Positions 1 through 64,000 of a stretch of DNA of 64,000 nt are shown in pieces. The stretch lies in the NCBI GenBank assembly GCA_015075445.1, contig JABTUJ010000018.1:1-64000 (forward strand), read 5' to 3'. Under the pieces are notes generated by a model. It saw only the letters and a list, made by a program, of their open reading frames with translations, did not search any database and was not told where the DNA came from. The stretch comes from Verrucomicrobiales bacterium (lineage in GTDB: Bacteria; Verrucomicrobiota; Verrucomicrobiia; Limisphaerales; J093). Both the position numbers and the translations under genes were made by a program. Numbering within the stretch: the stretch's first letter is position 1; each line of letters starts with the position of its first letter.

Positions 1-227
1 GGTTTACAGTGTCGGCATCCGTCTCCGCTCGAGGCGCTAGCGGTCTGCGAGAAATAGCTGTGAACACAAGCACCTTGTGTGTAGGTACTTATGTACTATT
101 ATCGACCAGTTGGCCCGAGGTTGAAACCACTTGGCAAGCGGCCTGCTACAAAGGCGGACTGCAGAAGAGTCAGCAAAGCAATAAACAAGGCGATATTGCC
201 GAAGAAACTGAAAGTACAGGAAACAAC

Positions 228-830
228 ATGAAAAAATTACTTCTAACCTCAGCCTGTGTAGCGGCGCTGGGGATGAGTCAGGTGGCGAATGCGCTGAGTA
301 TCACACCGGATAGCGGAATATTAAACTCTACGCGCTGGGAAGGGAATGATGTGAGTCAACCTGCCATAGATGCAGCGATCAACCTGATCGTTCCCGGGCT
401 TACCGCTACGGCGCTTTACAAAAGCGACGCTGCCAATTACGACAGGAACGGCAACATTACCAAAGCTCAGGCAGATAGTGGCCCTCTGAGCGGAAATTAC
501 ACTACGGTCTTTGATGTCACACCTGAAGACCCATCAAAGGCAACCATCACGCACAACGGTGGTGCTTTTGTTGGCCCTACTGCATATCTGCTTGTAAAGG
601 ACGGCAATGCAACTCCCGCTTGGTATTTGTTTAGGCTGACGGACCTGACGGCGACCACGAGTTGGAATGGCACTGATGAGCTGGTGTTGACAGACTTCTG
701 GCCAAACGGAGGCGCGATCTCGCACGTCACCCTTTATGGGAGCACTGGTGTTCCGGACGGTGGAGCGACGGCGGTGCTGCTTGGGTTCGGCATGCTGGGC
801 CTGGGTTTCATGGCACGGCGCAAGGCTTAA
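228..830 (+). CDS. PEP-CTERM (VPDGG-type) secreted protein
   Basis: A 200-residue exported protein. It opens with a signal peptide (KK at 2-3, hydrophobic stretch to about residue 20, likely cleavage after ANA near 23). It ends in a PEP-CTERM-type sorting signal in the VPDGG form (VPDGGATAVLLGFGMLGLG followed by ARRKA). Proteins with this tail are recognised by an exosortase and delivered to the surface or matrix. The middle carries no domain I recognise. I chose the ATG at 228 because an AGGA-containing sequence lies just upstream and the signal peptide then starts cleanly; the frame stays open back to base 9. Codons at the start (AAA AAA TTA CTT CTA) and the whole gene are clearly richer in A/T than the rest of the window, which suggests a different origin. 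A rho-independent terminator follows directly. Confidence 0.85.
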   Translation: MKKLLLTSACVAALGMSQVANALSITPDSGILNSTRWEGNDVSQPAIDAAINLIVPGLTATALYKSDAANYDRNGNITKAQADSGPLSGNYTTVFDVTPEDPSKATITHNGGAFVGPTAYLLVKDGNATPAWYLFRLTDLTATTSWNGTDELVLTDFWPNGGAISHVTLYGSTGVPDGGATAVLLGFGMLGLGFMARRKA

Positions 831-857
831 GCGAGCTTAGTCTGCTTTGACTCTTCT

Positions 858-888
858 GAAGGGCCGGGAAACCGGTCCTTCTTTTTTT
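858..888 (+). terminator. Rho-independent terminator of the PEP-CTERM gene
   Basis: A 10-bp stem (GAAGGGCCGG / CCGGTCCTTC, one G-T pair) with a GAAA tetraloop is followed by seven T residues, 27 bases after the stop codon. This is a textbook intrinsic terminator. Confidence 0.92.
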
Positions 889-907
889 GCTCATGGCCGT
901 GCTGTCA

Positions 908-1137
908 AAATAGGGGTCAAACCATAGTTTTGGCATGTCCGCAGCCTCGTTCCTGCGTTCCTGAGGTCCACCCGACTCCAAACACAATGGGGTCAGACCG
1001 CAACACTTGACATTATATTTCACGAAAGTCCTTGCAGCGAAGCGGGATCGCTGAGTGCAAGGTGGATACTGCGGACCGATGTGCCAAACCTGCGCCTCTC
1101 GTCGGCACGCCGCTGGGGTCAGTCCCTGAAACCTGGC
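908..1137. repeat. Composite REP-like repeat, complete copy 1
   Basis: A ~230-bp unit made of three modules, each headed by GGGGTCA: one beginning GGGGTCAAACCATAGTTTTG, one GGGGTCAGACCGCAACACTT, and one GGGGTCAGTCCCTGAAACCT. The same series recurs, intact or in parts, at 1372, 3872, 4013, 8980, 9072, 10502, 11424 and 13127. GGGGTCA-headed repeats resemble those mobilised by Y1 (RAYT) transposases, but no such gene lies in the window. Confidence 0.8.
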
Positions 1138-1268
1138 CTAAGCCCGCGCCTGGCGGTTGCTCGCGTATGAGCAGTGAGGTGCGCATCGAGTTGACGCGGC
1201 GGCGGCGGATGGCGACGCGTTCCGACTGGACGGCGTCGGATGCACAGACGCAAGGTCCGAGCGTCGCT

Positions 1269-1371
1269 ATGCGGATTCAGCTTGAGAAGGAAGATGACGG
1301 TCGCTGGCTGGGCGAGGTCCCCGAGCTTCCGGGGGTGATGGCCTACGGCCCGAGCCGTGAGGAGGCCCTAA
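1269..1371 (+). pseudogene. HicB-like antitoxin fragment
   Basis: The start codon is followed by MRIQLEKEDDGRWLGEVPEL then PGVMAYGPSREEAL, the hallmark N-terminal segment of HicB antitoxins (a partial RNase H fold that binds the HicA toxin). The reading frame then runs straight into a REP-like repeat at the AATAGGGGTC sequence, which cuts off the rest of the domain and the C-terminal DNA-binding part. No hicA is found next to it. It is a remnant, probably broken when the repeat arrived. Confidence 0.6.
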
Positions 1372-1469
1372 ATAGGGGTCAAACCATAGTTTTGGCATGT
1401 CCGCAGCCTCGTTCCTACGTTCCTCCGGTCCGCCCGACTGCAAACACAATAGGGTCGGACCGCAACACT
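1372..1469. repeat. Composite REP-like repeat copy 2, left part (split by IS1182-like element)
   Basis: The first two modules match copy 1 up to GCAACACT, where the insertion sequence begins. The remainder resumes at 3872 with ACACTTGACAC, so the two pieces rebuild one unit. ACACT is present on both sides of the element. Confidence 0.8.
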
Positions 1470-1672
1470 TGATTCGGCTGAAGGCCGTGGGGTTTTTCAG
1501 CAAGGCTTGCGAGGCCGACGCAGGCTTGATCGCCGCCTCGTTACTCCAGCACCTACGGGCGCTCCTGCGACGAGGCGTGGCGGTGGTCGATGAAACCAAG
1601 CCGCGGGCTTGACCCGAACGGCTGGGGAGGATCTGGAAGGGCGATGGGGCGGAGCGATTCCGCCCGGGGGCT

Positions 1673-3553
1673 TCAGTTCACCAGGGTCGCCGGCTCGGCC
1701 GCCGCGTCGGGCGACAGCTCGCGCGTCGCCAAGGCCAAGGCCGCCTGCCGCAGCTTCCACGCCTCCCGCCGAATCCACCGCTTCACGTTGCAGGCCGCGC
1801 CAATGAAATAGTTCTGCAGGCGCGCTTTGGCCAAGCCCCGCGAGCGGGCCCGCCGCAGCCCGTGCCCCCGCACCAATTCGCTCTGCGTGCCTTCGATGGC
1901 GTTGCGCTGTTTCATCCGGGTCTTGAACGCCTCCGTCTGCTGCTCTTGCCGCCGGGCCTGGAGCACGGTGTGATGTTCCCCCACCACCACCGTGCGGTGG
2001 CGCTGTCCCTCGCCCAGACATTGATCGCGCCGTGGGCACTCATGACAGTGCGTGCTGAACTCGAACCGATAGCTCACTTTGCCCGTCGCCTCCTCCTCCA
2101 ACCGGCTGCACTGCAGGCTGGACTTGCCGGCCGGACAAACGGCCTCTCGGCGCTCCACCTGAACCTGAAAATCCTCCACGCTGAACCGTCCCTCTTTGCG
2201 CGGCGCCGGCTGCGCCGGTCCCAGGATCTCCCGCCCCTCGGCGTGGGCTTGCGCCAACTTCTGCGCCGACACGTACGCCCCATCCACATACTGCACCGGC
2301 GGCTTGGCCAGCCCCATCGCCGCCTGCTCCTGTTCCATCTTCGCCGCCCCCACTTCGTCACTCTCGTGGGCCCGATGCGTCACGATCCCCGTGAGGAAAT
2401 TGCGCGTCGGTTCCCCCGGCGCCAGCACGCCTTCACTCACCGTCTCGGCCACTTGCACCTTGAAGCCGACGTGCTCCTTCTTGTGTGCCCCTTGCCCCTT
2501 GACCGCGTAGGTCGCCTCCGCATCGTGCGGATTCTGCACCCGGTCCGAATCCAGTTGCCCCTTGCCCTTGGGCACCACGGCCACGGCCACCTGGGCCGGC
2601 ACCGGCAGACCCAACTCGGGTTGGTCGCCCGCCCCCGCCGCGCTCCCCGGACACTCCTCCGAGGCCGCCGCCGACTCCCTGACCGCCCCGGCTGCCCCCG
2701 CGGCCGCCGTCCCGGGCGGTGCCGGGGAGCCTTCGATCTCGACCCCTTCTTTCTCCTGGGCCAGGGGAGCCGGCTGCCCCCCCACCATGTCAAACTGCTC
2801 GCCAAACACCCGCGCCAGCAACTGCACTTGCGCTCCCTGCGCCCACGCCCCACGCTCCGGCCCACGGACCCAGGCCAGCAACTCCCACGCGTCCGCCCCC
2901 GCTTCCCCCAGCTTGCGGCCCAACGCCTCCGCACCGGCCCGGTAGTCGGCCTGGCTTTCCACGTACCGTTCCCAGAGCCGGACCCAAAACGGCGGCCGCG
3001 CCCCCCCCTCCACCACCGCGGCCAGTTCTTGGAGCGCCAAGCGCAGGCTCTCCCGCACACAGTCCAGCCGGTTCATCCGCGCCACCCGCGCGAACATCTG
3101 CGTCGCGTCCAACCGTTGCCGGCTCTGCCGCGACACCAACCCCGCCTCCACCAGCGCGTCCAGGATCGTCGCAAAGCCCAGGGCACCCTGCTCGTGCTGG
3201 AGCAGCCGCCGACGAAAGTTCACCAGACTGGTCGGATGAAACACCGCGTCCCCCAACTGCCGGTTCAAGGCAAAGTTCCAACCCGCATGGTAACGCAGCA
3301 TCTCCACCGCCTGGCGATCCGGCATGCCGTCCAAGTCCTGCAGGATGTTCACCCCGAGCAGCAGCACCGGTTCCAAGGCGACGCGGCCGTTGTCGGCGCA
3401 GTAGCACTTCTCCAACTTGGCCCGGGCGCGCACCAGATGGGGGTAAACCAGCTTCGCGAAAAGCCGGTAGCGATCCGTTGCGGCAAACAGGCTGGCCGAG
3501 AGCCCCGCCGTCGAGAAGAGTTCTCCCTGGGTCGAGAAGTCGGGCAAACTCAT
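1673..3553 (-). CDS. IS1182-like transposase (DDE)
   Basis: A 626-residue transposase of the IS1182 type. The N-terminal DUF772-like part contains the typical ILQDLDGMPDRQAVEMLRYH region (about 70-90). Candidate catalytic residues are D149 (RLDATQMFA), D424 (QYVDGAYVS) and E554 (NAIEGTQSEL followed by a basic stretch RRARSRGLAK). A Cys/His patch (THCHECPRRDQC, about 501-512) lies between the second D and the E, as in other members. An Ala/Gly/Pro-rich linker sits at about 270-320. The gene fills most of its insertion sequence and is intact, so the element may still be able to move. Confidence 0.92.
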   Translation of the reverse strand: MSLPDFSTQGELFSTAGLSASLFAATDRYRLFAKLVYPHLVRARAKLEKCYCADNGRVALEPVLLLGVNILQDLDGMPDRQAVEMLRYHAGWNFALNRQLGDAVFHPTSLVNFRRRLLQHEQGALGFATILDALVEAGLVSRQSRQRLDATQMFARVARMNRLDCVRESLRLALQELAAVVEGGARPPFWVRLWERYVESQADYRAGAEALGRKLGEAGADAWELLAWVRGPERGAWAQGAQVQLLARVFGEQFDMVGGQPAPLAQEKEGVEIEGSPAPPGTAAAGAAGAVRESAAASEECPGSAAGAGDQPELGLPVPAQVAVAVVPKGKGQLDSDRVQNPHDAEATYAVKGQGAHKKEHVGFKVQVAETVSEGVLAPGEPTRNFLTGIVTHRAHESDEVGAAKMEQEQAAMGLAKPPVQYVDGAYVSAQKLAQAHAEGREILGPAQPAPRKEGRFSVEDFQVQVERREAVCPAGKSSLQCSRLEEEATGKVSYRFEFSTHCHECPRRDQCLGEGQRHRTVVVGEHHTVLQARRQEQQTEAFKTRMKQRNAIEGTQSELVRGHGLRRARSRGLAKARLQNYFIGAACNVKRWIRREAWKLRQAALALATRELSPDAAAEPATLVN

Positions 3554-3575
3554 GGCTGGCGGCGCAAAGAGCGCG

Positions 3576-3610
3576 TTGACATGTGGCTAGTCTATTGATT
3601 AGCATAGACT
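3576..3610. promoter_or_regulatory. Palindrome and possible promoter between the divergent IS genes
   Basis: The gap between the two divergent starts holds a perfect inverted repeat AGTCTAT-tgattagc-ATAGACT (3589-3610) and, for the rightward gene, a TTGACA-like -35 at 3576 with TAGCAT 18 bases on. The palindrome ends just before the GTG of the AbrB-like gene, so it could be an autoregulatory operator. This is an inference from position and symmetry only. Confidence 0.4.
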
Positions 3611-3611
3611 T

Positions 3612-3851
3612 GTGCCATCTAAATCCTCAAAATCGTCAAGCCCGTCCACCGCGGAGTACCTGCTGCGCGTTCAGGCGATCCGCTCCAAAGGTCAGGCCCC
3701 GCGCTTCTTCGTCAACGTCCCCATCCCCCTGGCGGCCGCGCTGGACCTCCAAGCCGGCGAACAGGTGCAGTGGCAGTTGCTGGGTCGTTCGGACCTTCGC
3801 CTCCATCGCCTGGCCGCGCCAACACCCAAGCCGAGACCTCAGAAACCCTGA
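3612..3851 (+). CDS. Small AbrB-like accessory protein of the IS1182-like element
   Basis: A 79-residue protein starting at GTG. After a Ser-rich N-terminus (KSSKSSSPS) comes a segment FFVNVPIPLAAALDLQAGEQ (about 33-52) then VQWQLLGRSDLRLHRL. This has the pattern of an AbrB/MazE swapped hairpin: beta strand, V-x-I-P, L-x-L-x-x-G-E-x-V, then a closing strand. Such proteins are DNA-binding regulators or antitoxins. It sits inside the insertion sequence, divergent from the transposase, with a palindrome between the two starts, so it could repress transposase expression. The fold assignment is by pattern only. Confidence 0.55.
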   Translation: MPSKSSKSSSPSTAEYLLRVQAIRSKGQAPRFFVNVPIPLAAALDLQAGEQVQWQLLGRSDLRLHRLAAPTPKPRPQKP

Positions 3852-3871
3852 GGGGTTTTTCAGCGGAATCA

Positions 3872-4010
3872 ACACTTGACACTTCATCTCACGAAAGTCC
3901 TTGCAGCGAAGCGGGATTGCTGAGTGCAAGACGGATACTGCGGACCGATGTGCCAAACCTGCGCCTCTCGTCGTCGGCACGCTGCTGGGGTCAGTCCCTG
4001 AAACCTGGCC
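3872..4010. repeat. Composite REP-like repeat copy 2, right part
   Basis: Continues the unit split by the IS1182-like element: ACACTTGACACTTCATCTCA, the CCTTGCAGCGAAGC segment, and the closing GGGGTCAGTCCCTGAAACCT module. Confidence 0.78.
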
Positions 4011-4012
4011 TG

Positions 4013-4148
4013 AAATAGGGGTCAAACCATAGTCTTGGCATGCCCGCCGCCTCATTCCTACGTTCCTGAGGTCCACCCGACTGCAAACACAATGGGTCAG
4101 ACCGCAACACTTGACACTTGATTTCACGAAAGTCCTTGCAGCGAAGCT
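4013..4148. repeat. Composite REP-like repeat copy 3, left part (split by IS21-type transposon)
   Basis: Begins AAATAGGGGTCAAACCATAG and matches copy 1 as far as CCTTGCAGCGAAGCT. The 4.8 kb transposon then begins. The unit resumes at 8980 with GCGAAGCTGGATCGCTGAG. Confidence 0.78.
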
Positions 4149-4154
4149 CGTCGC

Positions 4155-4212
4155 CGCTCACGAGAACTGACCCGGGTGTGCTCATGAGAAGTGAGCCACC
4201 TGGGTGAAGGGC
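4155..4212 (+). repeat. Left terminal inverted repeat of the IS21-type transposon
   Basis: 58 bp starting CGCTCACGAGAACTGACCCG and ending GGTGAAGGGC. It is the exact reverse complement of the sequence at 8915-8972. A weaker match (GGATTCCCTTTCCAGGG) continues inward. Confidence 0.92.
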
Positions 4213-4298
4213 AGAGGGATTCCCTTTCCAGGGAGAGATCGGATTCCGAGTAGGGAATGGACAAGCGCGGAGCGCGGAAGAGGACGGGAACAACGGGT

Positions 4299-5141
4299 TC
4301 AGCGCGGATGGAGACGAAGGGCGTCGTTCCAGTCTTTGGCCGGTGGGCGGAGTCGGCGGACCGCAGGATGAAGCAGGATCAGGCGTTGGGCCAGGGCGTC
4401 GCCGGTGGGATCCGCGTCGAAGCCGCAGAAGATGGGCAGGCCCAAACGGAGCAAGACGGTGAGCCAGGCAGGGTCGGGTCTGGCGCCGGAGGTGGAGAGG
4501 CAGCGAAAGGCCGGATGAAGGGCGTGGCAACTGAGGGCGTCGATGGCCGATTCGCAGAGGACGAGGGCGTCCACGGAGGCGGTGGACACCGAGAAGCAGC
4601 CGTGATCTTTGCGGGAGCCTGGAGCCATGCCGCGCCAGGACCCAGAGGTGGTGCCGCGCAGTTCGGCGCCGACCGCGGTGGCGGGGGTCTCACCCAACAG
4701 GAAGACGGCATTGGCCCTTGCGTCCGCGTAAAGGATCCCCGCGTGAACGAGCGGCGTGAGCAACGGGCGCGGCAGTCGCCGTTGTTCGATGAGGTAACGT
4801 TCAACGCGGGGCCAGTGGTGGACGCACGGAGGCGGGAGCGTCAGCGCCCGGGGTGCCGGACGGAAGCCGGGTTCGACCGGCGACCCGGGGTCAAAGCGCT
4901 CCTCCAACCATTGCAGGGCCTGGCCAAAGCCGAACTCTTGCACGTGCATGACCAAGTCGATGGCGCCGCCGCCCCCGACGCCTTGGTTCCAGTTGATGAA
5001 CTTGGCGCCGGTGACGGAGAGAACGCCGCGGGCGGTGCGCCACTTGGCCCGGTCGCCGGGATCGGGGGTGGCCTCCAACGCCGCCAGGACGACCGGCAGC
5101 GGCAGGGCGCGCAGGCGCTCGGCTCGGGCACGCCAGTTCAC
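4299..5141 (-). CDS. Toprim / DUF3991-like primase-related protein of the transposon
   Basis: A 280-residue protein. The N-terminal half has the GGGGAIDLVMHVQEFGFGQA pattern (57-76) of CHC2/DUF3991 regions in plasmid and phage primase-like proteins, but without zinc-binding cysteines. The C-terminal half is a Toprim fold: E197 in LVLCESAIDAL and the D242-x-D244 pair in FCGFDADPTGDAL, the usual metal-binding acidic residues of primases and topoisomerases. The GTG start at 5141 overlaps the istB stop (GTGA), so the two are translationally coupled. This is the last gene of the transposon operon; 157 bp remain to the left end. A role in replicating or repairing the element during transposition is plausible but inferred. 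The exact start is chosen by the overlap. Confidence 0.75.
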   Translation of the reverse strand: MNWRARAERLRALPLPVVLAALEATPDPGDRAKWRTARGVLSVTGAKFINWNQGVGGGGAIDLVMHVQEFGFGQALQWLEERFDPGSPVEPGFRPAPRALTLPPPCVHHWPRVERYLIEQRRLPRPLLTPLVHAGILYADARANAVFLLGETPATAVGAELRGTTSGSWRGMAPGSRKDHGCFSVSTASVDALVLCESAIDALSCHALHPAFRCLSTSGARPDPAWLTVLLRLGLPIFCGFDADPTGDALAQRLILLHPAVRRLRPPAKDWNDALRLHPR

Positions 5142-5878
5142 GGCTCGGTCATTCGGGGGCGCAGGCTGACGCAGTCTTTCATGTTGAAGACGTGGCTGGA
5201 TTCGGTCAGCCGGTCGATCAAGGCGGCGGTCAGATGGGGGTTCTTCAGGAAGGAGGCCCACTCGCTAAACCCCAGGTTGGAGGTGATGAGGGTCGAGCGC
5301 TGTCGGTGGCGTTTGTGCAGGAGGGTGAAGAAGAGCCCGACCTGCGCGGGCTCGGCTTCGACGTACCCAATTTCGTCGACCAAAAGGATATCGTATTGGA
5401 GATAGCGACGAAGGACACGAGCCTGAGAACGGTCGGCCTGGGAGCGGTGCAGTTCGTGCAGAAGATCGGCGAAGAGCACGTAACGACCGCGCGCTCCCTG
5501 GTGGATGGCCTGGATGAGGAAGCCCGTCGCCAATCCCGTCTTACCGACCCCGGTGCCGCCCAGCCAAAGGATGTTTTGTTTGTCCTTGAGGAAGGCCATC
5601 GAGTCGTAGAGGGCCAGGATCTTCTTCTGGTTGAGCTTGGGCTGGCGATCGAAGGGAAAGGTATCCAGAAGGAGCTTCTCCGGGATTTGGGCCAGCTTGA
5701 GGCGCTGCTCACGGGCCTGGTCACACTTGAGCCGGTATTCCTCCTCGATCACGCGGGTCAGGAGGCGGGCATGCGAGAGATTGGATTGGGCGGCGGCTTT
5801 CAAGTGGTCGTCCCAGCGGGCCAAGAGGCCCGTGAGGCGGAGGTATTTCAGCTGCGCCGCCAGGGGGTCAGTCATCAT
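5138..5878 (-). CDS. istB: IstB-like ATPase, transposition helper
   Basis: 246 residues, the usual length for IS21-family IstB, an AAA+ ATPase related to DnaC that loads on target DNA and activates the IstA transposase. Walker A is GGTGVGKT (107-114) and Walker B is LLVDEIGY (165-172); the sensor region STLITSNLGFSEW follows. Two ATG codons in tandem (5878, 5875) both overlap the end of istA, and the 3' end overlaps the Toprim gene by the GTGA junction. Intact. Confidence 0.95.
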   Translation of the reverse strand: MMTDPLAAQLKYLRLTGLLARWDDHLKAAAQSNLSHARLLTRVIEEEYRLKCDQAREQRLKLAQIPEKLLLDTFPFDRQPKLNQKKILALYDSMAFLKDKQNILWLGGTGVGKTGLATGFLIQAIHQGARGRYVLFADLLHELHRSQADRSQARVLRRYLQYDILLVDEIGYVEAEPAQVGLFFTLLHKRHRQRSTLITSNLGFSEWASFLKNPHLTAALIDRLTESSHVFNMKDCVSLRPRMTEP

Positions 5879-7337
5879 AGCGCGAGAGGTCCGGGGTGTC
5901 GGTGAGGGAGCCCTCCTGATAGGCGGGGCGTTTTTCCAGCTCGGGATCGACCAGGGGCTCCGGCAGCGCGGGGTCGTCCAGGAGCAACCGGGCGATCCGT
6001 TCCAGAGTCTCCAGGCTGGTGATGTGATAGCGGTGGGCCCGCTCCACGGTGCGCCCGAAGAGCGCACTGCCCCAGCGTTGGTGGCACGCCCAGAGCCGGC
6101 GCAGGAACTGGTGACGCAACAGACCCGGGGCGCCGAGAATGAAGTCGACGTAGGCGGCCACTTCCGGCGCCAGGGCGCGCAAACGCTTTGCCTCTTCGTG
6201 ACTGGAAAGTTGGAGATGGCGGGGGCGATAGCGCGCCGGCTGGCCGGGCGCGCGCACGATCTGGTTCTTCACGCCCCAGGGCGGCAGGGCGTATTGGATC
6301 ACCGAGCGACGATCCTGGCAAAGGACCACGTGATGGAGGTAGCGCAACACCTGGACCTGTCCCCGGCCGGTGCCGGACATTTCGTAGTAATTGCCGTCGA
6401 TGGCGACGAAGCCGTATTCGTCGATGGAACGGTCCAAGAGTTGGTAAGGCGCGGGGAGGTGCCGGGGCAGGGGCGTCAGGAACGGGCGTTCGTATTCGAA
6501 GGCCACAGCGGGAATGAGGCCAGCCTTGCCTTGGGGCCGCTGTTCCATCCGCACGGTCGACCACGCCAGGGCTTGGTGGTTGAGATCCTCCAGACTGGTA
6601 AAGGTGCGGCCCGGGATGAAGTTGGTTTCGACGGTCAGGAAGCTGCGTTCCTCGCCCGCTTTCCGATCCGAATGCTTGGGCGCATGGCACAGGAACTTGA
6701 AGCCGTAGCCCCGAGCGAAGACTTCCATCTCCGGGACCATCACCGCGTCGGCGCCCAGCCCGCGCCAGCGGGCCAGATTGGTGTTGTCGATGACACAGAG
6801 CGGCGGCGCATAGCCCCAATGCATCAAGGCCAGATGCAGGAAGCACTTGAGGTGAAAGCGATCGAAGAGGGGGTAGAACTGCAGATACCGCCGCTTGGAA
6901 TACCGCAGATAAAGCAGGCTGGCTTGGAGCCGGAGCCGCTGCGTACCCACCAGCACCGTGAACGGGCTGGTGTCGTGCTGCATCTCGGCTCCGGGCTCGT
7001 CGGGGACCTTTTGACAGCGCGCCGGACTCGGGCCGGTGATGCCCAGGTCCCGCAGATGCCGCGTCAGGGTCGAGTATTTGACGCTCAGGCCGTGTTCTTC
7101 CCGCAGCTTTTCGGTCATGCGCTGGGCGTAGCCCTCACACTCCCGGTGCAGCTGGCGCAACAGGTCCGCATCCAGCACGACCCGCGGGGGGCGAATGGGC
7201 GGGGGCATCTGCCCGGACTGAGCGATGATGTGTCGCACGGCGTTGCGGCTGAGTCGGAGTTGCCGGGCGATGGCCCGCTTGGAGACCCCTTCCTGATGCA
7301 TGAGGAAGACCGCTTGACGTTTATCCGCAGTGATCAT
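5868..7337 (-). CDS. istA: IstA-like transposase (IS21 family)
   Basis: 489 residues. An N-terminal helix-turn-helix (about 16-40, GVSKRAIARQLRLSRNAVRH) is followed by an rve/RNase H-like catalytic domain with D122 (EMQHDTSP), D184 (CVIDNTNLA) and a glutamate at 229-230 (DRKAGEERS), the DDE triad of retroviral-type integrases. A Mu-type C-terminal beta-barrel region follows (DEYGFVAIDGNYYEMSGTGR). The start overlaps the 3' end of the ParB-like gene by 17 bases and the stop overlaps istB. With istB it forms the core transposition machinery of this element. Confidence 0.95.
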   Translation of the reverse strand: MITADKRQAVFLMHQEGVSKRAIARQLRLSRNAVRHIIAQSGQMPPPIRPPRVVLDADLLRQLHRECEGYAQRMTEKLREEHGLSVKYSTLTRHLRDLGITGPSPARCQKVPDEPGAEMQHDTSPFTVLVGTQRLRLQASLLYLRYSKRRYLQFYPLFDRFHLKCFLHLALMHWGYAPPLCVIDNTNLARWRGLGADAVMVPEMEVFARGYGFKFLCHAPKHSDRKAGEERSFLTVETNFIPGRTFTSLEDLNHQALAWSTVRMEQRPQGKAGLIPAVAFEYERPFLTPLPRHLPAPYQLLDRSIDEYGFVAIDGNYYEMSGTGRGQVQVLRYLHHVVLCQDRRSVIQYALPPWGVKNQIVRAPGQPARYRPRHLQLSSHEEAKRLRALAPEVAAYVDFILGAPGLLRHQFLRRLWACHQRWGSALFGRTVERAHRYHITSLETLERIARLLLDDPALPEPLVDPELEKRPAYQEGSLTDTPDLSRYDD

Positions 7338-8250
7338 GGAGTTTTTGGATGGTTTGGGTGAAGGCGGGCAACCGGGAGAGCAACCCGGCGCACAGCAAAT
7401 GGGCTTGGGCGCGAAACGGACGGCTGGAGAGCCGGCTCGGATCGGCGCTCTTGGTCATGAGTCGGACCAGGAGCTTCTGGGCCTGCTCCAGATCCGCGAC
7501 CACCACGCGTTCAAACTCGCTGCCTCCGTCCGGATCCTCGGGCAACTCCTTGAGTTGTTGCAGCGGCAGGGCCAGATGCCCTCGGCGGATCTGCTCCCGC
7601 AACGACTCCGGCCCGCGGAAAAACCCGTGCGCCAACTGTTCGATCTGCCGGGCGCTGAGCTTTTTGCCGCGCAACGCCGCCACGAACTCGTCGATGGCCG
7701 CCGCGCCCTTTAGACGCCTAAACGGGCGCAGGGTGTAGAGGTAGGAGTAAACCGGGAAGCTCCCGTCGAAGAGCGCACCGCGTACCAGCGGACTCAACGC
7801 CGCCAGCACGCCCAAACGCAAACTCACCCAGGCCGGGCTGCGCCCGACTTGCGGGGCGATCTCGGCCACGCTCAGGCCGCCCGTGCCCTTGAGCTCATCG
7901 AGGAACCGGGCCTGTTCGAGCAACGACAACGCGTGATCGTTGGACGCGCGCAACAACCACACGATGCCGGCGGTTTCGTCCGCGGCCAGCGCCACGAACG
8001 GCACCGTGGCCAGATGCAGCTTTTGCGCGCAGCGCAGGCGCTTGAAGCCGTTGAGCAGGATCCGCACGCCAGCGACCTCCACCCCCTGCAATGGCTCCTG
8101 GATGCCGCCGGCGGCGATCGCCGACAAAAGCCGGGCCTCCACGGCCGGCGCTCGGAGCCGGCAGCCCTCGTAACGAAGATCCAACTGGGCCACTTCCACC
8201 AGCGCGGTGGTGCTCGAACGGCGTTCGGGATGTTCAGGGCGGTCGTTCAT
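7321..8250 (-). CDS. ParB/RepB-like nuclease-domain protein of the transposon
   Basis: 309 residues. Residues about 20-90 look like a ParB N-terminal domain: a QLDLRYEGCRLR strand, GIQEPLQGVEVAGVRILLNG, and GFKRLRCAQKL in the position of the GERRxxA box that binds CTP in ParB. A KorB/ParB-type helix-turn-helix follows (about 125-149, GLSVAEIAPQVGRSPAWVSL). The C-terminal third contains LSARQIEQLAHGFFRGPESL and no recognised domain. The ATG at 8250 overlaps the upstream zinc-ribbon gene by 17 bases; the 3' end overlaps istA by 17. In plasmids ParB-like proteins bind partition sites or act in replication control. Here it may bind the long inverted repeats or the element's DNA (inference). Confidence 0.8.
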   Translation of the reverse strand: MNDRPEHPERRSSTTALVEVAQLDLRYEGCRLRAPAVEARLLSAIAAGGIQEPLQGVEVAGVRILLNGFKRLRCAQKLHLATVPFVALAADETAGIVWLLRASNDHALSLLEQARFLDELKGTGGLSVAEIAPQVGRSPAWVSLRLGVLAALSPLVRGALFDGSFPVYSYLYTLRPFRRLKGAAAIDEFVAALRGKKLSARQIEQLAHGFFRGPESLREQIRRGHLALPLQQLKELPEDPDGGSEFERVVVADLEQAQKLLVRLMTKSADPSRLSSRPFRAQAHLLCAGLLSRLPAFTQTIQKLHDHCG

Positions 8251-8719
8251 TGAACCAGGCCACACCCTGATCCAACCGACGCGTGCGCACCATGCGGTGT
8301 TGTCTCCGCGTCCGCTCCAGCATCCCGATGACCTCCCAGCGCTCGACCCGTCGCCCTTCGATGAGCCCCACCAGCACGCACAAATACGCCAGGATCCGCC
8401 GTAACGATGGCGAAGCCCGATCCCCCAAGCCAGGGGATGCTTTCCTCCCACGTGAGCGCCGTTGTCCGTTGAGGGCTTGCTTCTTCACCTTGCCCTCCGG
8501 CTCCCGGTAATACGCCACACTGCGCCGCGTCGACTCCCGCCGCCGATATTCCCGGCTACAGCCAAAGGGACAGCCCAAATCCTCCCGCCCGGCGTTGCGC
8601 CGGTCCGTCAGAAAAAGAATCCCGCAGTGCCAGCACCGCGCCTGGCACTTCCGCAGCCACGGCTTGTTCCGCAACACCGATCGCAGCTCGACGTAATACG
8701 CCAACACCACCGGCGCCAC
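8234..8719 (-). CDS. Zinc-ribbon protein, first gene of the transposon operon
   Basis: About 161 residues from the GTG at 8719. It contains CWHC (29-32) and CPFGC (50-54), the two knuckles of a zinc ribbon, followed by a strongly basic stretch (REYRRRESTRRSVAYYR). The C-terminal part ends HRMVRTRRLDQGVAWFNERP. The frame upstream of the GTG stays open for 26 codons with protein-like content (FRFDRRWYRNGA) but offers no ATG, GTG or TTG, so the true start may use a rare codon. The gene overlaps the ParB-like gene by 17 bases and lies about 260 bp inside the right end. Function unknown; DNA binding is likely from the ribbon and charge. Confidence 0.65.
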   Translation of the reverse strand: MAPVVLAYYVELRSVLRNKPWLRKCQARCWHCGILFLTDRRNAGREDLGCPFGCSREYRRRESTRRSVAYYREPEGKVKKQALNGQRRSRGRKASPGLGDRASPSLRRILAYLCVLVGLIEGRRVERWEVIGMLERTRRQHRMVRTRRLDQGVAWFNERPP

Positions 8720-8914
8720 CGCCCCATTCCGATACCACCTCCGGTCGAATCGAAATCCCGCCGCGATCTGGGTTGCAAAAAAGCTAGGCTCTCGCTATGA
8801 ACACTGAAGTCTGCTAAAGCGCCCTTGTCCTACCAAAAACGGCCCTCGGCCGTCGAGGTGGGGCAAGGGTTTTCTGCGTCCGCGACCTCCCTCCCTTGGA
8901 AAGGAAATCCTCCC

Positions 8915-8972
8915 GCCCTTCACCCAGGTGGCTCACTTCTCATGAGCACACCCGGGTCAGTTCTCGTGAGCG
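8915..8972 (-). repeat. Right terminal inverted repeat of the IS21-type transposon
   Basis: Exact inverted copy of the 58 bp at 4155-4212. The 190 bp between it and the zinc-ribbon gene hold no ORF of note and presumably the operon promoter. Confidence 0.92.
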
Positions 8973-8979
8973 CTAACGA

Positions 8980-9301
8980 GCGAAGCTGGATCGCTGAGTG
9001 CAAGACGGATACTGCGGACCGATCTAAATAGGGGTCAAACCATAGTTTTGGCATGTCCGCCGCCTCTTTCCAAATAGGGGTCAAACCATAGTTTTGGCAT
9101 GTCCGCCGCCTCTTTCCTACGTTCCTTTGGTCCGCCCGACTGCAAACACAATAGGGTCAGACAGCAGCACTTGACATTTGATTTCACGAAAGCCCTTGCA
9201 GCGAAGCTGGATCGCTGAGTGGAAGACGGATACTGCGGACCGATGTGCCAAACCTCCGCCTCTCGTCGGCACGCCGCTGGGGTCAGTCCCTGAAACCTGA
9301 A
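8980..9301. repeat. REP-like repeat cluster: end of copy 3, partial copy 4, full copy 5
   Basis: The first 46 bp finish the unit split by the transposon. A 46-bp first module (AAATAGGGGTCAAACC...) follows, and then at 9072 a second first module opens a complete unit ending GGGGTCAGTCCCTGAAACCT. The tandem first modules show that the units recombine or stack. Confidence 0.78.
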
Positions 9302-9349
9302 TTCAACGTGACGGGTGTCGCCGGTCCGAGGCAGATGTCAGATGGCTGG

Positions 9350-9412
9350 TCAGGCGAAGTTGATGTTGTCCCGCAGCCCCGATTCTGCGGCGGAGTTCAG
9401 CAGGAACTTCAC
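9350..9412 (-). pseudogene. 20-codon reading frame following the DUF433 gene
   Basis: A GTG overlapping the DUF433 stop (GTGA) opens a frame MKFLLNSAAESGLRDNINFA that then stops. MKFLL is how many DUF5615 PIN-like toxins begin, the usual partners of DUF433 antitoxins, so this may be the stump of the toxin. A diverged copy in the second locus (10550-10640 area) keeps the same length and stop (MRFLLDSAGESGLQDNINFA), so a conserved micropeptide cannot be excluded. Confidence 0.4.
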
Positions 9413-9681
9413 GGCGCGGGGGCGGCCATCTGGCGGGCGACCAACACGTCAATCTCGCTTCGGTGATCTTCGTAATAAGCGAGGCATTCATAGACTTGGG
9501 CCCGGGTCAAGTTCGGGAAGCACCGGGTGACCAGCGAGTCCACGGTCTCGCCGTTCTGCAGCAGGCCAACGACGTCGTGAACGCCGATGCGGGTGCCCGC
9601 AACGATGGCGTGGCCGCTGCGCACCCCCGGTTGACGGGTAACGTAGCGGTACGACGTGGTGGTTGCCGCGCTTCCGTTCAT
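9409..9681 (-). CDS. DUF433 family antitoxin-like protein
   Basis: 90 residues matching the DUF433 pattern: YRYVTRQPGVRSGHAIVAGT, then RIGVHDVVGLLQNGETVDSL and FPNLTRAQVYECLAYYEDHR. This is a small winged helix-turn-helix family usually placed before a DUF5615 PIN-like toxin and thought to act as the antitoxin. Here the expected toxin gene is reduced to a 20-codon frame. The last ~20 codons and the downstream DNA are duplicated at 10502-10692. The gene is divergent from the PIN toxin at 9825. Confidence 0.82.
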   Translation of the reverse strand: MNGSAATTTSYRYVTRQPGVRSGHAIVAGTRIGVHDVVGLLQNGETVDSLVTRCFPNLTRAQVYECLAYYEDHRSEIDVLVARQMAAPAP

Positions 9682-9824
9682 GTGCGGCAGTCTAACGCAC
9701 AGGAGCTCAACCAGCGAGAGTTTAGTTCGGGACAGGGCGAAGGGTGGAGGCGAGGCCGTGTGGACAAGGTGTATTGCGCTGATGATCTGGCTCGCGGGTT
9801 GGCAGAAAGCCGTGGAGACCGTTC

Positions 9825-10277
9825 GTGAGAGCTTACCCGGACACCAGCTTTCTGTACGGATTCTACCTGATGGAGTCTACATCTTCGGCAGTGGCGGCGT
9901 ATGCAAGTACGATGAGGGAACCGCTGCACCTGACCGAGTTACTCCGGTACGAATTCTGTCAGTCACTTCGTTTCCAGGTTTGGCGGCGGGCGCGGAATCC
10001 GGCGGAAGGGGTTCTGCAGTCGGATGCGGAAGCGGCGTTGAACCAGTTGGAGGCGGACCTGGCGAGCGGGATTGCGGTGTTGGTGCCGTGCAGCTTGTGG
10101 GAGGTGCTCCGTCGTGCGGACGATTTGTCCAAGCGTCACACGACGAAGGGGGGGCACCGCAGTTTCGGTATCCTTCATGTCGCAAGCGCGTTGGTGCTGG
10201 AGGTGGAAGAGTTCCTCACCTTTGACGCGAGGCAACGCGGACTGGCCGAGGCGGAAGGGTTGAGCGTGAAGCCCTGA
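9825..10277 (+). CDS. PIN-domain ribonuclease (VapC-like), no evident antitoxin
   Basis: 150 residues with a PIN fold: first acidic residue D6 in YPDTSFLYGF, an internal E in LTELLRYEF, HVASALVLEVEEFLTFDARQ for the later acidic positions, and AEAEGL near the end. VapC-like PIN proteins cleave RNA and are normally silenced by a cognate antitoxin encoded just upstream. No such gene is seen in the 143 bp before the GTG start; the overlapping frame ending in TGA at 9828 does not look like an antitoxin. The DUF433 gene points away. The toxin may be orphaned by the nearby repeat-driven rearrangement. Confidence 0.78.
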   Translation: MRAYPDTSFLYGFYLMESTSSAVAAYASTMREPLHLTELLRYEFCQSLRFQVWRRARNPAEGVLQSDAEAALNQLEADLASGIAVLVPCSLWEVLRRADDLSKRHTTKGGHRSFGILHVASALVLEVEEFLTFDARQRGLAEAEGLSVKP

Positions 10278-10501
10278 ACCGCTTCACGTCCAGCGACCTG
10301 CATGCCCGTCGGGCAACTTGAAAGGCAGGCGACGCGACGGGAAACCGGGGGTGGGAGCGGGCAGGCGGAACCAGATCCTCCATCCGGCGCACGGCGGCCT
10401 GCTGCTGCGAGGGAATCACCGATTCTCCATCACCGGACGACCGAGGGAGAACGTGCCTTGGGGCGCGTGCGGGCCTCGGGTCGATGACCGTCCCGGTCCT
10501 C
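10278..10501. other. Non-coding stretch
   Basis: I see no convincing gene, repeat or RNA between the PIN toxin and the REP-like piece that opens the duplicated segment at 10502. Confidence 0.5.
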
Positions 10502-10692
10502 CGCTGGGGTCAGTCCCTGAAACCTGAATTCAACGTGACAGGTGTCGCTGGTCCGGGGGAGATGGCTGGTCAGGCGAAGTTGATGTTGTCCTGCAGCCCC
10601 GATTCACCGGCGGAATCCAGCAGGAACCTCACGGCGCGAGGGTGGCCATCTGGCGGGCGACCAACACGTCAATCTCGCCTCGGTGATCCTCG
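10502..10692 (-). pseudogene. Partial second copy of the DUF433 3' end with REP-like tail
   Basis: About 190 bp align with 9280-9470 at high identity: the closing REP module, GAATTCAACGTGACaGGTGT, the 20-codon frame, and the last ~20 codons of a DUF433 gene (EDHRGEIDVLVARQMATLAP). The rest of the DUF433 gene is missing. It is a segmental duplication or the remnant of a parallel toxin-antitoxin locus. Confidence 0.7.
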
Positions 10693-10716
10693 AAGTCTTA
10701 CGATTGATTTCGTAAG

Positions 10717-11112
10717 TCACAGTTGTTCGACGACCAGTTTGTCGCCTGCGACGCCCTGGATGGCATCGAAGTGCGCGTCGCGACACGCGACTGGAATGCC
10801 CGTGCGGATGGCGATGGTGGCGACGAACAGATCGTTTCGCGGCACCGAGACTCCCTGATTGCGGATCTGACGCTCGAGTCTGGCGGCGGCGCACCAATCC
10901 TCCGGCTCGAATCGAAGGTGATGAATGAAGCCGAGAGCCTGCGCAAGGTCGGCTTCCTCCTCGGGACGCACGCCGGCGAGGAGTTCGAACCGGATAGGGC
11001 AGCTATAGGCGGCCTGGTCCGCTTCGAGAAGCCGCGCCACCGCGTGCTTCGCCTCCGGATCTCCGCGCCGGCGCAGGAACTCGATCCACAGCGACGTATC
11101 AACGATCTTCAT
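10717..11112 (-). CDS. vapC: VapC-like PIN-domain toxin
   Basis: 131 residues beginning MKIVDTSLWIEFLRRRGD, the canonical first strand and helix of VapC (D5). Further acidic positions lie in RFELLAGVRPEEEADLAQAL and NDLFVATIAIRTGIPVACRD, and AHFDAI closes the active site. VapC toxins cut tRNA or rRNA. The ATG at 11112 lies inside the vapB gene (14-base overlap), the usual coupling of this operon. Intact. Confidence 0.92.
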   Translation of the reverse strand: MKIVDTSLWIEFLRRRGDPEAKHAVARLLEADQAAYSCPIRFELLAGVRPEEEADLAQALGFIHHLRFEPEDWCAAARLERQIRNQGVSVPRNDLFVATIAIRTGIPVACRDAHFDAIQGVAGDKLVVEQL

Positions 11113-11314
11113 ACACGTCCGCGGCTTCGACTTCCTCGTTGGTGAGGGCAAAGTCGGTGCCGCCCTTCAAGGCGCGCTCGATGAACTGCCGCTTGTCGTG
11201 GAGCCGGATCAGCTCGGTAAGGGCGCGATGGATCGCGGGCGATTTCTTCTTTTCACGTGTGATTTCACGGATTCTCTCCAATTCATTCTCATCAATGTCT
11301 ATCGTGATTCGCAT
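11099..11314 (-). CDS. vapB: VapB-like ribbon-helix-helix antitoxin
   Basis: 71 residues. MRITIDIDENELERIREITR is the N-terminal strand and helix of a ribbon-helix-helix DNA-binding domain as in VapB/DUF2191 antitoxins. The C-terminal tail (FALTNEEVEAADVYEDR) is acidic, as expected for the part that wraps the toxin. It overlaps vapC. A TACTAG-like -10 lies about 10-15 bases before the ATG. Confidence 0.88.
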   Translation of the reverse strand: MRITIDIDENELERIREITREKKKSPAIHRALTELIRLHDKRQFIERALKGGTDFALTNEEVEAADVYEDR

Positions 11315-11423
11315 ATCGTAATGCTAGTATTCCCATCCTTGTTCACATGCGCAAGAGGATCGTGGGACGAGATAGCGCAGCAAGTGTGACTCCAGTTCTT
11401 CCGAAAGTGCTGTTGACCGTTGG

Positions 11424-11450
11424 GGTCAGTCCCTGAAACCTGAATTCTGG
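11424..11450. repeat. REP-like closing module, solitary
   Basis: GGGGTCAGTCCCTGAAACCTG followed by AATTC, identical to the closing module of the composite repeat. The other ~270 bp between vapB and the Uma2 gene hold no gene I can support. Confidence 0.75.
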
Positions 11451-11618
11451 GGAGTAGACGGCCGCGAGAGGCCGTGTGGATGGCGAAGGGTGGAGACGAC
11501 GCGGTGCGGGGGCACGCGGTTTGCGCATCCGCGGACGGCATGACCGCGGATGGCGCGGATTTCACGGATGGATGACGGTTCCCGCGAGGGTAGTAGTCGC
11601 CCATCGGGGCTTCAGGCG

Positions 11619-12323
11619 CTAGGCGGGTCGGGTCGGGGATGGGGGGTTTCCCCGCAGGCTGGCGAGGCCGCGCTGCAGGGCGGCGAACACCGCGGAGAGG
11701 TCGCCACGCAGGAGGGCGGCGGCATCGAGGCAGAGCCCCGGAAAGACGCGACTCTGGAGGCAGCCAGCAGCATCAGGGACCAGTTCCACAAAGGCGCCTT
11801 CGCGCAGTTCCCACCAGGCCACGCGCGATTCCTCGACGATCCAGGCGAGGTACTCGCGCACGCCGTTACGGCGATAGGCCTCCTTCTTCTGGTGCAAATC
11901 GTACGCGCGCGAGCTGGCGACGATCTCCACGACCAACTCGGGCGGTCCCTCGACGTAGTCATCCGCCGAGAGCCGGGTCTGGCCGCCGGCTTCGGGAAGG
12001 CGGAGGAGGAGGAGATCGGGCTGCGGTTCGTTGTCCAGGTCAAGTCGGACGGTGGCGTTGTCGCCGACGCGGACACCCGGGGTGGCAGCCTCATAGGCGA
12101 TGAGCCAACCCGCCAACCGTGCGTGCGGAGCGGAGTGCTGCTGGAACCTGGCGGGCGAGGGCAGGTAGACGACTCCTTCGACGAGCTCGGCCTTGCGCAC
12201 CTCCGGCATGCGCCGGTAACGCCGCTCGAATTCGGCGCGCGACAACCGGTCGCCGTTCTCGAGCCAGGGGCGTGCCCGGGCTTCCGGCGCCGCGACATCC
12301 GGAGGAGCGATCGCAGCGGTCAT
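11619..12323 (-). CDS. Uma2 family (DUF820) putative endonuclease
   Basis: 234 residues of the Uma2/DUF820 family, a PD-(D/E)XK-fold group very common in cyanobacteria, planctomycetes and Verrucomicrobia. The core is visible: E in ELVEGVVYLPSPARFQQHS, EPQPDLLLLRLPEA (the D), PELVVEIVASSRAYDLHQKK (E-x-V with the following K), and REYLAWIVEESRVAWWELRE. The biological role is not established. It faces a second, distant Uma2 gene at 12551 in head-to-head arrangement. Confidence 0.88.
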   Translation of the reverse strand: MTAAIAPPDVAAPEARARPWLENGDRLSRAEFERRYRRMPEVRKAELVEGVVYLPSPARFQQHSAPHARLAGWLIAYEAATPGVRVGDNATVRLDLDNEPQPDLLLLRLPEAGGQTRLSADDYVEGPPELVVEIVASSRAYDLHQKKEAYRRNGVREYLAWIVEESRVAWWELREGAFVELVPDAAGCLQSRVFPGLCLDAAALLRGDLSAVFAALQRGLASLRGNPPSPTRPA

Positions 12324-12411
12324 GGGAGGAGGTTAGAGCGGGGTCGGACCGGATTCAAGGGGGTCGTGCGGGCTGGCAACTCGCAGGCATGGTTTTCGGC
12401 GGGGGTCTCCT

Positions 12412-12483
12412 GACAGACGAATGGGGACAGGCGCATGGGATCATCGGCCGGTTGATTCGTGTGTCCTCATTCGCTTGTTCATG
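12412..12483. repeat. Hairpin repeat of the GACAGRCGAATGGGGACAGG family, copy 1
   Basis: Left arm GACAGACGAATGGGGACAGG and right arm TGTGTCCTCATTCGCTTGTT can pair imperfectly. A second, longer copy lies at 56055-56141. It stands in the 230-bp gap between the two Uma2 genes. Confidence 0.65.
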
Positions 12484-12550
12484 CCGGGACTTGTCGTCAC
12501 CCGCCGGCAGCGAAGCTTGACGTGACGGACCCGGGGCGTTTGATTGGCGC

Positions 12551-13141
12551 GTGATCGCGACCGGCCCGAAGGTTCCAGCCCGGCGAGCCGCGCCACGCCG
12601 GTGGACATTTGATGAATTGGCGGCCGAGCTGCCGGAGACCAACCTGCCCACCGAGCTGTGGGACGGAGAGCTCGTGAGGTCTCCAGCCCCTTCCTTCTTC
12701 CATCAGGAGATCGTCGCCCGTTTCTACAAGGTCCTCGATGCCTGGGTCGCCGGGCATCGGCTGGGCAAGGTGGGTCTGGCTCCGCTGGACATGGTGCTCA
12801 CGCCGCGTTGTGCCGTGCAACCCGACGTGGTCTTCATCGCCAACGCGCGGCTTGGGATCATTCGCGAGTGCGTGCACGGGGCCGCCGACCTGGTGGCGGA
12901 AGTGCTCTCGCCTGGCACGCGCCGTCGGGACCGACTCGACAAGCGCGATCTCTATGAGCAACACGGCGTCAAGGAGTACTGGGTGGTGGATCCTGAAGCC
13001 CAGACGGTCGAAGTCCTTTTCCTCGAAAAGGGCGAGTACCGGCTGGTCGGTCGCTGGACCAAAGGCGACGCGGCTTCTCGATTGCTCAAGGGGTTCCGCA
13101 TCCGCGTCGCTGAGTTGTTCGCGGATGGGGTCAGTCCCTGA
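12551..13141 (+). CDS. Uma2 family (DUF820) putative endonuclease
   Basis: 196 residues, GTG start. Family signature: LPTELWDGELVRSPAPSFFH, CAVQPDVVFIANARLGII, AADLVAEVLSPGTRRRDRLD with K following, and GVKEYWVVDPEAQTVEVLFL. It is too different from the Uma2 protein encoded at 11619 to be a recent duplicate. The stop codon and the last codons (ADGVSP) come from a REP-like module that begins inside the gene, so the repeat probably replaced or trimmed the native C-terminus by a few residues. Confidence 0.88.
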   Translation: MIATGPKVPARRAAPRRWTFDELAAELPETNLPTELWDGELVRSPAPSFFHQEIVARFYKVLDAWVAGHRLGKVGLAPLDMVLTPRCAVQPDVVFIANARLGIIRECVHGAADLVAEVLSPGTRRRDRLDKRDLYEQHGVKEYWVVDPEAQTVEVLFLEKGEYRLVGRWTKGDAASRLLKGFRIRVAELFADGVSP

Positions 13142-13150
13142 AACCTGAAA
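13127..13150. repeat. REP-like closing module at the 3' end of the Uma2 gene
   Basis: GGGGTCAGTCCCTGAAACCTG. The TGA inside it terminates the Uma2 reading frame. Confidence 0.75.
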
Positions 13151-13193
13151 CCAGGGGGTGGCATCCGCCGAAGCGGATCAACCGCGTTGTGGC

Positions 13194-14345
13194 TCAGCTC
13201 GCGGCGTCGAGGGCACTCGCGAAGTCGTCGATCAAGTCGTCGATGTCTTCCACGCCTACCGAGACGCGGATCAGGCCGTCGCGGATGCCCGCGCGCTGCC
13301 GCTCTTCCGAGCTGAGGTTCCGGTGTGAGGTGCGGCTGGGGACACAGACGAGGCTCTCCACGCCCCCGAGACTCAGGGCCGGCATGACGAGCCGGAACGT
13401 CCGCAAAAGGGCGTCGACGGATCTGCCCTCGCGCAGCTCGAAGGCCAGCATTCCCCCGAAGCCGCGCATCTGTCGGCTCGCCAGTGCGTGGTCGGGATGA
13501 GCGGGCAGACCGGGATAGAGGACGTCCGCCACGGCGGGATGGCCGGCGAGGAACGCCGCGAGCCGTGCGGCGTTTTGGTTGTGCTGGTTCACCCGCAGGG
13601 CCAGCGTCTTCAGGCCGCGCTCAAGCAGCGAACAGGCCTGGGCGTCGAGCATCCCGCCATGGTTCACCGCGCATTCCCGCGTCCGTTCGACGATGGCGGA
13701 CGAAGCTACCACGACGCCGGCGTTCACGTCGCTGTGGCCGTTGAGGTATTTCGTGCCGCTGTGGACGACGGCGTGGAGGCCGACCGCGAGCGGGTTCTGG
13801 TTGATGGGGGTGGCGAAGGTGTTGTCGACGACGGTCAGCACGCCGCGTTCGCGTCCGAGCCGCGCGATCGCGGTCAGGTCCATGATCCGGAGCAGCGGGT
13901 TGGAGGGCGACTCGACGTAGATCACCCGCGTCTCGGGACGCAGGCCGGCGGGGAACTCCTCTGCCGTCCGCGCGAAGGAGACGCGGACGCCGAAGCGCTG
14001 CAACTCCTGCACGAACTGGACCGTGCCCCCGTAGAGGTCGGCTTGGAACACCGCGTGATCCCCCGCTTTCAGGTGCGCGAAGAGGAGGGTGGCGATCGCG
14101 GCCATACCGGAGCCAAAGACCACCGCGGCCTCCCCCTGTTCCAGGGCGGCCAGCTTCTGCTCGATCACGCGCTGGTTCGGCGTGTTGAAGTACCTCGGGT
14201 AGACGTTCTCGTTGGCCGGGTTCGGGAAAGCGCAGGCGGTCGAGGCAAAGACGGGACTGCAGGCGCCGCCTGTGGCGGGGTCGTGGTACGTGCCGGCGTG
14301 CACGCAGAGCGTGGCGGGGCGCAGGGAGCGGGGTGCGGAGCTCAT
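13194..14345 (-). CDS. Trans-sulfuration PLP enzyme (cystathionine gamma-synthase/lyase family)
   Basis: 383 residues of the Cys/Met metabolism PLP-dependent family, which performs gamma-replacement or elimination on homoserine or cysteine derivatives in methionine and cysteine synthesis. The PLP-binding lysine is K199 in VVHSGTKYLNGHSD, D174 (TVVDNTFATP) binds the pyridine nitrogen, and VFGSGMAAIA (77-86) binds the phosphate. The C-terminal SLGGVESLVCVPSRTSH and RVSVGVEDIDDLIDD are typical. The ATG at 14345 was preferred because the frame further upstream is not protein-like. Which member (MetB, MetC, MetZ or lyase) cannot be told from sequence alone. Confidence 0.9.
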   Translation of the reverse strand: MSSAPRSLRPATLCVHAGTYHDPATGGACSPVFASTACAFPNPANENVYPRYFNTPNQRVIEQKLAALEQGEAAVVFGSGMAAIATLLFAHLKAGDHAVFQADLYGGTVQFVQELQRFGVRVSFARTAEEFPAGLRPETRVIYVESPSNPLLRIMDLTAIARLGRERGVLTVVDNTFATPINQNPLAVGLHAVVHSGTKYLNGHSDVNAGVVVASSAIVERTRECAVNHGGMLDAQACSLLERGLKTLALRVNQHNQNAARLAAFLAGHPAVADVLYPGLPAHPDHALASRQMRGFGGMLAFELREGRSVDALLRTFRLVMPALSLGGVESLVCVPSRTSHRNLSSEERQRAGIRDGLIRVSVGVEDIDDLIDDFASALDAAS

Positions 14346-14768
14346 GGCCGGTCCGGAGGGAACTCCGCGAGGTAACAGGGCGCACTGGCGCACTCGATGA
14401 CTTCGTCCTCGATGGGCGGGGCAGGGGCGCAGGCGATGGCAGCGGTGCGGAGTCAGCGGGGCGAGGTCTGTCGCCGTAAGCAGCTTCATGGTGGCGGATC
14501 CTGACGGCTCCAAACCTGCCTGGCAAATACATCTTACGTTCCGTGGCCCGCCGGTTCCTGCGCCGGGGCAGGCTTGGGCACTCGAACGGAATCCTCCAAG
14601 GGTGTTCGCGCCCGGTGAACTCGATCTCCTGCCGGGTGAGGGCCACCGCCGCGAACACAGCGCAAAGGACGCGATGACGTTTCATGGTGTCAGGCAAGGA
14701 GTCATCGTTTCGCCGTGGAGGATCCGCTGGCCGCTCCGCGGAGGCGGGCCGCCGTGCGTCGGCAGTGG
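14346..14768 (-). other. 423-bp gap; possible structured leader upstream of the PLP enzyme
   Basis: No gene is supported here. Upstream of the trans-sulfuration gene the DNA can form stems, e.g. TTCCGT (14539-14544) with ACGGAA (14586-14591) and CCCGG...CCGGG around 14611-14636. I could not match any known SAM or SAH riboswitch consensus, so I only note the potential. Confidence 0.3.
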
Positions 14769-15587
14769 TCACAGCTCGACCCAGGCCCAGTCCCACGGCC
14801 AACCGGAGGCCCAGAGGGCCCGGGGATACGGCGCGGTCGGGTTGATGCGGGGGAAACGCTTCTCGCTGATCCACTCGGCGTGGCCGTCGCTGAACGACTG
14901 GACGTGGCCGGCAGGATCGTTGGCCGTGCCGCCGCCCGAGCCGCGTTTCCCGTGGTTCGAGCTCCAGTAGTTCTGGGCCGTGAACACCATGGTGTGATCG
15001 GCCGTGAGCGGCCCCATGGGATCGGTGGTGCGGGCGGGTGAGTTCGAGCCGCGGAAGCGGTTTCCGGACAGGCCGGTGAGGATCATGAAGTGATCAACGT
15101 GCAGGAGCCCTTTCTCGTCGAAGAGACGCGGCCAGTCCGGCCGTGCCGGGCACCGCCACACTGTCGGCACGCGCGCGGTCTTGATGTCCAGGTCGAAGTC
15201 GGCCGCGCTCTTCCGGATGCGTCCGCCCTCGAGGCCGTAGGTCATGAGGACCACTCCCTGGTTGCTGCTCATCACGTAGAGGGCATCCAGGTGCCAGGCG
15301 GTGGTCTGGTCGGCGGTGGGGAAGAGGCCGCGGTAATCGTCGGCGTACATGGTGAACGCCAGCGCCTGGTTCTTGAGGTTCGAGGTGCAGGCGACGCGGT
15401 GCGCCTTGGCCTTGGCGCGGCTGAGCGCTGGCAGGAGCAGGCCGGCCAGGATGGCGATGATGGCAATCACCACCAGCAACTCGATCAGCGTGAAGCCTGC
15501 CTTGCCAGGCGGGCTCACCGGGGCTGGGAAAGCGCGGGGTTGCACGGCCGATAGACGGGGGTTGGCCTTTTCGTACTCTCGGGACAC
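14769..15587 (-). CDS. Prepilin-type N-terminal cleavage/methylation domain protein
   Basis: 272 residues from GTG. A 30-residue leader ends in G, followed by [20 protein letters not shown], the type IV pilin/pseudopilin signal cleaved and methylated by prepilin peptidase, and [20 protein letters not shown], the form seen in very large paralogous families of Verrucomicrobia, Planctomycetes and Lentisphaerae (DUF1559-like). The C-terminal region ([18 protein letters not shown]) carries the GHA-type motif of these proteins. Exported, cell-envelope location; exact role unknown. It is divergent from ptsN. Confidence 0.9.
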
Positions 15588-15674
15588 TGCGGAGACGGCC
15601 GTGGCGGTTCAAGCGGAATTCACGCTTGCATTGACGGGACGGGTGCGGCGGAATCGCCCCACTTTGTCTGCTGT

Positions 15675-16142
15675 ATGACGCTGGGTGACATTCTCACGCC
15701 CGATTCGATTGTGTCGGATTTGAAGGCGCGCGATCGGTGGGAGGCGATCGAAGAGCTCATCGACTGTCTGGTGGCAGCCGGTCGGATCGCCCCTCAGCAC
15801 CGCGATGCGGTTACCACGGTGATCCGGCGTCGGGAGACCTCGATGAGCACGGGGATCGGCTACGGCATTGGCATCCCGCACGCCTCGACGAATCTCATCC
15901 AGTCGGTGGTGGGTGCGTTTGGCCGGTCGCGCGGGGGCATTGCCTTCGAGGCGCTCGACGGGCAACCGGTGAAGCTGGTCGTGTTGTTCCTGGTCCCGCA
16001 GGGGGAATTCCAGAAGCACCTGCACACTCTGGCGGACATCGCGAAGCTGCTTCACCGACCCGAGTTTCGCCAGGCCCTCGAGGAGGCTCCTGATGCCGAG
16101 GGCATGTTCCGCGTCATCCAGGCCAACGCGGGCAGCCGGTAA
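15675..16142 (+). CDS. ptsN: PTS IIA domain protein (PtsN/fructose EIIA type)
   Basis: 155 residues, a single EIIA(Ntr/Fru) domain. The phosphoacceptor is H69 in GIGIPHASTNLI, preceded by RRRETSMSTGIGYG, the standard arrangement. GQPVKLVVLFLVPQGEFQKH and LHTLADIAKLL follow as in the family. Single-domain proteins of this kind accept phosphate from HPr-type carriers and regulate nitrogen, potassium or central metabolism rather than import sugars. The gene lies 73 bp upstream of argS on the same strand. Confidence 0.9.
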   Translation: MTLGDILTPDSIVSDLKARDRWEAIEELIDCLVAAGRIAPQHRDAVTTVIRRRETSMSTGIGYGIGIPHASTNLIQSVVGAFGRSRGGIAFEALDGQPVKLVVLFLVPQGEFQKHLHTLADIAKLLHRPEFRQALEEAPDAEGMFRVIQANAGSR

Positions 16143-16215
16143 TCGCACCTGCCCGACCCCGGTCCGTCAGGAAGCGGCGGGGCTCATCCCCGCGCGCCAA
16201 CTCCCGTTCCCGCCC

Positions 16216-17949
16216 ATGCTCCACCATCTCATCGAGACCCGTCTTCACGCCGCGGTGACCGCCCACTGTCTCGGCGCGTCCGTCGCCGACGTTCGCGTGC
16301 GTCCGTGTGCCGATGCGAAGTTCGGCGATTACCAGACCAACGCGCTCATGGCCTTGGCCCGCGAGCGCAAGGTCAATCCGCGCACCTTCGCCGCGGAGAT
16401 CGCCGCCCGCCTGGATCCGGATGAGATCGGCGCGCGCGTCGAGGTCGCCGGCCCGGGCTTCCTGAACTTCCATCTGCACCCGGCCGCGCTGGTGCGGACG
16501 CTGCAAGCCGCCGCCCGAGGCGAACACCTGTGTTTCACCCCCGCCTCACGCCCGCGAACGATCGTGCTCGATTTCAGCTCGCCAAACATTGCCAAGCCGA
16601 TGCACGTGGGCCACATCCGGTCCACGATCCTCGGCGACGCCCTGGCCCGTGTCTTCCGTCTGCTGGGGCACCGCGTGATCACCGACAACCACTTGGGGGA
16701 TTGGGGCACGCAGTTCGGCAAGCTGCTCGTCGGGTGGAAACGCCATCTCGACACGGCCGCGCTCGAGCGCGACGCGGTGGCGGAGATGGAGCGGCTCTAC
16801 AAGCACGTCCACGAGGCGAGCGAACGGGACCCGGCCGTGCTTGAGGCGGCGCGACAGGAACTTGTGAACCTGCAGGGCGGCGACCCGGAGAACCTCGGCA
16901 TCTGGCGTCGCATGCTGGCGTTGTCGCAACACCAGTTCGACCGGATCTACCAGCGGCTGGGGGTGCGTTTCGACCACACCCTGGGCGAGAGCTTCTACAA
17001 CCCCCACCTGGCGGGCGTCGTGGCTGACCTCCGCCAACGCGGTCTCGCCCGCGAGAGCGAAGGCGCCCAGGTGGTGTTCTTTGAGGGCGACCCCGAGCTC
17101 GAAGGGCATCCGGCCATCGTTCAGAAGCGGGACGGCGCCGCCAACTACACCACCACGGACCTCGCCACCCTCGCCCATCGCCTGCGCGAGTGGCAGCCGG
17201 ACGAGATCATCTACGTCACGGACGCCCGCCAGCAACTGCACTTCAAGCAGCTCTTCGCCATCTTCCGCCGCTGGCACTCCGACGCGCGCGTCCAGCTCGT
17301 GCACGTCTGGTTCGGCTCGATTCTGGGTGAGGATGGCAAGCCCTTCAAAGCGCGCTCCGGCGACACCATCAAGCTGGCCGACCTGCTCGACGAGGCCGAA
17401 ACGCGGGCCCGCCGCATCGTGGCCGAGAAGAACCCGGACTTGCCCGAAGCCGAACGGGAGGCCATCGCCCGCATGGTGGGCCTGGGCGCGGTCAAGTACC
17501 AGGACCTCCTGCCCAACCGGCAGAGCGATTACGTGTTCAGTTGGGACAAGATGCTTGCCCTCAGCGGCAACACCGCTCCCTACCTCCAGTACGCGCATGC
17601 CCGGATCCGCAGCATCTTCCGCAAGCTGGCCGACACCGGGGGTTCCTGGCGGCTCGACGAAACGGCTGCCCAGCTCCAGCTCGAGGTGCCGCCGGAACTC
17701 CGCCTTGCGCGGCACCTCGTCAACTTCGGCTTCACCCTGGAGGCCGTCGCCGAGGAGCATCGTCCGAACTACCTCTGCAATTATCTCTACGAGCTGGCCG
17801 GTTACTTCACCGATTTCTACGAGCGCTGTCCGGTGCTCAAGGCTCCTGAACCCACGCGCGCGAGCCGGCTGGTGCTGGCCGACCTGACGGCGCGCGTCTT
17901 GCGGCAGGGCCTCGAACTCCTCGGGCTCGAAGTCCCGGACCGGATGTGA
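16216..17949 (+). CDS. argS: Arginyl-tRNA synthetase
   Basis: 577 residues, full length. An N-terminal Add-1 domain (about 1-100, ADAKFGDYQTNALMALARER) precedes the class I catalytic core with HIGH in the form HVGHIRST at 131 and SPNIAKPM before it. GDWGTQFGKLLVGW, YVTDARQQLHFKQLF and FKARSGDTIKLADLL are typical of ArgRS, which lacks a canonical KMSKS lysine. A DALR anticodon-binding domain (YLQYAHARIRSIFRKL to the end, GLEVPDRM) closes the protein. Charges tRNA-Arg in the cytoplasm. ATG at 16216 chosen by family length. Confidence 0.97.
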   Translation: MLHHLIETRLHAAVTAHCLGASVADVRVRPCADAKFGDYQTNALMALARERKVNPRTFAAEIAARLDPDEIGARVEVAGPGFLNFHLHPAALVRTLQAAARGEHLCFTPASRPRTIVLDFSSPNIAKPMHVGHIRSTILGDALARVFRLLGHRVITDNHLGDWGTQFGKLLVGWKRHLDTAALERDAVAEMERLYKHVHEASERDPAVLEAARQELVNLQGGDPENLGIWRRMLALSQHQFDRIYQRLGVRFDHTLGESFYNPHLAGVVADLRQRGLARESEGAQVVFFEGDPELEGHPAIVQKRDGAANYTTTDLATLAHRLREWQPDEIIYVTDARQQLHFKQLFAIFRRWHSDARVQLVHVWFGSILGEDGKPFKARSGDTIKLADLLDEAETRARRIVAEKNPDLPEAEREAIARMVGLGAVKYQDLLPNRQSDYVFSWDKMLALSGNTAPYLQYAHARIRSIFRKLADTGGSWRLDETAAQLQLEVPPELRLARHLVNFGFTLEAVAEEHRPNYLCNYLYELAGYFTDFYERCPVLKAPEPTRASRLVLADLTARVLRQGLELLGLEVPDRM

Positions 17950-18018
17950 GTCGGGCGGGGGCGGACGTCCCATCAAAGCGCTGGCGTTTCACCGAGGCGG
18001 CGCCAACACTCTGCGCCG

Positions 18019-19077
18019 ATGAAAAGCCTCCTCTGCTTCGTCGCGGCCGCCTGGCTCGCGTCGACGTTCCAACCCGTCCTGGCCGACGCCCACTCGGCCA
18101 TCGTCCCGGTCCCGCGGGGTGACCAGGGCTGGCAGGACCGCCAGAAGCGATTCAACGAGCGCGTGGCCGAAGTCGGACGCCGCGCGCAGGTGATCTTCAT
18201 CGGCGATTCGATCACGCAGGGCTGGGAGGGTGCGGGGAGGGAAGTGTGGGCGAAATACTACGCGCACCGCGACGCCCTCAACCTCGGCATCGGCGGTGAT
18301 CGCACCCAGCACGTGCTGTGGCGGCTGGCCAACGGCAATCTCGAAGGCCTGCAACCCAAGGCGGCCGTCGTCATGATCGGCACCAACAACTCGAACGGCG
18401 AGGACAACACCGTGGCCCAGATCGCCGAGGGGGTGACCGCCATTGTCCGGTTGCTTCGCGAGCGACTGCCCGACACCCGGATCATCCTCGTGGGCATCTT
18501 CCCGCGGGGGGAGAACCCGCAGGCCCAACGGGGCAAGCTGCTTCAGGTGAACCAGATCTTGCAGAAGCTGGGCGACGACGAGCACGTGTTCTTCGTCGAT
18601 TTCGGCCACCGGTTCGTCACGGCCGAGGGCTTGATCCCGGCCGCGCTCATGCCCGACTACCTGCATCTGAGCCCGCAGGCGTACGGCGTCTGGGCCGAAT
18701 CCATCGAGGACCTGCTCTGTCGCCTCCTCGGCGACACCCGCGTCCCAGCCGCCGCGTCCGTGGACTTGTCCGGCGAGTGGATCTGGACGATCCGCGGGCC
18801 CGACGGCAATCCCATCGAAGCGCCGTTGATTTTGGCGCAGCGCGGCGGCGAGGTGACCGGCCGGTTTGCGCGCGATGCCAGCCGGTGGCTCGAGATCGAG
18901 AATGGCAAGGTGGAGGGCAACCGCCTTTCCTGGCGGGTTCAGCGCGAGCGTCAGGACGGAAGCACGATGACTTACGAGATGTGGGGCACGCTTGAAGACG
19001 GCACCATCCGCGGCCAGACCAAGACGCTCATGGACGGTCGCGAGGTGACGGTGGACTGGAGCGCCAAGCGAAAGTGA
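18019..19077 (+). CDS. Secreted SGNH/GDSL-family hydrolase with C-terminal extra domain
   Basis: 352 residues. A signal peptide (1-22, LASTFQPVLADA) is followed by an SGNH hydrolase of the platelet-activating-factor acetylhydrolase-like subgroup: S64 in FIGDSITQGW (block I), GIGGDRTQHVLWRL (block II, G), MIGTNNSNGEDN (block III, N) and LMPDYLHLSPQAY (block V, D and H). After residue 245 a beta-rich domain (DLSGEWIWTIRGPDGNPIEA to the end) resembles small domains attached to Verrucomicrobial exported enzymes. Substrate unknown; related proteins remove acetyl groups from polysaccharides. Confidence 0.9.
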   Translation: MKSLLCFVAAAWLASTFQPVLADAHSAIVPVPRGDQGWQDRQKRFNERVAEVGRRAQVIFIGDSITQGWEGAGREVWAKYYAHRDALNLGIGGDRTQHVLWRLANGNLEGLQPKAAVVMIGTNNSNGEDNTVAQIAEGVTAIVRLLRERLPDTRIILVGIFPRGENPQAQRGKLLQVNQILQKLGDDEHVFFVDFGHRFVTAEGLIPAALMPDYLHLSPQAYGVWAESIEDLLCRLLGDTRVPAAASVDLSGEWIWTIRGPDGNPIEAPLILAQRGGEVTGRFARDASRWLEIENGKVEGNRLSWRVQRERQDGSTMTYEMWGTLEDGTIRGQTKTLMDGREVTVDWSAKRK

Positions 19078-19169
19078 GGTCCCGCGTAACAGCCGTTGAC
19101 GGGACGCGGTGGGCGTCGGCGTTCCGCTGAGTCCGGACATCTTATACTGGGCAGAGAATCGCGACCGAC

Positions 19170-19242
19170 TGTAGGCGACGACGTGAGGAGGCGAAGTGGC
19201 ATTGTCACCGACCCGCAACGCCTCCTCACGTCGTCGCCTACA
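19170..19242. repeat. Palindromic repeat family 1, copy A
   Basis: Two 24-bp arms (TGTAGGCGACGACGTGAGGA GGCG and its exact complement ending GCCTACA) surround a 25-bp loop. AGATTTCCAGG follows, as in copies B and E. Lies in the gap between an SGNH hydrolase gene and trmB, which converge. Confidence 0.9.
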
Positions 19243-19345
19243 GCGGTATGAGATTTCCAGGTTAGCGTGGCTCGGCAGGAGCCTCGGCTCACCGGGGAGT
19301 GCAGGCTGGAAGCCCGCACCACAAGTTCATGGGGAGGCCACGGGC

Positions 19346-20020
19346 TCAGGCCGGCGGGCGGCGGTCGTCGACCCGGCGATACGCCGTCCGTAAGGTGGGG
19401 GTGCCGCGCGCCAGAAAATCGAGCTCGAAGTCGGTGAGGACCTCCGTCAGTTCGCGGGGAGTTTCGGCCGCGGCAAAGTCCGGGCTGGCGTCAAACACCT
19501 CCTGCATCTGCGCGAAGTAATCCGGGTCGTCCGTGCGCAGGAACACCGCCCCTTCCGGCTCGAGAACCCGCGCGGCCAGGGCAGGGAACCCGGCATTGAC
19601 CAGGCGTCGGCCGCGATGCCGCAGCTTGGGCCAGGGGTCGGGGAAGTAGACGTGGATGGCGCGAATCGAGCCCGGGGCCATCAGATACCGGAGCAGGTAG
19701 GCAGCCTCGACCCGGAGACCGCGCACGTTGGTCAGGCCGAGCCGGGGCGCCTTCCGTTCGAGCTTGCGGATGCGGCCCAGCAACCGTTCGACGCCCAGGA
19801 AGTGCGTTTCGGGATGGCGCTGGGCCTGGCGCATGAGGAATCCGCCGTCGCCACTGCCCAACTCAAGCTCGATGGGGGCCGGCCGGGGAAACAGTGCGGC
19901 GAGGTCCAGCGGTTCAACCAACGAGGTGAGCCGCACCAACACCTCGGGTTTGGCTGCGGCCGACGACGCTTCTTCCATGCGACCGGGGAGGGTGCCTTTG
20001 CCGAAGCGCGCCGGCGGCAT
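19346..20020 (-). CDS. trmB: tRNA (guanine-N7-)-methyltransferase
   Basis: 224 residues from the ATG that overlaps the stop of the upstream FIST gene (TGATG). The S-adenosylmethionine site is ELELGSGDGGFLMRQAQRHP, and the TrmB signature FPDPWPKLRHRGRRLV and FLRTDDPDYFAQM are present. It makes m7G46 in the tRNA variable loop. An internal ATG at 19978 would give a 210-residue protein and also keeps all motifs; I prefer the overlap start. Confidence 0.93.
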   Translation of the reverse strand: MPPARFGKGTLPGRMEEASSAAAKPEVLVRLTSLVEPLDLAALFPRPAPIELELGSGDGGFLMRQAQRHPETHFLGVERLLGRIRKLERKAPRLGLTNVRGLRVEAAYLLRYLMAPGSIRAIHVYFPDPWPKLRHRGRRLVNAGFPALAARVLEPEGAVFLRTDDPDYFAQMQEVFDASPDFAAAETPRELTEVLTDFELDFLARGTPTLRTAYRRVDDRRPPA

Positions 20021-21216
20021 CAGCGACCCAGGAACAGCGCGAGGGAAGCGGTGTAGCCATGGAGGAAGTTGCGGCGTCCGACCGGGCCGATTTCTCCGTT
20101 GCAGAAGAAGCCGGTGAGGGCGAAGGGGCCGAGGGCTTTCTGGGCCAGGCCGGCGTCGTGGATGGGGGCTCCGAACAACCGTTGTCCCCGGCCGTTGCAG
20201 GCACAGAGGCAGCCGCCCAGCACCGGCCGTTTGCCCACCTGCTGCCGGGCCCGCTTGAGGAGTTCGACCATGTCCTCCGTGGCGGCGGTGGCGTCCCGAC
20301 ACTGGAACTGGAGCGATTGACCCAGCCGCGGGTGGGCGCCGACGGCCAACGCGCCGGAGTTGGGATCCCCGCCGAGCAGGTTGCGGATGAGGAAGTCGCC
20401 GCGGTGGAACTCCTCCTGGTACTCGTTGACGACGAACCCGACCATCAGGTTGCCCTGGGCGCGTTGCTTCTGCTCATCGGGCAGGCTGTTGAAGGTCTTG
20501 ACGAGTACCTGGTAGGCCGGCTGGTTGCCGATCTGCTGGATTACGTTGCCGTCCACCTTGGTGATGGTCCACGGCTGCCCGATGGGCGTGCACCCCTGCG
20601 AAATGACGGTGACCAACTCGACGGCGCCGGCGAAGGAGACGGCCACGGCGCCTTCCTCGAAGACCTGCCCGTTCAGGTAGAGCTGGGTGCGGTTCTCGCG
20701 CGCCGTCCCGCTGGCCAGCCCTCCGGCGAGCGGCACGGCCGGATAGGCGGCATTCCACTGCTCCACCCACCGTTCGCAGTCCATGTGGAAGGGATCGGCA
20801 AACGCCATCCAGCCCTGGGTTTCCTCGGGACCCATGCCCGACTCGTGATGCCAGTAGCCGGGGCCGTTGGCCTCCTCGACATTCGCCTGCGTGAGATGGG
20901 TCGTGCGCAGGACGGCGCCCGGCAGGTGATAAAGTCCGAGCGCGATGCCCCCTTTGCCTTCGATTTCCTGGTCACCCACGATGAGGCTGGTGCTGGAACA
21001 TCCGGCCACGGTGGCCACGCGTCCGTGGACCTGGATGACCTCGAGCAACTCCGCCGCGTGGTCAAACAGGGGCGGCGTGGTGAAGACCAGCCCCAGTGTT
21101 GGGCGCTTGTCTCCCAGTTGCCGACGCAGGTTTTCGACCCAGGCCTGGATGCCCGCTTCGTCGAAGCCGCGGTCCCAGTAGCCGGTCACGGCGTGTTCAG
21201 TCACCTGTGTGTGCAC
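20020..21216 (-). CDS. FIST-domain sensory protein
   Basis: 398 residues built of FIST_N and FIST_C, a ligand-sensing pair first noted in signal transduction proteins and thought to bind small molecules such as amino acids. Recognisable parts are LGLVFTTPPLFDHAAELLEV, VAGCSSTSLIVGDQEIEGKG, the central PLAGGLASG and the C-terminal PVLGGCLCACNGRGQRLFG and LTGFFCNGEIGPVGRRNFLHG. It stands alone with no kinase or methyl-accepting domain attached. It is translationally coupled to trmB by a TGATG overlap and divergent from the zinc-ribbon gene at 21323. Confidence 0.9.
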   Translation of the reverse strand: MHTQVTEHAVTGYWDRGFDEAGIQAWVENLRRQLGDKRPTLGLVFTTPPLFDHAAELLEVIQVHGRVATVAGCSSTSLIVGDQEIEGKGGIALGLYHLPGAVLRTTHLTQANVEEANGPGYWHHESGMGPEETQGWMAFADPFHMDCERWVEQWNAAYPAVPLAGGLASGTARENRTQLYLNGQVFEEGAVAVSFAGAVELVTVISQGCTPIGQPWTITKVDGNVIQQIGNQPAYQVLVKTFNSLPDEQKQRAQGNLMVGFVVNEYQEEFHRGDFLIRNLLGGDPNSGALAVGAHPRLGQSLQFQCRDATAATEDMVELLKRARQQVGKRPVLGGCLCACNGRGQRLFGAPIHDAGLAQKALGPFALTGFFCNGEIGPVGRRNFLHGYTASLALFLGR

Positions 21217-21322
21217 GACGCCAAGCTAATGACGGAACCCACAAAAGCAAACCTTGTATTCTGGCGGGGCATGGAGCATTATAGGTCTCGTCCGGGCGGC
21301 AAGGGATGGCGCGTTCAGACTT

Positions 21323-21721
21323 ATGAACACGGTGCAAGAACCCGAGCTTGCGGTGACCCCAACGGTCGCCTGCCCCCGCTGTCACTCTGCCTCCCCGGTC
21401 GGGACCCTGGAATGTCCGACTTGCGGCCGGCATTTCTACGTCTGCTGCCGTACCTGTGGCCACCTCAACCTCCGCACCGCGGTGCGCTGTGAGGCGTGCG
21501 GGGGGCAGCTCCGCGTGCGGCGCCGCGCCCGGCACGGCGCCCCGGTCCACCGAATGGTGTGGCCCGCACGCTGGGAGTGGGACCGCCAACGGCGCTGGCT
21601 CCTGCCCTTGCAGGTGACGGTGTTCATCTTCGGCGTGGGCTTCGGCACGTTGGGGATCATGGCGCTCTGGTCCTGGGTGTCTCCCTGGCTGTCCGAGCCT
21701 GAGCCCCCGCCTCCCGCCTAA
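21323..21721 (+). CDS. Double zinc-ribbon protein with one membrane segment
   Basis: 132 residues. Eight cysteines in four CxxC pairs (CPRC, CPTC, CCRTC, CEAC between 17 and 60) form two zinc ribbons. A basic linker follows, then a hydrophobic segment (LLPLQVTVFIFGVGFGTLGI, about 93-112) and a short acidic/proline tail. Probably anchored in the inner membrane with the ribbons in the cytoplasm. Function unknown. ATG at 21323 chosen because the upstream frame is not protein-like. Confidence 0.72.
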   Translation: MNTVQEPELAVTPTVACPRCHSASPVGTLECPTCGRHFYVCCRTCGHLNLRTAVRCEACGGQLRVRRRARHGAPVHRMVWPARWEWDRQRRWLLPLQVTVFIFGVGFGTLGIMALWSWVSPWLSEPEPPPPA

Positions 21722-21814
21722 CTGCGGCCCAGCGGCGAGCTCGCGGTGACCGACCCGGCCGACCTGGGGCTCTGAGCCCGGATCTCTCATGCTCGGCATG
21801 AAACCGTGACAGAC

Positions 21815-21886
21815 TGTAGGCGACGACGTGAGGAGGCGAAGGGTATTGCCCCGGGCCCCCAACGCCTCCTCACGTCGTCGCCTACA
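21815..21886. repeat. Palindromic repeat family 1, copy B
   Basis: Same 24-bp arms as copy A with a different loop. Upstream GGCATGAAACCGTGACAGAC and downstream CAGATTTCCAGGCT are shared with copy E, so the full repeat is about 115 bp. Confidence 0.9.
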
Positions 21887-21956
21887 GCGGGTATCAGATT
21901 TCCAGGCTAAGCCGCTGCCGCGCTGCCGGGGTTTCCATCGCCAGCCCCCCGGACCC

Positions 21957-23243
21957 TCAGGCCGCCGGTTCCCAGCCCGGTCGATACTCGCGCCCCCACA
22001 AGGTCATGGCCTCCGGGTCCCGCAGGATGCGCCCGGTCTGGGGATCGCAGTCGAGCGTGCGGCCCACCCGCCAGGCGATGTTGCCCAGGTGGCAGAGGAG
22101 CGAACCCCAATGGCCGGCCTCGGCATCCGCGTTGGGTCGGCCGCCGCCGCGCACGCAATCGAGGAAGTTCTGGAGATGCAGGGCGTCGCTGCCCGATCCA
22201 GCCACCTTGGCCACCTCCTTGTCTGCGCTGTCGAAAATCGTGTAGCTCGAGCCATCGGTCACCAGCGTTCCCTGGTCTCCGTAGAAGGCAGCGCCGAAGC
22301 TTGATCCTTCGTAACCGCGCGGGTGGCAGCTCCGCCCTTCCCAGGCAATCGCCCGGTCGCCGAAATCGAACGTCACCACGTGCGTATCCGGCGTTTCCTG
22401 GTCGTCGTCGAAGTGGTACCGGCCCCCTCCCGAGGTGACCCGGTGCGGGGCGTCCACCCCGAGTCCCCAGCGACAAAGGTCGAGGGCGTGGATTCCGTTG
22501 TTGCCCAGTTCACCTGTGCCCCAGTGCCAGAACCAATGCCACTGGTAGTGCACAATGTTGTCGCGGAACGGCCGTTCCGGCGCCGGGCCCTGCCAGAGAG
22601 TCCAATCCAGCCCGTCCGGCACCGGCACCGCCTGACCTCGCCCGATCCCGCCCCGCCGGGCCGAGTACCAGCCCCGCGAGAATCGGACACGGCCAATGGC
22701 GCCGCTTCGCACCTTCTCCATGGCCTCAATGATCTGGGGCAGGCTGCGACGTTGTGTCCCCACTTGAATCACCCGCTGGTGGCGGCGGGCCGCCGCGATC
22801 ATCCACTCGCCCTCACGGGGGTTGTGGCAGGCGGGTTTCTCGACGTAGACGTGTTTGCCTGCGGCACACGCCAGCAGCGTCGCCGGGCCGTGCCAATGGT
22901 CGGGCGCCGCGATCACCAACGCGTCCACGTCGGGATCCTCGAGGCTGCGCCGGAAGTCTCTCACCCCGCGCGGCGCGGTCGTCTGGCGGCGGGCGACCGC
23001 GGTGAATGCCTTTTGCCACGCCCGCTCGTCCGGGTCGCAGGCATAAACGATGTCCACGTCCGGTCGTGCCGCGAATCCGCCCGCCAGGTCGCTGCCTCGT
23101 CCGTTCACCCCCATGATGGCCAGGCGGACCCGCTGGCTGGCGGCCAGCACCCGCGGAGACACGAGTTGAAGACCGACGCCCAACCCGCCGGCGACGACTG
23201 TGGATTGGCGCAGGAAGACGCGACGCGCAATGGGTGTTTGCAT
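21957..23243 (-). CDS. Gfo/Idh/MocA family oxidoreductase with twin-arginine signal
   Basis: 428 residues. An N-terminal twin-arginine-like leader (RRVFLRQSTVVAGGLGVGL) implies export of a folded protein. The Rossmann fold starts at RLAIMGVNGRGSDLAGGFAA. YVEKPACHNPREGEWMIAAA carries the EKP motif whose lysine acts in catalysis. The C-terminal half includes WHWGTGELGNNGIHALDLCRWG. Enzymes of this type oxidise or reduce sugars or their derivatives with NAD(P). Large exported paralogous sets are characteristic of Verrucomicrobia and Planctomycetes. Substrate unknown. Confidence 0.92.
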   Translation of the reverse strand: MQTPIARRVFLRQSTVVAGGLGVGLQLVSPRVLAASQRVRLAIMGVNGRGSDLAGGFAARPDVDIVYACDPDERAWQKAFTAVARRQTTAPRGVRDFRRSLEDPDVDALVIAAPDHWHGPATLLACAAGKHVYVEKPACHNPREGEWMIAAARRHQRVIQVGTQRRSLPQIIEAMEKVRSGAIGRVRFSRGWYSARRGGIGRGQAVPVPDGLDWTLWQGPAPERPFRDNIVHYQWHWFWHWGTGELGNNGIHALDLCRWGLGVDAPHRVTSGGGRYHFDDDQETPDTHVVTFDFGDRAIAWEGRSCHPRGYEGSSFGAAFYGDQGTLVTDGSSYTIFDSADKEVAKVAGSGSDALHLQNFLDCVRGGGRPNADAEAGHWGSLLCHLGNIAWRVGRTLDCDPQTGRILRDPEAMTLWGREYRPGWEPAA

Positions 23244-23331
23244 GGCCCCAGGCTCGTCGAGCCGCCGGTCTGCGTCAACCGCCGGGGGCGACGGAAAAGC
23301 CGAAGATCCCCCTTACCCAATTCCCTAAGTT

Positions 23332-23377
23332 CGTAATCGGCGGAGAATCCGAGACGGGGGGGTCTCCGCCGATTACG
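23332..23377. repeat. Perfect 15-bp inverted repeat
   Basis: CGTAATCGGCGGAGA (23332-23346) and TCTCCGCCGATTACG (23363-23377) with a 16-bp loop. An imperfect outer extension pairs CCCCCTTACCCAATTCCCTA before it with TAGGGGATTAGGGGGAAG after it. It lies between divergent genes, so it is not an obvious terminator. Confidence 0.8.
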
Positions 23378-23517
23378 GACATAGGGGATTAGGGGGAAGC
23401 GGGGGATTCCTCGGTCCGATTCCCGATGTTCGAAATCGGGTTTGAGGGGAGCGGGTGTGGACGGTTGGCAGCACGGGTGGCGGCTGGTAGGGTGGCCGGG
23501 CGCGGGCGCGCCGATCC

Positions 23518-24282
23518 ATGGGGCACCAGGAATCCTATTACCGCCATAACGAGGCCTACGCCGAGTTCCTTGCGAACTGGGACGAAGGTTTCTATGCCAA
23601 GTACGCCGACACGCTGAAGCCGGCGCGGTCGGGGGGGCGGGTGTTGGATGTGGGCTGTGGCGTCGGCCAGGTAGTCAAGCGCCTGGCGGACGCTGGGTTC
23701 GCAGCGTTTGGGGTGGAGGTCTCGGAGCCCAATGTGGCGCGGGCCCGGGCAGCCGGGTTGCACTGTGAACTGTACGACGGGCGGCATCTGCCGTTTCCGG
23801 ACGGCCACTTCGCGAGCGTGGGGACGTTGAACGTGCTCGAGCACGTCGAGGAACCCGAGGCGTTTCTGGCCGAGCTGGTGCGGGTGGCCGAACCCGGGGG
23901 GCGGGTTGTCGTCTCGAGCCCGAACTTCTTCCGCGCCCTGGGCTGGCGGGATTATCACCCGGTCATGCGGGGTCTGGCGAACAAGTGGGGTAACGCGCGG
24001 CGGTTGGTGGCCAAGTGCCGCCAGATGCGGGTGGCGCCCGAGAAGGTTCGCTTCGACCGCCTCACGCCGATTGTGCGGGAGCCATTCCAGCCGGACGACG
24101 ACGCAATTGTGAAGACGAACGGACCGGAGATCGCCTTCTTCCTGGAGCGCGCCGGTTGCCGGATCGAGCGCACCCAATGCACGGACCGCTATGTGCCGCG
24201 GCTTCTGGAATGGGGGCTGAATCTCACGCCGGCGCGCCATGTCATGCTGAACGCGTTCGTGGTGGCGACGAAACGGAAGTGA
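23518..24282 (+). CDS. Class I SAM-dependent methyltransferase
   Basis: 254 residues. Motif I is RVLDVGCGVGQVVKRLADAG (about 41-60), motif II FGVEVSEPNVARAR, the post-I acid E/D at FGVEVS, and LPFPDGHFASVGTLNVLEHV the Methyltransf_11/25 signature with EHVEEPEAFL. The C-terminal region VRFDRLTPIVREPFQPDDDA and ERAGCRIERTQCTD is variable. Probably acts on a small molecule or lipid; substrate not identifiable. Start: ATG at 23518. Confidence 0.9.
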   Translation: MGHQESYYRHNEAYAEFLANWDEGFYAKYADTLKPARSGGRVLDVGCGVGQVVKRLADAGFAAFGVEVSEPNVARARAAGLHCELYDGRHLPFPDGHFASVGTLNVLEHVEEPEAFLAELVRVAEPGGRVVVSSPNFFRALGWRDYHPVMRGLANKWGNARRLVAKCRQMRVAPEKVRFDRLTPIVREPFQPDDDAIVKTNGPEIAFFLERAGCRIERTQCTDRYVPRLLEWGLNLTPARHVMLNAFVVATKRK

Positions 24283-24334
24283 GCATGAGGGCCTGGCTTG
24301 TCACGGACGCCATCGCGCGGCAGCGTTGCGGAAC

Positions 24335-25054
24335 ATGACCGGGAGCCTGATCAACGCGGCCCTCATCGTGCTTGCGGCCGTGGCCGTCGGAGTGGGGTTG
24401 CCTGCGCCGTCGGGTCGGGTGCAGCGCCGATTGCAGGTGTTGCTGGCGGGTTTGACGTTGGGATTGGGTTTTCATGTGATGTGGCTGGGATTGGGCGGGA
24501 CGATGGGTCAGGTGCTGCGGCAGGTCGGTGTGGTGGTGTTGGCCCTCATGCTGGGGCGCGTGACCGGGCAGGCCCTGGGCCTCCAGGAGACATTCAACCG
24601 ACTGGGCCGGTTTGCCCGCGCGCGTTTGGTGGGCCAACCGGAGGGCGGAACCTGGCCGGCGGGCGAGGTGTTCCGCGCGGCGACGGTGGTGTTCTGCCTG
24701 ACGCCGCTGGCGTTTGTGGGGCCGTTGCAGGAGGGGTTGCGGGGCGATCCACGGGCGCTACTGATCAAGGGGGTGGTGGATGGGTTGGCCACGCTGGCGC
24801 TGGCGCGGACTCGGGGTTGGGAAGTCGCGGCGGTGGCGCTGCCGGTGTTGGCCTTTCAGGGCACGATGACCCTCGTGGTGACGGGCTTGCGTGTGCGTCT
24901 CGAGGCGATCGGCGCGGTCGACGTTCTCTACGTGACCAGCGGCTTCCTCCTCCTGGCGACGGCGCTGGTGATGTTCCCCATCCTCCGCATCCGTTTGGCG
25001 GACTACCTGCCCAGCCTGGTCTGGGCTGCGCTGCTGGGATGGTGGGTTTTGTAG
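24335..25054 (+). CDS. DUF554 family integral membrane protein
   Basis: 239 residues with about seven hydrophobic segments. The family signature is present in the middle: VVFCLTPLAFVGPLQEGLRG, DPRALLIKGVVDGLATLALA and a final FQGTMTLVVTG (compare the DUF554 pattern FCxGxMAxxGxxxxGLxGD...K...DG...QG). DUF554 proteins (YdfK type) are multi-pass membrane proteins of unknown transport function. ATG at 24335 chosen over the TTG nine bases upstream. A (GGTCGAA)n stretch and a 255-bp TIR element follow. Confidence 0.82.
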   Translation: MTGSLINAALIVLAAVAVGVGLPAPSGRVQRRLQVLLAGLTLGLGFHVMWLGLGGTMGQVLRQVGVVVLALMLGRVTGQALGLQETFNRLGRFARARLVGQPEGGTWPAGEVFRAATVVFCLTPLAFVGPLQEGLRGDPRALLIKGVVDGLATLALARTRGWEVAAVALPVLAFQGTMTLVVTGLRVRLEAIGAVDVLYVTSGFLLLATALVMFPILRIRLADYLPSLVWAALLGWWVL

Positions 25055-25057
25055 GGA

Positions 25058-25098
25058 AGGTCGAAGGTCGAAGGTCGAAGGTCGAAGGTCGAAGGTAA
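25058..25098 (+). repeat. Short tandem repeat, unit AAGGTCG
   Basis: About five and a half head-to-tail copies of the heptamer AAGGTCG directly after the DUF554 stop codon and before the TIR element. Confidence 0.8.
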
Positions 25099-25102
25099 GG
25101 GC

Positions 25103-25357
25103 GGGGTCGGACCACGAGAAGTGCTTGGCGCGGAGTTTGTTGGTGAGATTCAGAGGTCGTGGGGCACCCTAAGGGCCGACTTTTTGGGGTGGTTTTGACC
25201 TCCAGCAGAGCGGGCGGCCCGACGCACCCTCCCGAGCGCATCGGTCAGGGTCTTGGCGGCAGAAACCGGGTGGCAAAAGCTGCCCCCAATGTTCGCCAGG
25301 ACGGGCCGCGGCGGTCTCATCCCTCGGCCCATCAACGCCTTGTCGTGGTCCGACCCC
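25103..25357. repeat. 255-bp element with 15-bp terminal inverted repeats, copy 1
   Basis: Begins GGGGTCGGACCACGA and ends TCGTGGTCCGACCCC, exact inverted repeats. The internal sequence (e.g. GTGGTTTTGACCT, CCGCACCCTCCC-like, TGCCCCCAA) aligns with the copy at 30464-30716 at roughly two-thirds identity. No open frame of note, so it looks like a non-autonomous element or a structured repeat. Confidence 0.85.
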
Positions 25358-25635
25358 GGTGGCATCGAGAGAAATGCGTACAGAGGGGTGCGGTTATGAG
25401 GCGGGAACGCCCTCGAATACGTCGTTTACCCGATACCATTCGACCCAGGACAGGTGATACGCTGCGAAGGTATGAGCATCCCGGTTTTCCAGGTTCTCTT
25501 TCGCGCGGCCTCTCGCAAGCTCTCCAGCTTGAGCGCCGCAGGGGGCGTCTGCCCAGTGATGGGTGGTTCGCCTCCGGGGTCGATGACCGCCCTGGTTGCC
25601 ATCAGTTCTGGCTACATCGCAACGCTCCGCTGACC
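25358..25635. other. Stretch without a supported gene
   Basis: Between the TIR element and the kelch gene. A short frame from 25471 (MSIPVFQVLFRAASRKLSSL) is open to just before the kelch start but resembles nothing I know. I do not call it. Confidence 0.4.
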
Positions 25636-28323
25636 ATGAATACCCTCGACCTGCGCCTGGTTCGTGCTGTCGCTTTGGTGGCGACACAGGTGATGCTGCC
25701 CACGTTACCCTCCGCGACGCCGCCTGTGATAGTTGCGACGGCGGATGTCACACCTGTTGCCGTGTGGAACAAGCCAGAGATGACACCGGCTCCGGGCGAC
25801 GGGGTGCAGTTTGACAACGCGGGTGATCCGTTTCTTCTGACCTTTGTGGGGGAGGTTCGACAGGGCACGCTCCGCCGTTTGCTGCCGGCGGGCTTGATTC
25901 TGCTTGGATCTGTCGCGCCCATCCCTGGTTTGTACCAGTTCCCAGCGGAGGAAGGGGACGGAGTCCAGACGTGGGACCAAGCGAGCCGAGCGCTCATTAC
26001 CCACACCTACCAGGGGGCCGTGGGTTGGGATGTAACCCCCGCCATTCAACCGGGCGAAGCCTTCTGGGTTCGGACCTCCAGGGCTAAGGAGTGGGTCCAA
26101 GACTTTGTGGTGAACGGGCCGGCCAGTCTGGAAACGCCCTTCGTCTATCAGCAACCCACCCATCGTGTCCCCAGCCGAGGCGCCAGCACAACATTCACCG
26201 TGGCGGCGACCGGCACTGCACCGCTGGCGTACCAGTGGCGCCGGAACGGTGAGAACCTGCTCGACGGCACGAATAGCAGTTATGTGATCGCCGTGGTCCA
26301 ACCCGATCACCAGGGACAGTACGCGGTCGTGGTCCGCAATCCGTACGGCAGTGTCACCAGTGAGGCAGCGATGCTGACGGTGCAGGGTGGCCCCGGCCCA
26401 AGCGCAGCGTGGGAGGGCAGCGACGAGTTCTCGGCCGGCATCGCAGCGTCAAACTGGACGTTCCGCCCGAACAACAACGGCGACGTGAAGGTTGTCGGCA
26501 TGAATGGGCGCGCCAGCTTCATCGCACCGGCTGTAATCCGAGACGACGACAAATCCGTTTCCATCGTTTGGCGTGGCAATCCGACGGCAACTGAAGACTG
26601 GACGGTGGACGTCACTGGCCACGTCTCTGCGACGGCGACCCGGCTGCAGCTTTGGGCGTTGCGGACCGACCTCGCCCTGACAAGCGATAGAGAGGCCTAC
26701 GTCGTGGAAATGTATCGGAGAGCCGACCGCGGGTTCATGGTGACCCAGTACCGCCCGGACGGGGGGACGAGGAGAGCGCTCGTTGACGGAACGAAGACAT
26801 CCTTCGCCTTGCGCCTGGCATACCGCTCCGCTGCCGAGCGGATCGAGGCATGGTGCGATCCCGACGCCACCGGGCGGGGGTGGAGGATGCTTGACGCGAT
26901 AAGTCTGGCGGAGTTCTCGCCAACGATGACTGCATCCCACACCTTCACCTTCGCCCTCAATGTGATCGTCAACAAAGGTGCTGGCCCCATTCCAGAGGGA
27001 GAAATCTGGGCGGATGACTTCCGTTTGAGCGCCCCCGGCAGCGCCTCGTCGCCCGCCCCGCTCGGGGTCGCCCGCGAATGGCACACCGCGACGTTGCTGG
27101 CCGACGGCCGGGTGCTGGTGGCCGGCGGTTACACCGGCGATTTCCCGAACGGGACCTATCCTGCCGCTGCCGAGTTGTATGATCCGACGAGCGGCAAGTG
27201 GACCGCCACGGGCGCACTGGCCAACCCGCGTGGCCGCCACACCGCGACGCGGTTGCCCGACGGGAAGGTGGTGGTGGTGGGCGGCGCCGGCGCCGCTGGT
27301 GTCCTCAACACCATGGAACAGTATGACCCGATGACCGGGACTTGGACCACCCTTGCTTCCTTGGGCACACGGCGCGCGGTGCATGCGGCGACCTTGCTCC
27401 CGAACGGCCAGATCGTGGTGATGGGTGGAACCAGCGACGGCTCCGGGGCTCTGGCCACGGCGGAGGTCTACGACCCGTCGACGGGGCGCTGGACACCTGC
27501 CAAACCGATGCACACGGGACGCTGTTATCCCGGGGCCGTGCTTCTGTGCGATGGCAGAGTGCTGGTCGCAGGAGGCGCGGCAGACGCTCGTGGAAATGGC
27601 TCGCTTGCCTCCTGCGAGGTCTACGATCCAGCGAGCGGCACGTGGACCGCCACTGGTCCGATGGCCACCGATCGCCAGGTGCACTCGGTCACGGTGCTGG
27701 CGGATGGCCGGGTGCTGGCGGCCGGAGGTGAAGACAGCCAGGAAGTCCGGCTTGCGAGCGCGGAGCTCTACGACCCCGCTCGGGGGGCCTGGACAAGCAC
27801 ATCGGCCCTCAGATGGGCAAGGAAATGGCATACGGCGAACCTGATGCCGAGCGGCCAGGTGCTGGTCGCCGGCGGCGCGGGCAGCAGCGGGTATCCGGCT
27901 GAGGTGGAGTTGTACGACCCGGCGACGGGCAAGTGGACCGGGGGCGGTTCGTTGACAACGCCGCGTTACTGGCACACGGGCACGCTGCTGGCCGATGGCA
28001 AGGTGTTGATCGTCGGGGGCGGGGTCAGCGACGACCCGGCATTCGCGAGCGTCGAGCGGTATGACGCGCCGCCGGGGGTGGCGAGGGCGGTGGTGATCCA
28101 GGACGTGGAGGTGTCGGCGGAGGGCGCTGTTCACTTCAGCTTTCGCAACACACCGGGCCTGAACTTCCGCGTGCTCAGCACGGCGGACCTGGGCGGGCCA
28201 GCCGTCAACTGGACGCCTCGCGGGATGGCGATGGAGTTCTGCCCCGGCTGGTATGAGTTCACCGACAGCCAACCGGCGAAGGACGGCCGGCGGTTCTACC
28301 GAGTCGAGAACCCGTGGCCATAG
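25636..28323 (+). CDS. Secreted Ig-like / kelch-repeat protein
   Basis: 895 residues. The N-terminus (1-27, RAVALVATQVMLPTLPSATP) looks like a signal peptide. A beta-rich region follows, then an immunoglobulin-like domain (about 175-250, APLAYQWRRNGENLLDGTNS ... YAVVVRNPYGSVTSEAAMLTV in two parts) and a possible lectin-like domain (about 255-470, WTVDVTGHVSATATRLQLWA). From about 482 to 814 there are seven kelch-type repeats, each with H-x-A-T-x-L-x-x-G-x-V-L-V-x-G-G, A-E-L-Y-D-P and G-x-W-T, enough for one beta-propeller. The tail (LNFRVLSTADLGGPAVNWTP) resembles C-terminal domains of Verrucomicrobial exported proteins. Start ATG 25636 gives the signal peptide; the frame is open further upstream. 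Confidence 0.85.
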   Translation: MNTLDLRLVRAVALVATQVMLPTLPSATPPVIVATADVTPVAVWNKPEMTPAPGDGVQFDNAGDPFLLTFVGEVRQGTLRRLLPAGLILLGSVAPIPGLYQFPAEEGDGVQTWDQASRALITHTYQGAVGWDVTPAIQPGEAFWVRTSRAKEWVQDFVVNGPASLETPFVYQQPTHRVPSRGASTTFTVAATGTAPLAYQWRRNGENLLDGTNSSYVIAVVQPDHQGQYAVVVRNPYGSVTSEAAMLTVQGGPGPSAAWEGSDEFSAGIAASNWTFRPNNNGDVKVVGMNGRASFIAPAVIRDDDKSVSIVWRGNPTATEDWTVDVTGHVSATATRLQLWALRTDLALTSDREAYVVEMYRRADRGFMVTQYRPDGGTRRALVDGTKTSFALRLAYRSAAERIEAWCDPDATGRGWRMLDAISLAEFSPTMTASHTFTFALNVIVNKGAGPIPEGEIWADDFRLSAPGSASSPAPLGVAREWHTATLLADGRVLVAGGYTGDFPNGTYPAAAELYDPTSGKWTATGALANPRGRHTATRLPDGKVVVVGGAGAAGVLNTMEQYDPMTGTWTTLASLGTRRAVHAATLLPNGQIVVMGGTSDGSGALATAEVYDPSTGRWTPAKPMHTGRCYPGAVLLCDGRVLVAGGAADARGNGSLASCEVYDPASGTWTATGPMATDRQVHSVTVLADGRVLAAGGEDSQEVRLASAELYDPARGAWTSTSALRWARKWHTANLMPSGQVLVAGGAGSSGYPAEVELYDPATGKWTGGGSLTTPRYWHTGTLLADGKVLIVGGGVSDDPAFASVERYDAPPGVARAVVIQDVEVSAEGAVHFSFRNTPGLNFRVLSTADLGGPAVNWTPRGMAMEFCPGWYEFTDSQPAKDGRRFYRVENPWP

Positions 28324-28557
28324 CCACCGGTGGGGAGCAGGGGTGACGCCGGCGGCTCGCGGAGGCAATACGGATCGCTCGGGGCAGGCGGGACCCGTGC
28401 CAGCCTGGGGTTCGGCGCCCCGGCGGCGCAGGCCCCGCGCCCGCGTCCTTTTCGGTTTACGCGGGGTGCGCAAAGGAGGACTTTGCCCGCGGGCAACGAC
28501 CCCGTCCGTGTGTCCCCAGGACTCTCGCGCGAACAGATCAGCAAGAACTCTACCCTC

Positions 28558-29967
28558 ATGCGCTTCCTTTCATTACGCCTGCTCGTGCTGTTGGGGATCG
28601 TCTGGGTGCAGCACGGGGATGCCCCGCCACTGGTCTTCGAGCTGGACGTCGGTCAGGCGAAGGAAATCCGTGTCCCGGGACCGGGAGGTGAGGTCCGGCG
28701 CGTAGTCCGGCTGTTGCAGGTCGAGGAATCCCGCTGGCCGAACTGGCATCTCGCCGAAGCCCCCGGCCACGCGGTTCTGCGCGCTGCGGCGGTGCAGAAT
28801 CGAGGTTAGGGAGCACTCGCGCCACGCTCGACACGTCCGTTCGAGCCGCCTCGGCTGGTGGACGGTCTGCGTCTGTACGTGGAAAGCACGCACACGTGGG
28901 CCACCACGTCGCAACTGGATCCGCTGGTCGGGATGACCCAACACGTCAGGATGTCCTGCGTGGCGGAGGGAATGCCCTGGGGCCCGCCGGAGCTGCGGTT
29001 CCCCATCGCCCGTTTTCGCTGGCAGGCGAACACTTATGGCAACACGTGGGGGGCCCTGGTTCCCTACAACAAGCTCTATTACCATCGCGGGGAAGACTTC
29101 GGAGCGATCCCGGACGAGCTCGAAGTCGTGGCCAGCCTCGGCGGAACCGTGATCCAGTCCCCGCTCCCCGACGGCGACGGGGACTCGAACCATCTGCGCA
29201 TCCGCCATGCTGCCGGCCTCGAGTGTGCCTACTACCACATGAACCTGGAGACGATTCCATCCGGGCTGACCGAGGGGGTCGTCGTCGGGGCTGGCCAACG
29301 GCTTGGCCGCACCGGCATGACGTGGGACGGGCGGCGGTCCCAGGTCAATGATCCGCATCTGCATTGGGGTGTGTTCCGCGATGGCCAACCGCTGGCGAGC
29401 TACCCGTTCGTGCTGGAGGCCTACCTGCGCGACTACCCGGATTCGGTCCTCGCCGTGGCGGGCGGCTACCATTACGCCATGCCGGGCGAACCGGTGGAGC
29501 TGGACGCCTCGCGGAGCGTGGCTCGGCCCGGGCGACGCATCGTCCGCCATCGCTGGCTACTCCATGACGGACGCGAGGTCGAGGCGGCGCAGGCGGTGGT
29601 CCGGGCGGATCGACCCGGGCTGTACTGCGAAGAGTTGCGTGTCTGGGCTGATGACGGAAGTGAGGATCGCGACTACGTGCAACTCCGCGTATGGGATCGG
29701 GAGCGGGGCGGGCGCATGGGTGGAGGCTGGCTCTACCACTCACCCGTGCGCGGCGGCCGGCCGGGAAAGCCGGTGCGCTTCTGGAACCGGCTGTGGGGCA
29801 CGACCGCACCCGTGACGCTCGAATTCGGCGACGGTTCGCCGGCCACTCAGGTCGAGGCGGAAACCACCCACGTGTATGCGACGCCCGGCCGCTACACGGC
29901 CAGGCTCAGCAGCCTCGGCCCCGACCGGGAACCGCTGGAGGTTCGGATGCAGGTGGTCATCGAGTAA
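28558..29967 (+). pseudogene. M23-type peptidase with PKD-like domain, interrupted by an in-frame amber codon
   Basis: A single reading frame of 470 codons is broken once by TAG at 28807-28809. The first part starts with a signal peptide (MRFLSLRLLVLLGIVWVQHG) and reads FELDVGQAKEIRVPGPGGEV. Beyond the TAG the frame continues FEPPRLVDGLRLYVESTHTW. A LytM/M23 peptidase domain follows: YYHRGEDFGAIPDELEVVAS has the H-x(n)-D zinc ligands and DPHLHWGVFRDGQP the H-x-H. A PKD-like domain ends the protein (PVTLEFGDGSPATQVEAETT). M23 enzymes cut peptidoglycan cross-links. No frameshift is involved, so one base change, an assembly error or readthrough would explain it. The part after the TAG could be translated from the GTG at 28858 but would lack a signal peptide. 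Confidence 0.75.
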
Positions 29968-30088
29968 GCTTGGGTACTCGCGAAGGCAGGGAGAGAAGCT
30001 ATTGAGACAACCGATAGCGGGGGGGTGACTTTCGATTCACACCGGGCAGCGGTGGGGGTGTACAGATTCCGCCGTGCATACGCTGGCT

Positions 30089-30481
30089 ATGAACCTGAAG
30101 GTCGTGCCCGTTCTGCGGTGGGCGGGCCGGATCCTGGCGGTGGTGGTCTTCCTTTTCTGGGGGAGCTTTTTTGTCGAGCACACGATCGAGTGGTTTGTAC
30201 GGCCCCTGCCCCGGACGCCGCCGCTGGCGGTTTGGTGGGCGCATGGGCTGCACCTGGTGCTGCTGCTCGGGTTGCTCGCGCTGTGGCGCTGGGAACGCGT
30301 CGCGAGCGCGGTGGTCATCGTCGCTGCCTTCGTCTTCTTCGTGGACAAGGCGGGGCCGAGGTTCCCGCTGTTCTTCGGCGTGACGATTGTGCCGGCGCTG
30401 CTGGTGCTGGCGGCCGCATGGGGAACCCCGCGCTCCCGGTTCGAAACGGGCCCAGTTGAGGACGGGGTCGGACCACGATAA
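30089..30481 (+). CDS. Small integral membrane protein
   Basis: 130 residues with four predicted membrane segments: RWAGRILAVVVFLFWGSFFV, WAHGLHLVLLLGLLALWRWE, VASAVVIVAAFVFFVDKAGP, and FFGVTIVPALLVLAAAWGT. No family is recognised with certainty. The last ten codons and the TAA stop come from the second 255-bp TIR element, whose left terminus begins inside the gene, so the C-terminus (VEDGVGPR) is element-encoded. ATG at 30089 preferred over GTG at 30074. Confidence 0.65.
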   Translation: MNLKVVPVLRWAGRILAVVVFLFWGSFFVEHTIEWFVRPLPRTPPLAVWWAHGLHLVLLLGLLALWRWERVASAVVIVAAFVFFVDKAGPRFPLFFGVTIVPALLVLAAAWGTPRSRFETGPVEDGVGPR

Positions 30482-30716
30482 GCGCTTCGTGCGAAGTCGG
30501 TTAGCGGGATCTTCGAGCCGCGGGGCACCCTTACGGCCAACTTCTCGCGGTGGTTTTGACCTGCAAGAAGGCGGGCAGGCCACCGCACCCTCCCCGGTCA
30601 TACGTCCCGGCCTTGGAGGCAGAATTCGGCGTCAGAAGCTGTCCCCAAGGTCTTCTTGGAGGGGTGGCGGCGGTCCTATCCATTCACCCATCAACCACTT
30701 GTCGTGGTCCGACCCC
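30464..30716. repeat. 255-bp element with 15-bp terminal inverted repeats, copy 2
   Basis: Ends GGGGTCGGACCACGA and TCGTGGTCCGACCCC are identical to copy 1; the interior has diverged. It overlaps the 3' end of a membrane protein gene and stops 23 bp before the stop of the SNF2 gene on the other strand. Confidence 0.85.
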
Positions 30717-30739
30717 GGGAGTTCCTGGGAGCCGGGGGC

Positions 30740-33700
30740 TCAGTCTTCGGCGAAGAGGTATTCGAGGTCGGCACGGGTGAGGCTGCGGGCGAAGCCTTCC
30801 TCGCCGAGGACGTCGGCGATGGTCTGGGCCTTGCGCTGCTGGAGCTCCCAGATTTTCTCCTCGACGGTGCCGGGGGTGATGAGGCGATAGGCGTTGACGG
30901 TGCGGGTCTGGCCGATGCGATGGGTGCGGTCGATGGCCTGGGCTTCGACGGCGGGATTCCACCAGGGATCGTAGAGGACGACGTAGCTGGCGGTGGTGAG
31001 GTTCAGGCCGGTGCCGGCGGCGCGGAGGCTGAGGAGGAAGATCGAGGGGTTGGGATCCTCCTGGAAGGCCTGGACGACCTCCTGCCGGTTCTTGGTATCG
31101 CCCGTGAGCAGGTGGGTGGGCATGGATCGCTTGCGGCACTCCTCCTCGAGCAGCAGCAGCATGCGGACGAACTGGCTGAAGACGAGCACCTTCTGTCCTT
31201 CGTCGAGGAGCGGCTCCATGAGCTCGAAGAGGGTGTCGGTCTTGCCCGACGCGCAGTCGCTGCCGACGAGCGTGGGGTGGCAGCAGATCTGGCGGAGGCG
31301 GGTGAGGGCGGCGAGGACCTGGAGTTTGCTGCGGGCGAGGCCCTTTTCCTGGACGGTTTGAAGGACCTGTTCGCGGCTGCGCCGCAGTTCGGCGAGGTAG
31401 AGTTTGCGCTGCGCCTCCTCGAGCTCGCAATCGCGGCGTTCCTCGATGCGGTCCGGGAGGTCCTGGGCGACCTGCTTTTTGAGGCGGCGGAGGAGGACGG
31501 GGCGGAGCTTGGCGGAGAGTTTGCGGCGCGCCATGCGCTGGTTCCATTCGGCGTCCTCGCCGCTGGGCTCGTAGGTTTCGTGGAACTGCTGCTGGGTGCC
31601 GAGGTAGGCGGGCTGGACGAAGTCGACGATGCTCCAGAGGTCGAGCAGGCGGTTTTCGAGCGGGGTGCCGGTGAGGGCCAGGCGGTGGTCGGCCTCGAGT
31701 TGTTTGACGGACTGGCTGACCTGGGCGGCGGGGTTCTTGATGAACTGCGCCTCGTCCAGGATGACGGCGCGGAACGTGAAACGCTTGAGGGCCTCGAGGT
31801 CGCGTCGGAGCAGGGCGTAGTTGGTGACGACGATGTCGTGTTGGGGGATGAGCTTGCGGAGGTTGTGCCGGGCGGGACCGCTCTCGAAGACCAGGACTTT
31901 GAGATGGGGGGTGAACTTCTCGGCCTCGCGACGCCAGTTATGGAGGACGGATGCCGGGCAGATGACGAGGACGGGTTTGGGTCGCTTGGGATGCTGTTCC
32001 TTGAGCCAGGAGAGCCAGCAGAGGGTCTGGAGGGTTTTGCCCAGGCCCATGTCGTCGGCCAGGATGCCGCCGAGCTTGACCTGGGCGAGGTGGCAGAGGA
32101 AGTCGAAGCCGGCCTTCTGGTAGGGGCGCATTTCGGCCTTGAGACCGGCGGGCAGGGGGACGGCGGCGACGCCGCGGAAGTTGCTGAGGCGTTCGCGGAG
32201 GGCGCGGGTTTCGGGGAGGTCGGCGAAGCGCTGGAGGCCTTCCTCGCCGAGGTGCACGGCCTGGACCATGTCGACCTTTTGGGGCAGGGCGGAGAGGGTG
32301 TCGAGGCCGAGGTCGGCCATGGTTTCGTGGGCCTGCTGGACGGCGCCGAGGTCGAGCTGGACCCAGCCGCTGTCCGGGAGTTTGACGAAGCGGGAAGTGG
32401 CGGCGGCGAGCCGTTCGAGGTCGGCCTTGGTGAGCTTGAGGCCTTCCTGTTCCCAGGCGGCGGAGACGGCGAACCAGTCGATGCCGCTGCCCTGGACGAT
32501 GATCTTGGGTTTGAGCTGGCGGGGTTGGAGGAAGAGGCGTTGGAAGGCGGCGTTGGCGAGGTAATCGGCCTGGGCGGGCCGGTCGGGCCAGGCGGTGGCG
32601 AGGGAGCTGAGGAAGGCGTCGTTGGCGTCGCCGACCCAGAGGCCGGCCTCGGGGGTGAACCAGTCGAGGCGGCGGAGCCACTGGGTGGCAGCTTCGAGGC
32701 GGGGGTCGTCGAGGACCTCGGGTTTGTCCGGTGCGGTGGCCGGCGGTTCGCTGGGCTGCCATTCGTGTCCGTTCCACTGCCAGCGACTCTGGTCGAGGTC
32801 ACTGACGGCGCGGAGGCGGAGGCGGACGGTTTCGTCTTCGAGTTCGAAGGTGAACTGGGGGCGGGCACGGTGGGCGCGGCAGAGGCTGGCCCAGTCGGAG
32901 CCATTGCCGGTGCGGGTTTTGCGGAGGTGGGTGAGGAGGCGGTGGCTGAGTTTGCGAACCGGGACCCGGGGTTGGGCCAGGAGGGATTCGAGCAATTCCG
33001 GGGCGGGGGCGTTGCGGAGGAGATAGAAGGTCTGTTCGACGGCGACGAGCGGGGGCTGGCCGGCGAAGAAGCGGGCCTGGGTGAGGTCGAGCTCCTGGTT
33101 GCCCGGGAGGCGGAGGCGCTGGGTGAAGGCGAGCTCGCGATCGCCGTTCTCGAGGTGGGGGACGAACTCGGCCATCTGGCCGGCGAAGAAGACGTTCTCG
33201 GCCCGGCCGGTCCATTCGATCCAGGGCGGGTTGCCCCAGTGCGCGAGCCATTGGAGCAGGTCGAGGCCGGCGAGGCGGAACGGGCCTTCCGGGGGGGGGG
33301 CTTGGGTGTAGAACGCGGCCAGCCAGCGGATGAACTCCCAGTCGCGGGTGGCGAAGAGCTCCTGCTCATGCATGGCCCGGGTGGTCAACTCGATGAGTTC
33401 GCCCGGGGTCCGGCCCTTCTCGCCGGAGCGGGGGCGGAAGAGGAGGAAGTCGAGTTCGAGCTCATGGCGACCGGGGGCGGCGGCGCTGGGGACGGCTTTG
33501 GCGAGGACGCGCAGTCGGGCGCGGGGCGAGTCGAGGTGGTCGAGTTGGGGGGGGAGCAACCAGCGTTCGAGCTCGGCGATGCGCTGTTGTTCTTTCTCGG
33601 CGCGTTCGAGTTCGGCGAGGCGTTCGAAGTTGGCGTAGCCGGAGAGTTCCTTGGGCAGGGGCCGGTTGTTGCGGAGGAAGAGGAGGGCGGTTTCCTCGAG

Positions 33701-34012
33701 GCGGGCGCGGCCCTGGACGGCGAGGAGCCGGGCCCACCACTCGTTGCCGGCGAAGTCGCGGCGCGCGAGGGAGAGCTTGCCGAAGTAGTCCTCGAGGAGG
33801 AGCCAGGCGCGCTGGGAGTCCTGGCAGCCGGCGAAGAGGTCCAGCAACTGGGTGCGTTCCTCGACGGCGGCGCGGGAATCGGCGAGTTCCCGGCGAAGGT
33901 CGGCCCACTCGCCATACGCGGTTTTCAGCGCGGTATGGGTGGCGTCGTATTTATTGACCTGAGCCGGGCGCGGGGCGACGGATTTTCGACCTCTAGGCAT
34001 CGTTTCAAGCAT
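30740..34012 (-). CDS. SNF2-family DNA helicase/ATPase (SWIM/Snf2 bacterial type)
   Basis: 1090 residues. The N-terminal 600 residues have no named domain but contain a helicase-associated (SNF2_N-assoc) type region. The two-lobed helicase begins around 620 (EMRPYQKAGFDFLCHLAQVK): Walker A GGILADDMGLGKTLQT near 654, motif II VILDEAQFIKNPAAQ near 754, motif III LALTGTPLENRLLDLWSIVD, lobe 2 KVLVFSQFVRMLLLLEEE near 944, motif V LRAAGTGLNLTTASYV, motif VI IDRTHRIGQTRTVNAYRL near 1029. Such proteins translocate on double-stranded DNA and remodel nucleoprotein complexes such as stalled RNA polymerase. Intact and standing alone between two convergent or divergent neighbours. Confidence 0.93.
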   Translation of the reverse strand: MLETMPRGRKSVAPRPAQVNKYDATHTALKTAYGEWADLRRELADSRAAVEERTQLLDLFAGCQDSQRAWLLLEDYFGKLSLARRDFAGNEWWARLLAVQGRARLEETALLFLRNNRPLPKELSGYANFERLAELERAEKEQQRIAELERWLLPPQLDHLDSPRARLRVLAKAVPSAAAPGRHELELDFLLFRPRSGEKGRTPGELIELTTRAMHEQELFATRDWEFIRWLAAFYTQAPPPEGPFRLAGLDLLQWLAHWGNPPWIEWTGRAENVFFAGQMAEFVPHLENGDRELAFTQRLRLPGNQELDLTQARFFAGQPPLVAVEQTFYLLRNAPAPELLESLLAQPRVPVRKLSHRLLTHLRKTRTGNGSDWASLCRAHRARPQFTFELEDETVRLRLRAVSDLDQSRWQWNGHEWQPSEPPATAPDKPEVLDDPRLEAATQWLRRLDWFTPEAGLWVGDANDAFLSSLATAWPDRPAQADYLANAAFQRLFLQPRQLKPKIIVQGSGIDWFAVSAAWEQEGLKLTKADLERLAAATSRFVKLPDSGWVQLDLGAVQQAHETMADLGLDTLSALPQKVDMVQAVHLGEEGLQRFADLPETRALRERLSNFRGVAAVPLPAGLKAEMRPYQKAGFDFLCHLAQVKLGGILADDMGLGKTLQTLCWLSWLKEQHPKRPKPVLVICPASVLHNWRREAEKFTPHLKVLVFESGPARHNLRKLIPQHDIVVTNYALLRRDLEALKRFTFRAVILDEAQFIKNPAAQVSQSVKQLEADHRLALTGTPLENRLLDLWSIVDFVQPAYLGTQQQFHETYEPSGEDAEWNQRMARRKLSAKLRPVLLRRLKKQVAQDLPDRIEERRDCELEEAQRKLYLAELRRSREQVLQTVQEKGLARSKLQVLAALTRLRQICCHPTLVGSDCASGKTDTLFELMEPLLDEGQKVLVFSQFVRMLLLLEEECRKRSMPTHLLTGDTKNRQEVVQAFQEDPNPSIFLLSLRAAGTGLNLTTASYVVLYDPWWNPAVEAQAIDRTHRIGQTRTVNAYRLITPGTVEEKIWELQQRKAQTIADVLGEEGFARSLTRADLEYLFAED

Positions 34013-34144
34013 CCAACCACATTAAGAATTCAGTATGTCCTCACACCCCGGCCCATGTCGTCAACGCGAAATCGAGGGTAAATCCAACTGTCGGGTTGCA
34101 CCGGCCCGGGCGGGGTCCCAGAATCACGCGCCGCGGCCTGAGCG

Positions 34145-35473
34145 ATGCGCGCCTGCTACAACATCCTCTTTGCGATCCTCCTCGTACTGAGCGCGCCGTA
34201 TTATCTGCTGAAGATGATGCGGCGGGGGGGCTGGCGGTCGGGTTTGGGCGAACGTTTCGGTCGGTTCAGCTCCCGCATCAAGGTGGGGCTGACGAACCGC
34301 CAGGTGCTGTGGCTGCACGCGGCGAGCGTGGGCGAAGTCAACCTGGCGCTGCCGCTGCTGCAGGCCCTGGAGCGGCGGGTGCCGAACCTCAAGCTGGTCT
34401 GCTCGACGTACACTTCGACCGGGCGCGAGGAACTGCACCGGCGGCTGCCGGGTCACATCGAGAAGATCTACTGGCCGCTGGATCTGCGCCGGTGGGTCTC
34501 GCGTGCGCTCAAGGTCATCCGGCCGAAAGTCGTGGTGCTGGTCGAATCCGAGATCTGGCCGAACTTCCTCTGGAGCCTGCGCGCCCGTCGGACGCCGGTC
34601 GTGCTGGTGAACGCGCGCCTGTCCGAGCGCTCTTACCGGGCCTATCGTCGGTTCGGTTTTCTGTTCCGCCCGTTGCTGGAGACCTTTGCCGGCGTGGGCG
34701 CGCAGACCGAGACCGACGCCGCGCGCTGGGTGGAGCTGGGTTGCCGTCCCGAGACCGTTCAGGTGCTGGGAAGCCTGAAGTTCGAGGGCGCGCGGCTCGA
34801 GGAACGGTGCGCGCTGGATGTGGCGGCGATCCTTCGCCAGCTCGGTGTGCCGGCTGACGCTCCGGTGCTACTGGGTGGCAGCACGCACGCCGGGGAAGAG
34901 GCCGTCCTGGCGGAGGTCTTCCAGCGGCTGCGTTCCCGGTTTCCCGACCTCTTTCTGGTGCTGGTGCCCCGGCATTTCGAACGCGGCCGGGAAGTGGGCC
35001 GCGAACTCGAGCAGCGCGGCATCCCGTTCATCTACCGCCGGGAGATCACGGCGGCGAAGCGCTGGGCCGACCGCTCGCTACAGGCGCTGGTGGTCAACAC
35101 CACCGGCGAACTCCGGTCCTTCTACGAAGAGGCGACCGTCATCTTCGTGGGCAAGAGCCTGACCGCCCGGGGAGGACAGAACCCCATCGAGCCGGGGGCG
35201 CTGGGCAAGGCGATGGTGTTTGGGCCGAACATGCAGAACTTCGAGGCCATCGCGGCGGCCTTCGTGCGTGAGGAGGGGGCCGTGCAGGTCCAGGATGCCG
35301 CCGGACTGGAGCGGGTGGTGGGCGAATTGCTGGCGGACGGGGCTCGTCGGAGTGTGCTGGGAGCCCACGCCCTGCGGGTGGTCAAGTCCAGCATCGGCGC
35401 CATCGAGCGCTCGGTGGACATGATCGTCCGCCAATTGCCGCCGGAGGAAACGTACGTGGCGCCCGGAGCCTAG
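34145..35473 (+). CDS. waaA: 3-deoxy-D-manno-octulosonic acid (Kdo) transferase
   Basis: 442 residues, full length for WaaA/KdtA. An N-terminal membrane anchor (MRACYNILFAILLVLSAPYY) is followed by ERFGRFSSRIKV, WLHAASVGEVNLALPLLQAL (the E of SVGE is catalytic), STYTSTGREELHRRL, VVLVESEIWPNFLW and the C-terminal GGSTHAGEEAVLAEVFQRL, GKSLTARGGQNPIEPGALGK (nucleotide-sugar binding). It adds Kdo to the lipid A precursor at the inner membrane, which shows that the organism makes lipopolysaccharide-type lipids. Divergent from the SNF2 gene with a 132-bp gap. Confidence 0.95.
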   Translation: MRACYNILFAILLVLSAPYYLLKMMRRGGWRSGLGERFGRFSSRIKVGLTNRQVLWLHAASVGEVNLALPLLQALERRVPNLKLVCSTYTSTGREELHRRLPGHIEKIYWPLDLRRWVSRALKVIRPKVVVLVESEIWPNFLWSLRARRTPVVLVNARLSERSYRAYRRFGFLFRPLLETFAGVGAQTETDAARWVELGCRPETVQVLGSLKFEGARLEERCALDVAAILRQLGVPADAPVLLGGSTHAGEEAVLAEVFQRLRSRFPDLFLVLVPRHFERGREVGRELEQRGIPFIYRREITAAKRWADRSLQALVVNTTGELRSFYEEATVIFVGKSLTARGGQNPIEPGALGKAMVFGPNMQNFEAIAAAFVREEGAVQVQDAAGLERVVGELLADGARRSVLGAHALRVVKSSIGAIERSVDMIVRQLPPEETYVAPGA

Positions 35474-35493
35474 CCGGGGAATCTCCTGCCCAC

Positions 35494-35590
35494 TGTAGGC
35501 GCCGACGTGAGGAGGCTTGGCAGGTGCCGACGTGAGCAGGCATAGCGGGTCGGGCCAACGCGACGTCGCCTCCTCACGTCGGCGCCTACA
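35494..35590. repeat. Palindromic repeat family 1, copy C
   Basis: 23-bp arms (TGTAGGCGCCGACGTGAGGA GGC and its complement). The loop contains an extra partial arm GTGCCGACGTGAGCAGGC (35524-35541), a sign of internal duplication. Between waaA and a convergent gene, where a terminator would be expected. Confidence 0.88.
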
Positions 35591-35619
35591 GTCTTCTACA
35601 GTTTCCGCCGCCCGGCTCC

Positions 35620-37827
35620 TCAAGGTTGTTCGATCAGCAACCAGGTGCGGCTGTGGGCGGGCACGTCGACCTCGACTCTCGCCTGGTGGTAGCGGTCCAG
35701 CTCGTAACGGCGCCGCGGGCCTTCTTCCTGCCGGATCGAGGCGGCCTCGGTAAGCCCCGTGTAATAGAGCGGCAGCGTGAGGGTCCGGCGCACCGGTTCG
35801 GGGAGCGGGTTGTAGATCATCGCCAGCCCGCAACGGGGGCGGCCGGGGTTGACGTGGAGGAAGTAGTCGAGATCGCGGCCATCGGCGCGACGGAGATGGA
35901 TGATGTCGGCCTCGAGGATCTCGCGGTACTGCTTGAACCAGCTCACCCATCGACGGACGACGGCCTGCGTTTCGTCCGAGTCGTAGAGGCGCGGCCCGCG
36001 GTAACAGGCCTGGACGCCGGCGCCGAAGTTGTTGGCGAGGTGCGCTTCGTAGTCGGCGAGATGCTCGCGCAAGGGTTCAAGTGTCGCGGCGGCCCCGCCG
36101 CCGTGATACTCGGTGAGCGGGACGAACATCCAGCCCATCGAGGGGATCTTCTCGAAGGTGCCGTCGAAGATGTTCTGCCGGCCGTGAATGAGCTGCTGCG
36201 CTCGCGGGAGCGACCAGTTGTCTTCGCGATAGCCCATGCCGGTCTTGTTCGAGCCGGTGAAGAAGTAGTAGTCCGGCGCGTTGACGTAGACCCCGCGCTC
36301 GCGGCACCAGGCGTAGAAGTCGGCGCTCATCCGCCATTGCACCCATTGCGAGTCCGCCAGCCCACGATGCCCCGGGTGCGAGGTGGAGGCACACACATCT
36401 CCCGGGTAAGGGCCGTCATGCTCGAGCAGATCGAGCCCGGTCTGTTCGATGAAATTCCGGACGCGGCGGAGGTAGTGGGTGCCCCAAACGCTGGCCAGAC
36501 AGGGGGCGTTGCCGAAGATGGCGCCACCCGGTTTGCCGGTCTCGGGGTGGATGACGTCGTTGGCGTCGTCGATGCGACGGCTGCTGAACAGGGAGTAGGC
36601 GCCGACCTCGAGGCCGCGCGCGTGGGCGTAATCGACGTCGGCCTTGATGCGGGCCAGGTACGCGGGGTCCTCGCTTTCCATGTTCAGGCCGCTGCCGAAC
36701 GTGTAGATGATCATCTCGAACCCGACGGCGGCGCACTGGTCGACGGCGGCGCGGAAGGTGGCGGTGTCGGCGCTGCGCACGTGCATCATGACGGGATTCT
36801 CCGTGCTCCAGGGGGCCAGGGCACGCTGGGCGCGGCGCAAGGCCAACCCCTGTCGTTCCCGTTGGTCGCTGTCGTGCAGGACGAGCCAGACGCGGAACGA
36901 GCGCCAGACCTCGCCGGGGGCCAGGGTCACACCGGGACCGATCGGCGGGCGGCAGAGCAACAGGCAAGGTGTGAGCCGGGAGTAATGGACCTGGGTGCGG
37001 TACTCGGGGTCGGCCACCCATTCGGTGACGCGACTTGAGGTGACCGGGTCCATGCCGCCGAAGCTGTAGTCGCTGAGCACCGCGAGTGGGGGAAGGCGCC
37101 AGCGGTTGGTGGGGCGGGAGTCAACAGCCGACTCGGCCTCGACGGCGGCAAGGACTTCGGTGGTGACCCGGTCCAACGTCAGGGTTTGGCTGGTGCCGTT
37201 GCTGACGGTGAGCCATTTCCCCAGCACCGGCAGGCCGTCGTAGAGCTCGTAATGGACGGTGACGGCCACGTCGCGGGTGGCGGCATCGGGTCCGGTGTAC
37301 GTGAACTCCAGGGTGGCGCCGGGCGGTGGCCAGGGAAGGTCGGCGCTGGGGCGTTTGCGTTTCCAGGCGAACGGTGCGGCGGGCTGGCGGGTGCGCCAGT
37401 GGTGGAGGGCAAACGCGTTGGAGTTGGGTCGCAGGGCCTCGATCCACTCGGGCAGCAGGTAGGCGTGGTTGGGCTGGCCGTGGAGTCCGCCCACGGGGTA
37501 CTCCTGGCCGTTGAGGGTGAGGAGCGCTTCGGGTTTGACGGCGCGCAGGAAGCTGACGCCGGTGCGGAGGTGGTCCAGGCCCACGGTGGCCGCCGCGGGC
37601 GCCAGCCGGAAGGTGCGGCGCACCAGGCCATTCTCGAGTTGCAGTTCGTTGCCGGCGGGGGATTCCACGACCCTGGCAGGCCAGGTGCCCGCCGCCAGCA
37701 GCCAATCGGGCTCGGGCGCCGGGGTGGGCGGGAGTGCCCGGAGGCTGGGGAGGACGAGGAGCGTCAGCCAGGCCAAGGTGACGGCCGACGCGTGGCGGAT
37801 TTGGGGAGCGGGAGGGGAGGAACGCAT
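35620..37827 (-). CDS. Secreted alpha-galactosidase-like glycoside hydrolase
   Basis: 735 residues. Signal peptide about 1-33 (ASAVTLAWLTLLVLPSLRAL). The N-terminal beta-sandwich (about 40-300, LQLENGLVRRTFRLAPAAAT) and the central TIM-barrel-like region resemble GH36/GH97-type alpha-galactosidases: YDGLPVLGKWLTVSNGTSQT, GFEMIIYTFGSGLNMESEDP, GLEVGAYSLFSSRRIDDAND, and GLDLLEHDGPYPGDVCASTS with the candidate catalytic acid D. A beta-rich C-terminal domain ends in AHSRTWLLIEQP. The family number cannot be fixed by eye. Start ATG 37827 gives the signal peptide; the frame extends back into repeat copy D. Confidence 0.72.
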   Translation of the reverse strand: MRSSPPAPQIRHASAVTLAWLTLLVLPSLRALPPTPAPEPDWLLAAGTWPARVVESPAGNELQLENGLVRRTFRLAPAAATVGLDHLRTGVSFLRAVKPEALLTLNGQEYPVGGLHGQPNHAYLLPEWIEALRPNSNAFALHHWRTRQPAAPFAWKRKRPSADLPWPPPGATLEFTYTGPDAATRDVAVTVHYELYDGLPVLGKWLTVSNGTSQTLTLDRVTTEVLAAVEAESAVDSRPTNRWRLPPLAVLSDYSFGGMDPVTSSRVTEWVADPEYRTQVHYSRLTPCLLLCRPPIGPGVTLAPGEVWRSFRVWLVLHDSDQRERQGLALRRAQRALAPWSTENPVMMHVRSADTATFRAAVDQCAAVGFEMIIYTFGSGLNMESEDPAYLARIKADVDYAHARGLEVGAYSLFSSRRIDDANDVIHPETGKPGGAIFGNAPCLASVWGTHYLRRVRNFIEQTGLDLLEHDGPYPGDVCASTSHPGHRGLADSQWVQWRMSADFYAWCRERGVYVNAPDYYFFTGSNKTGMGYREDNWSLPRAQQLIHGRQNIFDGTFEKIPSMGWMFVPLTEYHGGGAAATLEPLREHLADYEAHLANNFGAGVQACYRGPRLYDSDETQAVVRRWVSWFKQYREILEADIIHLRRADGRDLDYFLHVNPGRPRCGLAMIYNPLPEPVRRTLTLPLYYTGLTEAASIRQEEGPRRRYELDRYHQARVEVDVPAHSRTWLLIEQP

Positions 37828-37871
37828 GCGGGAGAGGGGGTAGTCGGCTAGCCCGGACAATTCATGCCCGA

Positions 37872-37943
37872 TGTAGGCGCCGACGTGAGGAGGCGGTGCG
37901 GGTCGGGGCAAAGCCCCTTCGCCTCCTCACGTCGGCGCCTACA
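37872..37943. repeat. Palindromic repeat family 1, copy D
   Basis: 24-bp perfect arms (TGTAGGCGCCGACGTGAGGA GGCG) with a 24-bp loop, in the 160-bp gap between two minus-strand genes. Confidence 0.9.
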
Positions 37944-37986
37944 GGCTTTCGCGGTTTGGTGCGGTGCAAGAAGGAGCTGGGTTCGC

Positions 37987-38775
37987 TTAGCGGGTGGCGC
38001 CCCCGCGTGGGTCGTCCGGGACGCACCACAGGAGGCCGGGTTTGTTTTCGCGTTCGCGTTCGAAGGCGAAGAACTGGATGAAGAGGACGTGACCGCCGAA
38101 ACCGAGCAGGTCGGCACCTTTGATGTGGCGGCGGCCGACGCCGCAGGCGAGGTCGGGTTCGTTGCTGGCGTCGTTGTAGACGCCGTTGAAGCCCCACATC
38201 TTGATGTAGAGATCTTCATCCGGCTCCCAGAGGACGTAGGCGGCGGGGTTGAACTGGCCGAGCTTGTAGGTGCTGGGCTTGCGGTCGGCGAGGGCGCCGA
38301 AGTTCGAGACGGCACCGTTCATGGTGTAGGTGGAGAGCTTGTTGTCGCGGGCCTTCCAGTTGACGGCGTTGGTGCGGTCGGTGGGGCAGAGGTAGACGCG
38401 GGTGGCATTGACGTACGGCCAGAAGAGGCCGGTCTGGTAGGGGACGGTCTCGTTGGTGCGGTTGAGTTGGGGGGGGCGGCCGCCGACCGGGGAGTACAGC
38501 CAGCCGGGGGCGGCGTTGCCCCAATTGGGGGGTGCCATCTGATCCCGGTTGTCGTCGGCATAGAGATGCATGGCGAGGCCGATCTGCTTGAGGTTGCTGA
38601 TGCAGGCGGTGCGGTGGGCCTTTTCCTTGGCCTTGGCCAACGCCGGCAACAGGAGGCTCGCGAGGATGGCGATGATCGCGATCACGACCAGCAACTCGAT
38701 CAACGTGAAGCCGCGGGCAGAGGCCCCGAAGAGCGGCGCGCGTGGCTCGGGGCGCCTGGAGAAGGGACGCTTCAT
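37987..38775 (-). CDS. Prepilin-type N-terminal cleavage/methylation domain protein
   Basis: 262 residues. Leader [20 protein letters not shown] then [22 protein letters not shown], the prepilin peptidase site and hydrophobic helix, followed by [22 protein letters not shown]-terminal block contains [20 protein letters not shown], the H-motif region of these Verrucomicrobial pseudopilin-like proteins. Same class as the protein encoded at 14769 but only alike in the first 60 residues. Envelope-located, role unknown. Confidence 0.9.
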
Positions 38776-38835
38776 GGGGCGGCCACACTATCGGGTGCGG
38801 TCGGGGCGTCAAGCGCACCGGCGGGGCTCACGCGC

Positions 38836-39387
38836 TCACAACATCCGCGGGACCGTGCCATCGGAGGGCGGGGCGGAACGGAAGACATTCCAGCGCGGCG
38901 CCTCGGGCGGGCGGGTGACCTGCCAGAGGTGGAAGACCAGGCCGGCCAGGACGAAGACGTTCAACGCCTGCGACAGCCCGTGCAGCACGCTGAAGGTGCG
39001 CTCGGCGCCCGCTCGTTCCGCGGGGGTCGACCGGGCCGAGTACCGGACTTGCTGGAGCGAATGCATCTTGGGCGCAAACACGAATCCGGCGAGCAGACTC
39101 GCGGCAAACAGCGCCGAGACCACCCCCAGGGTCACGCGCCGCGTCACCCGGCCGGCGCGGATGAACTCGACCACGAGCAACCCCAGCGCCACCAACCCGC
39201 AGACCTGCTGCACCACGATCAGCCGGGCGATCACCAGCTCGGCCACCCGCGCCCGGTAAGGCGCCGGGAGGAAGGACGCCATGGCCTCGGAGAAAATGGC
39301 CGGCGCCGCGCCCACGGTGAAGAACACCGTGGCACCCAGCCAGACCGCGGCGTTAAGGATCGCGGCGAAACGGAGCGCGGATTGCAC
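38836..39387 (-). CDS. DUF4149-like (TMEM205-type) membrane protein
   Basis: 183 residues with four membrane segments: FAAILNAAVWLGATVFFTVG, ARLIVVQQVCGLVALGLLVV, LGVVSALFAASLLAGFVFAP and LSQALNVFVLAGLVFHLWQV. The order and the F-T-x-G-x-A-P-A-I-F motif in the first segment fit DUF4149. Function unknown. Divergent from the spermidine-synthase-like gene. Confidence 0.75.
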   Translation of the reverse strand: MQSALRFAAILNAAVWLGATVFFTVGAAPAIFSEAMASFLPAPYRARVAELVIARLIVVQQVCGLVALGLLVVEFIRAGRVTRRVTLGVVSALFAASLLAGFVFAPKMHSLQQVRYSARSTPAERAGAERTFSVLHGLSQALNVFVLAGLVFHLWQVTRPPEAPRWNVFRSAPPSDGTVPRML

Positions 39388-39499
39388 GGGCGCAGCCTAG
39401 GCCCGGCGGGGGGTGTCTGCCAAGCGACGATTGCCCCGACTTGCCGGCGGCCATCGGTCCCCCTACAACAAGCGGGTGAAACCATTCCGCACCACGGCG

Positions 39500-41041
39500 A
39501 TGGCCGGTTCAACGCTGTCCGCGGCTCTGCGCCGGTTCCTGTTCGTGACCGCCGCCCTGACTGGCGGAGTGATCATGGTGGTCGAAATCGTCGGGGCCAA
39601 GATGCTGGCGCCGTACTTCGGCACGTCCCATTTCGTCTGGACCGCGCAGATTGGCGTGACGCTGCTGGCGCTGGCGACGGGGTATGCGGCCGGGGGATGG
39701 CTGGCGGACAAGTCACCGCGTCCGGCATGGGTGTACGGCGGGATTGCGGGGGCGAGCGCGTGGTTGTGCGGGGCGGTGCTGGCGGCGGAACCGGCGGCCT
39801 TCTTCTGCCTGCGCTTTGGCATTGAATCGGGCTCCGTGTTGGGGGCGTTGTTTCTTTTCTTCGTGCCGCTCGCAGCGCTCGCCATGGTCGGGCCGTTCTT
39901 TGCGCGGGTGCTCACGTCGGCGGTGAATGTCGTGGGTCGGAACGTGGGACGTTTGACCGCCCTGAGCACGCTGGGCAGCGTGGCGGGCACGGTGCTGGCC
40001 GGGTATGTATTGATCCCGAGGCTGCCGAACTCGATGACCATGTACGGTTGTGCGGTGGCGCTGCTGCTGGTGGCGGCCGGGTATTTCGCGGTCTGGCAAC
40101 GGCGCACGCTGGCCCCGGTGCTGGTCCTCGGCGGCGTGGCGGCGTTCCTGGGGTTCCTCGGGGCGGTGCGCCCGCCGTTCGCGCCGCAGACCGGATGGCG
40201 CGAGCTCTACCGCGGCAACTCGAACTTCGGGATGCTGCAGGTACTGGAGAGCGAGGAGGGTCAGGCGCGGTACTACTTGAACGACCTCCTCAGCCAGAAC
40301 ACTTACAACCCGCAGACCGGCCAGAGCCTGTCCCTGTTCACGTACCTGTTGCACGGTCTGGGGCGCGGGTATGCGCCCGAGGCGCAGGCGGTCCTCTGCA
40401 TCGGTCTGGGCATCGGCGTGGTGCCCATGCAGTTTGCACGCGAAGGCGCCCGCGTGGACGTCGTCGAGATCAATCCCGCCGCGGCGCCGCTGGCCGAGCG
40501 GTTCTTCGACTTCGACCCCGACCGCGTGCAGTTGCATATCGGCGACGGCCGGCAGTTCCTCATGACCACGGCCGAGCGCTACGACGTGCTCGTGCTCGAC
40601 GCTTTCCTCGGTGAATCGCCGCCCTCGCACCTGATGACCCGGGAGGCCTTTGCCGCCATGCGTCGCTGCCTGAAGCCGGGCGGAGTGCTGGTGATGAATG
40701 CGTTTGGCGACTTCACCCCCGGCCGGGATTTCCTGATCAGCTCCCTCTCACGCACGCTGGCGGCGGTCTTTGCCGAACACCGCATCCACGCCGCCGGCAA
40801 CGGCAACGTGTTTTTCGTGGCGTCCGATCGCCCGGACCTGACCCTGCGCCAAACGCCCGACTTCGCTGACGTCCCCTGGATGATCCGGGGTCGGGTCGAA
40901 GAGGCATTCGCCAGCCGCCGTCACGCGGCGCCCGACCGCGGCCGCGTCCTGACCGACGACTTCAACCCGATCGACTTCCACGATGCGTTGAACCGCGAGG
41001 AGCTTCGCCGGGCGCTGGCCCTGAGCTACGGGCCCCGCTGA
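39500..41041 (+). CDS. Membrane-embedded spermidine synthase-like fusion protein
   Basis: 513 residues. The N-terminal ~230 residues hold seven or so membrane helices of the type fused to polyamine synthases in bacteria (TGGVIMVVEIVGAKMLAPYF, ALSTLGSVAGTVLAGYVLIP). The C-terminal domain is a spermidine-synthase-like methyltransferase fold: LCIGLGIGVVPMQFAREGAR (motif I), VDVVEINPAAAPLAERFFDF, HIGDGRQFLMTTAERYDVLV and LDAFLGESPPSHLMTREAFA, with DDFNPIDFHD at the end. Usually annotated as fused MFS/spermidine synthase. The true substrate is uncertain because key polyamine-binding residues vary. ATG 39500 chosen; GTG at 39476 is possible. Confidence 0.88.
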   Translation: MAGSTLSAALRRFLFVTAALTGGVIMVVEIVGAKMLAPYFGTSHFVWTAQIGVTLLALATGYAAGGWLADKSPRPAWVYGGIAGASAWLCGAVLAAEPAAFFCLRFGIESGSVLGALFLFFVPLAALAMVGPFFARVLTSAVNVVGRNVGRLTALSTLGSVAGTVLAGYVLIPRLPNSMTMYGCAVALLLVAAGYFAVWQRRTLAPVLVLGGVAAFLGFLGAVRPPFAPQTGWRELYRGNSNFGMLQVLESEEGQARYYLNDLLSQNTYNPQTGQSLSLFTYLLHGLGRGYAPEAQAVLCIGLGIGVVPMQFAREGARVDVVEINPAAAPLAERFFDFDPDRVQLHIGDGRQFLMTTAERYDVLVLDAFLGESPPSHLMTREAFAAMRRCLKPGGVLVMNAFGDFTPGRDFLISSLSRTLAAVFAEHRIHAAGNGNVFFVASDRPDLTLRQTPDFADVPWMIRGRVEEAFASRRHAAPDRGRVLTDDFNPIDFHDALNREELRRALALSYGPR

Positions 41042-41112
41042 AGGCCGGGCCGGTTCGGGGTGGGGGATATGCGCAGCCCGGGGAATGGGCGTTGTTCCCG
41101 CCCGGCCGGAGG

Positions 41113-41751
41113 TCAGCTCCGGCGGCGCCACGCCGCGAAGGCCAGCAGCCCCAGACCGGACAGCAGCGCGGCGTGGGCCGGTTCCGGCACGACCGGCGCG
41201 GCGAGGTAGGCCACATCATCAATGACGAACGCACCGGCCGGGCCCACGATCAGCACGCGTGCAATGTAATCGGGGCCGGACGCCGTGAAGTCGAGGAACC
41301 CTTCCGGATCACCGCCCAGACTGGCGGGTCCGCTGGTGGACCCGAGCAGCGCATTCACGGCATCGTACGCGAACAGGAAGACGTCCGCATTCGAGCGGTA
41401 ATACAGACTCAGGCTCTGCGCCGGGGCGGTCGTGAAGGTGAGTTCGAGGTCAAGCCCTTCCCCCCAAAGGGTGGCCGTCCCGGATTTTGGCGGGTACAGG
41501 AGGTGATTCACGCTCCCCCCCACCTCGAGGACAGTGGCCTGCGGACCAAAGGTCAGTCCGCCGGGTTGGCCGGCGTAGTAGCCACCGAGGTTAAGTCCGT
41601 CGCCGTCATAGTGGTGGGTCAACGGGATTCCCTCGAAGTCGAGGAAGATCTGGGCGACCGCGGCCGCGGGAGCAGCACTGAGCACGGCGGCGGCGAGCCA
41701 GGGGACGGCCAGGCGGCGGCGCGCGGCGATGCGGGTGAGGGTGGCTTTCAT
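41113..41751 (-). CDS. PEP-CTERM (VPEP-type) secreted protein
   Basis: 212 residues. Signal peptide to about residue 34 (LAAAVLSAAPAAAVAQ), a beta-rich body (FLDFEGIPLTHHYDGDGLNL ... FDFTASGPDY-like) that resembles other exported PEP-CTERM proteins, and the C-terminal sorting signal VPEPAHAALLSGLGLLAFAA then WRRRS. Anchored or processed by an exosortase. ATG at 41751; 92 bp downstream of the subtilase gene on the same strand, so the pair may be co-expressed. Confidence 0.88.
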   Translation of the reverse strand: MKATLTRIAARRRLAVPWLAAAVLSAAPAAAVAQIFLDFEGIPLTHHYDGDGLNLGGYYAGQPGGLTFGPQATVLEVGGSVNHLLYPPKSGTATLWGEGLDLELTFTTAPAQSLSLYYRSNADVFLFAYDAVNALLGSTSGPASLGGDPEGFLDFTASGPDYIARVLIVGPAGAFVIDDVAYLAAPVVPEPAHAALLSGLGLLAFAAWRRRS

Positions 41752-41843
41752 GGGGGGGCGTCGGTGCAAGCAGGGTGATGGGCACGCCGCTTCAGGTTCG
41801 GCGCAGCGTGGGTCGAGGTTGTCCATGGTTCCGCCCTCGGCGT

Positions 41844-44789
41844 TCAAGGTACCGTGACGTGAATCTCATCGGTCCAGCGACGCGTGGCGGCCTGCCGGTG
41901 GAACAGCAGGATGCCGGTGTGGGACGGTGAATAGAGCTCTGCCAGGGGACCCCACACCGGGTCCCGCTCAACCGCCAATTCCACGCTGGCCCCGGAGGCC
42001 GCGGACAACGTCTGCGGTCCGGTAACGAACCGCGGCAGCCCCGGGGTGTAGAGGATCAGGTAAGACCCGTCCGCGATGTAGTCCGTCGTCCAGCCCGTGA
42101 AATAGTTGTCGTATCCCCAGACGATGATCTGCATGGGATCGCCCAAGCCGATACCCAGATCGGAGAGGCGCACCCGGAAAACCATGACGCTGGCATCCAG
42201 ATCGCAGTCCGTGAAGAACCGTACCGGCAACTCGGTCTGCGTGGCGACATTGTAGACCGCGGTCACGTTCTGTCCGGTCTGCGCAAACCCGGTCAGTTCC
42301 TTGTGGTACACGGCGAAGTCCGGATCGCCGTCCCCGGTGACATCAATGTCGATCTCGATCCCGGCCGGATAGTTAGGATGCGACGGTTCGCCGTGGGTCG
42401 AGACGGCAAACTCGACGTAGGCAACACCCCCGGCGCTGAAGGTCCGCGCGCCAAACGACTTGAGGTCGACCAGCGCGTAGTCGGCGCCCGGCAGCGGCGG
42501 CGAAGGATAGTCCAGGGGACTGGTGCCCAGCAGATCGAACACCTCAGTCACCCCCACCGTGCTCCCCCGCGTGTTGCTCACCGTGACTATCCCCGATTCC
42601 TCGCCGGGATCCCCGACGAGCAGCACCTGTCTTGTATCCGGACGCATGTCGGCTGCCTTGCGCGGAAGGAGGTGCCACGGAAGTGCAATCGTCTCCGCCC
42701 CGCCGCGAATGAGCACATGGCCGTCGAATTCGTTCAGCCGCAGCGCCTCGCCGTCGCCGCCGCGGGCGCCTCCCGCGAGGAACCAGTCCGGCAGCAACGC
42801 GGAGTTCACCGCGAGGGAGACACGGAAGTAACCCTTCCCGCCCGCCGGCACGTCGACCGAGGCTGGGGTGAAGGTCACCGTGACGGCCGCCGTCGCAGCG
42901 TCCTCCGCGTAGCGGAAGAGGTTCTCCGCGGTGTATGTCCGCGGAGTCGAACCCAGATTGCAGACCTCAATGGCCTTGCGCAGCGTCGTGATCGGGGACG
43001 CGGCATTCAACGAGCGATAGCCGAAGGAGAGGCTCGCGATCCTCGAGTCCCGGTCGTAGGCGATGGTGTCGGTGGCGTGGGCACGATCCACGCGGACCTC
43101 GCCGGCCCCGATGCGCGTGACGGGTGCGAGCACGCCGGGTTGGGAAACCGGGTTGACCAGGATGTCCCGCTCGGCCGTGTTCATGAGCCGGGCCTTGACC
43201 TCGTGTGGGGCCAGCGTCGGAAAGGCTTCCAGAAGCAACGCCGCCGCACCGGACACCATCGGCGCCGCGCCCGAGGTTCCGCCGAACGCGCTCTCACCGC
43301 TGCCGGTGCCTGCCTCCGCCGAAACCGACGCGCCCGGAGCGCCCAGGTCCGGTTTGATGGCCTGGTTGCTTGAAGCCGGCCCACGGGAGGAACTCGAAAC
43401 CAAGCTCCCGACCAGCGGGGTGCCCACGTCGGGAGCGAAGGTGGCGGTCACCGGACTGGGGGAGATCAGCTTGGCCTTGAGCGCATTGCCGTCGGCCTGG
43501 CTGATCACGAGCGTCGGAACCAGAGTGTCGCCGCCGCCGAAGGAAAAAGTTGGCGGATCCCCCGGCACGTTGTTCACGATGATCGCGCCGATGGCCCCGG
43601 CATCCGCCGCCCTGTCCACCTTCAGACTCACGGCACAAACGCCGCGGTCAATCAGCGCGATCTTGCCCGCCAGGTCCACCCCTTCGGGATAGGCGTCGCC
43701 GGGACAGCCGCGTCCCACGTGCACCAGCGTCCCCGACACCTCGGCCAGAACTGGTGCCCAGTCGACCGGGGCAGTATTCGGATAGAAGACGGTGACGCCG
43801 TCCTGCGTGGCTCGGAGCGCCATCGCGAAGGCCGACGGCACCTGGGTCTGGGCAACGCTGATGACGCCGGGCGCGATCGAGGGGGCCCCCACCACATACG
43901 GTTTGTCGCCGCTGTTGCCCGCGGAGGCCACGACCACGATGCCGAAATCCACCAGGTTCTGCACCGCGCCGGCGCTGTCATCCTGGATCTGGCCGTAAGA
44001 CGATCCCAAGGAGAGGTTCACCACATCCACGGCGTCGCTGAGGTCCCCGTTCTGATCTGGGTCCATCGCGCGCTCCAACCCCTGGAGGATGGCCACGCCG
44101 CTGCAGGAGGTCGCGACCGCGCTGCACACCTTGAAGGCATAGAGCCTCGCGCCGGGCGCCACGCCCCGATGCGATCCGTCCAGGCTTTCACCGGCAATGA
44201 TGTCCGCCACGTGGGTCCCATGGCCTTGACGGTCAATCGGATCCGGATCAGGTGCGAGCACGCCGGCCAGCCCGTTCGGACCCAGGGGCCAGACCTCGCC
44301 CACGAAGTCGTAGCCGCCGATCACTTTGTCCGTGGGGAACAGCCCGTCGAGCTGCGTGTTCGCGTCGGCGTCCGGGTTCTCACCGTACGCGGCCCGATAG
44401 GCCTCGGCCGTGCCGGCGCCGCCCAGGTTGCGATGGGTGTAATCCACGCCGGAATCCAGCACCGCCACCCGCACGCCGGTGCCATCCACTCCGAGCCCAT
44501 GAACCGCGGCGGCGCCCACATAGGGGACGGTCTGCGCGAGGTCCAGCTCGTGGTGCCCACAGGCCGGATGGTGATCACGGGGCAGTTCGGTAATCACCCG
44601 TCGCGGTCGACTCCCGTTGTACGACCGCGTTCCAGCGACCGCGTCAGCCGCGCGGTAACCCTGCCACCGTTGCGCGTCACCGCGTCTCACCACCAGGCCT
44701 ATCCACCATGAGCCGCCGGTATTAAGCCGTTCTGCTGGGTCGCATCCAGCCGGGGGTACGCGTTTGGTTGGCCCGACCGCCACGCTCAA
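41844..44789 (-). CDS. S8 subtilase with PA domain; 5' end probably damaged
   Basis: 981 residues as read from TTG. Catalytic residues are all present: D in VAVLDSGVDYTHRN (about 110), H in DRQGHGTHVADI (about 192) and S in FGGTSGAAPMVSGAA (about 505). A PA domain lies between H and S (LAGKIALIDRGVCAVSLKVD, DGNALKAKLISPSPVTATF). Beyond 560 come Fn3-like and beta-rich domains. There is no signal peptide and no normal pro-region. Upstream, in another frame, the DNA reads KVDPSLAAEGPVTV, like the pro-region of such proteases. So the 5' end seems frameshifted or rearranged, next to the tandem array. Without a signal peptide the protein may not be exported. Confidence 0.8.
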   Translation of the reverse strand: MSVAVGPTKRVPPAGCDPAERLNTGGSWWIGLVVRRGDAQRWQGYRAADAVAGTRSYNGSRPRRVITELPRDHHPACGHHELDLAQTVPYVGAAAVHGLGVDGTGVRVAVLDSGVDYTHRNLGGAGTAEAYRAAYGENPDADANTQLDGLFPTDKVIGGYDFVGEVWPLGPNGLAGVLAPDPDPIDRQGHGTHVADIIAGESLDGSHRGVAPGARLYAFKVCSAVATSCSGVAILQGLERAMDPDQNGDLSDAVDVVNLSLGSSYGQIQDDSAGAVQNLVDFGIVVVASAGNSGDKPYVVGAPSIAPGVISVAQTQVPSAFAMALRATQDGVTVFYPNTAPVDWAPVLAEVSGTLVHVGRGCPGDAYPEGVDLAGKIALIDRGVCAVSLKVDRAADAGAIGAIIVNNVPGDPPTFSFGGGDTLVPTLVISQADGNALKAKLISPSPVTATFAPDVGTPLVGSLVSSSSRGPASSNQAIKPDLGAPGASVSAEAGTGSGESAFGGTSGAAPMVSGAAALLLEAFPTLAPHEVKARLMNTAERDILVNPVSQPGVLAPVTRIGAGEVRVDRAHATDTIAYDRDSRIASLSFGYRSLNAASPITTLRKAIEVCNLGSTPRTYTAENLFRYAEDAATAAVTVTFTPASVDVPAGGKGYFRVSLAVNSALLPDWFLAGGARGGDGEALRLNEFDGHVLIRGGAETIALPWHLLPRKAADMRPDTRQVLLVGDPGEESGIVTVSNTRGSTVGVTEVFDLLGTSPLDYPSPPLPGADYALVDLKSFGARTFSAGGVAYVEFAVSTHGEPSHPNYPAGIEIDIDVTGDGDPDFAVYHKELTGFAQTGQNVTAVYNVATQTELPVRFFTDCDLDASVMVFRVRLSDLGIGLGDPMQIIVWGYDNYFTGWTTDYIADGSYLILYTPGLPRFVTGPQTLSAASGASVELAVERDPVWGPLAELYSPSHTGILLFHRQAATRRWTDEIHVTVP

Positions 44790-45357
44790 CAGCGGGTCCG
44801 CGAGCGGATACGGTTACCGGACCTTCGGCCGCCAGCGACGGATCCACCTTGGCGAGAGTGGTGACGCGGCGGGCTGGCGCCTCCAAGGTGGCCGGGACGT
44901 TCGCTGGAAAACGCGGGGCAGGGGATGACCCTGTAATCAGAGCTGTATGGCAACGACGGGCGGCCGTGCGAGCACCGCCAGCGGGCAGCGCAAGAGGCAG
45001 GCGAAAGGACGATTGACCGGGTCTTGGGACTGCGGCGCAGTTCGTTTGTCCGGGTCAGGCAAGCCTTTCCGCCCGCGGATCCCCCCTGCTTCCAGGCCTC
45101 AATACAAGGTACCCGTGGGAAACGCCTCACCTAACGATGCGCAGAAGAGAATCCGTTGCCTCTCAATTATGTCAAGTTCCGATTCAGCCAGGATCCGCTC
45201 AGGCAGCAATCACCCCGCCCCGAAGGCGAGCCTCCTTTTCATTCCTCAAGTTCAGTTACCCTGGGGGAGGGCGAGCGGGCACGTGGGGTGAGCGGTCTGG
45301 GGGCGGTGCTGCGTTCGGTGCGCGAGGGTGGGTGGAGGGCGCGCCGGTTCAATCCAC
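44790..45357. other. Stretch upstream of the subtilase, no intact gene
   Basis: Contains the out-of-frame pro-region-like segment of the subtilase (minus strand, about 44800-44890) and otherwise nothing I can support before the tandem array begins. Confidence 0.45.
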
Positions 45358-46880
45358 TCCAGGCAAAGCTCCAAGCTCAAAGGGCAAAGTTCAAGGGAAG
45401 TTCCAGGATTCCAAGGGCCAGAACCGGCCCAACGGTCAAGCGCTTGGCTGCCCGTTTGAAGTGCAAACGTCTTCCAGCGGCACTTTTCGTTCCAGCCGTA
45501 CCGGCTCAAGCTCAAAGGGGCAAAGTTCGAGAGTTCCAGAATTCAGGGGCCAGAACCGGCCCAACGGTCAGGAAGGCGCAGCGCGTTTGGGTGCGGCATC
45601 TTCCAGCGCGCTTTCGTTTCAACCCCGACGCACGCAAAGCTCCAGCTCAAAGGCAAGTTCAAGGGAAGTTCCAGGATTCAGGGCCAGGGTCGGCCCAACG
45701 GTCAAGCGGCATGGCGCGTTTTGGAGTGCAGCACGTCTTCCAGCGGCGCTTTCGTTGTGACCTGCCAGCTCCAAGCTCAAAGGCAAAGTTCAAGGAGTTC
45801 CAGAATTCCAGGGCCAGAACCGGCCCCGGTCAAAGCAATTACGGCGCGTTTAGATGCAGCGTCTTCCAGCAGCGGCAGCACCATTCAACCCGACATAAAC
45901 TCCAAGCGCAAAGGGCAAAGTTCAAGGAAGTTCCAGAATTCCAGGGGCCAGAACAGCCCAACGGTCCAAGCAAAGCGCGGCGTTTGAGTGCGGCATCTTC
46001 CGCTTCAGCGCACCGTTCAGCCCCGACGCAAAGCTCAAGCGCAAAGGGCAAAGTTCAAAAAGGGAAGTTCAGGATTCAAGCCCAGAACCGGCCCAACGGT
46101 CAAGAAGGCATAACGTTTGGAGTGCGGCGTCTTCCAGCGGCGCTTTTCGTTCAGCCCCGACGCAAAGCTCCAAGCGCAAAGGGCAAAGTTCAAGGGAAGT
46201 TCCAGGATTCCAGGGGCCAGAACCGGCCCAACGGTCAAGCGGCGCGGCGCGTTTGGAGTGCGGCGTCTTCCAGCGGCGCTTTTCGTTCAGCCCCGACGCA
46301 AAGCTCCAAGCGCAAAGGGCAAAGTTCAAGGGAAGTTCCAGGATTCCAAGGGCCAGAACCGTAACGGTCAAGAGGCGCAGCGCGTTTGAGTGCAACGCGT
46401 CTTCCAGCAACGCTTTTCGATCCAACCCCGACACGCAGCTCAAAGCGCAAAGACGCAAGATTCGAAGTTCCAGGATTCCAAGGGGCCGGAAACCAAGCCC
46501 AACGGTCAACAGTGCAGCGCGTTTGGAGTGCAGCGCGTCTTCCAGCGCTTTCATTCAGCTTGACACCAAACTCCAAGCTCAAAGGGCAAAGTTCAAGGGA
46601 AGTTCCAGAATTCCAGGGGCCAGAACCGGCCCAACGGTCAAGCGGTGCGGCGCGTTTGGAGTGCGGCGTCTTCCAGCGGCGCTTTTCGTTCAGCCCCGAC
46701 GCAAAGCTCCAAGCGCAAAGGGCAAAGTTCAAGGGAAGTTCCAAGTTCAAAATAGAACCAGCCCAACGGTCAAGCAATTGCAGGAGCGTTTAGGTGCGTC
46801 TTCCAGCGGCGCTTTTCGTTCAGCCCCGACGCAAAGCTCCAAGCGCAAAGGGCAAAGTTCAAGGGAAGTTCCAGAGGAGG
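45358..46880. repeat. Tandem array of a ~133-bp unit, about 11-12 copies
   Basis: Head-to-tail copies of 126-138 bp. Each contains CAAAGCTCCAAGCGCAAAGG, GCAAAGTTCAAGGGAAGTTC, CCAGAACCGGCCCAACGGTC and GTTTGGAGTGCGGCGTCTTC CAGCGGCGCTTTTCG. Copies begin near 45358, 45496, 45627, 45767, 45894, 46030, 46163, 46301, 46437, 46570, 46703 and 46829 (the last is cut short). The middle copies (46163-46440) are nearly identical, while outer copies are diverged and carry small deletions. The unit length is not a fixed multiple of three and frames shift from copy to copy, so it is not coding. Confidence 0.95.
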
Positions 46881-46887
46881 AGGCAAT

Positions 46888-46916
46888 GGGGTCAAACATT
46901 GACATTTGACATTCTA
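46888..46916. repeat. REP-like module GGGGTCAAACATTGACATTT
   Basis: A GGGGTCA-headed module like those of the 1-13 kb island caps the right end of the tandem array. Confidence 0.55.
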
Positions 46917-47125
46917 TCGGGCCTCCATCCACAAGCGCGTATGAAGCGGGCAAAATGTCACCGCCGGGACGGGGGACCGCGGGCTGACGGTGTCGGCGCC
47001 AACCGCGGCCCGGGAGTACGGAGCGGGGGCCATCGTACCTCAGTGCACCGGGCGGCGATTTTCAGCGCTGGCCGGAAGGAGATTGGTATACCGCCCTCTG
47101 TTAGGGCGCCTAAATATCGCCTGAT

Positions 47126-47344
47126 GACTACGCGTGGATGGCGGGCACATCCACGGCGACTCCCAAAGTCGCGGCCGTCGCCGCACTGGTCATCGATCAA
47201 GCCAAAGCGAACGGGAAGCATCTTAACCCATCGCGGGTGACGGCCCGGCTGCAGCAACGCGCGATCGACCTTGGCAAACGCGGCTACGACATGTGCTACG
47301 GGCACGGCACCGTCAACGCGATGTCGGCGCTGACGGAGAAGTGA
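47126..47344 (+). pseudogene. C-terminal fragment of a second S8 subtilase
   Basis: The frame reads DYAWMAGTSTATPKVAAVAA then LVIDQAKANGKHLNPSRVTA and ends GYDMCYGHGTVNAMSALTEK. GTSTATPKVA is the catalytic-serine block of subtilases and the remainder is the last helix region of the catalytic domain. The Asp and His blocks are absent; upstream is unrelated DNA and the tandem array. It is not a piece of the subtilase encoded at 41844, whose serine block reads GTSGAAPMVSG. A remnant. Confidence 0.8.
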
Positions 47345-47645
47345 TCCGTGCCCGAGTGAAGCGCCGGCAGCACCGCTGATTGCGGTTGCTGATTATCGGC
47401 CCGCCATGACCACAAGAGTCGCGCGGAGCTCCGCGCCGGCAGGCGCAAGTTTGCAGGCGAGGGACCCTTGCAGCGTCGACGGGTCTGAATGGCGGGCTCC
47501 AGGCCGAACAGAGAGAACGTTCGAGTTCGCGACTAGGCCGCCCGATTGGCGCTTCCGTCAGCGTGGCGCCGGACCCTCTTGAACAGGGAACCGTTGCGGC
47601 GACGCGGACCAGCAGAGCCGCACCTCGCCGCAGCGTCTTCGCAGA
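47345..47645. other. Gap of 301 bp without a supported gene
   Basis: Between the subtilase remnant and the truncated sigma factor. I see no gene or clear structured RNA. Confidence 0.45.
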
Positions 47646-48065
47646 TCAGTCAGGCCGGCGATCCACCCCGGTGAGTTGGGTCAAGGCTTCATCTAACGCC
47701 AGCAAATCCTCATCCCGCATGGAAACCGGGATTTCGGCGGCGTCCATTTCGACCCGGTCGCAGCCCCCGCCATGCTTGAGCCGCTGCCGGCGCCGGGCGT
47801 GATCCACCAGAATCCGACGCATGGCCTCCGCGGCGGCGGCGAAGAAATGGGTGCGGCCCTCCCAGTCTTGCCGGTTGGATCCGGCCAGGCGCAGCCACGC
47901 CTCGTGGACCAGCGCGGTGGGTTGCAGGGTATGCCCCGGGCGTTCACGGGCGAGCTTGCCGGCGGCCAACCGCCGCAACTCCTCGTACACCCTGGGCATC
48001 AGTTCCTCGGCGGTGTGACCGCCACCGAGGCTCGCCGAGGCCGGGTGATGGGGCGTGGACTTCAT
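47646..48065 (-). pseudogene. ECF-type sigma factor truncated before region 4
   Basis: 139 residues matching the ECF subfamily common in Planctomycetes, Acidobacteria and Verrucomicrobia (TIGR02999 type): EELMPRVYEELRRLAAGKLA, HTLQPTALVHEAWLRLAGSN, WEGRTHFFAAAAEAMRRILV and DHARRRQRLKHGG. These are region 2 and the linker. Full-length members have about 180-200 residues and continue into region 4, which reads the -35 element. Here the frame ends TQLTGVDRRPD and region 4 is missing. Probably non-functional. Confidence 0.75.
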
Positions 48066-48277
48066 GCCAGGCTGCCTGATTCAACGGTACATCGCGGATG
48101 CGGGTGTGTGATACTGCTGACCCGCACACCTGGCAAGCGTGCAGCAGGCCCTGGAGGACCGGCTCCCGCGGGCAATGGGAGGGAGATGACCAATGCCCCA
48201 GCGTCGCTTCGGAGCCTCGGGCGTGTCCGCGTCGATTCTTCTATCCACGGATGCCGAGGAGGTCCACGCTGGGTGAA

Positions 48278-48613
48278 ATGGTAACGGAGCCCCCAGACTT
48301 TCGGACCGCGTTCTGTGCGATGGCGCGGTGTCCCGACCTGGCGTTTGAGCGGGCGGTCTTCAGGCGCAGCCTACACCGACACGCGGTGCCGCTGGCGTGG
48401 TTGCTCCGCTGGCTGAGGCCTGCGTTCTTCCGCAAGGATGACCAACTCATCCAGCAGGTCGGTCGTGACCGATCGCTGGAGGAGGTCGCGGAGGACATCG
48501 AGCACTTCCAGTACGGCAATCGGGTCCATCGCCATTGGCTGCGGACCGGGCTGCGCATGCACATTGCTCCCCAGCGCCTGGCGGCGCTCGCGCGGCGCTG
48601 CCTGGCCGGCTGA
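48278..48613 (+). CDS. Hypothetical protein
   Basis: 111 residues, rich in Arg, Leu and Phe: AWLLRWLRPAFFRKDDQLIQ, VGRDRSLEEVAEDIEHFQYG, NRVHRHWLRTGLRMHIAPQR. The frame is well formed (ATG 48278 after a GGGTGAAAT sequence) and the composition is protein-like, mostly helical. I do not recognise a family. It lies 145 bp before the radical SAM gene on the same strand and might be expressed with it. Confidence 0.5.
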   Translation: MVTEPPDFRTAFCAMARCPDLAFERAVFRRSLHRHAVPLAWLLRWLRPAFFRKDDQLIQQVGRDRSLEEVAEDIEHFQYGNRVHRHWLRTGLRMHIAPQRLAALARRCLAG

Positions 48614-48758
48614 GCGGATCCGGTTGCAGCCCGACCGCCACGATGGCCTGGAGCCAAGTCATGAATTCGCCAAGGGACAGGAAGATCCGCCCTGCCTGCC
48701 GCCGCACCGCCGACGGCGGGCCGCAGCGCGAGGTGGCGCGGTTGGGTCATTGACATTT

Positions 48759-50281
48759 ATGCAGGTATTCCTGATCCACGTGGGCGACGCCGACTTCTGC
48801 CGGGTGCTTCCGGCCGGATTGGACGCTTCGCGGGCCGCAAACGGGCGGGTGAAGATCATGGCGTTTCCGCCGCTGGGCATTCAGACCCTGGCACCGGTCT
48901 TGCGGCAGGCCGGGCACGAGGTCCGTCTGTTCGACACGGCCCATCCGCAGATGAAGGCCGAGGACATCGCCCGGGCGGTGGCGCAGGAGCCTCCGGACGT
49001 GATCGCGCTGTCGTTTCTTTCGACCACCACATATCCGGCCGCCAAGGGCATGGCCCGGCGGCTCAAGGCCGAGGCGCCCCAGGTTCCCATCATCGTCGGC
49101 GGCCCGTTTGCCACGCTCAACGCCGTTCACATCCTGCGGGACTGCCCGGACATGGACGCCGTGGGGGTGGGTGAGGGAGGAACTGCTGCGGACTACTGGC
49201 ACACGTTGAGGATCGGCGCGGTGGCCGGCCTGGTTTGGCGCTCGCATGGCGGCGTGAAACGAACGCCCGCGTCGCTGCTGCGCGACCTGGATCGCTTCCC
49301 TATCGGGTGCGCCAGTCTGCCGATTAGTTACATCGAGTCGCTGCCGCTGGATGTCCCAGCGGTTCTCTCGCTGGACAAGTTCTGCACCGTGCGGACCTCG
49401 CGCGGCTGTCCCTACGCCTGCAGCTGCTGCATTCCGGCCCAGGCGAGGGCGGTGGCGGAGCCGCTCGTAAGCGCACGTACTGGGGAGTTGCAGGAACTGC
49501 ACGACCGGGGTACCGCTCGATCTACCTCACCGACGACCACTTTCTGATCAACCGCAAGCGGATCGAGAGCATCTGCCGCGGCATCCTCGAGCGCGGGCTC
49601 ACGTTCCACTGGGGCTGCGAAGGCCGGGTGGACTCGGTGGGGATCGAGCAACTGCCGCTGATGCGGGAAGCCGGCTGCAACTTCCTGGCCTTCGGGGTGG
49701 AAGCCGGCACGCAGAAGGTGCTGGACCGGCTCAACAAGCGGCAGACGCCTGCTCAGGTCGAACACGCGGTGCGGGAAGCAAAGCGAAAGGGCATCGGCAG
49801 GGTTCACGGGTTTTTTGTCGTCGGCTCGCCCGGGGAGAACGAGCAGGACATTCTGGAGAGCTTCCGCTTCGCGGCCCGCCTGGAGCTGGACACGTTCGGC
49901 TTCAACCGGCTGTGTGTTTACCGGGGCACCCCCCTGTGGCAGGAATACGTGGCGCGGGGGATTCTGGATGACGACCGTGACTGGCACAAGTGGTTCAAGT
50001 GTTCGGACATCGATCCCACCGCCTTGCCGGGCGCGGTGGTCAACCGGCTGCGGGCCGAGGGCTATGGACGGCTCTTTCTGCACCGAATCCTCCGTCGGCC
50101 GGTTCGAACCTGGCGACTCCTGCGGACGTTCGGGCGCCACATGAAGACCACGGACCTCCTCCGCCTCCTTGGGAGCCCCTTCCGCCGACGGCCGTTGACC
50201 CGCCAACCGGAACTCCCGGCCCGTATGATCGAGCAGGGACTGACCGAGCCGGCGCGGCCAGCGATGTCTGCGGCCGGATGA
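48759..50281 (+). pseudogene. B12-binding / radical SAM protein, frameshifted
   Basis: The first frame gives a cobalamin-binding-like domain (IMAFPPLGIQTLAPVLRQAG, PDVIALSFLSTTTYPAAKGM, PIIVGGPFATLNAVHILRDC) and the 4Fe-4S motif in RTSRGCPYACSCCIPAQA (C-x3-C-x2-C). It stops at 49547. The protein continues in the next frame as YRSIYLTDDHFLINRKRIES, FHWGCEGRVDSVGIEQLPLM, FGVEAGTQKVLDRLNKRQTP and so on to MIEQGLTEPARPAMSAAG. One base is missing around 49485-49512. Restored, it would be about 507 residues, a BchE/P-methylase type enzyme. Either a recent mutation or a sequencing error. Confidence 0.85.
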
Positions 50282-50364
50282 TCGCCGTGACCTTGGTCGA
50301 CGTCGGAGGCGGTCAAGTTGCCGTCGAATCTGGGGGGGGCTGTGTGTAAGTCCTTGCGCATCAT

Positions 50365-50438
50365 GGCGACCCTACCGGGACTCGAACCCGGGCTCCCACC
50401 GTGAAAGGGTGGTGTCCTAACCGCTAGACCATAGGGTC
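50365..50438 (-). tRNA. tRNA-Glu (UUC)
   Basis: A full cloverleaf on the minus strand: acceptor GACCCTA/TAGGGTC, D arm GTCTAGCGGTTAGGAC, anticodon stem-loop CCACC-CTTTCAC-GGTGG with anticodon TTC, T arm CCGGGTTCGAGTCCCGG, discriminator G. CCA is not encoded. tRNA genes are common integration sites, and an unusual three-gene operon lies 250 bp away. Confidence 0.96.
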
Positions 50439-50521
50439 GGTCACAAGAGGTGTGACTTTATGAGCCGCCGCCGTTCTGTCACGCAAAAACTCCCCGCGAC
50501 ACAAAAACTCCCCGTTTCGCT

Positions 50522-50702
50522 GAGCCAGCAGTCGGTATCGCGGTGCCGACCACTTCGGGCAATGAAACTCCTCATCCCAATCGTCCAGGAATGGCTTCGC
50601 TTCGGGGGATGACGCGCTCAGCACGCGTCCGGTGATCTGCATGGTCGGGTTCATGGTCGGTTGACGGGCAAGGTCCTCCGCGTCCGGAGCGCCGTCAACC
50701 GC
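50522..50702 (-). repeat. Diverged direct repeat flanking the HNH operon, copy 1
   Basis: On the minus strand this reads PAVDGAPDAEDLARQPTMNP then TMQITGRVLSASSPEAKPF; the second copy at 52537-52721 reads EAVDGALNPEDLARQPTMNP then TTRISGRWLDPSSPEGKASL. Both look like pieces of one ancestral gene. They lie in the same orientation on either side of the three-gene operon. Confidence 0.75.
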
Positions 50703-51393
50703 GGGCTCGAGTGTGCTTTCCACCCGTGTGAGCAGAAGGGCTTTCCAGGAGGTCCGTGTCAACCCCTCGCGAGGCCAGCCACTGCCGGATGGTAAGCACG
50801 CCACCGTTGGTGACTAGTGGCGGGAAGAAGTCCAGATCGCGCAGCAACTCGCGTAGGGTGGCCATTAGTTGGCTCTGAACTTCGGCGGGATTGTCAGCCT
50901 CGTATTGAATCGCCGTGGTCAGCAGGCGGAGGATCTGATCTGCCAGTCTCCGACGCATCGCTCTCTTACTCCTGTGACACGCTTCGTCCAACCCGATCAC
51001 GGTTACGTGGTACTTCCCTTCTGGGCTGATCGGAACCCATTGACCATCCTCGCTCTCGCGAATGTGCTGGGGGAACTCGCACTCGCGGGTGCAATTCAAG
51101 AGCCTCTGCCGCTTGTCCAGCGGATTGCATACGGGCTTATCGTGTTTGGTCAAGTTGCACGCTGCACACGCCAGCATGAGATTAGTGTAAGCGTGCCGCT
51201 TCCGTCCTGAGATCTTGCAGTTGAAGTGATCAACATGGTCGAGCGACGGATGGCGCAAGTCACGCGGATCCAGGCAGTACGCACAAGTTCGCTGGAAATC
51301 ATTACGCAGGAATGGGAGCGCCTTCTTCCGGTAGTTACCCTCCCTGAGCATGACCGGCGGACCAGGGCCGCGTCTGACCCGTTCTGCGGTCAT
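50695..51393 (-). CDS. HNH endonuclease
   Basis: 232 residues. The HNH fold is in the first third: CAYCLDPRDLRHPSLDHVDH carries the first CxxC and the catalytic H, then HAYTNLMLACAACNLTKHDK the second CxxC and the N/H residues. The arrangement LREGNYRKKALPFLRNDFQR before it resembles the HNH partners of some defence operons (PtuB-like/TIGR02646 style), but the match is loose. The C-terminal half is helical and unrecognised. The ATG at 51393 overlaps the stop of the upstream gene (TGATG), so the three genes form one operon. The 3' end runs into the flanking direct repeat. Confidence 0.85.
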   Translation of the reverse strand: MTAERVRRGPGPPVMLREGNYRKKALPFLRNDFQRTCAYCLDPRDLRHPSLDHVDHFNCKISGRKRHAYTNLMLACAACNLTKHDKPVCNPLDKRQRLLNCTRECEFPQHIRESEDGQWVPISPEGKYHVTVIGLDEACHRSKRAMRRRLADQILRLLTTAIQYEADNPAEVQSQLMATLRELLRDLDFFPPLVTNGGVLTIRQWLASRGVDTDLLESPSAHTGGKHTRARG

Positions 51394-51815
51394 CAAATCT
51401 CGATTGGCCGAAGGTACTCTTGAACCTCGCGGAGCTTCTCCTCGAGCTTCTGCAGGCGTCGGACCTCCGAATAGTCCCGGAGTTGTTTCTCAGCGAAAAT
51501 CCTGCTGTGTCGATCACGCTTCATGCTGCGATACCTGCTCGCCTCCTCGTCGGTTGCCTTCTCAGCCAGCACCTTCTGCTCCAGGCGTATGAACTCGCGC
51601 CTCGTCTCTGGGCGGCTCCAGTCGAAGTCTTCCGCGGTATCAACCACTCGCGGTTCCAGTACCACGAAATCGCCCCCCTCCCCGAGCATTGCGGTGGCAG
51701 CCTCGAGACCAGCCGCCGCGCGCCACTCTGAAGTACGGTTGCACGCTGCATTCTCGTGTTGAGATGCGATGATTGCCGGTTGGACCGTCTCTCCCGATGG
51801 AGCGTGGAGGATCAT
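51393..51815 (-). CDS. Hypothetical coiled-coil protein, middle gene of the HNH operon
   Basis: 140 residues. The first half is mixed (GGDFVVLEPRVVDTAEDFDW); the second half is charged and helical, likely coiled coil (RREFIRLEQKVLAEKATDEE ... EVRRLQKLEEKLREVQEYL). I do not recognise the family. It starts by an ATGA overlap with the gene upstream and ends by a TGATG overlap with the HNH gene, so expression of the three is coupled. Possible specificity or regulatory partner of the nuclease (inference). Confidence 0.7.
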   Translation of the reverse strand: MILHAPSGETVQPAIIASQHENAACNRTSEWRAAAGLEAATAMLGEGGDFVVLEPRVVDTAEDFDWSRPETRREFIRLEQKVLAEKATDEEASRYRSMKRDRHSRIFAEKQLRDYSEVRRLQKLEEKLREVQEYLRPIEI

Positions 51816-52315
51816 TGGGTGCCTTGTTCCGTGATGAGCACCAATAGCTCAAGCAACAACTTCTTTTGAAATCCAATGCTGCTGATCAGTACAACTAAAT
51901 CGGTACTTCGGATCTCGGCCCTGCCGGTTGCTTCCCGAGCCGCCGCGGCCCAGTCACTAAAGCTGAACAATCCAAAAACCGTCTCGCATCGTTCCGCCAT
52001 ACGGCTAAAGTGCGCGATATTCGAAAAAGTCGCCTGTTCGGATGCAAGAAGTTCATCTTTTATGGCCGTATCATCCTGCTCGGAGGCAAGGCTGGCGGCG
52101 TAGCGCTTGAACGCGTCCAAGTTGCCACGTAACAGGACGGGATCGAATAGAACACGCTCGGTTCTATGGCCGATGGCCTCCAGAAAGACCTCAATCAAGC
52201 CGGTCGTTCTGTCCGACCGTAAGCGGAAGCCCGTAGTAAAAAGCGTCCGGGTAGGCCACACCCGATCGCGCTTGACGCTGATCGCGACGGTTTTCTTTGC
52301 AGCTCTTTCAGCCAT
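51812..52315 (-). CDS. Hypothetical protein, first gene of the HNH operon
   Basis: 167 residues from the ATG at 52315 (in-frame ATG also at 52333). Readable segments are TLFTTGFRLRSDRTTGLIEV, FLEAIGHRTERVLFDPVLLR, AHFSRMAERCETVFGLFSFS and DLVVLISSIGFQKKLLLELL; the last resembles a leucine-rich helix. No family is recognised. Stop overlaps the middle gene by ATGA. The base composition of this gene and the middle gene is less GC-rich than the surroundings, consistent with a transferred cassette. Confidence 0.7.
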   Translation of the reverse strand: MAERAAKKTVAISVKRDRVWPTRTLFTTGFRLRSDRTTGLIEVFLEAIGHRTERVLFDPVLLRGNLDAFKRYAASLASEQDDTAIKDELLASEQATFSNIAHFSRMAERCETVFGLFSFSDWAAAAREATGRAEIRSTDLVVLISSIGFQKKLLLELLVLITEQGTQ

Positions 52316-52536
52316 GGCCCTGACGAAGAACATGGACGATCCGGCGATTCGCGTCAACGAGGCAAACAGGGCAGGCCTGGACCACCGGACTATCTGGTTT
52401 CCAGTGGGCTAACGACCTGCTGATGGCAACGAACGGCGTCAGTGATGCCACCAGTGCCGCACTCGACCGGATCCGTTCCCGATGCCGGCGAAGCGTCGCC
52501 CTCGGGTCTGCCGGGGCGGCTGTCGTCGGCGTTGGG

Positions 52537-52721
52537 TTTGGCCGGGAAGATCCCGTAGAGCGGCAACTGGCTCTTCGGACACATCCGCCCCCAGTCCCAG
52601 GCCGCGAGCGAGGCTTTCCCCTCGGGGGAGGAAGGGTCGAGCCACCTGCCGGAAATGCGCGTGGTCGGGTTCATGGTCGGTTGCCGGGCAAGATCCTCTG
52701 GGTTCAGAGCGCCGTCAACCG
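52537..52721 (-). repeat. Diverged direct repeat flanking the HNH operon, copy 2
   Basis: About 75% identical to 50522-50702 over the best 100 bp, sharing GTGGTCGGGTTCATGGTCGG-type sequence and GAGCGCCGTCAACCGC. Part of a decayed minus-strand gene. Confidence 0.75.
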
Positions 52722-53446
52722 CTTCCCCCCTGGGCAGGAAGCCGAGCGGCGTCCGCGGCCAGGTCGCCGACCGAGCCGGCGTCTGCCAAGGCGGCCGAGC
52801 GGTGGTGTCGCTGATTCCAGGGTGCCGGGCGGTCCGCGCCGGGTGATCCGGACGCTCGCCCTGGGCCGAGGGCTTCGGATCCGTCCAGGTCCACCGCGCT
52901 TCCGTTCCCATGGCTTGGGGCAGGAACCTCCCTGAACCATCGGGCCGCGTCGGGCCCCGCGGCGGTGGTGCGGCCGAGGGCCCGCCGAGGGCCCGCCGCA
53001 TGTCGGCGCAAGCCTCGCCGCCACCTGGCTGGCCGCGGTTCGGTTGATGGGCTCGGAATCGGGCCAACGGTCTCGGGTTGGTCGGTCGGAGGGGAGACGC
53101 CCCCCCAGTGCCGGTCGGCGCCGATGGAGAGCAAGTCATGGGGGCGACGGCAGACGCCGGCCGCGGAGAGGATCCTGCCTGGGGTCTTCAAGGCGGGGGT
53201 CGATCAGTTGTCATCAAGAGCCGGTCGCTTGGCGGGTCTGTGGGTGCCAGGATGGGGCACAATCTGAGTTCGCCTTATGGCATCAAGGCCGAAGATCGGC
53301 AATGGCGAAGGGGGGCTTTGCCGCCTGGTGACGGCGCATGTCGTGGTTACGGGGTTCTCTTCGGAACCCTTTCTGCGCTTTGGGGCGGTTTCGTTGATTC
53401 TCAAAACCGCCCTCCAAAAGTGCCTTCCACCTTCCACCCCCCCTGG
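52722..53446. other. Decayed stretch, no intact gene
   Basis: About 720 bp of very GC-rich DNA with long chance frames on both strands but no protein-like sequence I can support. It seems to be the remainder of a lost gene upstream of the direct repeat. Confidence 0.45.
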
Positions 53447-53556
53447 CAGCAGGCCATTTGTCTCGCTGCGTTCTGTAAGATGTTGCGAATCAAGGTTGCC
53501 TCAGGGTGGAAGGCAATTGAGACAAATGGCCGAAAATCGAGACAAATGGCCTGCTG
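53447..53556. repeat. Inverted repeat CAGCAGGCCATTTGTCTCG with extra half-sites
   Basis: A perfect 19-bp inverted repeat: 53447-53465 and 53538-53556. Further GAGACAAATGGCC half-sites occur at 53519-53531 and, diverged (GAGACAAGTGACCTGCTGTT), at about 53631. Repeated binding-site-like ends of this kind are seen at the tips of transposons, so this may be a solitary transposon end. Confidence 0.7.
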
Positions 53557-53685
53557 TTCGGGTCGGCTCTTTTTTGGTCCATCCCGCTGATATTCATGCC
53601 GTTGCACCACAAACGCCGCCTTTTCGGTTTGAGACAAGTGACCTGCTGTTCCGTAATTCCCATTGCGGCTCGGTGTGTCCTGGGT

Positions 53686-53703
53686 ACTATTCAAGTGAAT
53701 AGT
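53686..53703. promoter_or_regulatory. Candidate LexA operator (SOS box) of lexA
   Basis: ACTATTCAAGTGAATAGT: two perfect 8-bp arms around AG, ending four bases before the lexA ATG and covering the place of the ribosome-binding site. Position and symmetry fit autorepression. The sequence differs from both the proteobacterial CTG-N10-CAG and the Gram-positive GAAC-N4-GTTC boxes. Confidence 0.65.
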
Positions 53704-53707
53704 TGCT

Positions 53708-54385
53708 ATGGAACCGCTCACGTTGCGCCAGCAAGAGGTGCTCGAGTTCATCCAGACCACCCAACAGCGGTCCGGCGGAGCTCCGACCCTGCGCGAGATC
53801 GCCGCCCACTTCCGCTTTCGCAGCGTGAAGGCCGCCGCAGACCACGTCACCGCCCTGCGCCGCAAAGGATCCTGGCCGGCGAAGCCCAGCGCCCGTTCCC
53901 TGCGGGTGGTGTCCCCCCTGGAATCGCTCCGTCGGCCGGTGGCGGACATCCCGCTTTACGGGTCCATCCCCGCCGGGTTCGCCCGCGAACGCCAGCAGGA
54001 GGCCAAGGGCTGTGTTTCGCTGGACCTGGCCACGCTGGGTTTTCGTCCGACCCCCCGCACTTTCGCCCTCGAAGTGCGGGGGGATTCCATGATCGGCCGC
54101 CACATTGTGGATGGGGATGTGGTGATTCTCGAACACGGCAAGACGCCTCGGAACGGCGATGTGGTGGCGGCGTTGGTCGATAACGAGTCCACCCTCAAGA
54201 CGTTTGTCCAGGAGCACGGCCAGGCGCCTTATCTCAAGGCCGAAAACCCCCGCTACCCCCGACTGCATCCCGTGGGGGAACTGGTCATCCAGGGCGTCAT
54301 GGTGGGGCTGGTGAGGAAATGCAGAAGGCAGAATGCAGAAGGCAGAATGCAGAATGAGGAGGGAGGAAAGAGGAATGAAGGATGA
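53708..54385 (+). CDS. lexA: LexA repressor (S24 family)
   Basis: 225 residues. N-terminal winged helix (MEPLTLRQQEVLEFIQTTQQ, APTLREIAAHFRFRSVKAAA). The autocleavage site is A89-G90 in YGSIPAGFARE; the catalytic dyad is S127 (RGDSMIGRHI) and K164 (STLKTFV). It represses DNA-damage genes and cleaves itself with RecA help. The last ~22 residues (KCRRQNAEGRMQNEEGGKRN) are encoded by a purine-rich repeat that borders the four-helix-bundle cassette; normal LexA ends near residue 203. There is no recognisable Shine-Dalgarno before the ATG, because the palindromic operator occupies that place. Confidence 0.93.
   Translation: MEPLTLRQQEVLEFIQTTQQRSGGAPTLREIAAHFRFRSVKAAADHVTALRRKGSWPAKPSARSLRVVSPLESLRRPVADIPLYGSIPAGFARERQQEAKGCVSLDLATLGFRPTPRTFALEVRGDSMIGRHIVDGDVVILEHGKTPRNGDVVAALVDNESTLKTFVQEHGQAPYLKAENPRYPRLHPVGELVIQGVMVGLVRKCRRQNAEGRMQNEEGGKRNEG
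54318..54361 (+). repeat. GCAGAATGCAGAAG-type repeat, left border of the four-helix-bundle cassette
   Basis: GCAGAAGGCAGAATGCAGAA repeated, then ATGAGGAGGGAGG. Its inverted counterpart lies at 54760-54797. Confidence 0.75.
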
Positions 54386-54752
54386 AGAAGACGGAAGGAA
54401 GCCCGCTGGGACGGAGCTGGCGGCACGCACGAAGTGTTTCGCGCGCAGGATCATCCGGCTTTACGTGGCACTGCCCCAGGAAACGGTGCCCCAAGTGCTG
54501 GGCAGACAGCTTCTCCGTGCCGGCACTTCGATCGGCGCCAACTACCGCGAGGCCAACCGGGGACGTTCCAAGGCGGAATTCATTGCCAAGATGGGCGACT
54601 GTCTCAAGGAAGCGGACGAAACTCTCTACTGGTTGGAGTTATTGATGGAAGAACGTCTCCTGCCCCCCAACCGAATGACCGCTTTGCTGGATGAGGCCGA
54701 TCAGCTCGTCGCCATCTTCGTTTCCATCTCAAAGCGTGCCCGCGGTGACTGA
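54375..54752 (+). CDS. Four-helix-bundle protein (23S rRNA IVS / bAvd-like)
   Basis: 125 residues of the TIGR02436 family. Typical features: a first helix FARRIIRLYVALPQ, then LGRQLLRAGTSIGANYREAN (the GTSIGANYxEA signature), RGRSKAEFIAKMGDCLKEAD, ETLYWLELLMEERLLPP and a last helix LDEADQLVAIFVSISKRARG. Such proteins were first seen encoded inside 23S rRNA intervening sequences and resemble the Avd protein of diversity-generating retroelements; their function is not settled. The ATG follows a very strong GGAGGAAAGAGGA and lies inside the end of lexA. The gene is bordered by inverted copies of a CAGAATGCAGAATG repeat and separates lexA from the polymerase gene. Confidence 0.9.
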   Translation: MKDEEDGRKPAGTELAARTKCFARRIIRLYVALPQETVPQVLGRQLLRAGTSIGANYREANRGRSKAEFIAKMGDCLKEADETLYWLELLMEERLLPPNRMTALLDEADQLVAIFVSISKRARGD

Positions 54753-54759
54753 CCCGTTG

Positions 54760-54797
54760 CCTCCTTCTACATTCTGCATTCTGCATTCGCTTTGCGC
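54760..54797 (-). repeat. Inverted GCAGAATGCAGAAG-type repeat, right border of the cassette
   Basis: CCTTCTACATTCTGCATTCTGCATTCGC, the reverse of the left border repeat, directly before the polymerase start. Confidence 0.75.
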
Positions 54798-55990
54798 GAA
54801 CCGGTGACTCACCTTGACGCCGACGCGTTTTTCGCGGCGGTGGAGCAGGCGGCCGATCCCCGGCTGCGGGGCAAGCCCGTGGCCGTCGGGGGCGAACGGC
54901 GGGGCATCATTGCCAGCGCCAGCTACGAGGCCCGGCGTTTCGGGGTCTACACGCCCATGCCAAGTGTCCGGGCCCGCCAGCTTTGTCCCCAGCTCATCCT
55001 GTTGCCCGGGGACTTCGACAAGTACGAGCAGTTCTCGCGGTGGATGTTCAGCTACGCCGACGATTTCACGCCGAACGTCGAGATCACCTCGATTGACGAA
55101 GGGTACCGCGATCTGCGGGGCGTGCGGCGCCCGGCTGTCGAAAGCGGACCATTCGCGACGCCATCCGGCAGGCGCCGCTGAAGATCACGGTCGCTGGGCA
55201 TCGGCGCGAACAAGCTCGTCAGCCAGATCGCGTCCAAGCTCGGGAAGCCGGCGGCGTTCAAGTTCGTGCCGCCGGGTGAGGAGATCGCCTTTCTCCATCC
55301 GCTGCCCAACCGGTGGCTGCCCGGGATCGGGCCCCAGACGGCGGCCCGGCTGAACGCCGCGGGCCTGGCGGGTCAGGCCTATCTGGCCACATCGCGGAGA
55401 GACGCCCGTCGAGTGGCTGTCGCTGGTGCTGGGGCGTGCGGCGCCGCAGATCCACCGGTTTGCGCGCGGTCTGGATGACCGGCCGGTGGTGCCGGCGAAT
55501 GCGCCGGGCTGGAAGACAGCAGCCAGCAGGAGATTCCTGCAGGACCAGACCGACGAGCTGTCTCTGAGGCCACGCTCCGCTGGCGGATCACCTATGGTTT
55601 CAGGCCCGGCGGATTGCCGGAGGTGCGACGCTGATGGTGAAGGTGCGCTACAACGACCGGACCGAGGATCAGGTGAACGAGAGCCTGGTCGAGCCGACGG
55701 ATCTCGAGACCGACGTGTACGGGCGGCTGGGTCTGATGTTGCGGCGGGCGTGGCGACGGCGCGTCAGCCTCCGGTTGGTGGCGCTCAAGCTGTCCAATCT
55801 CTACGACGGGCGATTTGGCGCCGAACTGCCGTTGGATCGGTCCGCCCAGCAGCGCGAGGCCCGCCGGCGCCTGGCGGACGTGGTGGACCGGTTGCGCGCC
55901 GAACACGGCCGGGACGTCGTGATGCGGGGGCACGACCTGCTGTTGCGACAGGGCGTGCCGGACCCCACCCCGCGAGGGCTGGCTCCGTAA
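54792..55990 (+). pseudogene. dinB: Y-family DNA polymerase (DinB/Pol IV type), several frameshifts
   Basis: The first frame reads THLDADAFFAAVEQAADPRL, GIIASASYEARRFGVYTPMP and NVEITSIDEGYRDLRG, the palm and finger signatures of Pol IV (with the catalytic acids D and DE). It then breaks. RTIRDAIRQAPLKITV continues in another frame from 55145; LGIGANKLVSQIASKLGKPA, FLHPLPNRWLPGIGPQTAAR resume in the first frame from 55194; WLSLVLGRAAPQIHRFARGL lies in a third; and VKVRYNDRTEDQVNESLVEP (little-finger domain) in a fourth from 55634. At least four indels over 0.5 kb. Located after lexA, it was probably an SOS lesion-bypass polymerase. Decay or local sequence errors. Confidence 0.85.
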
Positions 55991-56054
55991 ACTGGAATGG
56001 GAGTGCGGGGGCGACAGGCGGGGGCACGGCGGGGGGCATGCGCCGACGACCATC

Positions 56055-56141
56055 CGACAGGCGAATGGGGACAGGCGAATGGGGACAGGCGAGTACTTTT
56101 TCCAGCCTGTTCATTCGTCTGTCCCCATTCGCCTGTTCATG
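56055..56141. repeat. Hairpin repeat of the GACAGRCGAATGGGGACAGG family, copy 2
   Basis: Left arm with GGCGAATGGGGACAG twice in tandem, right arm TTCATTCGTCTGTCCCCATT CGCCTGTTCATG. The arms pair over most of 38 bp. Related to 12412-12483. Lies between converging genes. Confidence 0.8.
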
Positions 56142-56194
56142 ATCCGGGTCCTCCGTCGGTCATGCCGAACGGGTGGCTACTCACCTGTCGGGGT

Positions 56195-56656
56195 TCATGG
56201 CGGGGTGGCCGTGCGCAGGCGGAAGAAGGCCGATCCGGGATCGCGGGGCAGGGTGAGCTGGAGGTGGTCGCCGACCTGGACGGGTGTCGCCGGTACGGTT
56301 TCCCAAGCGACGGTGTGGCCGAGAGCCGGCGTACGTTCGAGGACGAGCGGACCGGCCGCGGCCGGCCAGGTGAGAACCAGTTCCTGGTTCGCGAGGGTGG
56401 CGGAAAGGACGGGGCGCGTCGCCGGGGGCCAGGGTCCGGGCCAGAAGCCCAGGTGCAGTTCGAACGGGCCGCCGCGGGCCGTGCCGACGTCGGGTTGACC
56501 CAGGGTGAGGTGCACCGCGTAGTTCGCGCTGAGGGCGGTGCCGGCGCCATTGTCCACGCTGACCCAGTCGAGGGCGAAGCGGGGGGCGTCTTCGGCTTGA
56601 ACCGTGAGTCCCCAGGTCAGGGAGGCCGCGGCGAACGAGCGGAGGAGGGCGTTCAT
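56195..56656 (-). CDS. Small secreted protein of unknown function
   Basis: 153 residues. Signal peptide about 1-21 (NALLRSFAAASLTWGLTVQA), then FALDWVSVDNGAGTALSANY, AVHLTLGQPDVGTARGGPFE and LHLGFWPGPWPP, a pattern I have seen in exported Verrucomicrobial proteins that precede or follow larger surface proteins. The C-terminal part (LVLTWPAAAGPLVLERTPAL ... FFRLRTATPP) is beta-rich. It lies 29 bp downstream of the YadA-like gene, likely in one operon. Confidence 0.7.
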   Translation of the reverse strand: MNALLRSFAAASLTWGLTVQAEDAPRFALDWVSVDNGAGTALSANYAVHLTLGQPDVGTARGGPFELHLGFWPGPWPPATRPVLSATLANQELVLTWPAAAGPLVLERTPALGHTVAWETVPATPVQVGDHLQLTLPRDPGSAFFRLRTATPP

Positions 56657-56685
56657 GGCGGGTTGAACAAGGGTTGATCGGGGAG

Positions 56686-58596
56686 TCACCACGCGACCTC
56701 GGCGGTCTGGACACGGGCCACCCAGCGGACACTGTCCGGCGTGGCCGCGCTGTTTGCCTGGATGATCAGGTGGTCGGGGCCGGTGGCCAGGGTGATTCCC
56801 CACGCGGGATCGTCTTCGCCGAGTTCGAGCACGGTGGGGGTACCGACGAAGGCGACGGTGCCGCCGGTGTTTTGGATGACGCCTCGGGCGTGGTACCCGC
56901 CGGAGATCGCGAAGTTGGGTGGCACGCCGGCGCTGCGGCCGGCGATGAGGATGTCGAAGGTCAATGTCCGGTTCAGCTCGATGCGGAGCGGTGCGCTCTG
57001 GCCGTCCAGGCTCAGGACGGCGAGCGGTTGGCCAGGGGCGGTGGCGGCGCGCAGGACGAACACGGAAGACTGGGCGTCGCCCTGGAGGGTGAAAGCCCCG
57101 GCGGCCTGGGCCATCTGACCATGCTGTGAGGCCCGGGCCTGCTGGCCGCCCGGGATGATCGCAAATGGTCCGGTCGCCACATTGGCTTCACCACCGCCGA
57201 CGGACGACTGGGTGCCGTGGGCGTTGTTGCCGACACCGCCGGCCACGGTCGCGCCGAATTCGCGTGCCCAGTTCTCGCCGCCGCCGCTGACGGTGGCGAG
57301 GTCGAGGTGAGCGCGGTTGCCGATGCCGCCGCCGATGGTGGCGCCCACACCGGCGGCGTCGTTGCCGCCGCCGCCGCCGACGGTGGATTGGTCCAGGGCG
57401 CTCGAGTTGTCCTGGCCGCCGGCGATGGTGGCGGCGTTGCCGGACGTCGTGTTGTGCTGGCCGCCACCGATATTGGCGAAGTCGCCCGCGGTCTGGTTGG
57501 AGGCGCCCCCCGCGATGGTGGACGCCGCTCCGCCGGCCAGATTCTGCCAGCCGCCGCCAACGGCCGCATGACTGTTGGTGGCGGCATTGCCCACGCCGCC
57601 GCCGACGACCGCGGCCAGACCGCTGGCCAGGTTGCTGGAGCCACCGCCGATGAACACGTAGTTCGCGTGCGCCAGGTTCGGTTCCGCGCTGTTGCCGCCG
57701 CCGCCGATCACGGCGCCCGCGGCTCCCGTCACGGTGTTGTCCGCGGCGCCGCCGATGAGATTTGGGCTGGGGCTGGCGGGTTCGAGGCGGAGGGCCCGTT
57801 GCTGGTTGACCCGCAGGTCGAGCGGACGGTTGTCGGTGGTGCCCAGGAAATTGGTGGGGGTCGTGGCTGCGTTGCCCGCGAGCAGCCAGGCGGGTGCGGG
57901 GGCAGGGACGACGGCGAACCGGCTACCTGCCTGGACGCTGACCAGGCCGCTCACTGTCGAAGGCAAGGCGGTGCCCACCAACAAGGAGGGGGTGACCGCG
58001 CCGGGGGTGACGGAGGCGGCCGCGGCGGCGTGGATGGCGGTGGGCGCCGGGGTCAGGCGGATGGCGGGTTGCACGGTCACAAACCCCGGCAGGGGTGCGG
58101 CGGGGCTGGCGATGCCGACCGCGCGTCCGGCGTGCTGTTGAAGGGAAGCGGCGGCTTCGGATGGGCGCACGGCCACACGCAAGAAGCGGGCGCGGTCCCG
58201 GAGTTCGTCGTCGGCAAGCACGAAGACGTCGAAGAACGCGGGGCGGAACGTGACGGTGGTGGCAAAGAGGCCGTCCTGCACGCGCACTTCCGGCTGCAGG
58301 CGGTCGTCCAGAGCGTCGCCGTCGGGACCGTCCAGGAGGGTGAAGTGGAAGTCGTACAGGCCCTCGGCGGGTTTGCCGGTCTCGGTCAGACGGCCCTGGA
58401 CGGTGAAGCTGAGGTCTTGGGCGAGGAGGCCGAGGGTGGCCGCGAAGAGGGCAAGACCGGTGAAGAGCGATCTGGGGCGAGGGGTGAGGTTGGTTGGCCA
58501 TGAAGTGCGGAAGCGGCAGGCTGGCAGCCTGCACCACCGGTTCAGGGAGAGCGGCGCGCGGGTGTTGTGGAAGTTAGGCTTCAGAGGAGAGTTCAC
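56686..58596 (-). CDS. Secreted protein with YadA-head-like repeats
   Basis: 636 residues as read from GTG. A hydrophobic export segment (RSLFTGLALFAATLGLLAQD, about 42-61) lies further in than usual, so the true start may be nearer to it. After a beta-rich domain (FTVQGRLTETGKPAEGLYDF) residues about 290-500 hold some 14 repeats of about 14 residues with the pattern G-x-x-A-x-V/I-x-G-G-G-x-x-N-x-A, the left-handed beta-roll of YadA/Hia adhesin heads. The C-terminus (AGAFTLQGDAQSSVFVLRAA ... VRWVARVQTAEVAW) lacks the YadA membrane anchor. Release or anchoring must be by another route. Same-strand neighbour of a small secreted protein. Confidence 0.82.
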   Translation of the reverse strand: MNSPLKPNFHNTRAPLSLNRWCRLPACRFRTSWPTNLTPRPRSLFTGLALFAATLGLLAQDLSFTVQGRLTETGKPAEGLYDFHFTLLDGPDGDALDDRLQPEVRVQDGLFATTVTFRPAFFDVFVLADDELRDRARFLRVAVRPSEAAASLQQHAGRAVGIASPAAPLPGFVTVQPAIRLTPAPTAIHAAAAASVTPGAVTPSLLVGTALPSTVSGLVSVQAGSRFAVVPAPAPAWLLAGNAATTPTNFLGTTDNRPLDLRVNQQRALRLEPASPSPNLIGGAADNTVTGAAGAVIGGGGNSAEPNLAHANYVFIGGGSSNLASGLAAVVGGGVGNAATNSHAAVGGGWQNLAGGAASTIAGGASNQTAGDFANIGGGQHNTTSGNAATIAGGQDNSSALDQSTVGGGGGNDAAGVGATIGGGIGNRAHLDLATVSGGGENWAREFGATVAGGVGNNAHGTQSSVGGGEANVATGPFAIIPGGQQARASQHGQMAQAAGAFTLQGDAQSSVFVLRAATAPGQPLAVLSLDGQSAPLRIELNRTLTFDILIAGRSAGVPPNFAISGGYHARGVIQNTGGTVAFVGTPTVLELGEDDPAWGITLATGPDHLIIQANSAATPDSVRWVARVQTAEVAW

Positions 58597-58716
58597 GGTG
58601 CTTATCTAAACCTCCGCGGGGCGCGGGTCAACAACGGGGTGGGGTCGGGTCGAGGGTCTCGCGTCCAGAGTTCTCGAACCGCAAGACACGTTGTCCGGCA
58701 TGAAACCGCGGCAGAC

Positions 58717-58788
58717 TGTCGGCGCCGACGTGAGGAGGCGTTGTGAACCAGGGGCAACCCCCTTCGCCTCCTCACGTCGGCGCCTACA
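58717..58788. repeat. Palindromic repeat family 1, copy E
   Basis: Arms TGTCGGCGCCGACGTGAGGA GGCG and the complement (one mismatch) with a 24-bp loop. Upstream GGCATGAAACCGCGGCAGAC and downstream GAGATTTCCAGGCT match copy B. Confidence 0.88.
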
Positions 58789-58844
58789 ATGCGTGCGAGA
58801 TTTCCAGGCTGGGGTGGTTACGGCCTGCGGCCGGGAGGTGGTGG

Positions 58845-59891
58845 TTACGCGGGCAGGGGTTCGGGCAGCACGGCGCGGAGGGCTTCCAATTGGCCGGCGG
58901 GGGACACGCGGACTTCGCAACGGGGGGCATTGGCCGCGGCGGGGTCCGGCGTGGGGAGTCCCAGCCAGCGAGCGGGGAGGTCCGAAAGGCGTTGCCAGGT
59001 CTCGCGCCAGGAAACGCCGAGCATCGTGGCCGCATGGAACACGGCCTCGACGGGCGTGGTGGCGGAGCCGGCGAAGTGGGTCTTGCCCGGTTCGCGCACG
59101 ATACGGTCGGGACCCACTTCGAGTTCGAGAGGGCCGAGGTGGTAACGTCCGGGCGGGGCGCCAGCCGCGGCCATGGCGTCGGTCGTGTAGAAGATGCGGT
59201 CGCCGGGGATCAGGCGATGGAGGAGGCGGAAGAGGGGCGGGGAGACGTGGCGTTGGTCGGCGATGAGGCTGATGTTCAGGCCGGGGGTTTCGAGGACGCG
59301 CCAGAGGATGTTGTCGTGGCGGTCGAGGGTTTGGGGGCAGGCGTTGCCGAGGTGGGTAAAGCCGGTGGCGCCGGCGGCCGCGGCTTCGCGAAGGCAGGTG
59401 GCCGGGGCGTTGGTGTGACCGAGGCTGACCTTGAAACCGAGCGAGACCGCCAGCGCGATGGCGTCGAGGGCGCCGCCCCGTTCCGGGGCCAGGGTGAGCA
59501 GGACGAGGTCATCGCCGGTGGCGACGCGGAGTTCGCTGAAATGGTTTGGGGTGGGGTCGAGCATCCAGGCGGGGTTGTGGGCGCCGTGGTAGGCGGGTTC
59601 GCTGGAGAGGAACGGGCCTTCCAGATGCCAGCCGGCGATGGCCGCGCGCAGTTCGGGTGAGCTGTCCCGGGTCTGGCGGAGCTGGCGCAGTTTGGCGAGG
59701 AGCGAGTCCCAGCGATCGGTGATGAGGGTGAGCAGGAAGCGCGTGCAGCCGTTGGCGCGCAGGCCGCGGACGGCGCGTAGCAGTTCGTCGGGACGGACAT
59801 GCGGGGTCTGGAAGTCCACGCCGGCGAAGCCGTTGATCTGGAGATCGAACAGGGGAGGGACCACCGACCCACCGGGGATGGAGGAGTCCAT
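58845..59891 (-). CDS. nagA: N-acetylglucosamine-6-phosphate deacetylase
   Basis: 348 residues from the ATG at 59891, which has GAGAAGG seven bases upstream. Amidohydrolase fold: DLQINGFAGVDFQ near the start, GWHLEGPFLSSEPAYHGAHN (metal-binding E in HLEGPF), VSLGHTNAPA and FTHLGNACPQ (metal-binding H residues) and FYTTDAMAAAGAPPGRYHLG with the catalytic D. It removes acetate from GlcNAc-6-phosphate in amino-sugar and murein recycling. Eleven bases separate it from pgm, so the two are probably one operon. Confidence 0.88.
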   Translation of the reverse strand: MDSSIPGGSVVPPLFDLQINGFAGVDFQTPHVRPDELLRAVRGLRANGCTRFLLTLITDRWDSLLAKLRQLRQTRDSSPELRAAIAGWHLEGPFLSSEPAYHGAHNPAWMLDPTPNHFSELRVATGDDLVLLTLAPERGGALDAIALAVSLGFKVSLGHTNAPATCLREAAAAGATGFTHLGNACPQTLDRHDNILWRVLETPGLNISLIADQRHVSPPLFRLLHRLIPGDRIFYTTDAMAAAGAPPGRYHLGPLELEVGPDRIVREPGKTHFAGSATTPVEAVFHAATMLGVSWRETWQRLSDLPARWLGLPTPDPAAANAPRCEVRVSPAGQLEALRAVLPEPLPA

Positions 59892-59902
59892 GGGCAGCCT
59901 TC

Positions 59903-61561
59903 TCAAGCGCGGGCGGTGACGGCGGCGAGGCTGTCCTGGATGATGCGGCGGGCGTCGGTGAGCAGGGCGTCGAGGTGGTCCGCGCCCACGAGGCTTTCGG
60001 CATACAACTTGAACTTGGGTTCGGTGCCCGAAGGGCGGGCGGCGAACCAGCCGCGGTCGGTGACGACCTTGAGGCCACCGAGGGGCGCGTCGTTGCCGGG
60101 GGCGTGGGTCAGCTTCTGGCGGATGCGATCGCCGGCGAGTTGGGTGGCGGCGACGTGCTGGGCGGTGAGTTTCTGGAAGCGGGGCGTCTGGTCCGGGTCG
60201 AGCGGTTCATCCACGCGCTTGTAGAACGTGGCGCCGTGGCGGCGGGTGAGTTGGTGGTAATAGTAGCCGGGTTCGTGGCGCGTGACCGCCGTGATCTCGG
60301 CCGCCAACAAGCCGAGCAGGAGGCCGTCCTTGTCGGTGGTCCAGACGGTCCCGTTGCGCGCCAGGAAACTGGCGCCGGCGCTCTCCTCGCCGCCGAAGCA
60401 GAGGGTTCCGGAAAACAGGCCGGGGACGAACCACTTGAAGCCGACCGGCACTTCGCACAGCTTGCGCCGCTGCGCGGCGGCGACCTTGTCGAGGAGGCTG
60501 CTGCTGACGAGGGTTTTGCCGATGGCCGCGGCGGCGGGCCAGTTGGGGCGATGCGTCACGAGGTAATCCACCGCCACGGACAGGAAGTGGTTCGGGTTCA
60601 GCAAGCCGGCGAAGGGGGTCACGATGCCGTGGCGGTCGGCGTCCGGATCGCAGCCCCAGGCGATGTCGAAGCGGTCCTTCATGCGGACGAGGCCGGCCAT
60701 GGCGTACTTGCTGGAGCAGTCCATGCGGATCACGCCGTCATGATCGAGGGTCATGAAGCGGAAGGTGGGATCCACCTTGCGATTGAGGACCGTGAGGTCG
60801 AGTCCGTATCGTTCGGCGAGGGGATCCCAGTAGGCGAGGGAAGCGCCGCCGAGGGGATCGACGCCGAGCTTGATGCCGGCGGCGCGGATGGCCTCGAGGT
60901 TGAGGGCGAGGTCGAGGTCCTCGAGGTAGGGCGTCACGTAGTCGAAGGCATGGGTTGAGTCCGCGCGCGTGGCGCGGGAGTAGGGGATGCGCTTGACCTC
61001 GCGGTTGTCGCCTTTGAGCAGGGCGTTGGCCCGCTGCTCGATGGCGCGGGTGACGTCGGTTTCGGCGGGGCCGCCGTTGGGCGGGTTGTACTTGATGCCG
61101 CCGTCCTGGGGGGGGTTGTGCGACGGGGTGAGGATGAGTCCGTCGGCCAGGCCGGTTTGGCGGCCGCGGTTGTAACGGAGGATCGCGCGGGACACGGCCG
61201 GGGTGGGGGTGAAGCCGCCGCCGGTTTGGGTGAGGGTCTGGACGCCGTTGGCCGCGAGGACCTCGAGGGCCGCCTGTTCGGCGTAGACCGAGGCGCCGTG
61301 AGTGTCTTTGGCCAGGAACAGCGGGCCTGTGATGCCGGCGCGACGGCGCACGTCGCAGATGGCTTGGGTGACGGCGAGAATATGGGCGCGGGTGAAGGTG
61401 CCGGCGAAGGGGGAGCCGCGGTGACCGCTGGTACCGAAGCTGACCTGCTTGCCGTCGGCGAGGGGTTCGGGGGATCGCTTCTCGAAGTCGCGGGCGAGGC
61501 GGTCCGGGTCAATCAACATCGCCCGGGTGGGCAGTTTTCCAGCGCGTTCGTGCAGGCTCAT
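59903..61561 (-). CDS. pgm: Phosphoglucomutase (alpha-D-glucose phosphate-specific)
   Basis: 552 residues, the length of the bacterial Pgm class. Phosphoserine loop LILTPSHNPPQDGGIKYNPP with S in TPSHNPP; metal loop WGCDPDADRHGI; sugar-binding loop CFGGEESAGASFLARNG; phosphate-binding loop FAARPSGTEPKFKLYAESL. Start MSLHERAGKLPTRAMLIDPD. It interconverts glucose-1- and glucose-6-phosphate. First gene of a pgm-nagA pair; its upstream DNA is a minisatellite that may affect expression. Confidence 0.95.
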   Translation of the reverse strand: MSLHERAGKLPTRAMLIDPDRLARDFEKRSPEPLADGKQVSFGTSGHRGSPFAGTFTRAHILAVTQAICDVRRRAGITGPLFLAKDTHGASVYAEQAALEVLAANGVQTLTQTGGGFTPTPAVSRAILRYNRGRQTGLADGLILTPSHNPPQDGGIKYNPPNGGPAETDVTRAIEQRANALLKGDNREVKRIPYSRATRADSTHAFDYVTPYLEDLDLALNLEAIRAAGIKLGVDPLGGASLAYWDPLAERYGLDLTVLNRKVDPTFRFMTLDHDGVIRMDCSSKYAMAGLVRMKDRFDIAWGCDPDADRHGIVTPFAGLLNPNHFLSVAVDYLVTHRPNWPAAAAIGKTLVSSSLLDKVAAAQRRKLCEVPVGFKWFVPGLFSGTLCFGGEESAGASFLARNGTVWTTDKDGLLLGLLAAEITAVTRHEPGYYYHQLTRRHGATFYKRVDEPLDPDQTPRFQKLTAQHVAATQLAGDRIRQKLTHAPGNDAPLGGLKVVTDRGWFAARPSGTEPKFKLYAESLVGADHLDALLTDARRIIQDSLAAVTARA

Positions 61562-61780
61562 GGTGGGGGACGGTGGGGCGGTGCGACAGTGGGACGGTGA
61601 GACGGTGAGACGGTGGGACGGTGGGACGGTGGGACGGTGGGACGGTGGGACGGTGCGACGGTGAGACGGTGGGATGGTGGGATGGTGGGATGGTGGGATG
61701 GTGGGATGGTGGGATGGTGAGGGATGGCTGGGATGGTGGGATGGTGGGACGGTGGGACGGTGGGAGGGTGGGGTGGGGAG
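61562..61780. repeat. Minisatellite of the octamer GGGACGGT / GGGATGGT
   Basis: About 27 head-to-tail copies of GGGAYGGT with a few GAGACGGT and GCGACGGT variants. A block of pure GGGATGGT occupies about 61673-61720. It fills the whole gap between pgm and the PIG-L gene. Confidence 0.93.
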
Positions 61781-61781
61781 G

Positions 61782-62705
61782 TTAGTCGGTGGTGATGGGG
61801 AAGAGCTTCTTCAGGGTTTCCCGGTCGGGTTGCGCGCCGTATTCGCAGAGCTCGAAGGCCTCGGCGTACTTCACCTGGCCGCCGCGGTCGGCGCCATACC
61901 AGTCGACGAGCTGGGAGCGGAAGCGGTCGGCGAGCCGTTGGTTGCGGGTGCGAAACCAGTCCTTCACGGCGCGGTCGCGTTCGTCGAACTTGGCGGGGTC
62001 GGCGAGTTCCGGTCCGCCGTTGGCGCCGCCCTCGTGAAACTGGGAGACCAATTTGCTGAGGGCCTCGAGCTTGCGGTCCATGACCGAATCCACCGCGACC
62101 ACAATATCCGGCTGGAAGGGGTTGGGTTTTTTGAAGTTGTCCGGGAAGTAGAAGAACGCCGGGTTGCGTTTGAGGTGCGGGACGTCCGGGCAGAAGAACG
62201 GGACGGTGACCATGTACGCGGCGTCCTGGACGAGCACGCCCAGGTAGCGGTGATCGGGGTGGTAGTCGTTCGGGCGCGGTCCCATGACGATGTCGGCCTG
62301 CCACTCGCGGATGAGGCGGGTGATGAGGCGGCGGTTCTCGAGGGTGGGCAGGAGTTCGCCATCGTGGATGTCGAGCACCTGGGTGTCCACGCCGAGGACG
62401 CGGGCGGCGGCTTCGACCTCGGCGGTGCGGCGCCGGGCGAGGGGGCCGCCGGCTTCGCGCCAGTGGCCGATGTCGCCGTTGGTGACGGAGACGAGTTTGA
62501 CCTTGTGGCCTTTGGCGGCCCAGAGGGCGGCGGTTCCGCCGACCTGGATCTCGCAGTCGTCGGGGTGCGCGCCAAAGCAGATGATGCGGAGCGGGGTCTC
62601 GGCATCGGCGGCTGGGGCGGGCAGGGGAACGAGGAGACAAGCGGCGGCGAGGGCGGCGAGGAGACCGGCCCGGCGGGGGGTTCGTGGATGGACGGTTGTC
62701 TTCAT
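61782..62705 (-). CDS. Secreted PIG-L (LmbE-like) deacetylase
   Basis: 307 residues. Signal peptide about 1-33 (AGLLAALAAACLLVPLPAPA). The zinc site is in RIICFGAHPDDCEIQVGGTA (H and DD) and NDYHPDHRYLGVLVQD (second H), the family signatures of PIG-L enzymes, which remove acetyl groups from N-acetylglucosaminyl compounds. Remaining blocks are LVSVTNGDIGHWREAGGPLA and VLDIHDGELLPTLENRRLI. Exported members are numerous in Verrucomicrobia. Substrate not known; the pgm-nagA genes next to it fit amino-sugar metabolism. Confidence 0.92.
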   Translation of the reverse strand: MKTTVHPRTPRRAGLLAALAAACLLVPLPAPAADAETPLRIICFGAHPDDCEIQVGGTAALWAAKGHKVKLVSVTNGDIGHWREAGGPLARRRTAEVEAAARVLGVDTQVLDIHDGELLPTLENRRLITRLIREWQADIVMGPRPNDYHPDHRYLGVLVQDAAYMVTVPFFCPDVPHLKRNPAFFYFPDNFKKPNPFQPDIVVAVDSVMDRKLEALSKLVSQFHEGGANGGPELADPAKFDERDRAVKDWFRTRNQRLADRFRSQLVDWYGADRGGQVKYAEAFELCEYGAQPDRETLKKLFPITTD

Positions 62706-62805
62706 GGCGGGTATGCAGATTAGAACTGGCGCGAGGCTGCCCCCGGAGCGGCAGGCTCGCAAGTGCGGATTGGGTGGGCCGGCAAGGGCCGACGGGATGG
62801 GGGGA

Positions 62806-62911
62806 CGAAAAGCGCCGCTGGAAGTCGCCGCACTCCAAACGCGTTGCGCGTGTCGGACGATGGGGAGATCGCGGAGCGTCTGGAGTGCGCGCGGTTCACT
62901 GCCGCTTTTCG
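62806..62911. repeat. Hairpin repeat sharing a 38-bp motif with the 45-47 kb array
   Basis: CGAAAAGCGCCGCTGGAAGT CGCCGCACTCCAAACGCG is the reverse complement of the array motif GTTTGGAGTGCGGCGTCTTC with one mismatch in 38 bp. A decayed facing arm (GGAGTGCGCGCGGTTCACTG) follows at 62882, and a third piece at 62952. The array unit therefore contains a half-copy of a dispersed hairpin repeat. Confidence 0.75.
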
Positions 62912-62986
62912 TGAGGGACGGGGGGAGCACCGCAGCAACGGGGCTGAGGAAGGGCGCCGCTGGAAGACGGCACACTCTCGAGCGGG

Positions 62987-64000
62987 CTACCGCGGCGCGG
63001 CGATTGAAACGGGTTCCGCGGGAGCGAGTCCCTGGAGGAGTTGGATCTGGTCGAAGTACGCCGGACCGCCCAGGGCGGTGGGGGCCAGGCCGGTGAGGGT
63101 GAAAGTGCCGAAGTCGCGCCACAGGTCCACGGTCACCACCACCCAGTCTGCGGGCGGTTGGTTCGCCAGGGAACAAGCGGCCCAGCCGGTGGTGTTGTGA
63201 CCGGCCACGTAACGGCGCAGCGGTTGGTCGGCAGGAGGCCATTCACCGGAGGCTGCCAGTTCGAGCATGACCCCTGTGGCCGCGGGCGCCTTCCACGCGA
63301 AGCGCAGGTACCGATAGCTGCCCGGCTGGGGATGCTCGACGATGGGATAGTTCCAGGTGCCGAGCTGGGCGGCGAAGCGCTGGGGTGGTGTGATGACCAG
63401 GGCGGCGGTGCCGGCGTAACGCTCGGTGGTCACGACCGCAGCAGCGCCTTCGCCTTCGGTCAGCAGATTCGCGAAGCCGGGGTCATCGTCGAAGAGGGTG
63501 AGGACAGGGCCGGGGCCGGCGTGGGGGACGGCACGCAAGTAGGCGAGGAGATCGGCCACCGCCGCGGGTTCGAGCACATCGGCGAAGTTGCCCGGCATGA
63601 TCGAGACATCCGAGGCTTCCATCGAGGCGATGTCCTTGCGGAGGAGGGTCTGGGGAAATCCGTCTTCATCCGGCAGCGTGACACTGGTGGCGGACTCGCC
63701 GGTGAGGATGCCGCTGAAGATGGCGCCGTCCTGGGTGACGATCTGATAGGTGCGATAGCCGACGGTGATCTGGGCGCTGGGTTCAAGGATGTCGAGGAGG
63801 AGCGTCTCGTCGGCGCGGCCCTGGGTGGCGGCGATGAGTTCCGGTCCGCGGACGATGCCGATGCCTTCGAGTTGGTGGCAGCTTGAACAGTTGGCGAGGA
63901 ACACCTCCCGGCCGCGGGCCGGATCGCGGGGACCGGACAGCGCCTGCTGGTAGCGGTCGAGCAGGGGTTGGCGGTCGGGAGCAACGGGCGCGTGGGAGAG
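62987..64000 (-). CDS. Secreted heme-binding (c-type cytochrome-like) protein, partial
   Basis: The gene continues beyond the window end. In the visible 338 codons: PARGREVFLANCSSCHQLEG with the CxxCH heme attachment site, GIVRGPELIAATQGRADETL and LLDILEPSAQITVGYRTYQI, VTQDGAIFSGILTGESATSV, TLLRKDIASMEASDVSIMPG, the pattern of PVC-type (Planctomycetes-Verrucomicrobia-Chlamydiae) heme-binding domains. A beta-rich C-terminal domain follows (TERYAGTAALVITPPQRFAA to PAEPVSIAAPR). Many such proteins are large membrane-bound dehydrogenases with an N-terminal propeller and a C-terminal heme domain. N-terminus not seen. Confidence 0.88.
   Translation of the reverse strand, partial: LSHAPVAPDRQPLLDRYQQALSGPRDPARGREVFLANCSSCHQLEGIGIVRGPELIAATQGRADETLLLDILEPSAQITVGYRTYQIVTQDGAIFSGILTGESATSVTLPDEDGFPQTLLRKDIASMEASDVSIMPGNFADVLEPAAVADLLAYLRAVPHAGPGPVLTLFDDDPGFANLLTEGEGAAAVVTTERYAGTAALVITPPQRFAAQLGTWNYPIVEHPQPGSYRYLRFAWKAPAATGVMLELAASGEWPPADQPLRRYVAGHNTTGWAACSLANQPPADWVVVTVDLWRDFGTFTLTGLAPTALGGPAYFDQIQLLQGLAPAEPVSIAAPR

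Follow-up and report, generated by a model that had tools for sequence, protein, structure and literature searches.

IS21 is regarded as a minimal two-protein transposon and serves as a structural model for AAA+-controlled transposition, and a locus in the window (the whole 64,000-nucleotide stretch of DNA analysed here) raises the question of why istA and istB should share one overlapping unit with genes for zinc-finger, ParB-like and TOPRIM proteins: are these working parts of the element, its regulators, genes of a plasmid replicon or mere passengers? The answer that we consider probable is that the locus is an intact, recently mobile member of a deep IS21-group lineage that departs from the minimal plan, in which a predicted ParB/KorB-fold protein is fixed in the transposition module and primase-type proteins would assist in copying the element. 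The features of the locus are these:

4140..4148: left target-site duplication, AGCGAAGCT
4149..8978, minus strand: complete transposon, 4830 bp; its left end reads CGTCGCCGCTC... and its right end, as the reverse complement, CGTTAGCGCTC...
4155..4212, plus strand: left exact 58-bp inverted repeat
4299..5141, minus strand: gene 5, GTG start, 280 aa, primase-like protein with DUF3991 and TOPRIM domains
5138..5878, minus strand: gene 4, istB, AAA+ ATPase, 246 aa
5868..7337, minus strand: gene 3, istA, transposase, 489 aa, with D122, D184 and E230 invariant
7321..8250, minus strand: gene 2, protein with a predicted ParB/KorB fold, 309 aa, with GFKR instead of GERR
8234..8719, minus strand: gene 1, zinc-finger protein, 161 aa, with C26, C29, C47 and C51
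8820..8834: CGCCCTTGTCCTACC, one of the two arms of the leader dyad 5' of gene 1
8857..8871: GGTGGGGCAAGGGTT, the other arm of this dyad, after a 22-bp spacer
8915..8972, minus strand: right copy of the exact 58-bp inverted repeat
8979..8987: right target-site duplication, AGCGAAGCT

The exact 58-bp inverted repeats noticed in the sequence-only reading are present at 4155-4212 and 8915-8972, and their arms extend imperfectly to 4139-4233 and 8894-8988; the left end contains two GCTCAyGAGAAsTGAsCC repeats (starting at 4156 and 4180, 24 bp apart), and the right end has the same pair. That reading had also proposed an 8-base flanking duplication: a true target duplication is indeed there, but its length is 9 bases. 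We regard AGCGAAGCT as genuine because the insertion flanks are the two halves of one local repeat, with 9 bases in common (the flank matches to an 88-base copy cover query bases 2-46 and 38-82), and unbroken copies of this repeat lie nearby at 1000-1086, 3870-3955 and 9163-9250. Positions 4149-8978 are a complete transposon that inserted recently and split one copy of the local repeat. A full-length copy with 95% identity is carried by a congener (L235), a second copy in the element's own genome is surrounded by the target duplication TGTTGGG, and two congeneric copies are flanked by TGCTGAG and ATGTTTG. Further afield, the copy on plasmid pHRM2a of Desulforapulum autotrophicum has the flanking duplication GTGGAGGC, and in Acidobacteriota two identical 3,894-bp copies with the order zinc finger-ParB-istA-istB occupy two sites on one chromosome, a 4.52-Mb contig, one of them flanked by the 7-bp duplication TCGCGGC. 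Across six copies the duplication measures 7-9 bp, and every copy with a duplication has the terminal bases C...G (CGTCGCC, CGTTAGC, CTATGGC, CTTCGAC).

Inside these ends lie five intact genes in the order zinc finger, ParB-like, istA, istB, TOPRIM; every frame is open and each gene overlaps the next, by 17 bases (zinc finger/ParB, 8250-8234), 17 bases (ParB/IstA, 7337-7321), 11 or 8 bases (IstA/IstB, set by the choice of start codon) and 4 bases (IstB/TOPRIM, the GTGA at 5141-5138), so that the overlaps first read from the letters agree with the coordinates throughout. The claim that IstA and IstB are intact holds as well, both in the open frames and in the Pfam and NCBIfam identities. IstA has an HTH and a DDE transposase domain homologous to IS21, scores E 3.5e-37 and 128.5 bits against the NCBIfam IS21 model (under the cut-off of 160), matches PDB 8q4d/8b4h (E 1e-10) and keeps its DDE residues D122, D184 and E230 unvaried in 26 relatives. 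IstB, the AAA+ helper, is encoded immediately 3' of istA and overlaps it; it matches Pfam PF01695 at E 4e-55 and NF038214 with 201.2 bits (cut-off 200).

The folds of the proteins encoded by genes 2 and 5 are predicted from alignments. Gene 2 matches TIGR00180 at E 6e-07, under the family cut-off, and Foldseek places its predicted model (pLDDT 89.8) with Noc, ParB, KorB and PadC, near KorB of RK2. Throughout the family the glutamate of GERR (GFKR in the window) and the E/N of ENxxR are gone, and in 30 relatives the CTPase motifs GERRxRA/ENxxR are replaced by GFKRxRCA/RxSNxxxL. The partition-like function suggested earlier does not survive: with these motifs lost and no ParA among the five genes inside the element, a partition system is ruled out. 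The ParB-like protein most likely binds element DNA as a dimer, without CTP hydrolysis since the catalytic Glu is a Phe, and would either organise the ends or repress the element's promoter. Gene 1, whose zinc finger matched no Pfam family, conserves its four cysteines (C26, C29, C47 and C51) and probably encodes a second DNA-binding regulator. A test for a parS-like centromere revealed one candidate, the leader dyad (13-15-bp arms, 22-bp spacer), which lies about 125 bp 5' of gene 1 and is conserved in close clade-A members; because the stability of the leader RNA is not above expectation (z about 0), the dyad is taken as a possible DNA site.

In a rival explanation the zinc-finger and ParB-like proteins would be transcriptional regulators only, KorB-like repressors that act on the leader dyad to hold the transposase low, with TOPRIM a minor accessory and IstA and IstB sufficient for transposition. 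We regard it as a serious contender, if a somewhat doubtful one. It accords with the closeness of gene 2 to KorB, with the conserved dyad, with the position of genes 1 and 2 ahead of istA in one overlapping unit, and with the fact that characterised IS21 has IstA and IstB as its only proteins (PMC11208146). However, it leaves the recurrence of primase-type proteins across branches unexplained, and among the deeper members, half of clade A, no such dyad was recognised.

One such protein is encoded by gene 5, and its DUF3991 and Toprim_2 domains both score above the gathering threshold. Its predicted model (pLDDT 90.2) matches the DnaG proteins of Aquifex and E. coli and the gp4 primase of T7, and the motifs CESAID and GFDxD are invariant among 20 relatives; the protein thus folds, as modelled, like a primase and retains the catalytic E and DxD of TOPRIM, and primer synthesis is a putative activity. 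The CHC2 zinc-binding cysteines of its N-domain are lost in the window protein, and other branches have a CHC2 zinc finger in their gene 5. What occupies this slot varies by branch: a DnaG-type TOPRIM protein, a DnaG-type zinc finger alone (L056, L057, L063, L069, L077 and L191, with weaker matches in L181 and L189) or, in L144, L145, L202 and L203, a small protein unrelated to these, and no gene 5 was recognisable in L207 and L208. Since gene 5 is not universal, a primase is not needed by every member. In two elements, L156 and L187, a RepB-type primase (PF16793) stands in the position of gene 1. In the D. autotrophicum annotation, genes are mislabelled as 'chromosome partitioning protein ParB' and 'CHC2 zinc finger domain-containing protein'.

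Outside these elements, gene 5 is closest to DUF3991-TOPRIM proteins that mobilisable plasmids encode (31-37% identity), several of them fused to MobV relaxases, which suggests another possible origin: a transposon-plasmid chimera, with the ParB, zinc-finger and primase genes derived from a plasmid replicon and letting the excised circle replicate or persist until reinsertion. RepB primases serve plasmid replication and mobilisation, and one intact member resides on pHRM2a; yet the interior of the element contains neither ParA nor a replication initiator gene, the CTP hydrolysis motifs of ParB are gone and the element stops exactly at its inverted repeats, and we consider a chimera of this kind improbable. 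Among plasmid records, only pHRM2a has a close relative, and a plasmid collection queried with the L156 and L144 proteins yielded many ordinary IS21 matches and no close new ParB-IS21. A phage origin was rejected: the ParB and IstA alignments had no relative in viral contigs, and one weak match was found in phages.

The relatives bear on whether the five genes belong together. All five are recognisable and colinear in 27 of the 44 relatives found by IstA (about 46-95% identity), which gives the conserved order that the sequence-only reading had asked for; in L056, L057 and L063, counted among the 27, the gene-5 match is limited to the zinc-finger part, and the remaining 17 are mostly cut by contig ends. 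Many relatives lie on short metagenome contigs with unreliable bin names. The ParB-like gene sits directly upstream of istA, usually overlapping it, and is absent from only two of the 41 relatives with upstream room, one truncated and one degenerate; deeper IS21 relatives, the two 3,894-bp copies among them, also have ParB-istA-istB. Among close relatives dN/dS is 0.09-0.31 for all five genes, indicating purifying selection, and the five form one mobile, selected unit, in line with the earlier view of the ParB-like and TOPRIM genes as locked to istAB in one transcription unit. On the IstA tree (72 elements) ParB presence changes once, a number matched by none of 500 shuffles, with the ordinary istAB-only IS21 elements on the opposite side of that change. 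Two observations that would have spoken for passengers were sought: no inverted repeats enclosing istAB alone were found within the genus, and the extra genes were not found away from istAB. Across the phylum, in 388 genomes, the ParB-like family, separated from chromosomal ParBs by a large score gap, was found at five places, every one adjoining istA, and in Acidobacteriota the matches above the gap are all beside istA, except one cut by a contig end. That an ordinary IS21 element acquired the three genes as passengers, as the differences among branches in the outer genes 1 and 5 might suggest, is therefore rejected as very improbable on the IstA tree with its single ParB change, dN/dS in overlapping genes, an order kept down to about 46% IstA identity and a ParB-like family found only with istAB.

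We return to a transposition module with a fixed ParB/KorB-fold protein and primase-assisted copying. Homology and anatomy imply that IstA acts as the DDE transposase on ends with two repeats each and that IstB picks the target, giving the 7-9 bp duplications. For gene 5, a pared-down TOPRIM protein of the DnaG type, the likeliest role is to prime DNA synthesis on the element or to assist it, either during copy-out or on a circular intermediate; taken alone, this role is nearly balanced between likely and doubtful, leaning towards the latter, and a replication-like function is plausible. Ordinary IS21 elements transpose with istAB alone, which counts against the primase-assisted explanation, as do the branches that have no primase and the loss of the DnaG zinc cysteines in the window's gene 5. 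Copy-out/paste-in transposition has been proposed for IS21 (PMC11208146). A bolder proposal, which we offer tentatively and consider unlikely, is that ParB-IS21 elements are a separate transposon class with its own DNA-organising protein and primer-making enzyme, copying independently of the host primase, with unrelated primases, DnaG/TOPRIM and RepB, taken up for the same job in different branches. The ParB-bearing lineage is widespread in bacteria and apparently not described before: no description of an IS21 element that carries a ParB, a primase, passenger genes or a DUF3991 protein was found in the openly accessible literature, ISfinder apart, and a 2025 survey of the ParB fold mentions neither IS21 nor transposases (PMC12704722). 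It would offer a direct means of testing how the intermediate of copy-out transposons is replicated, and the ParB fold would gain a new role.

Compared with known systems, the element shows both likenesses and differences: (i) with ParB, Noc, KorB and PadC, gene 2 shares the predicted ParB N-domain and HTH fold, and, as in PadC, which is CTPase-dead, a Phe replaces the catalytic Glu (PMC8367383), whereas gene 2 has no ParA partner, has lost GERR and ENxxR and is found only with istAB. (ii) Gene 5 has the same domain pair as the plasmid DUF3991-TOPRIM proteins, some of them MobV fusions, with E and DxD kept, but is coupled to istAB and not to a relaxase. (iii) It resembles DnaG and T7 gp4 in its predicted zinc-domain-like part and RNA-polymerase/TOPRIM fold, and differs in having no zinc cysteines, no helicase-binding domain and only 280 aa. 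(iv) The RepB-type primase of L156 and L187 has an unrelated primase fold and is absent from the window element. (v) With the IS21 family (IS21, IS5376, ISPepr5 and others) the element shares the istA-istB order and overlap, a DDE IstA with N-terminal HTH, an AAA+ IstB, a short target duplication and long ends of two repeats each, two or more repeats per terminal inverted repeat having been described for IS21 (PMC11208146). In contrast to that family, it has three further genes, an IstA at most about 31% identical to that of istAB-only elements and below the NCBI IS21 cut-off, ends that start with C and not TG, and a duplication of 7-9 bp. TG...CA termini, in which the transferred 3' end has the dinucleotide CA and of which IS5376 is an example, are typical of IS21, although not strictly defining, and because the ends here are C...G the element is filed as a divergent IS21 lineage and not as a standard IS21 element.

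That the transposon inserted into a member of a local intergenic repeat family is proven by the sequence itself, because its flanks correspond to the left and the right half of one such repeat, with 9 bases in common, and intact copies lie nearby; within its own genome this family is found nowhere but in the stretch of the window. In window coordinates, the features are:

4149-8978: transposon (4830 bp) with five minus-strand genes, from first to last: zinc finger (gene 1), ParB-like (gene 2), istA (gene 3), istB (gene 4), DUF3991-TOPRIM protein (gene 5)
8820-8871: dyad upstream of gene 1, its 15-bp arms separated by 22 bp; close relatives within clade A, the group to which the element belongs, have kept it with both arms altered
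4104-4148 and 8979-9023: repeat copy split by the element (insertion target)
1000-1086, 3870-3955 and 9163-9250: uninterrupted repeat copies
1673-3553: 626-aa ORF, likewise within this repeat-rich stretch, resembling a transposase of a different IS family
10717-11314: two neighbouring small ORFs resembling a PIN-type toxin and its antitoxin

A second repeat (GGGGTCAAACCATAGT) accompanies the intergenic one, five times within the window. The sequence-only reading was right about the gene overlaps (17, 17, 11 or 8, and 4 bases) and about the presence of a flanking duplication, which measures 9 bases (AGCGAAGCT) and not 8. The inverted repeats match exactly over 58 bp. Within either end, a GCTCAyGAGAAsTGAsCC-type repeat occurs twice, at a spacing of 24 bp; multi-repeat ends are likewise known from IS21 (PMC11208146).

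Further copies occur elsewhere. In the same genome, a second full copy (4958 bp, IstA identity 66%, duplication TGTTGGG) has its istA broken by a frame change, and of a closely related element only a 631-bp remnant of the gene-5 end is left (G000:C1:377469-377527; L233 2398-3028). One full-length copy, in a congener, is 95% identical across 4826 bases. That congener, in which many frame breaks may be assembly errors, also has more divergent copies (duplications TGCTGAG and ATGTTTG). Window-like ends, searched for in four genomes of the genus and present in two, match at or close to such elements or their remnants, and in none of the four does a pair enclose istAB alone, the arrangement that would have marked the extra genes as passengers. 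More distantly, a copy of 4737 bp lies on plasmid pHRM2a of Desulforapulum autotrophicum (duplication GTGGAGGC), and on one 4.52-Mb contig two identical 3,894-bp copies, one of the two sites showing the duplication TCGCGGC, mark the exact limits of a member with four genes (zinc finger-ParB-istA-istB).

An IstA scan of 84,980 species genomes returned 44 relatives (about 46-95% identity), binned as Verrucomicrobiota, Acidobacteriota, Planctomycetota, Pseudomonadota, Desulfobacteraceae and others, although many of their contigs are only 4-6 kb and individual bin names are not to be trusted. The conserved gene order proposed earlier is borne out: 27 of the 44 have recognisable, colinear matches to all five genes, including three (L056, L057, L063) in which the gene-5 match covers the zinc-finger part only. 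ParB is absent from just 2 of the 41 with room upstream of istA, one truncated and one degenerate. Against the two closest intact relatives, dN/dS (Nei-Gojobori) is 0.09-0.31 across all five genes; constraint is weakest on gene 5, whose 0.27-0.31 is nonetheless well under 1.

The ParB family is tied to istAB. In 388 genomes of the phylum, its profile hit five loci, with E values of about 1e-127 to 1e-141, all in IS21-group elements with ParB-istA-istB, and apart from these no match was better than 1e-11. Further ParBs, of intermediate score, come from the order around the genome of locus L052 and from the phylum of one Acidobacteriota genome; they too lie directly upstream of istA-istB. As to whether the extra genes live apart from istAB, no ParB above the score gap is seen to do so in the genome sets searched; L210, the one case with no visible istA, is cut by a contig end. 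Conversely, the ordinary IS21 elements taken from annotated plasmids and from related genomes (IstA up to about 31% identical) contain no ParB. On an IstA tree of 72 proteins (54 with ParB, 18 without) the ParB label changes once, at a branch support of 91, against a mean of 16 changes for shuffled labels; because the tree is quick and unrooted, and some branches of the ParB-less proteins are long, it does not tell gain from loss.

The outer genes vary. Gene 1 is mostly a small cysteine-rich protein; in L051 and L189 it resembles the DUF6431 type without a family match. On the branch including D. autotrophicum, six loci (L056, L057, L063, L069, L077, L191) have as gene 5 a DnaG-type zinc finger that lacks TOPRIM; L181 and L189, on other branches, show a weaker match to this zinc finger, under the Pfam cut-off. 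Other replacements are:

L076 1123-1671: DUF6431-domain protein in place of gene 1
L156 327-1106; L187 2765-3532 (minus): RepB-type primase (over both Pfam cut-offs) in place of gene 1, directly upstream of ParB-istA-istB
L144 1404-1880 (minus); L145 3830-4300; L202 3747-4094; also L203: small protein of no known family as last gene (gene 5), Acidobacteriota branch

Thus, ParB-istA-istB is the invariant core, at whose edges primase-type proteins with two unrelated folds turn up repeatedly. Separately, Caballeronia plasmid pSBC1_4 (L158, 2985-6327) carries an IS21 element that lacks ParB and is possibly another multi-gene IS21 type: two small, overlapping ORFs precede its istA, one follows istB, and a TniQ-family gene is nearby.

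The gene 5 structure model (pLDDT 90.2) matches the DnaG proteins of Aquifex and E. coli and the T7 gp4 primase; the catalytic TOPRIM Glu and DxD are invariant, and the protein has lost the zinc cysteines. Outside these elements it is closest to DUF3991-TOPRIM proteins encoded by mobilisable plasmids, several of them joined to a MobV relaxase, and thus to proteins tied to single-stranded DNA transfer. IstA and IstB presumably work the way they do in IS21, for which a copy-out/paste-in pathway has been proposed (PMC11208146). Such a pathway needs DNA to be synthesised so that the donor is restored and the copy of the element completed, a step that a transposon-encoded primase would suit; if priming is the selected function, the expected outcome is that some other branch uses an unrelated primase instead, as is seen.

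For genes 1 and 2, the main rival to an integral role is that they are regulators working at the leader dyad, a possible operator whose conservation in close relatives favours this view. The ParB-like model (pLDDT 89.8) matches Noc, ParB and KorB, and PadC less strongly. Of the CTPase motifs, GERR reads GFKR and ENxxR is missing throughout clade A, other branches having G-[FYH]-[KQR]-R at the GERR position; PadC, whose catalytic Glu is likewise replaced by Phe, does not hydrolyse CTP (PMC8367383). The partition function suggested from sequence is unlikely, since the element has no ParA gene, and the modelled gene 2 product is more likely a DNA-binding clamp, bridge or repressor.

The window IstA scores under the cut-off of the NCBI curated IS21 model, the D. 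autotrophicum genes carry no transposon annotation, and text searches over 5.39 million open-access papers, their reach ending short of ISfinder and subscription papers, found no description of such elements. We rate the element as belonging to a lineage that is new within the known IS21 group, sharing multi-repeat ends with IS21 and differing from it in its extra integral genes and atypical ends.
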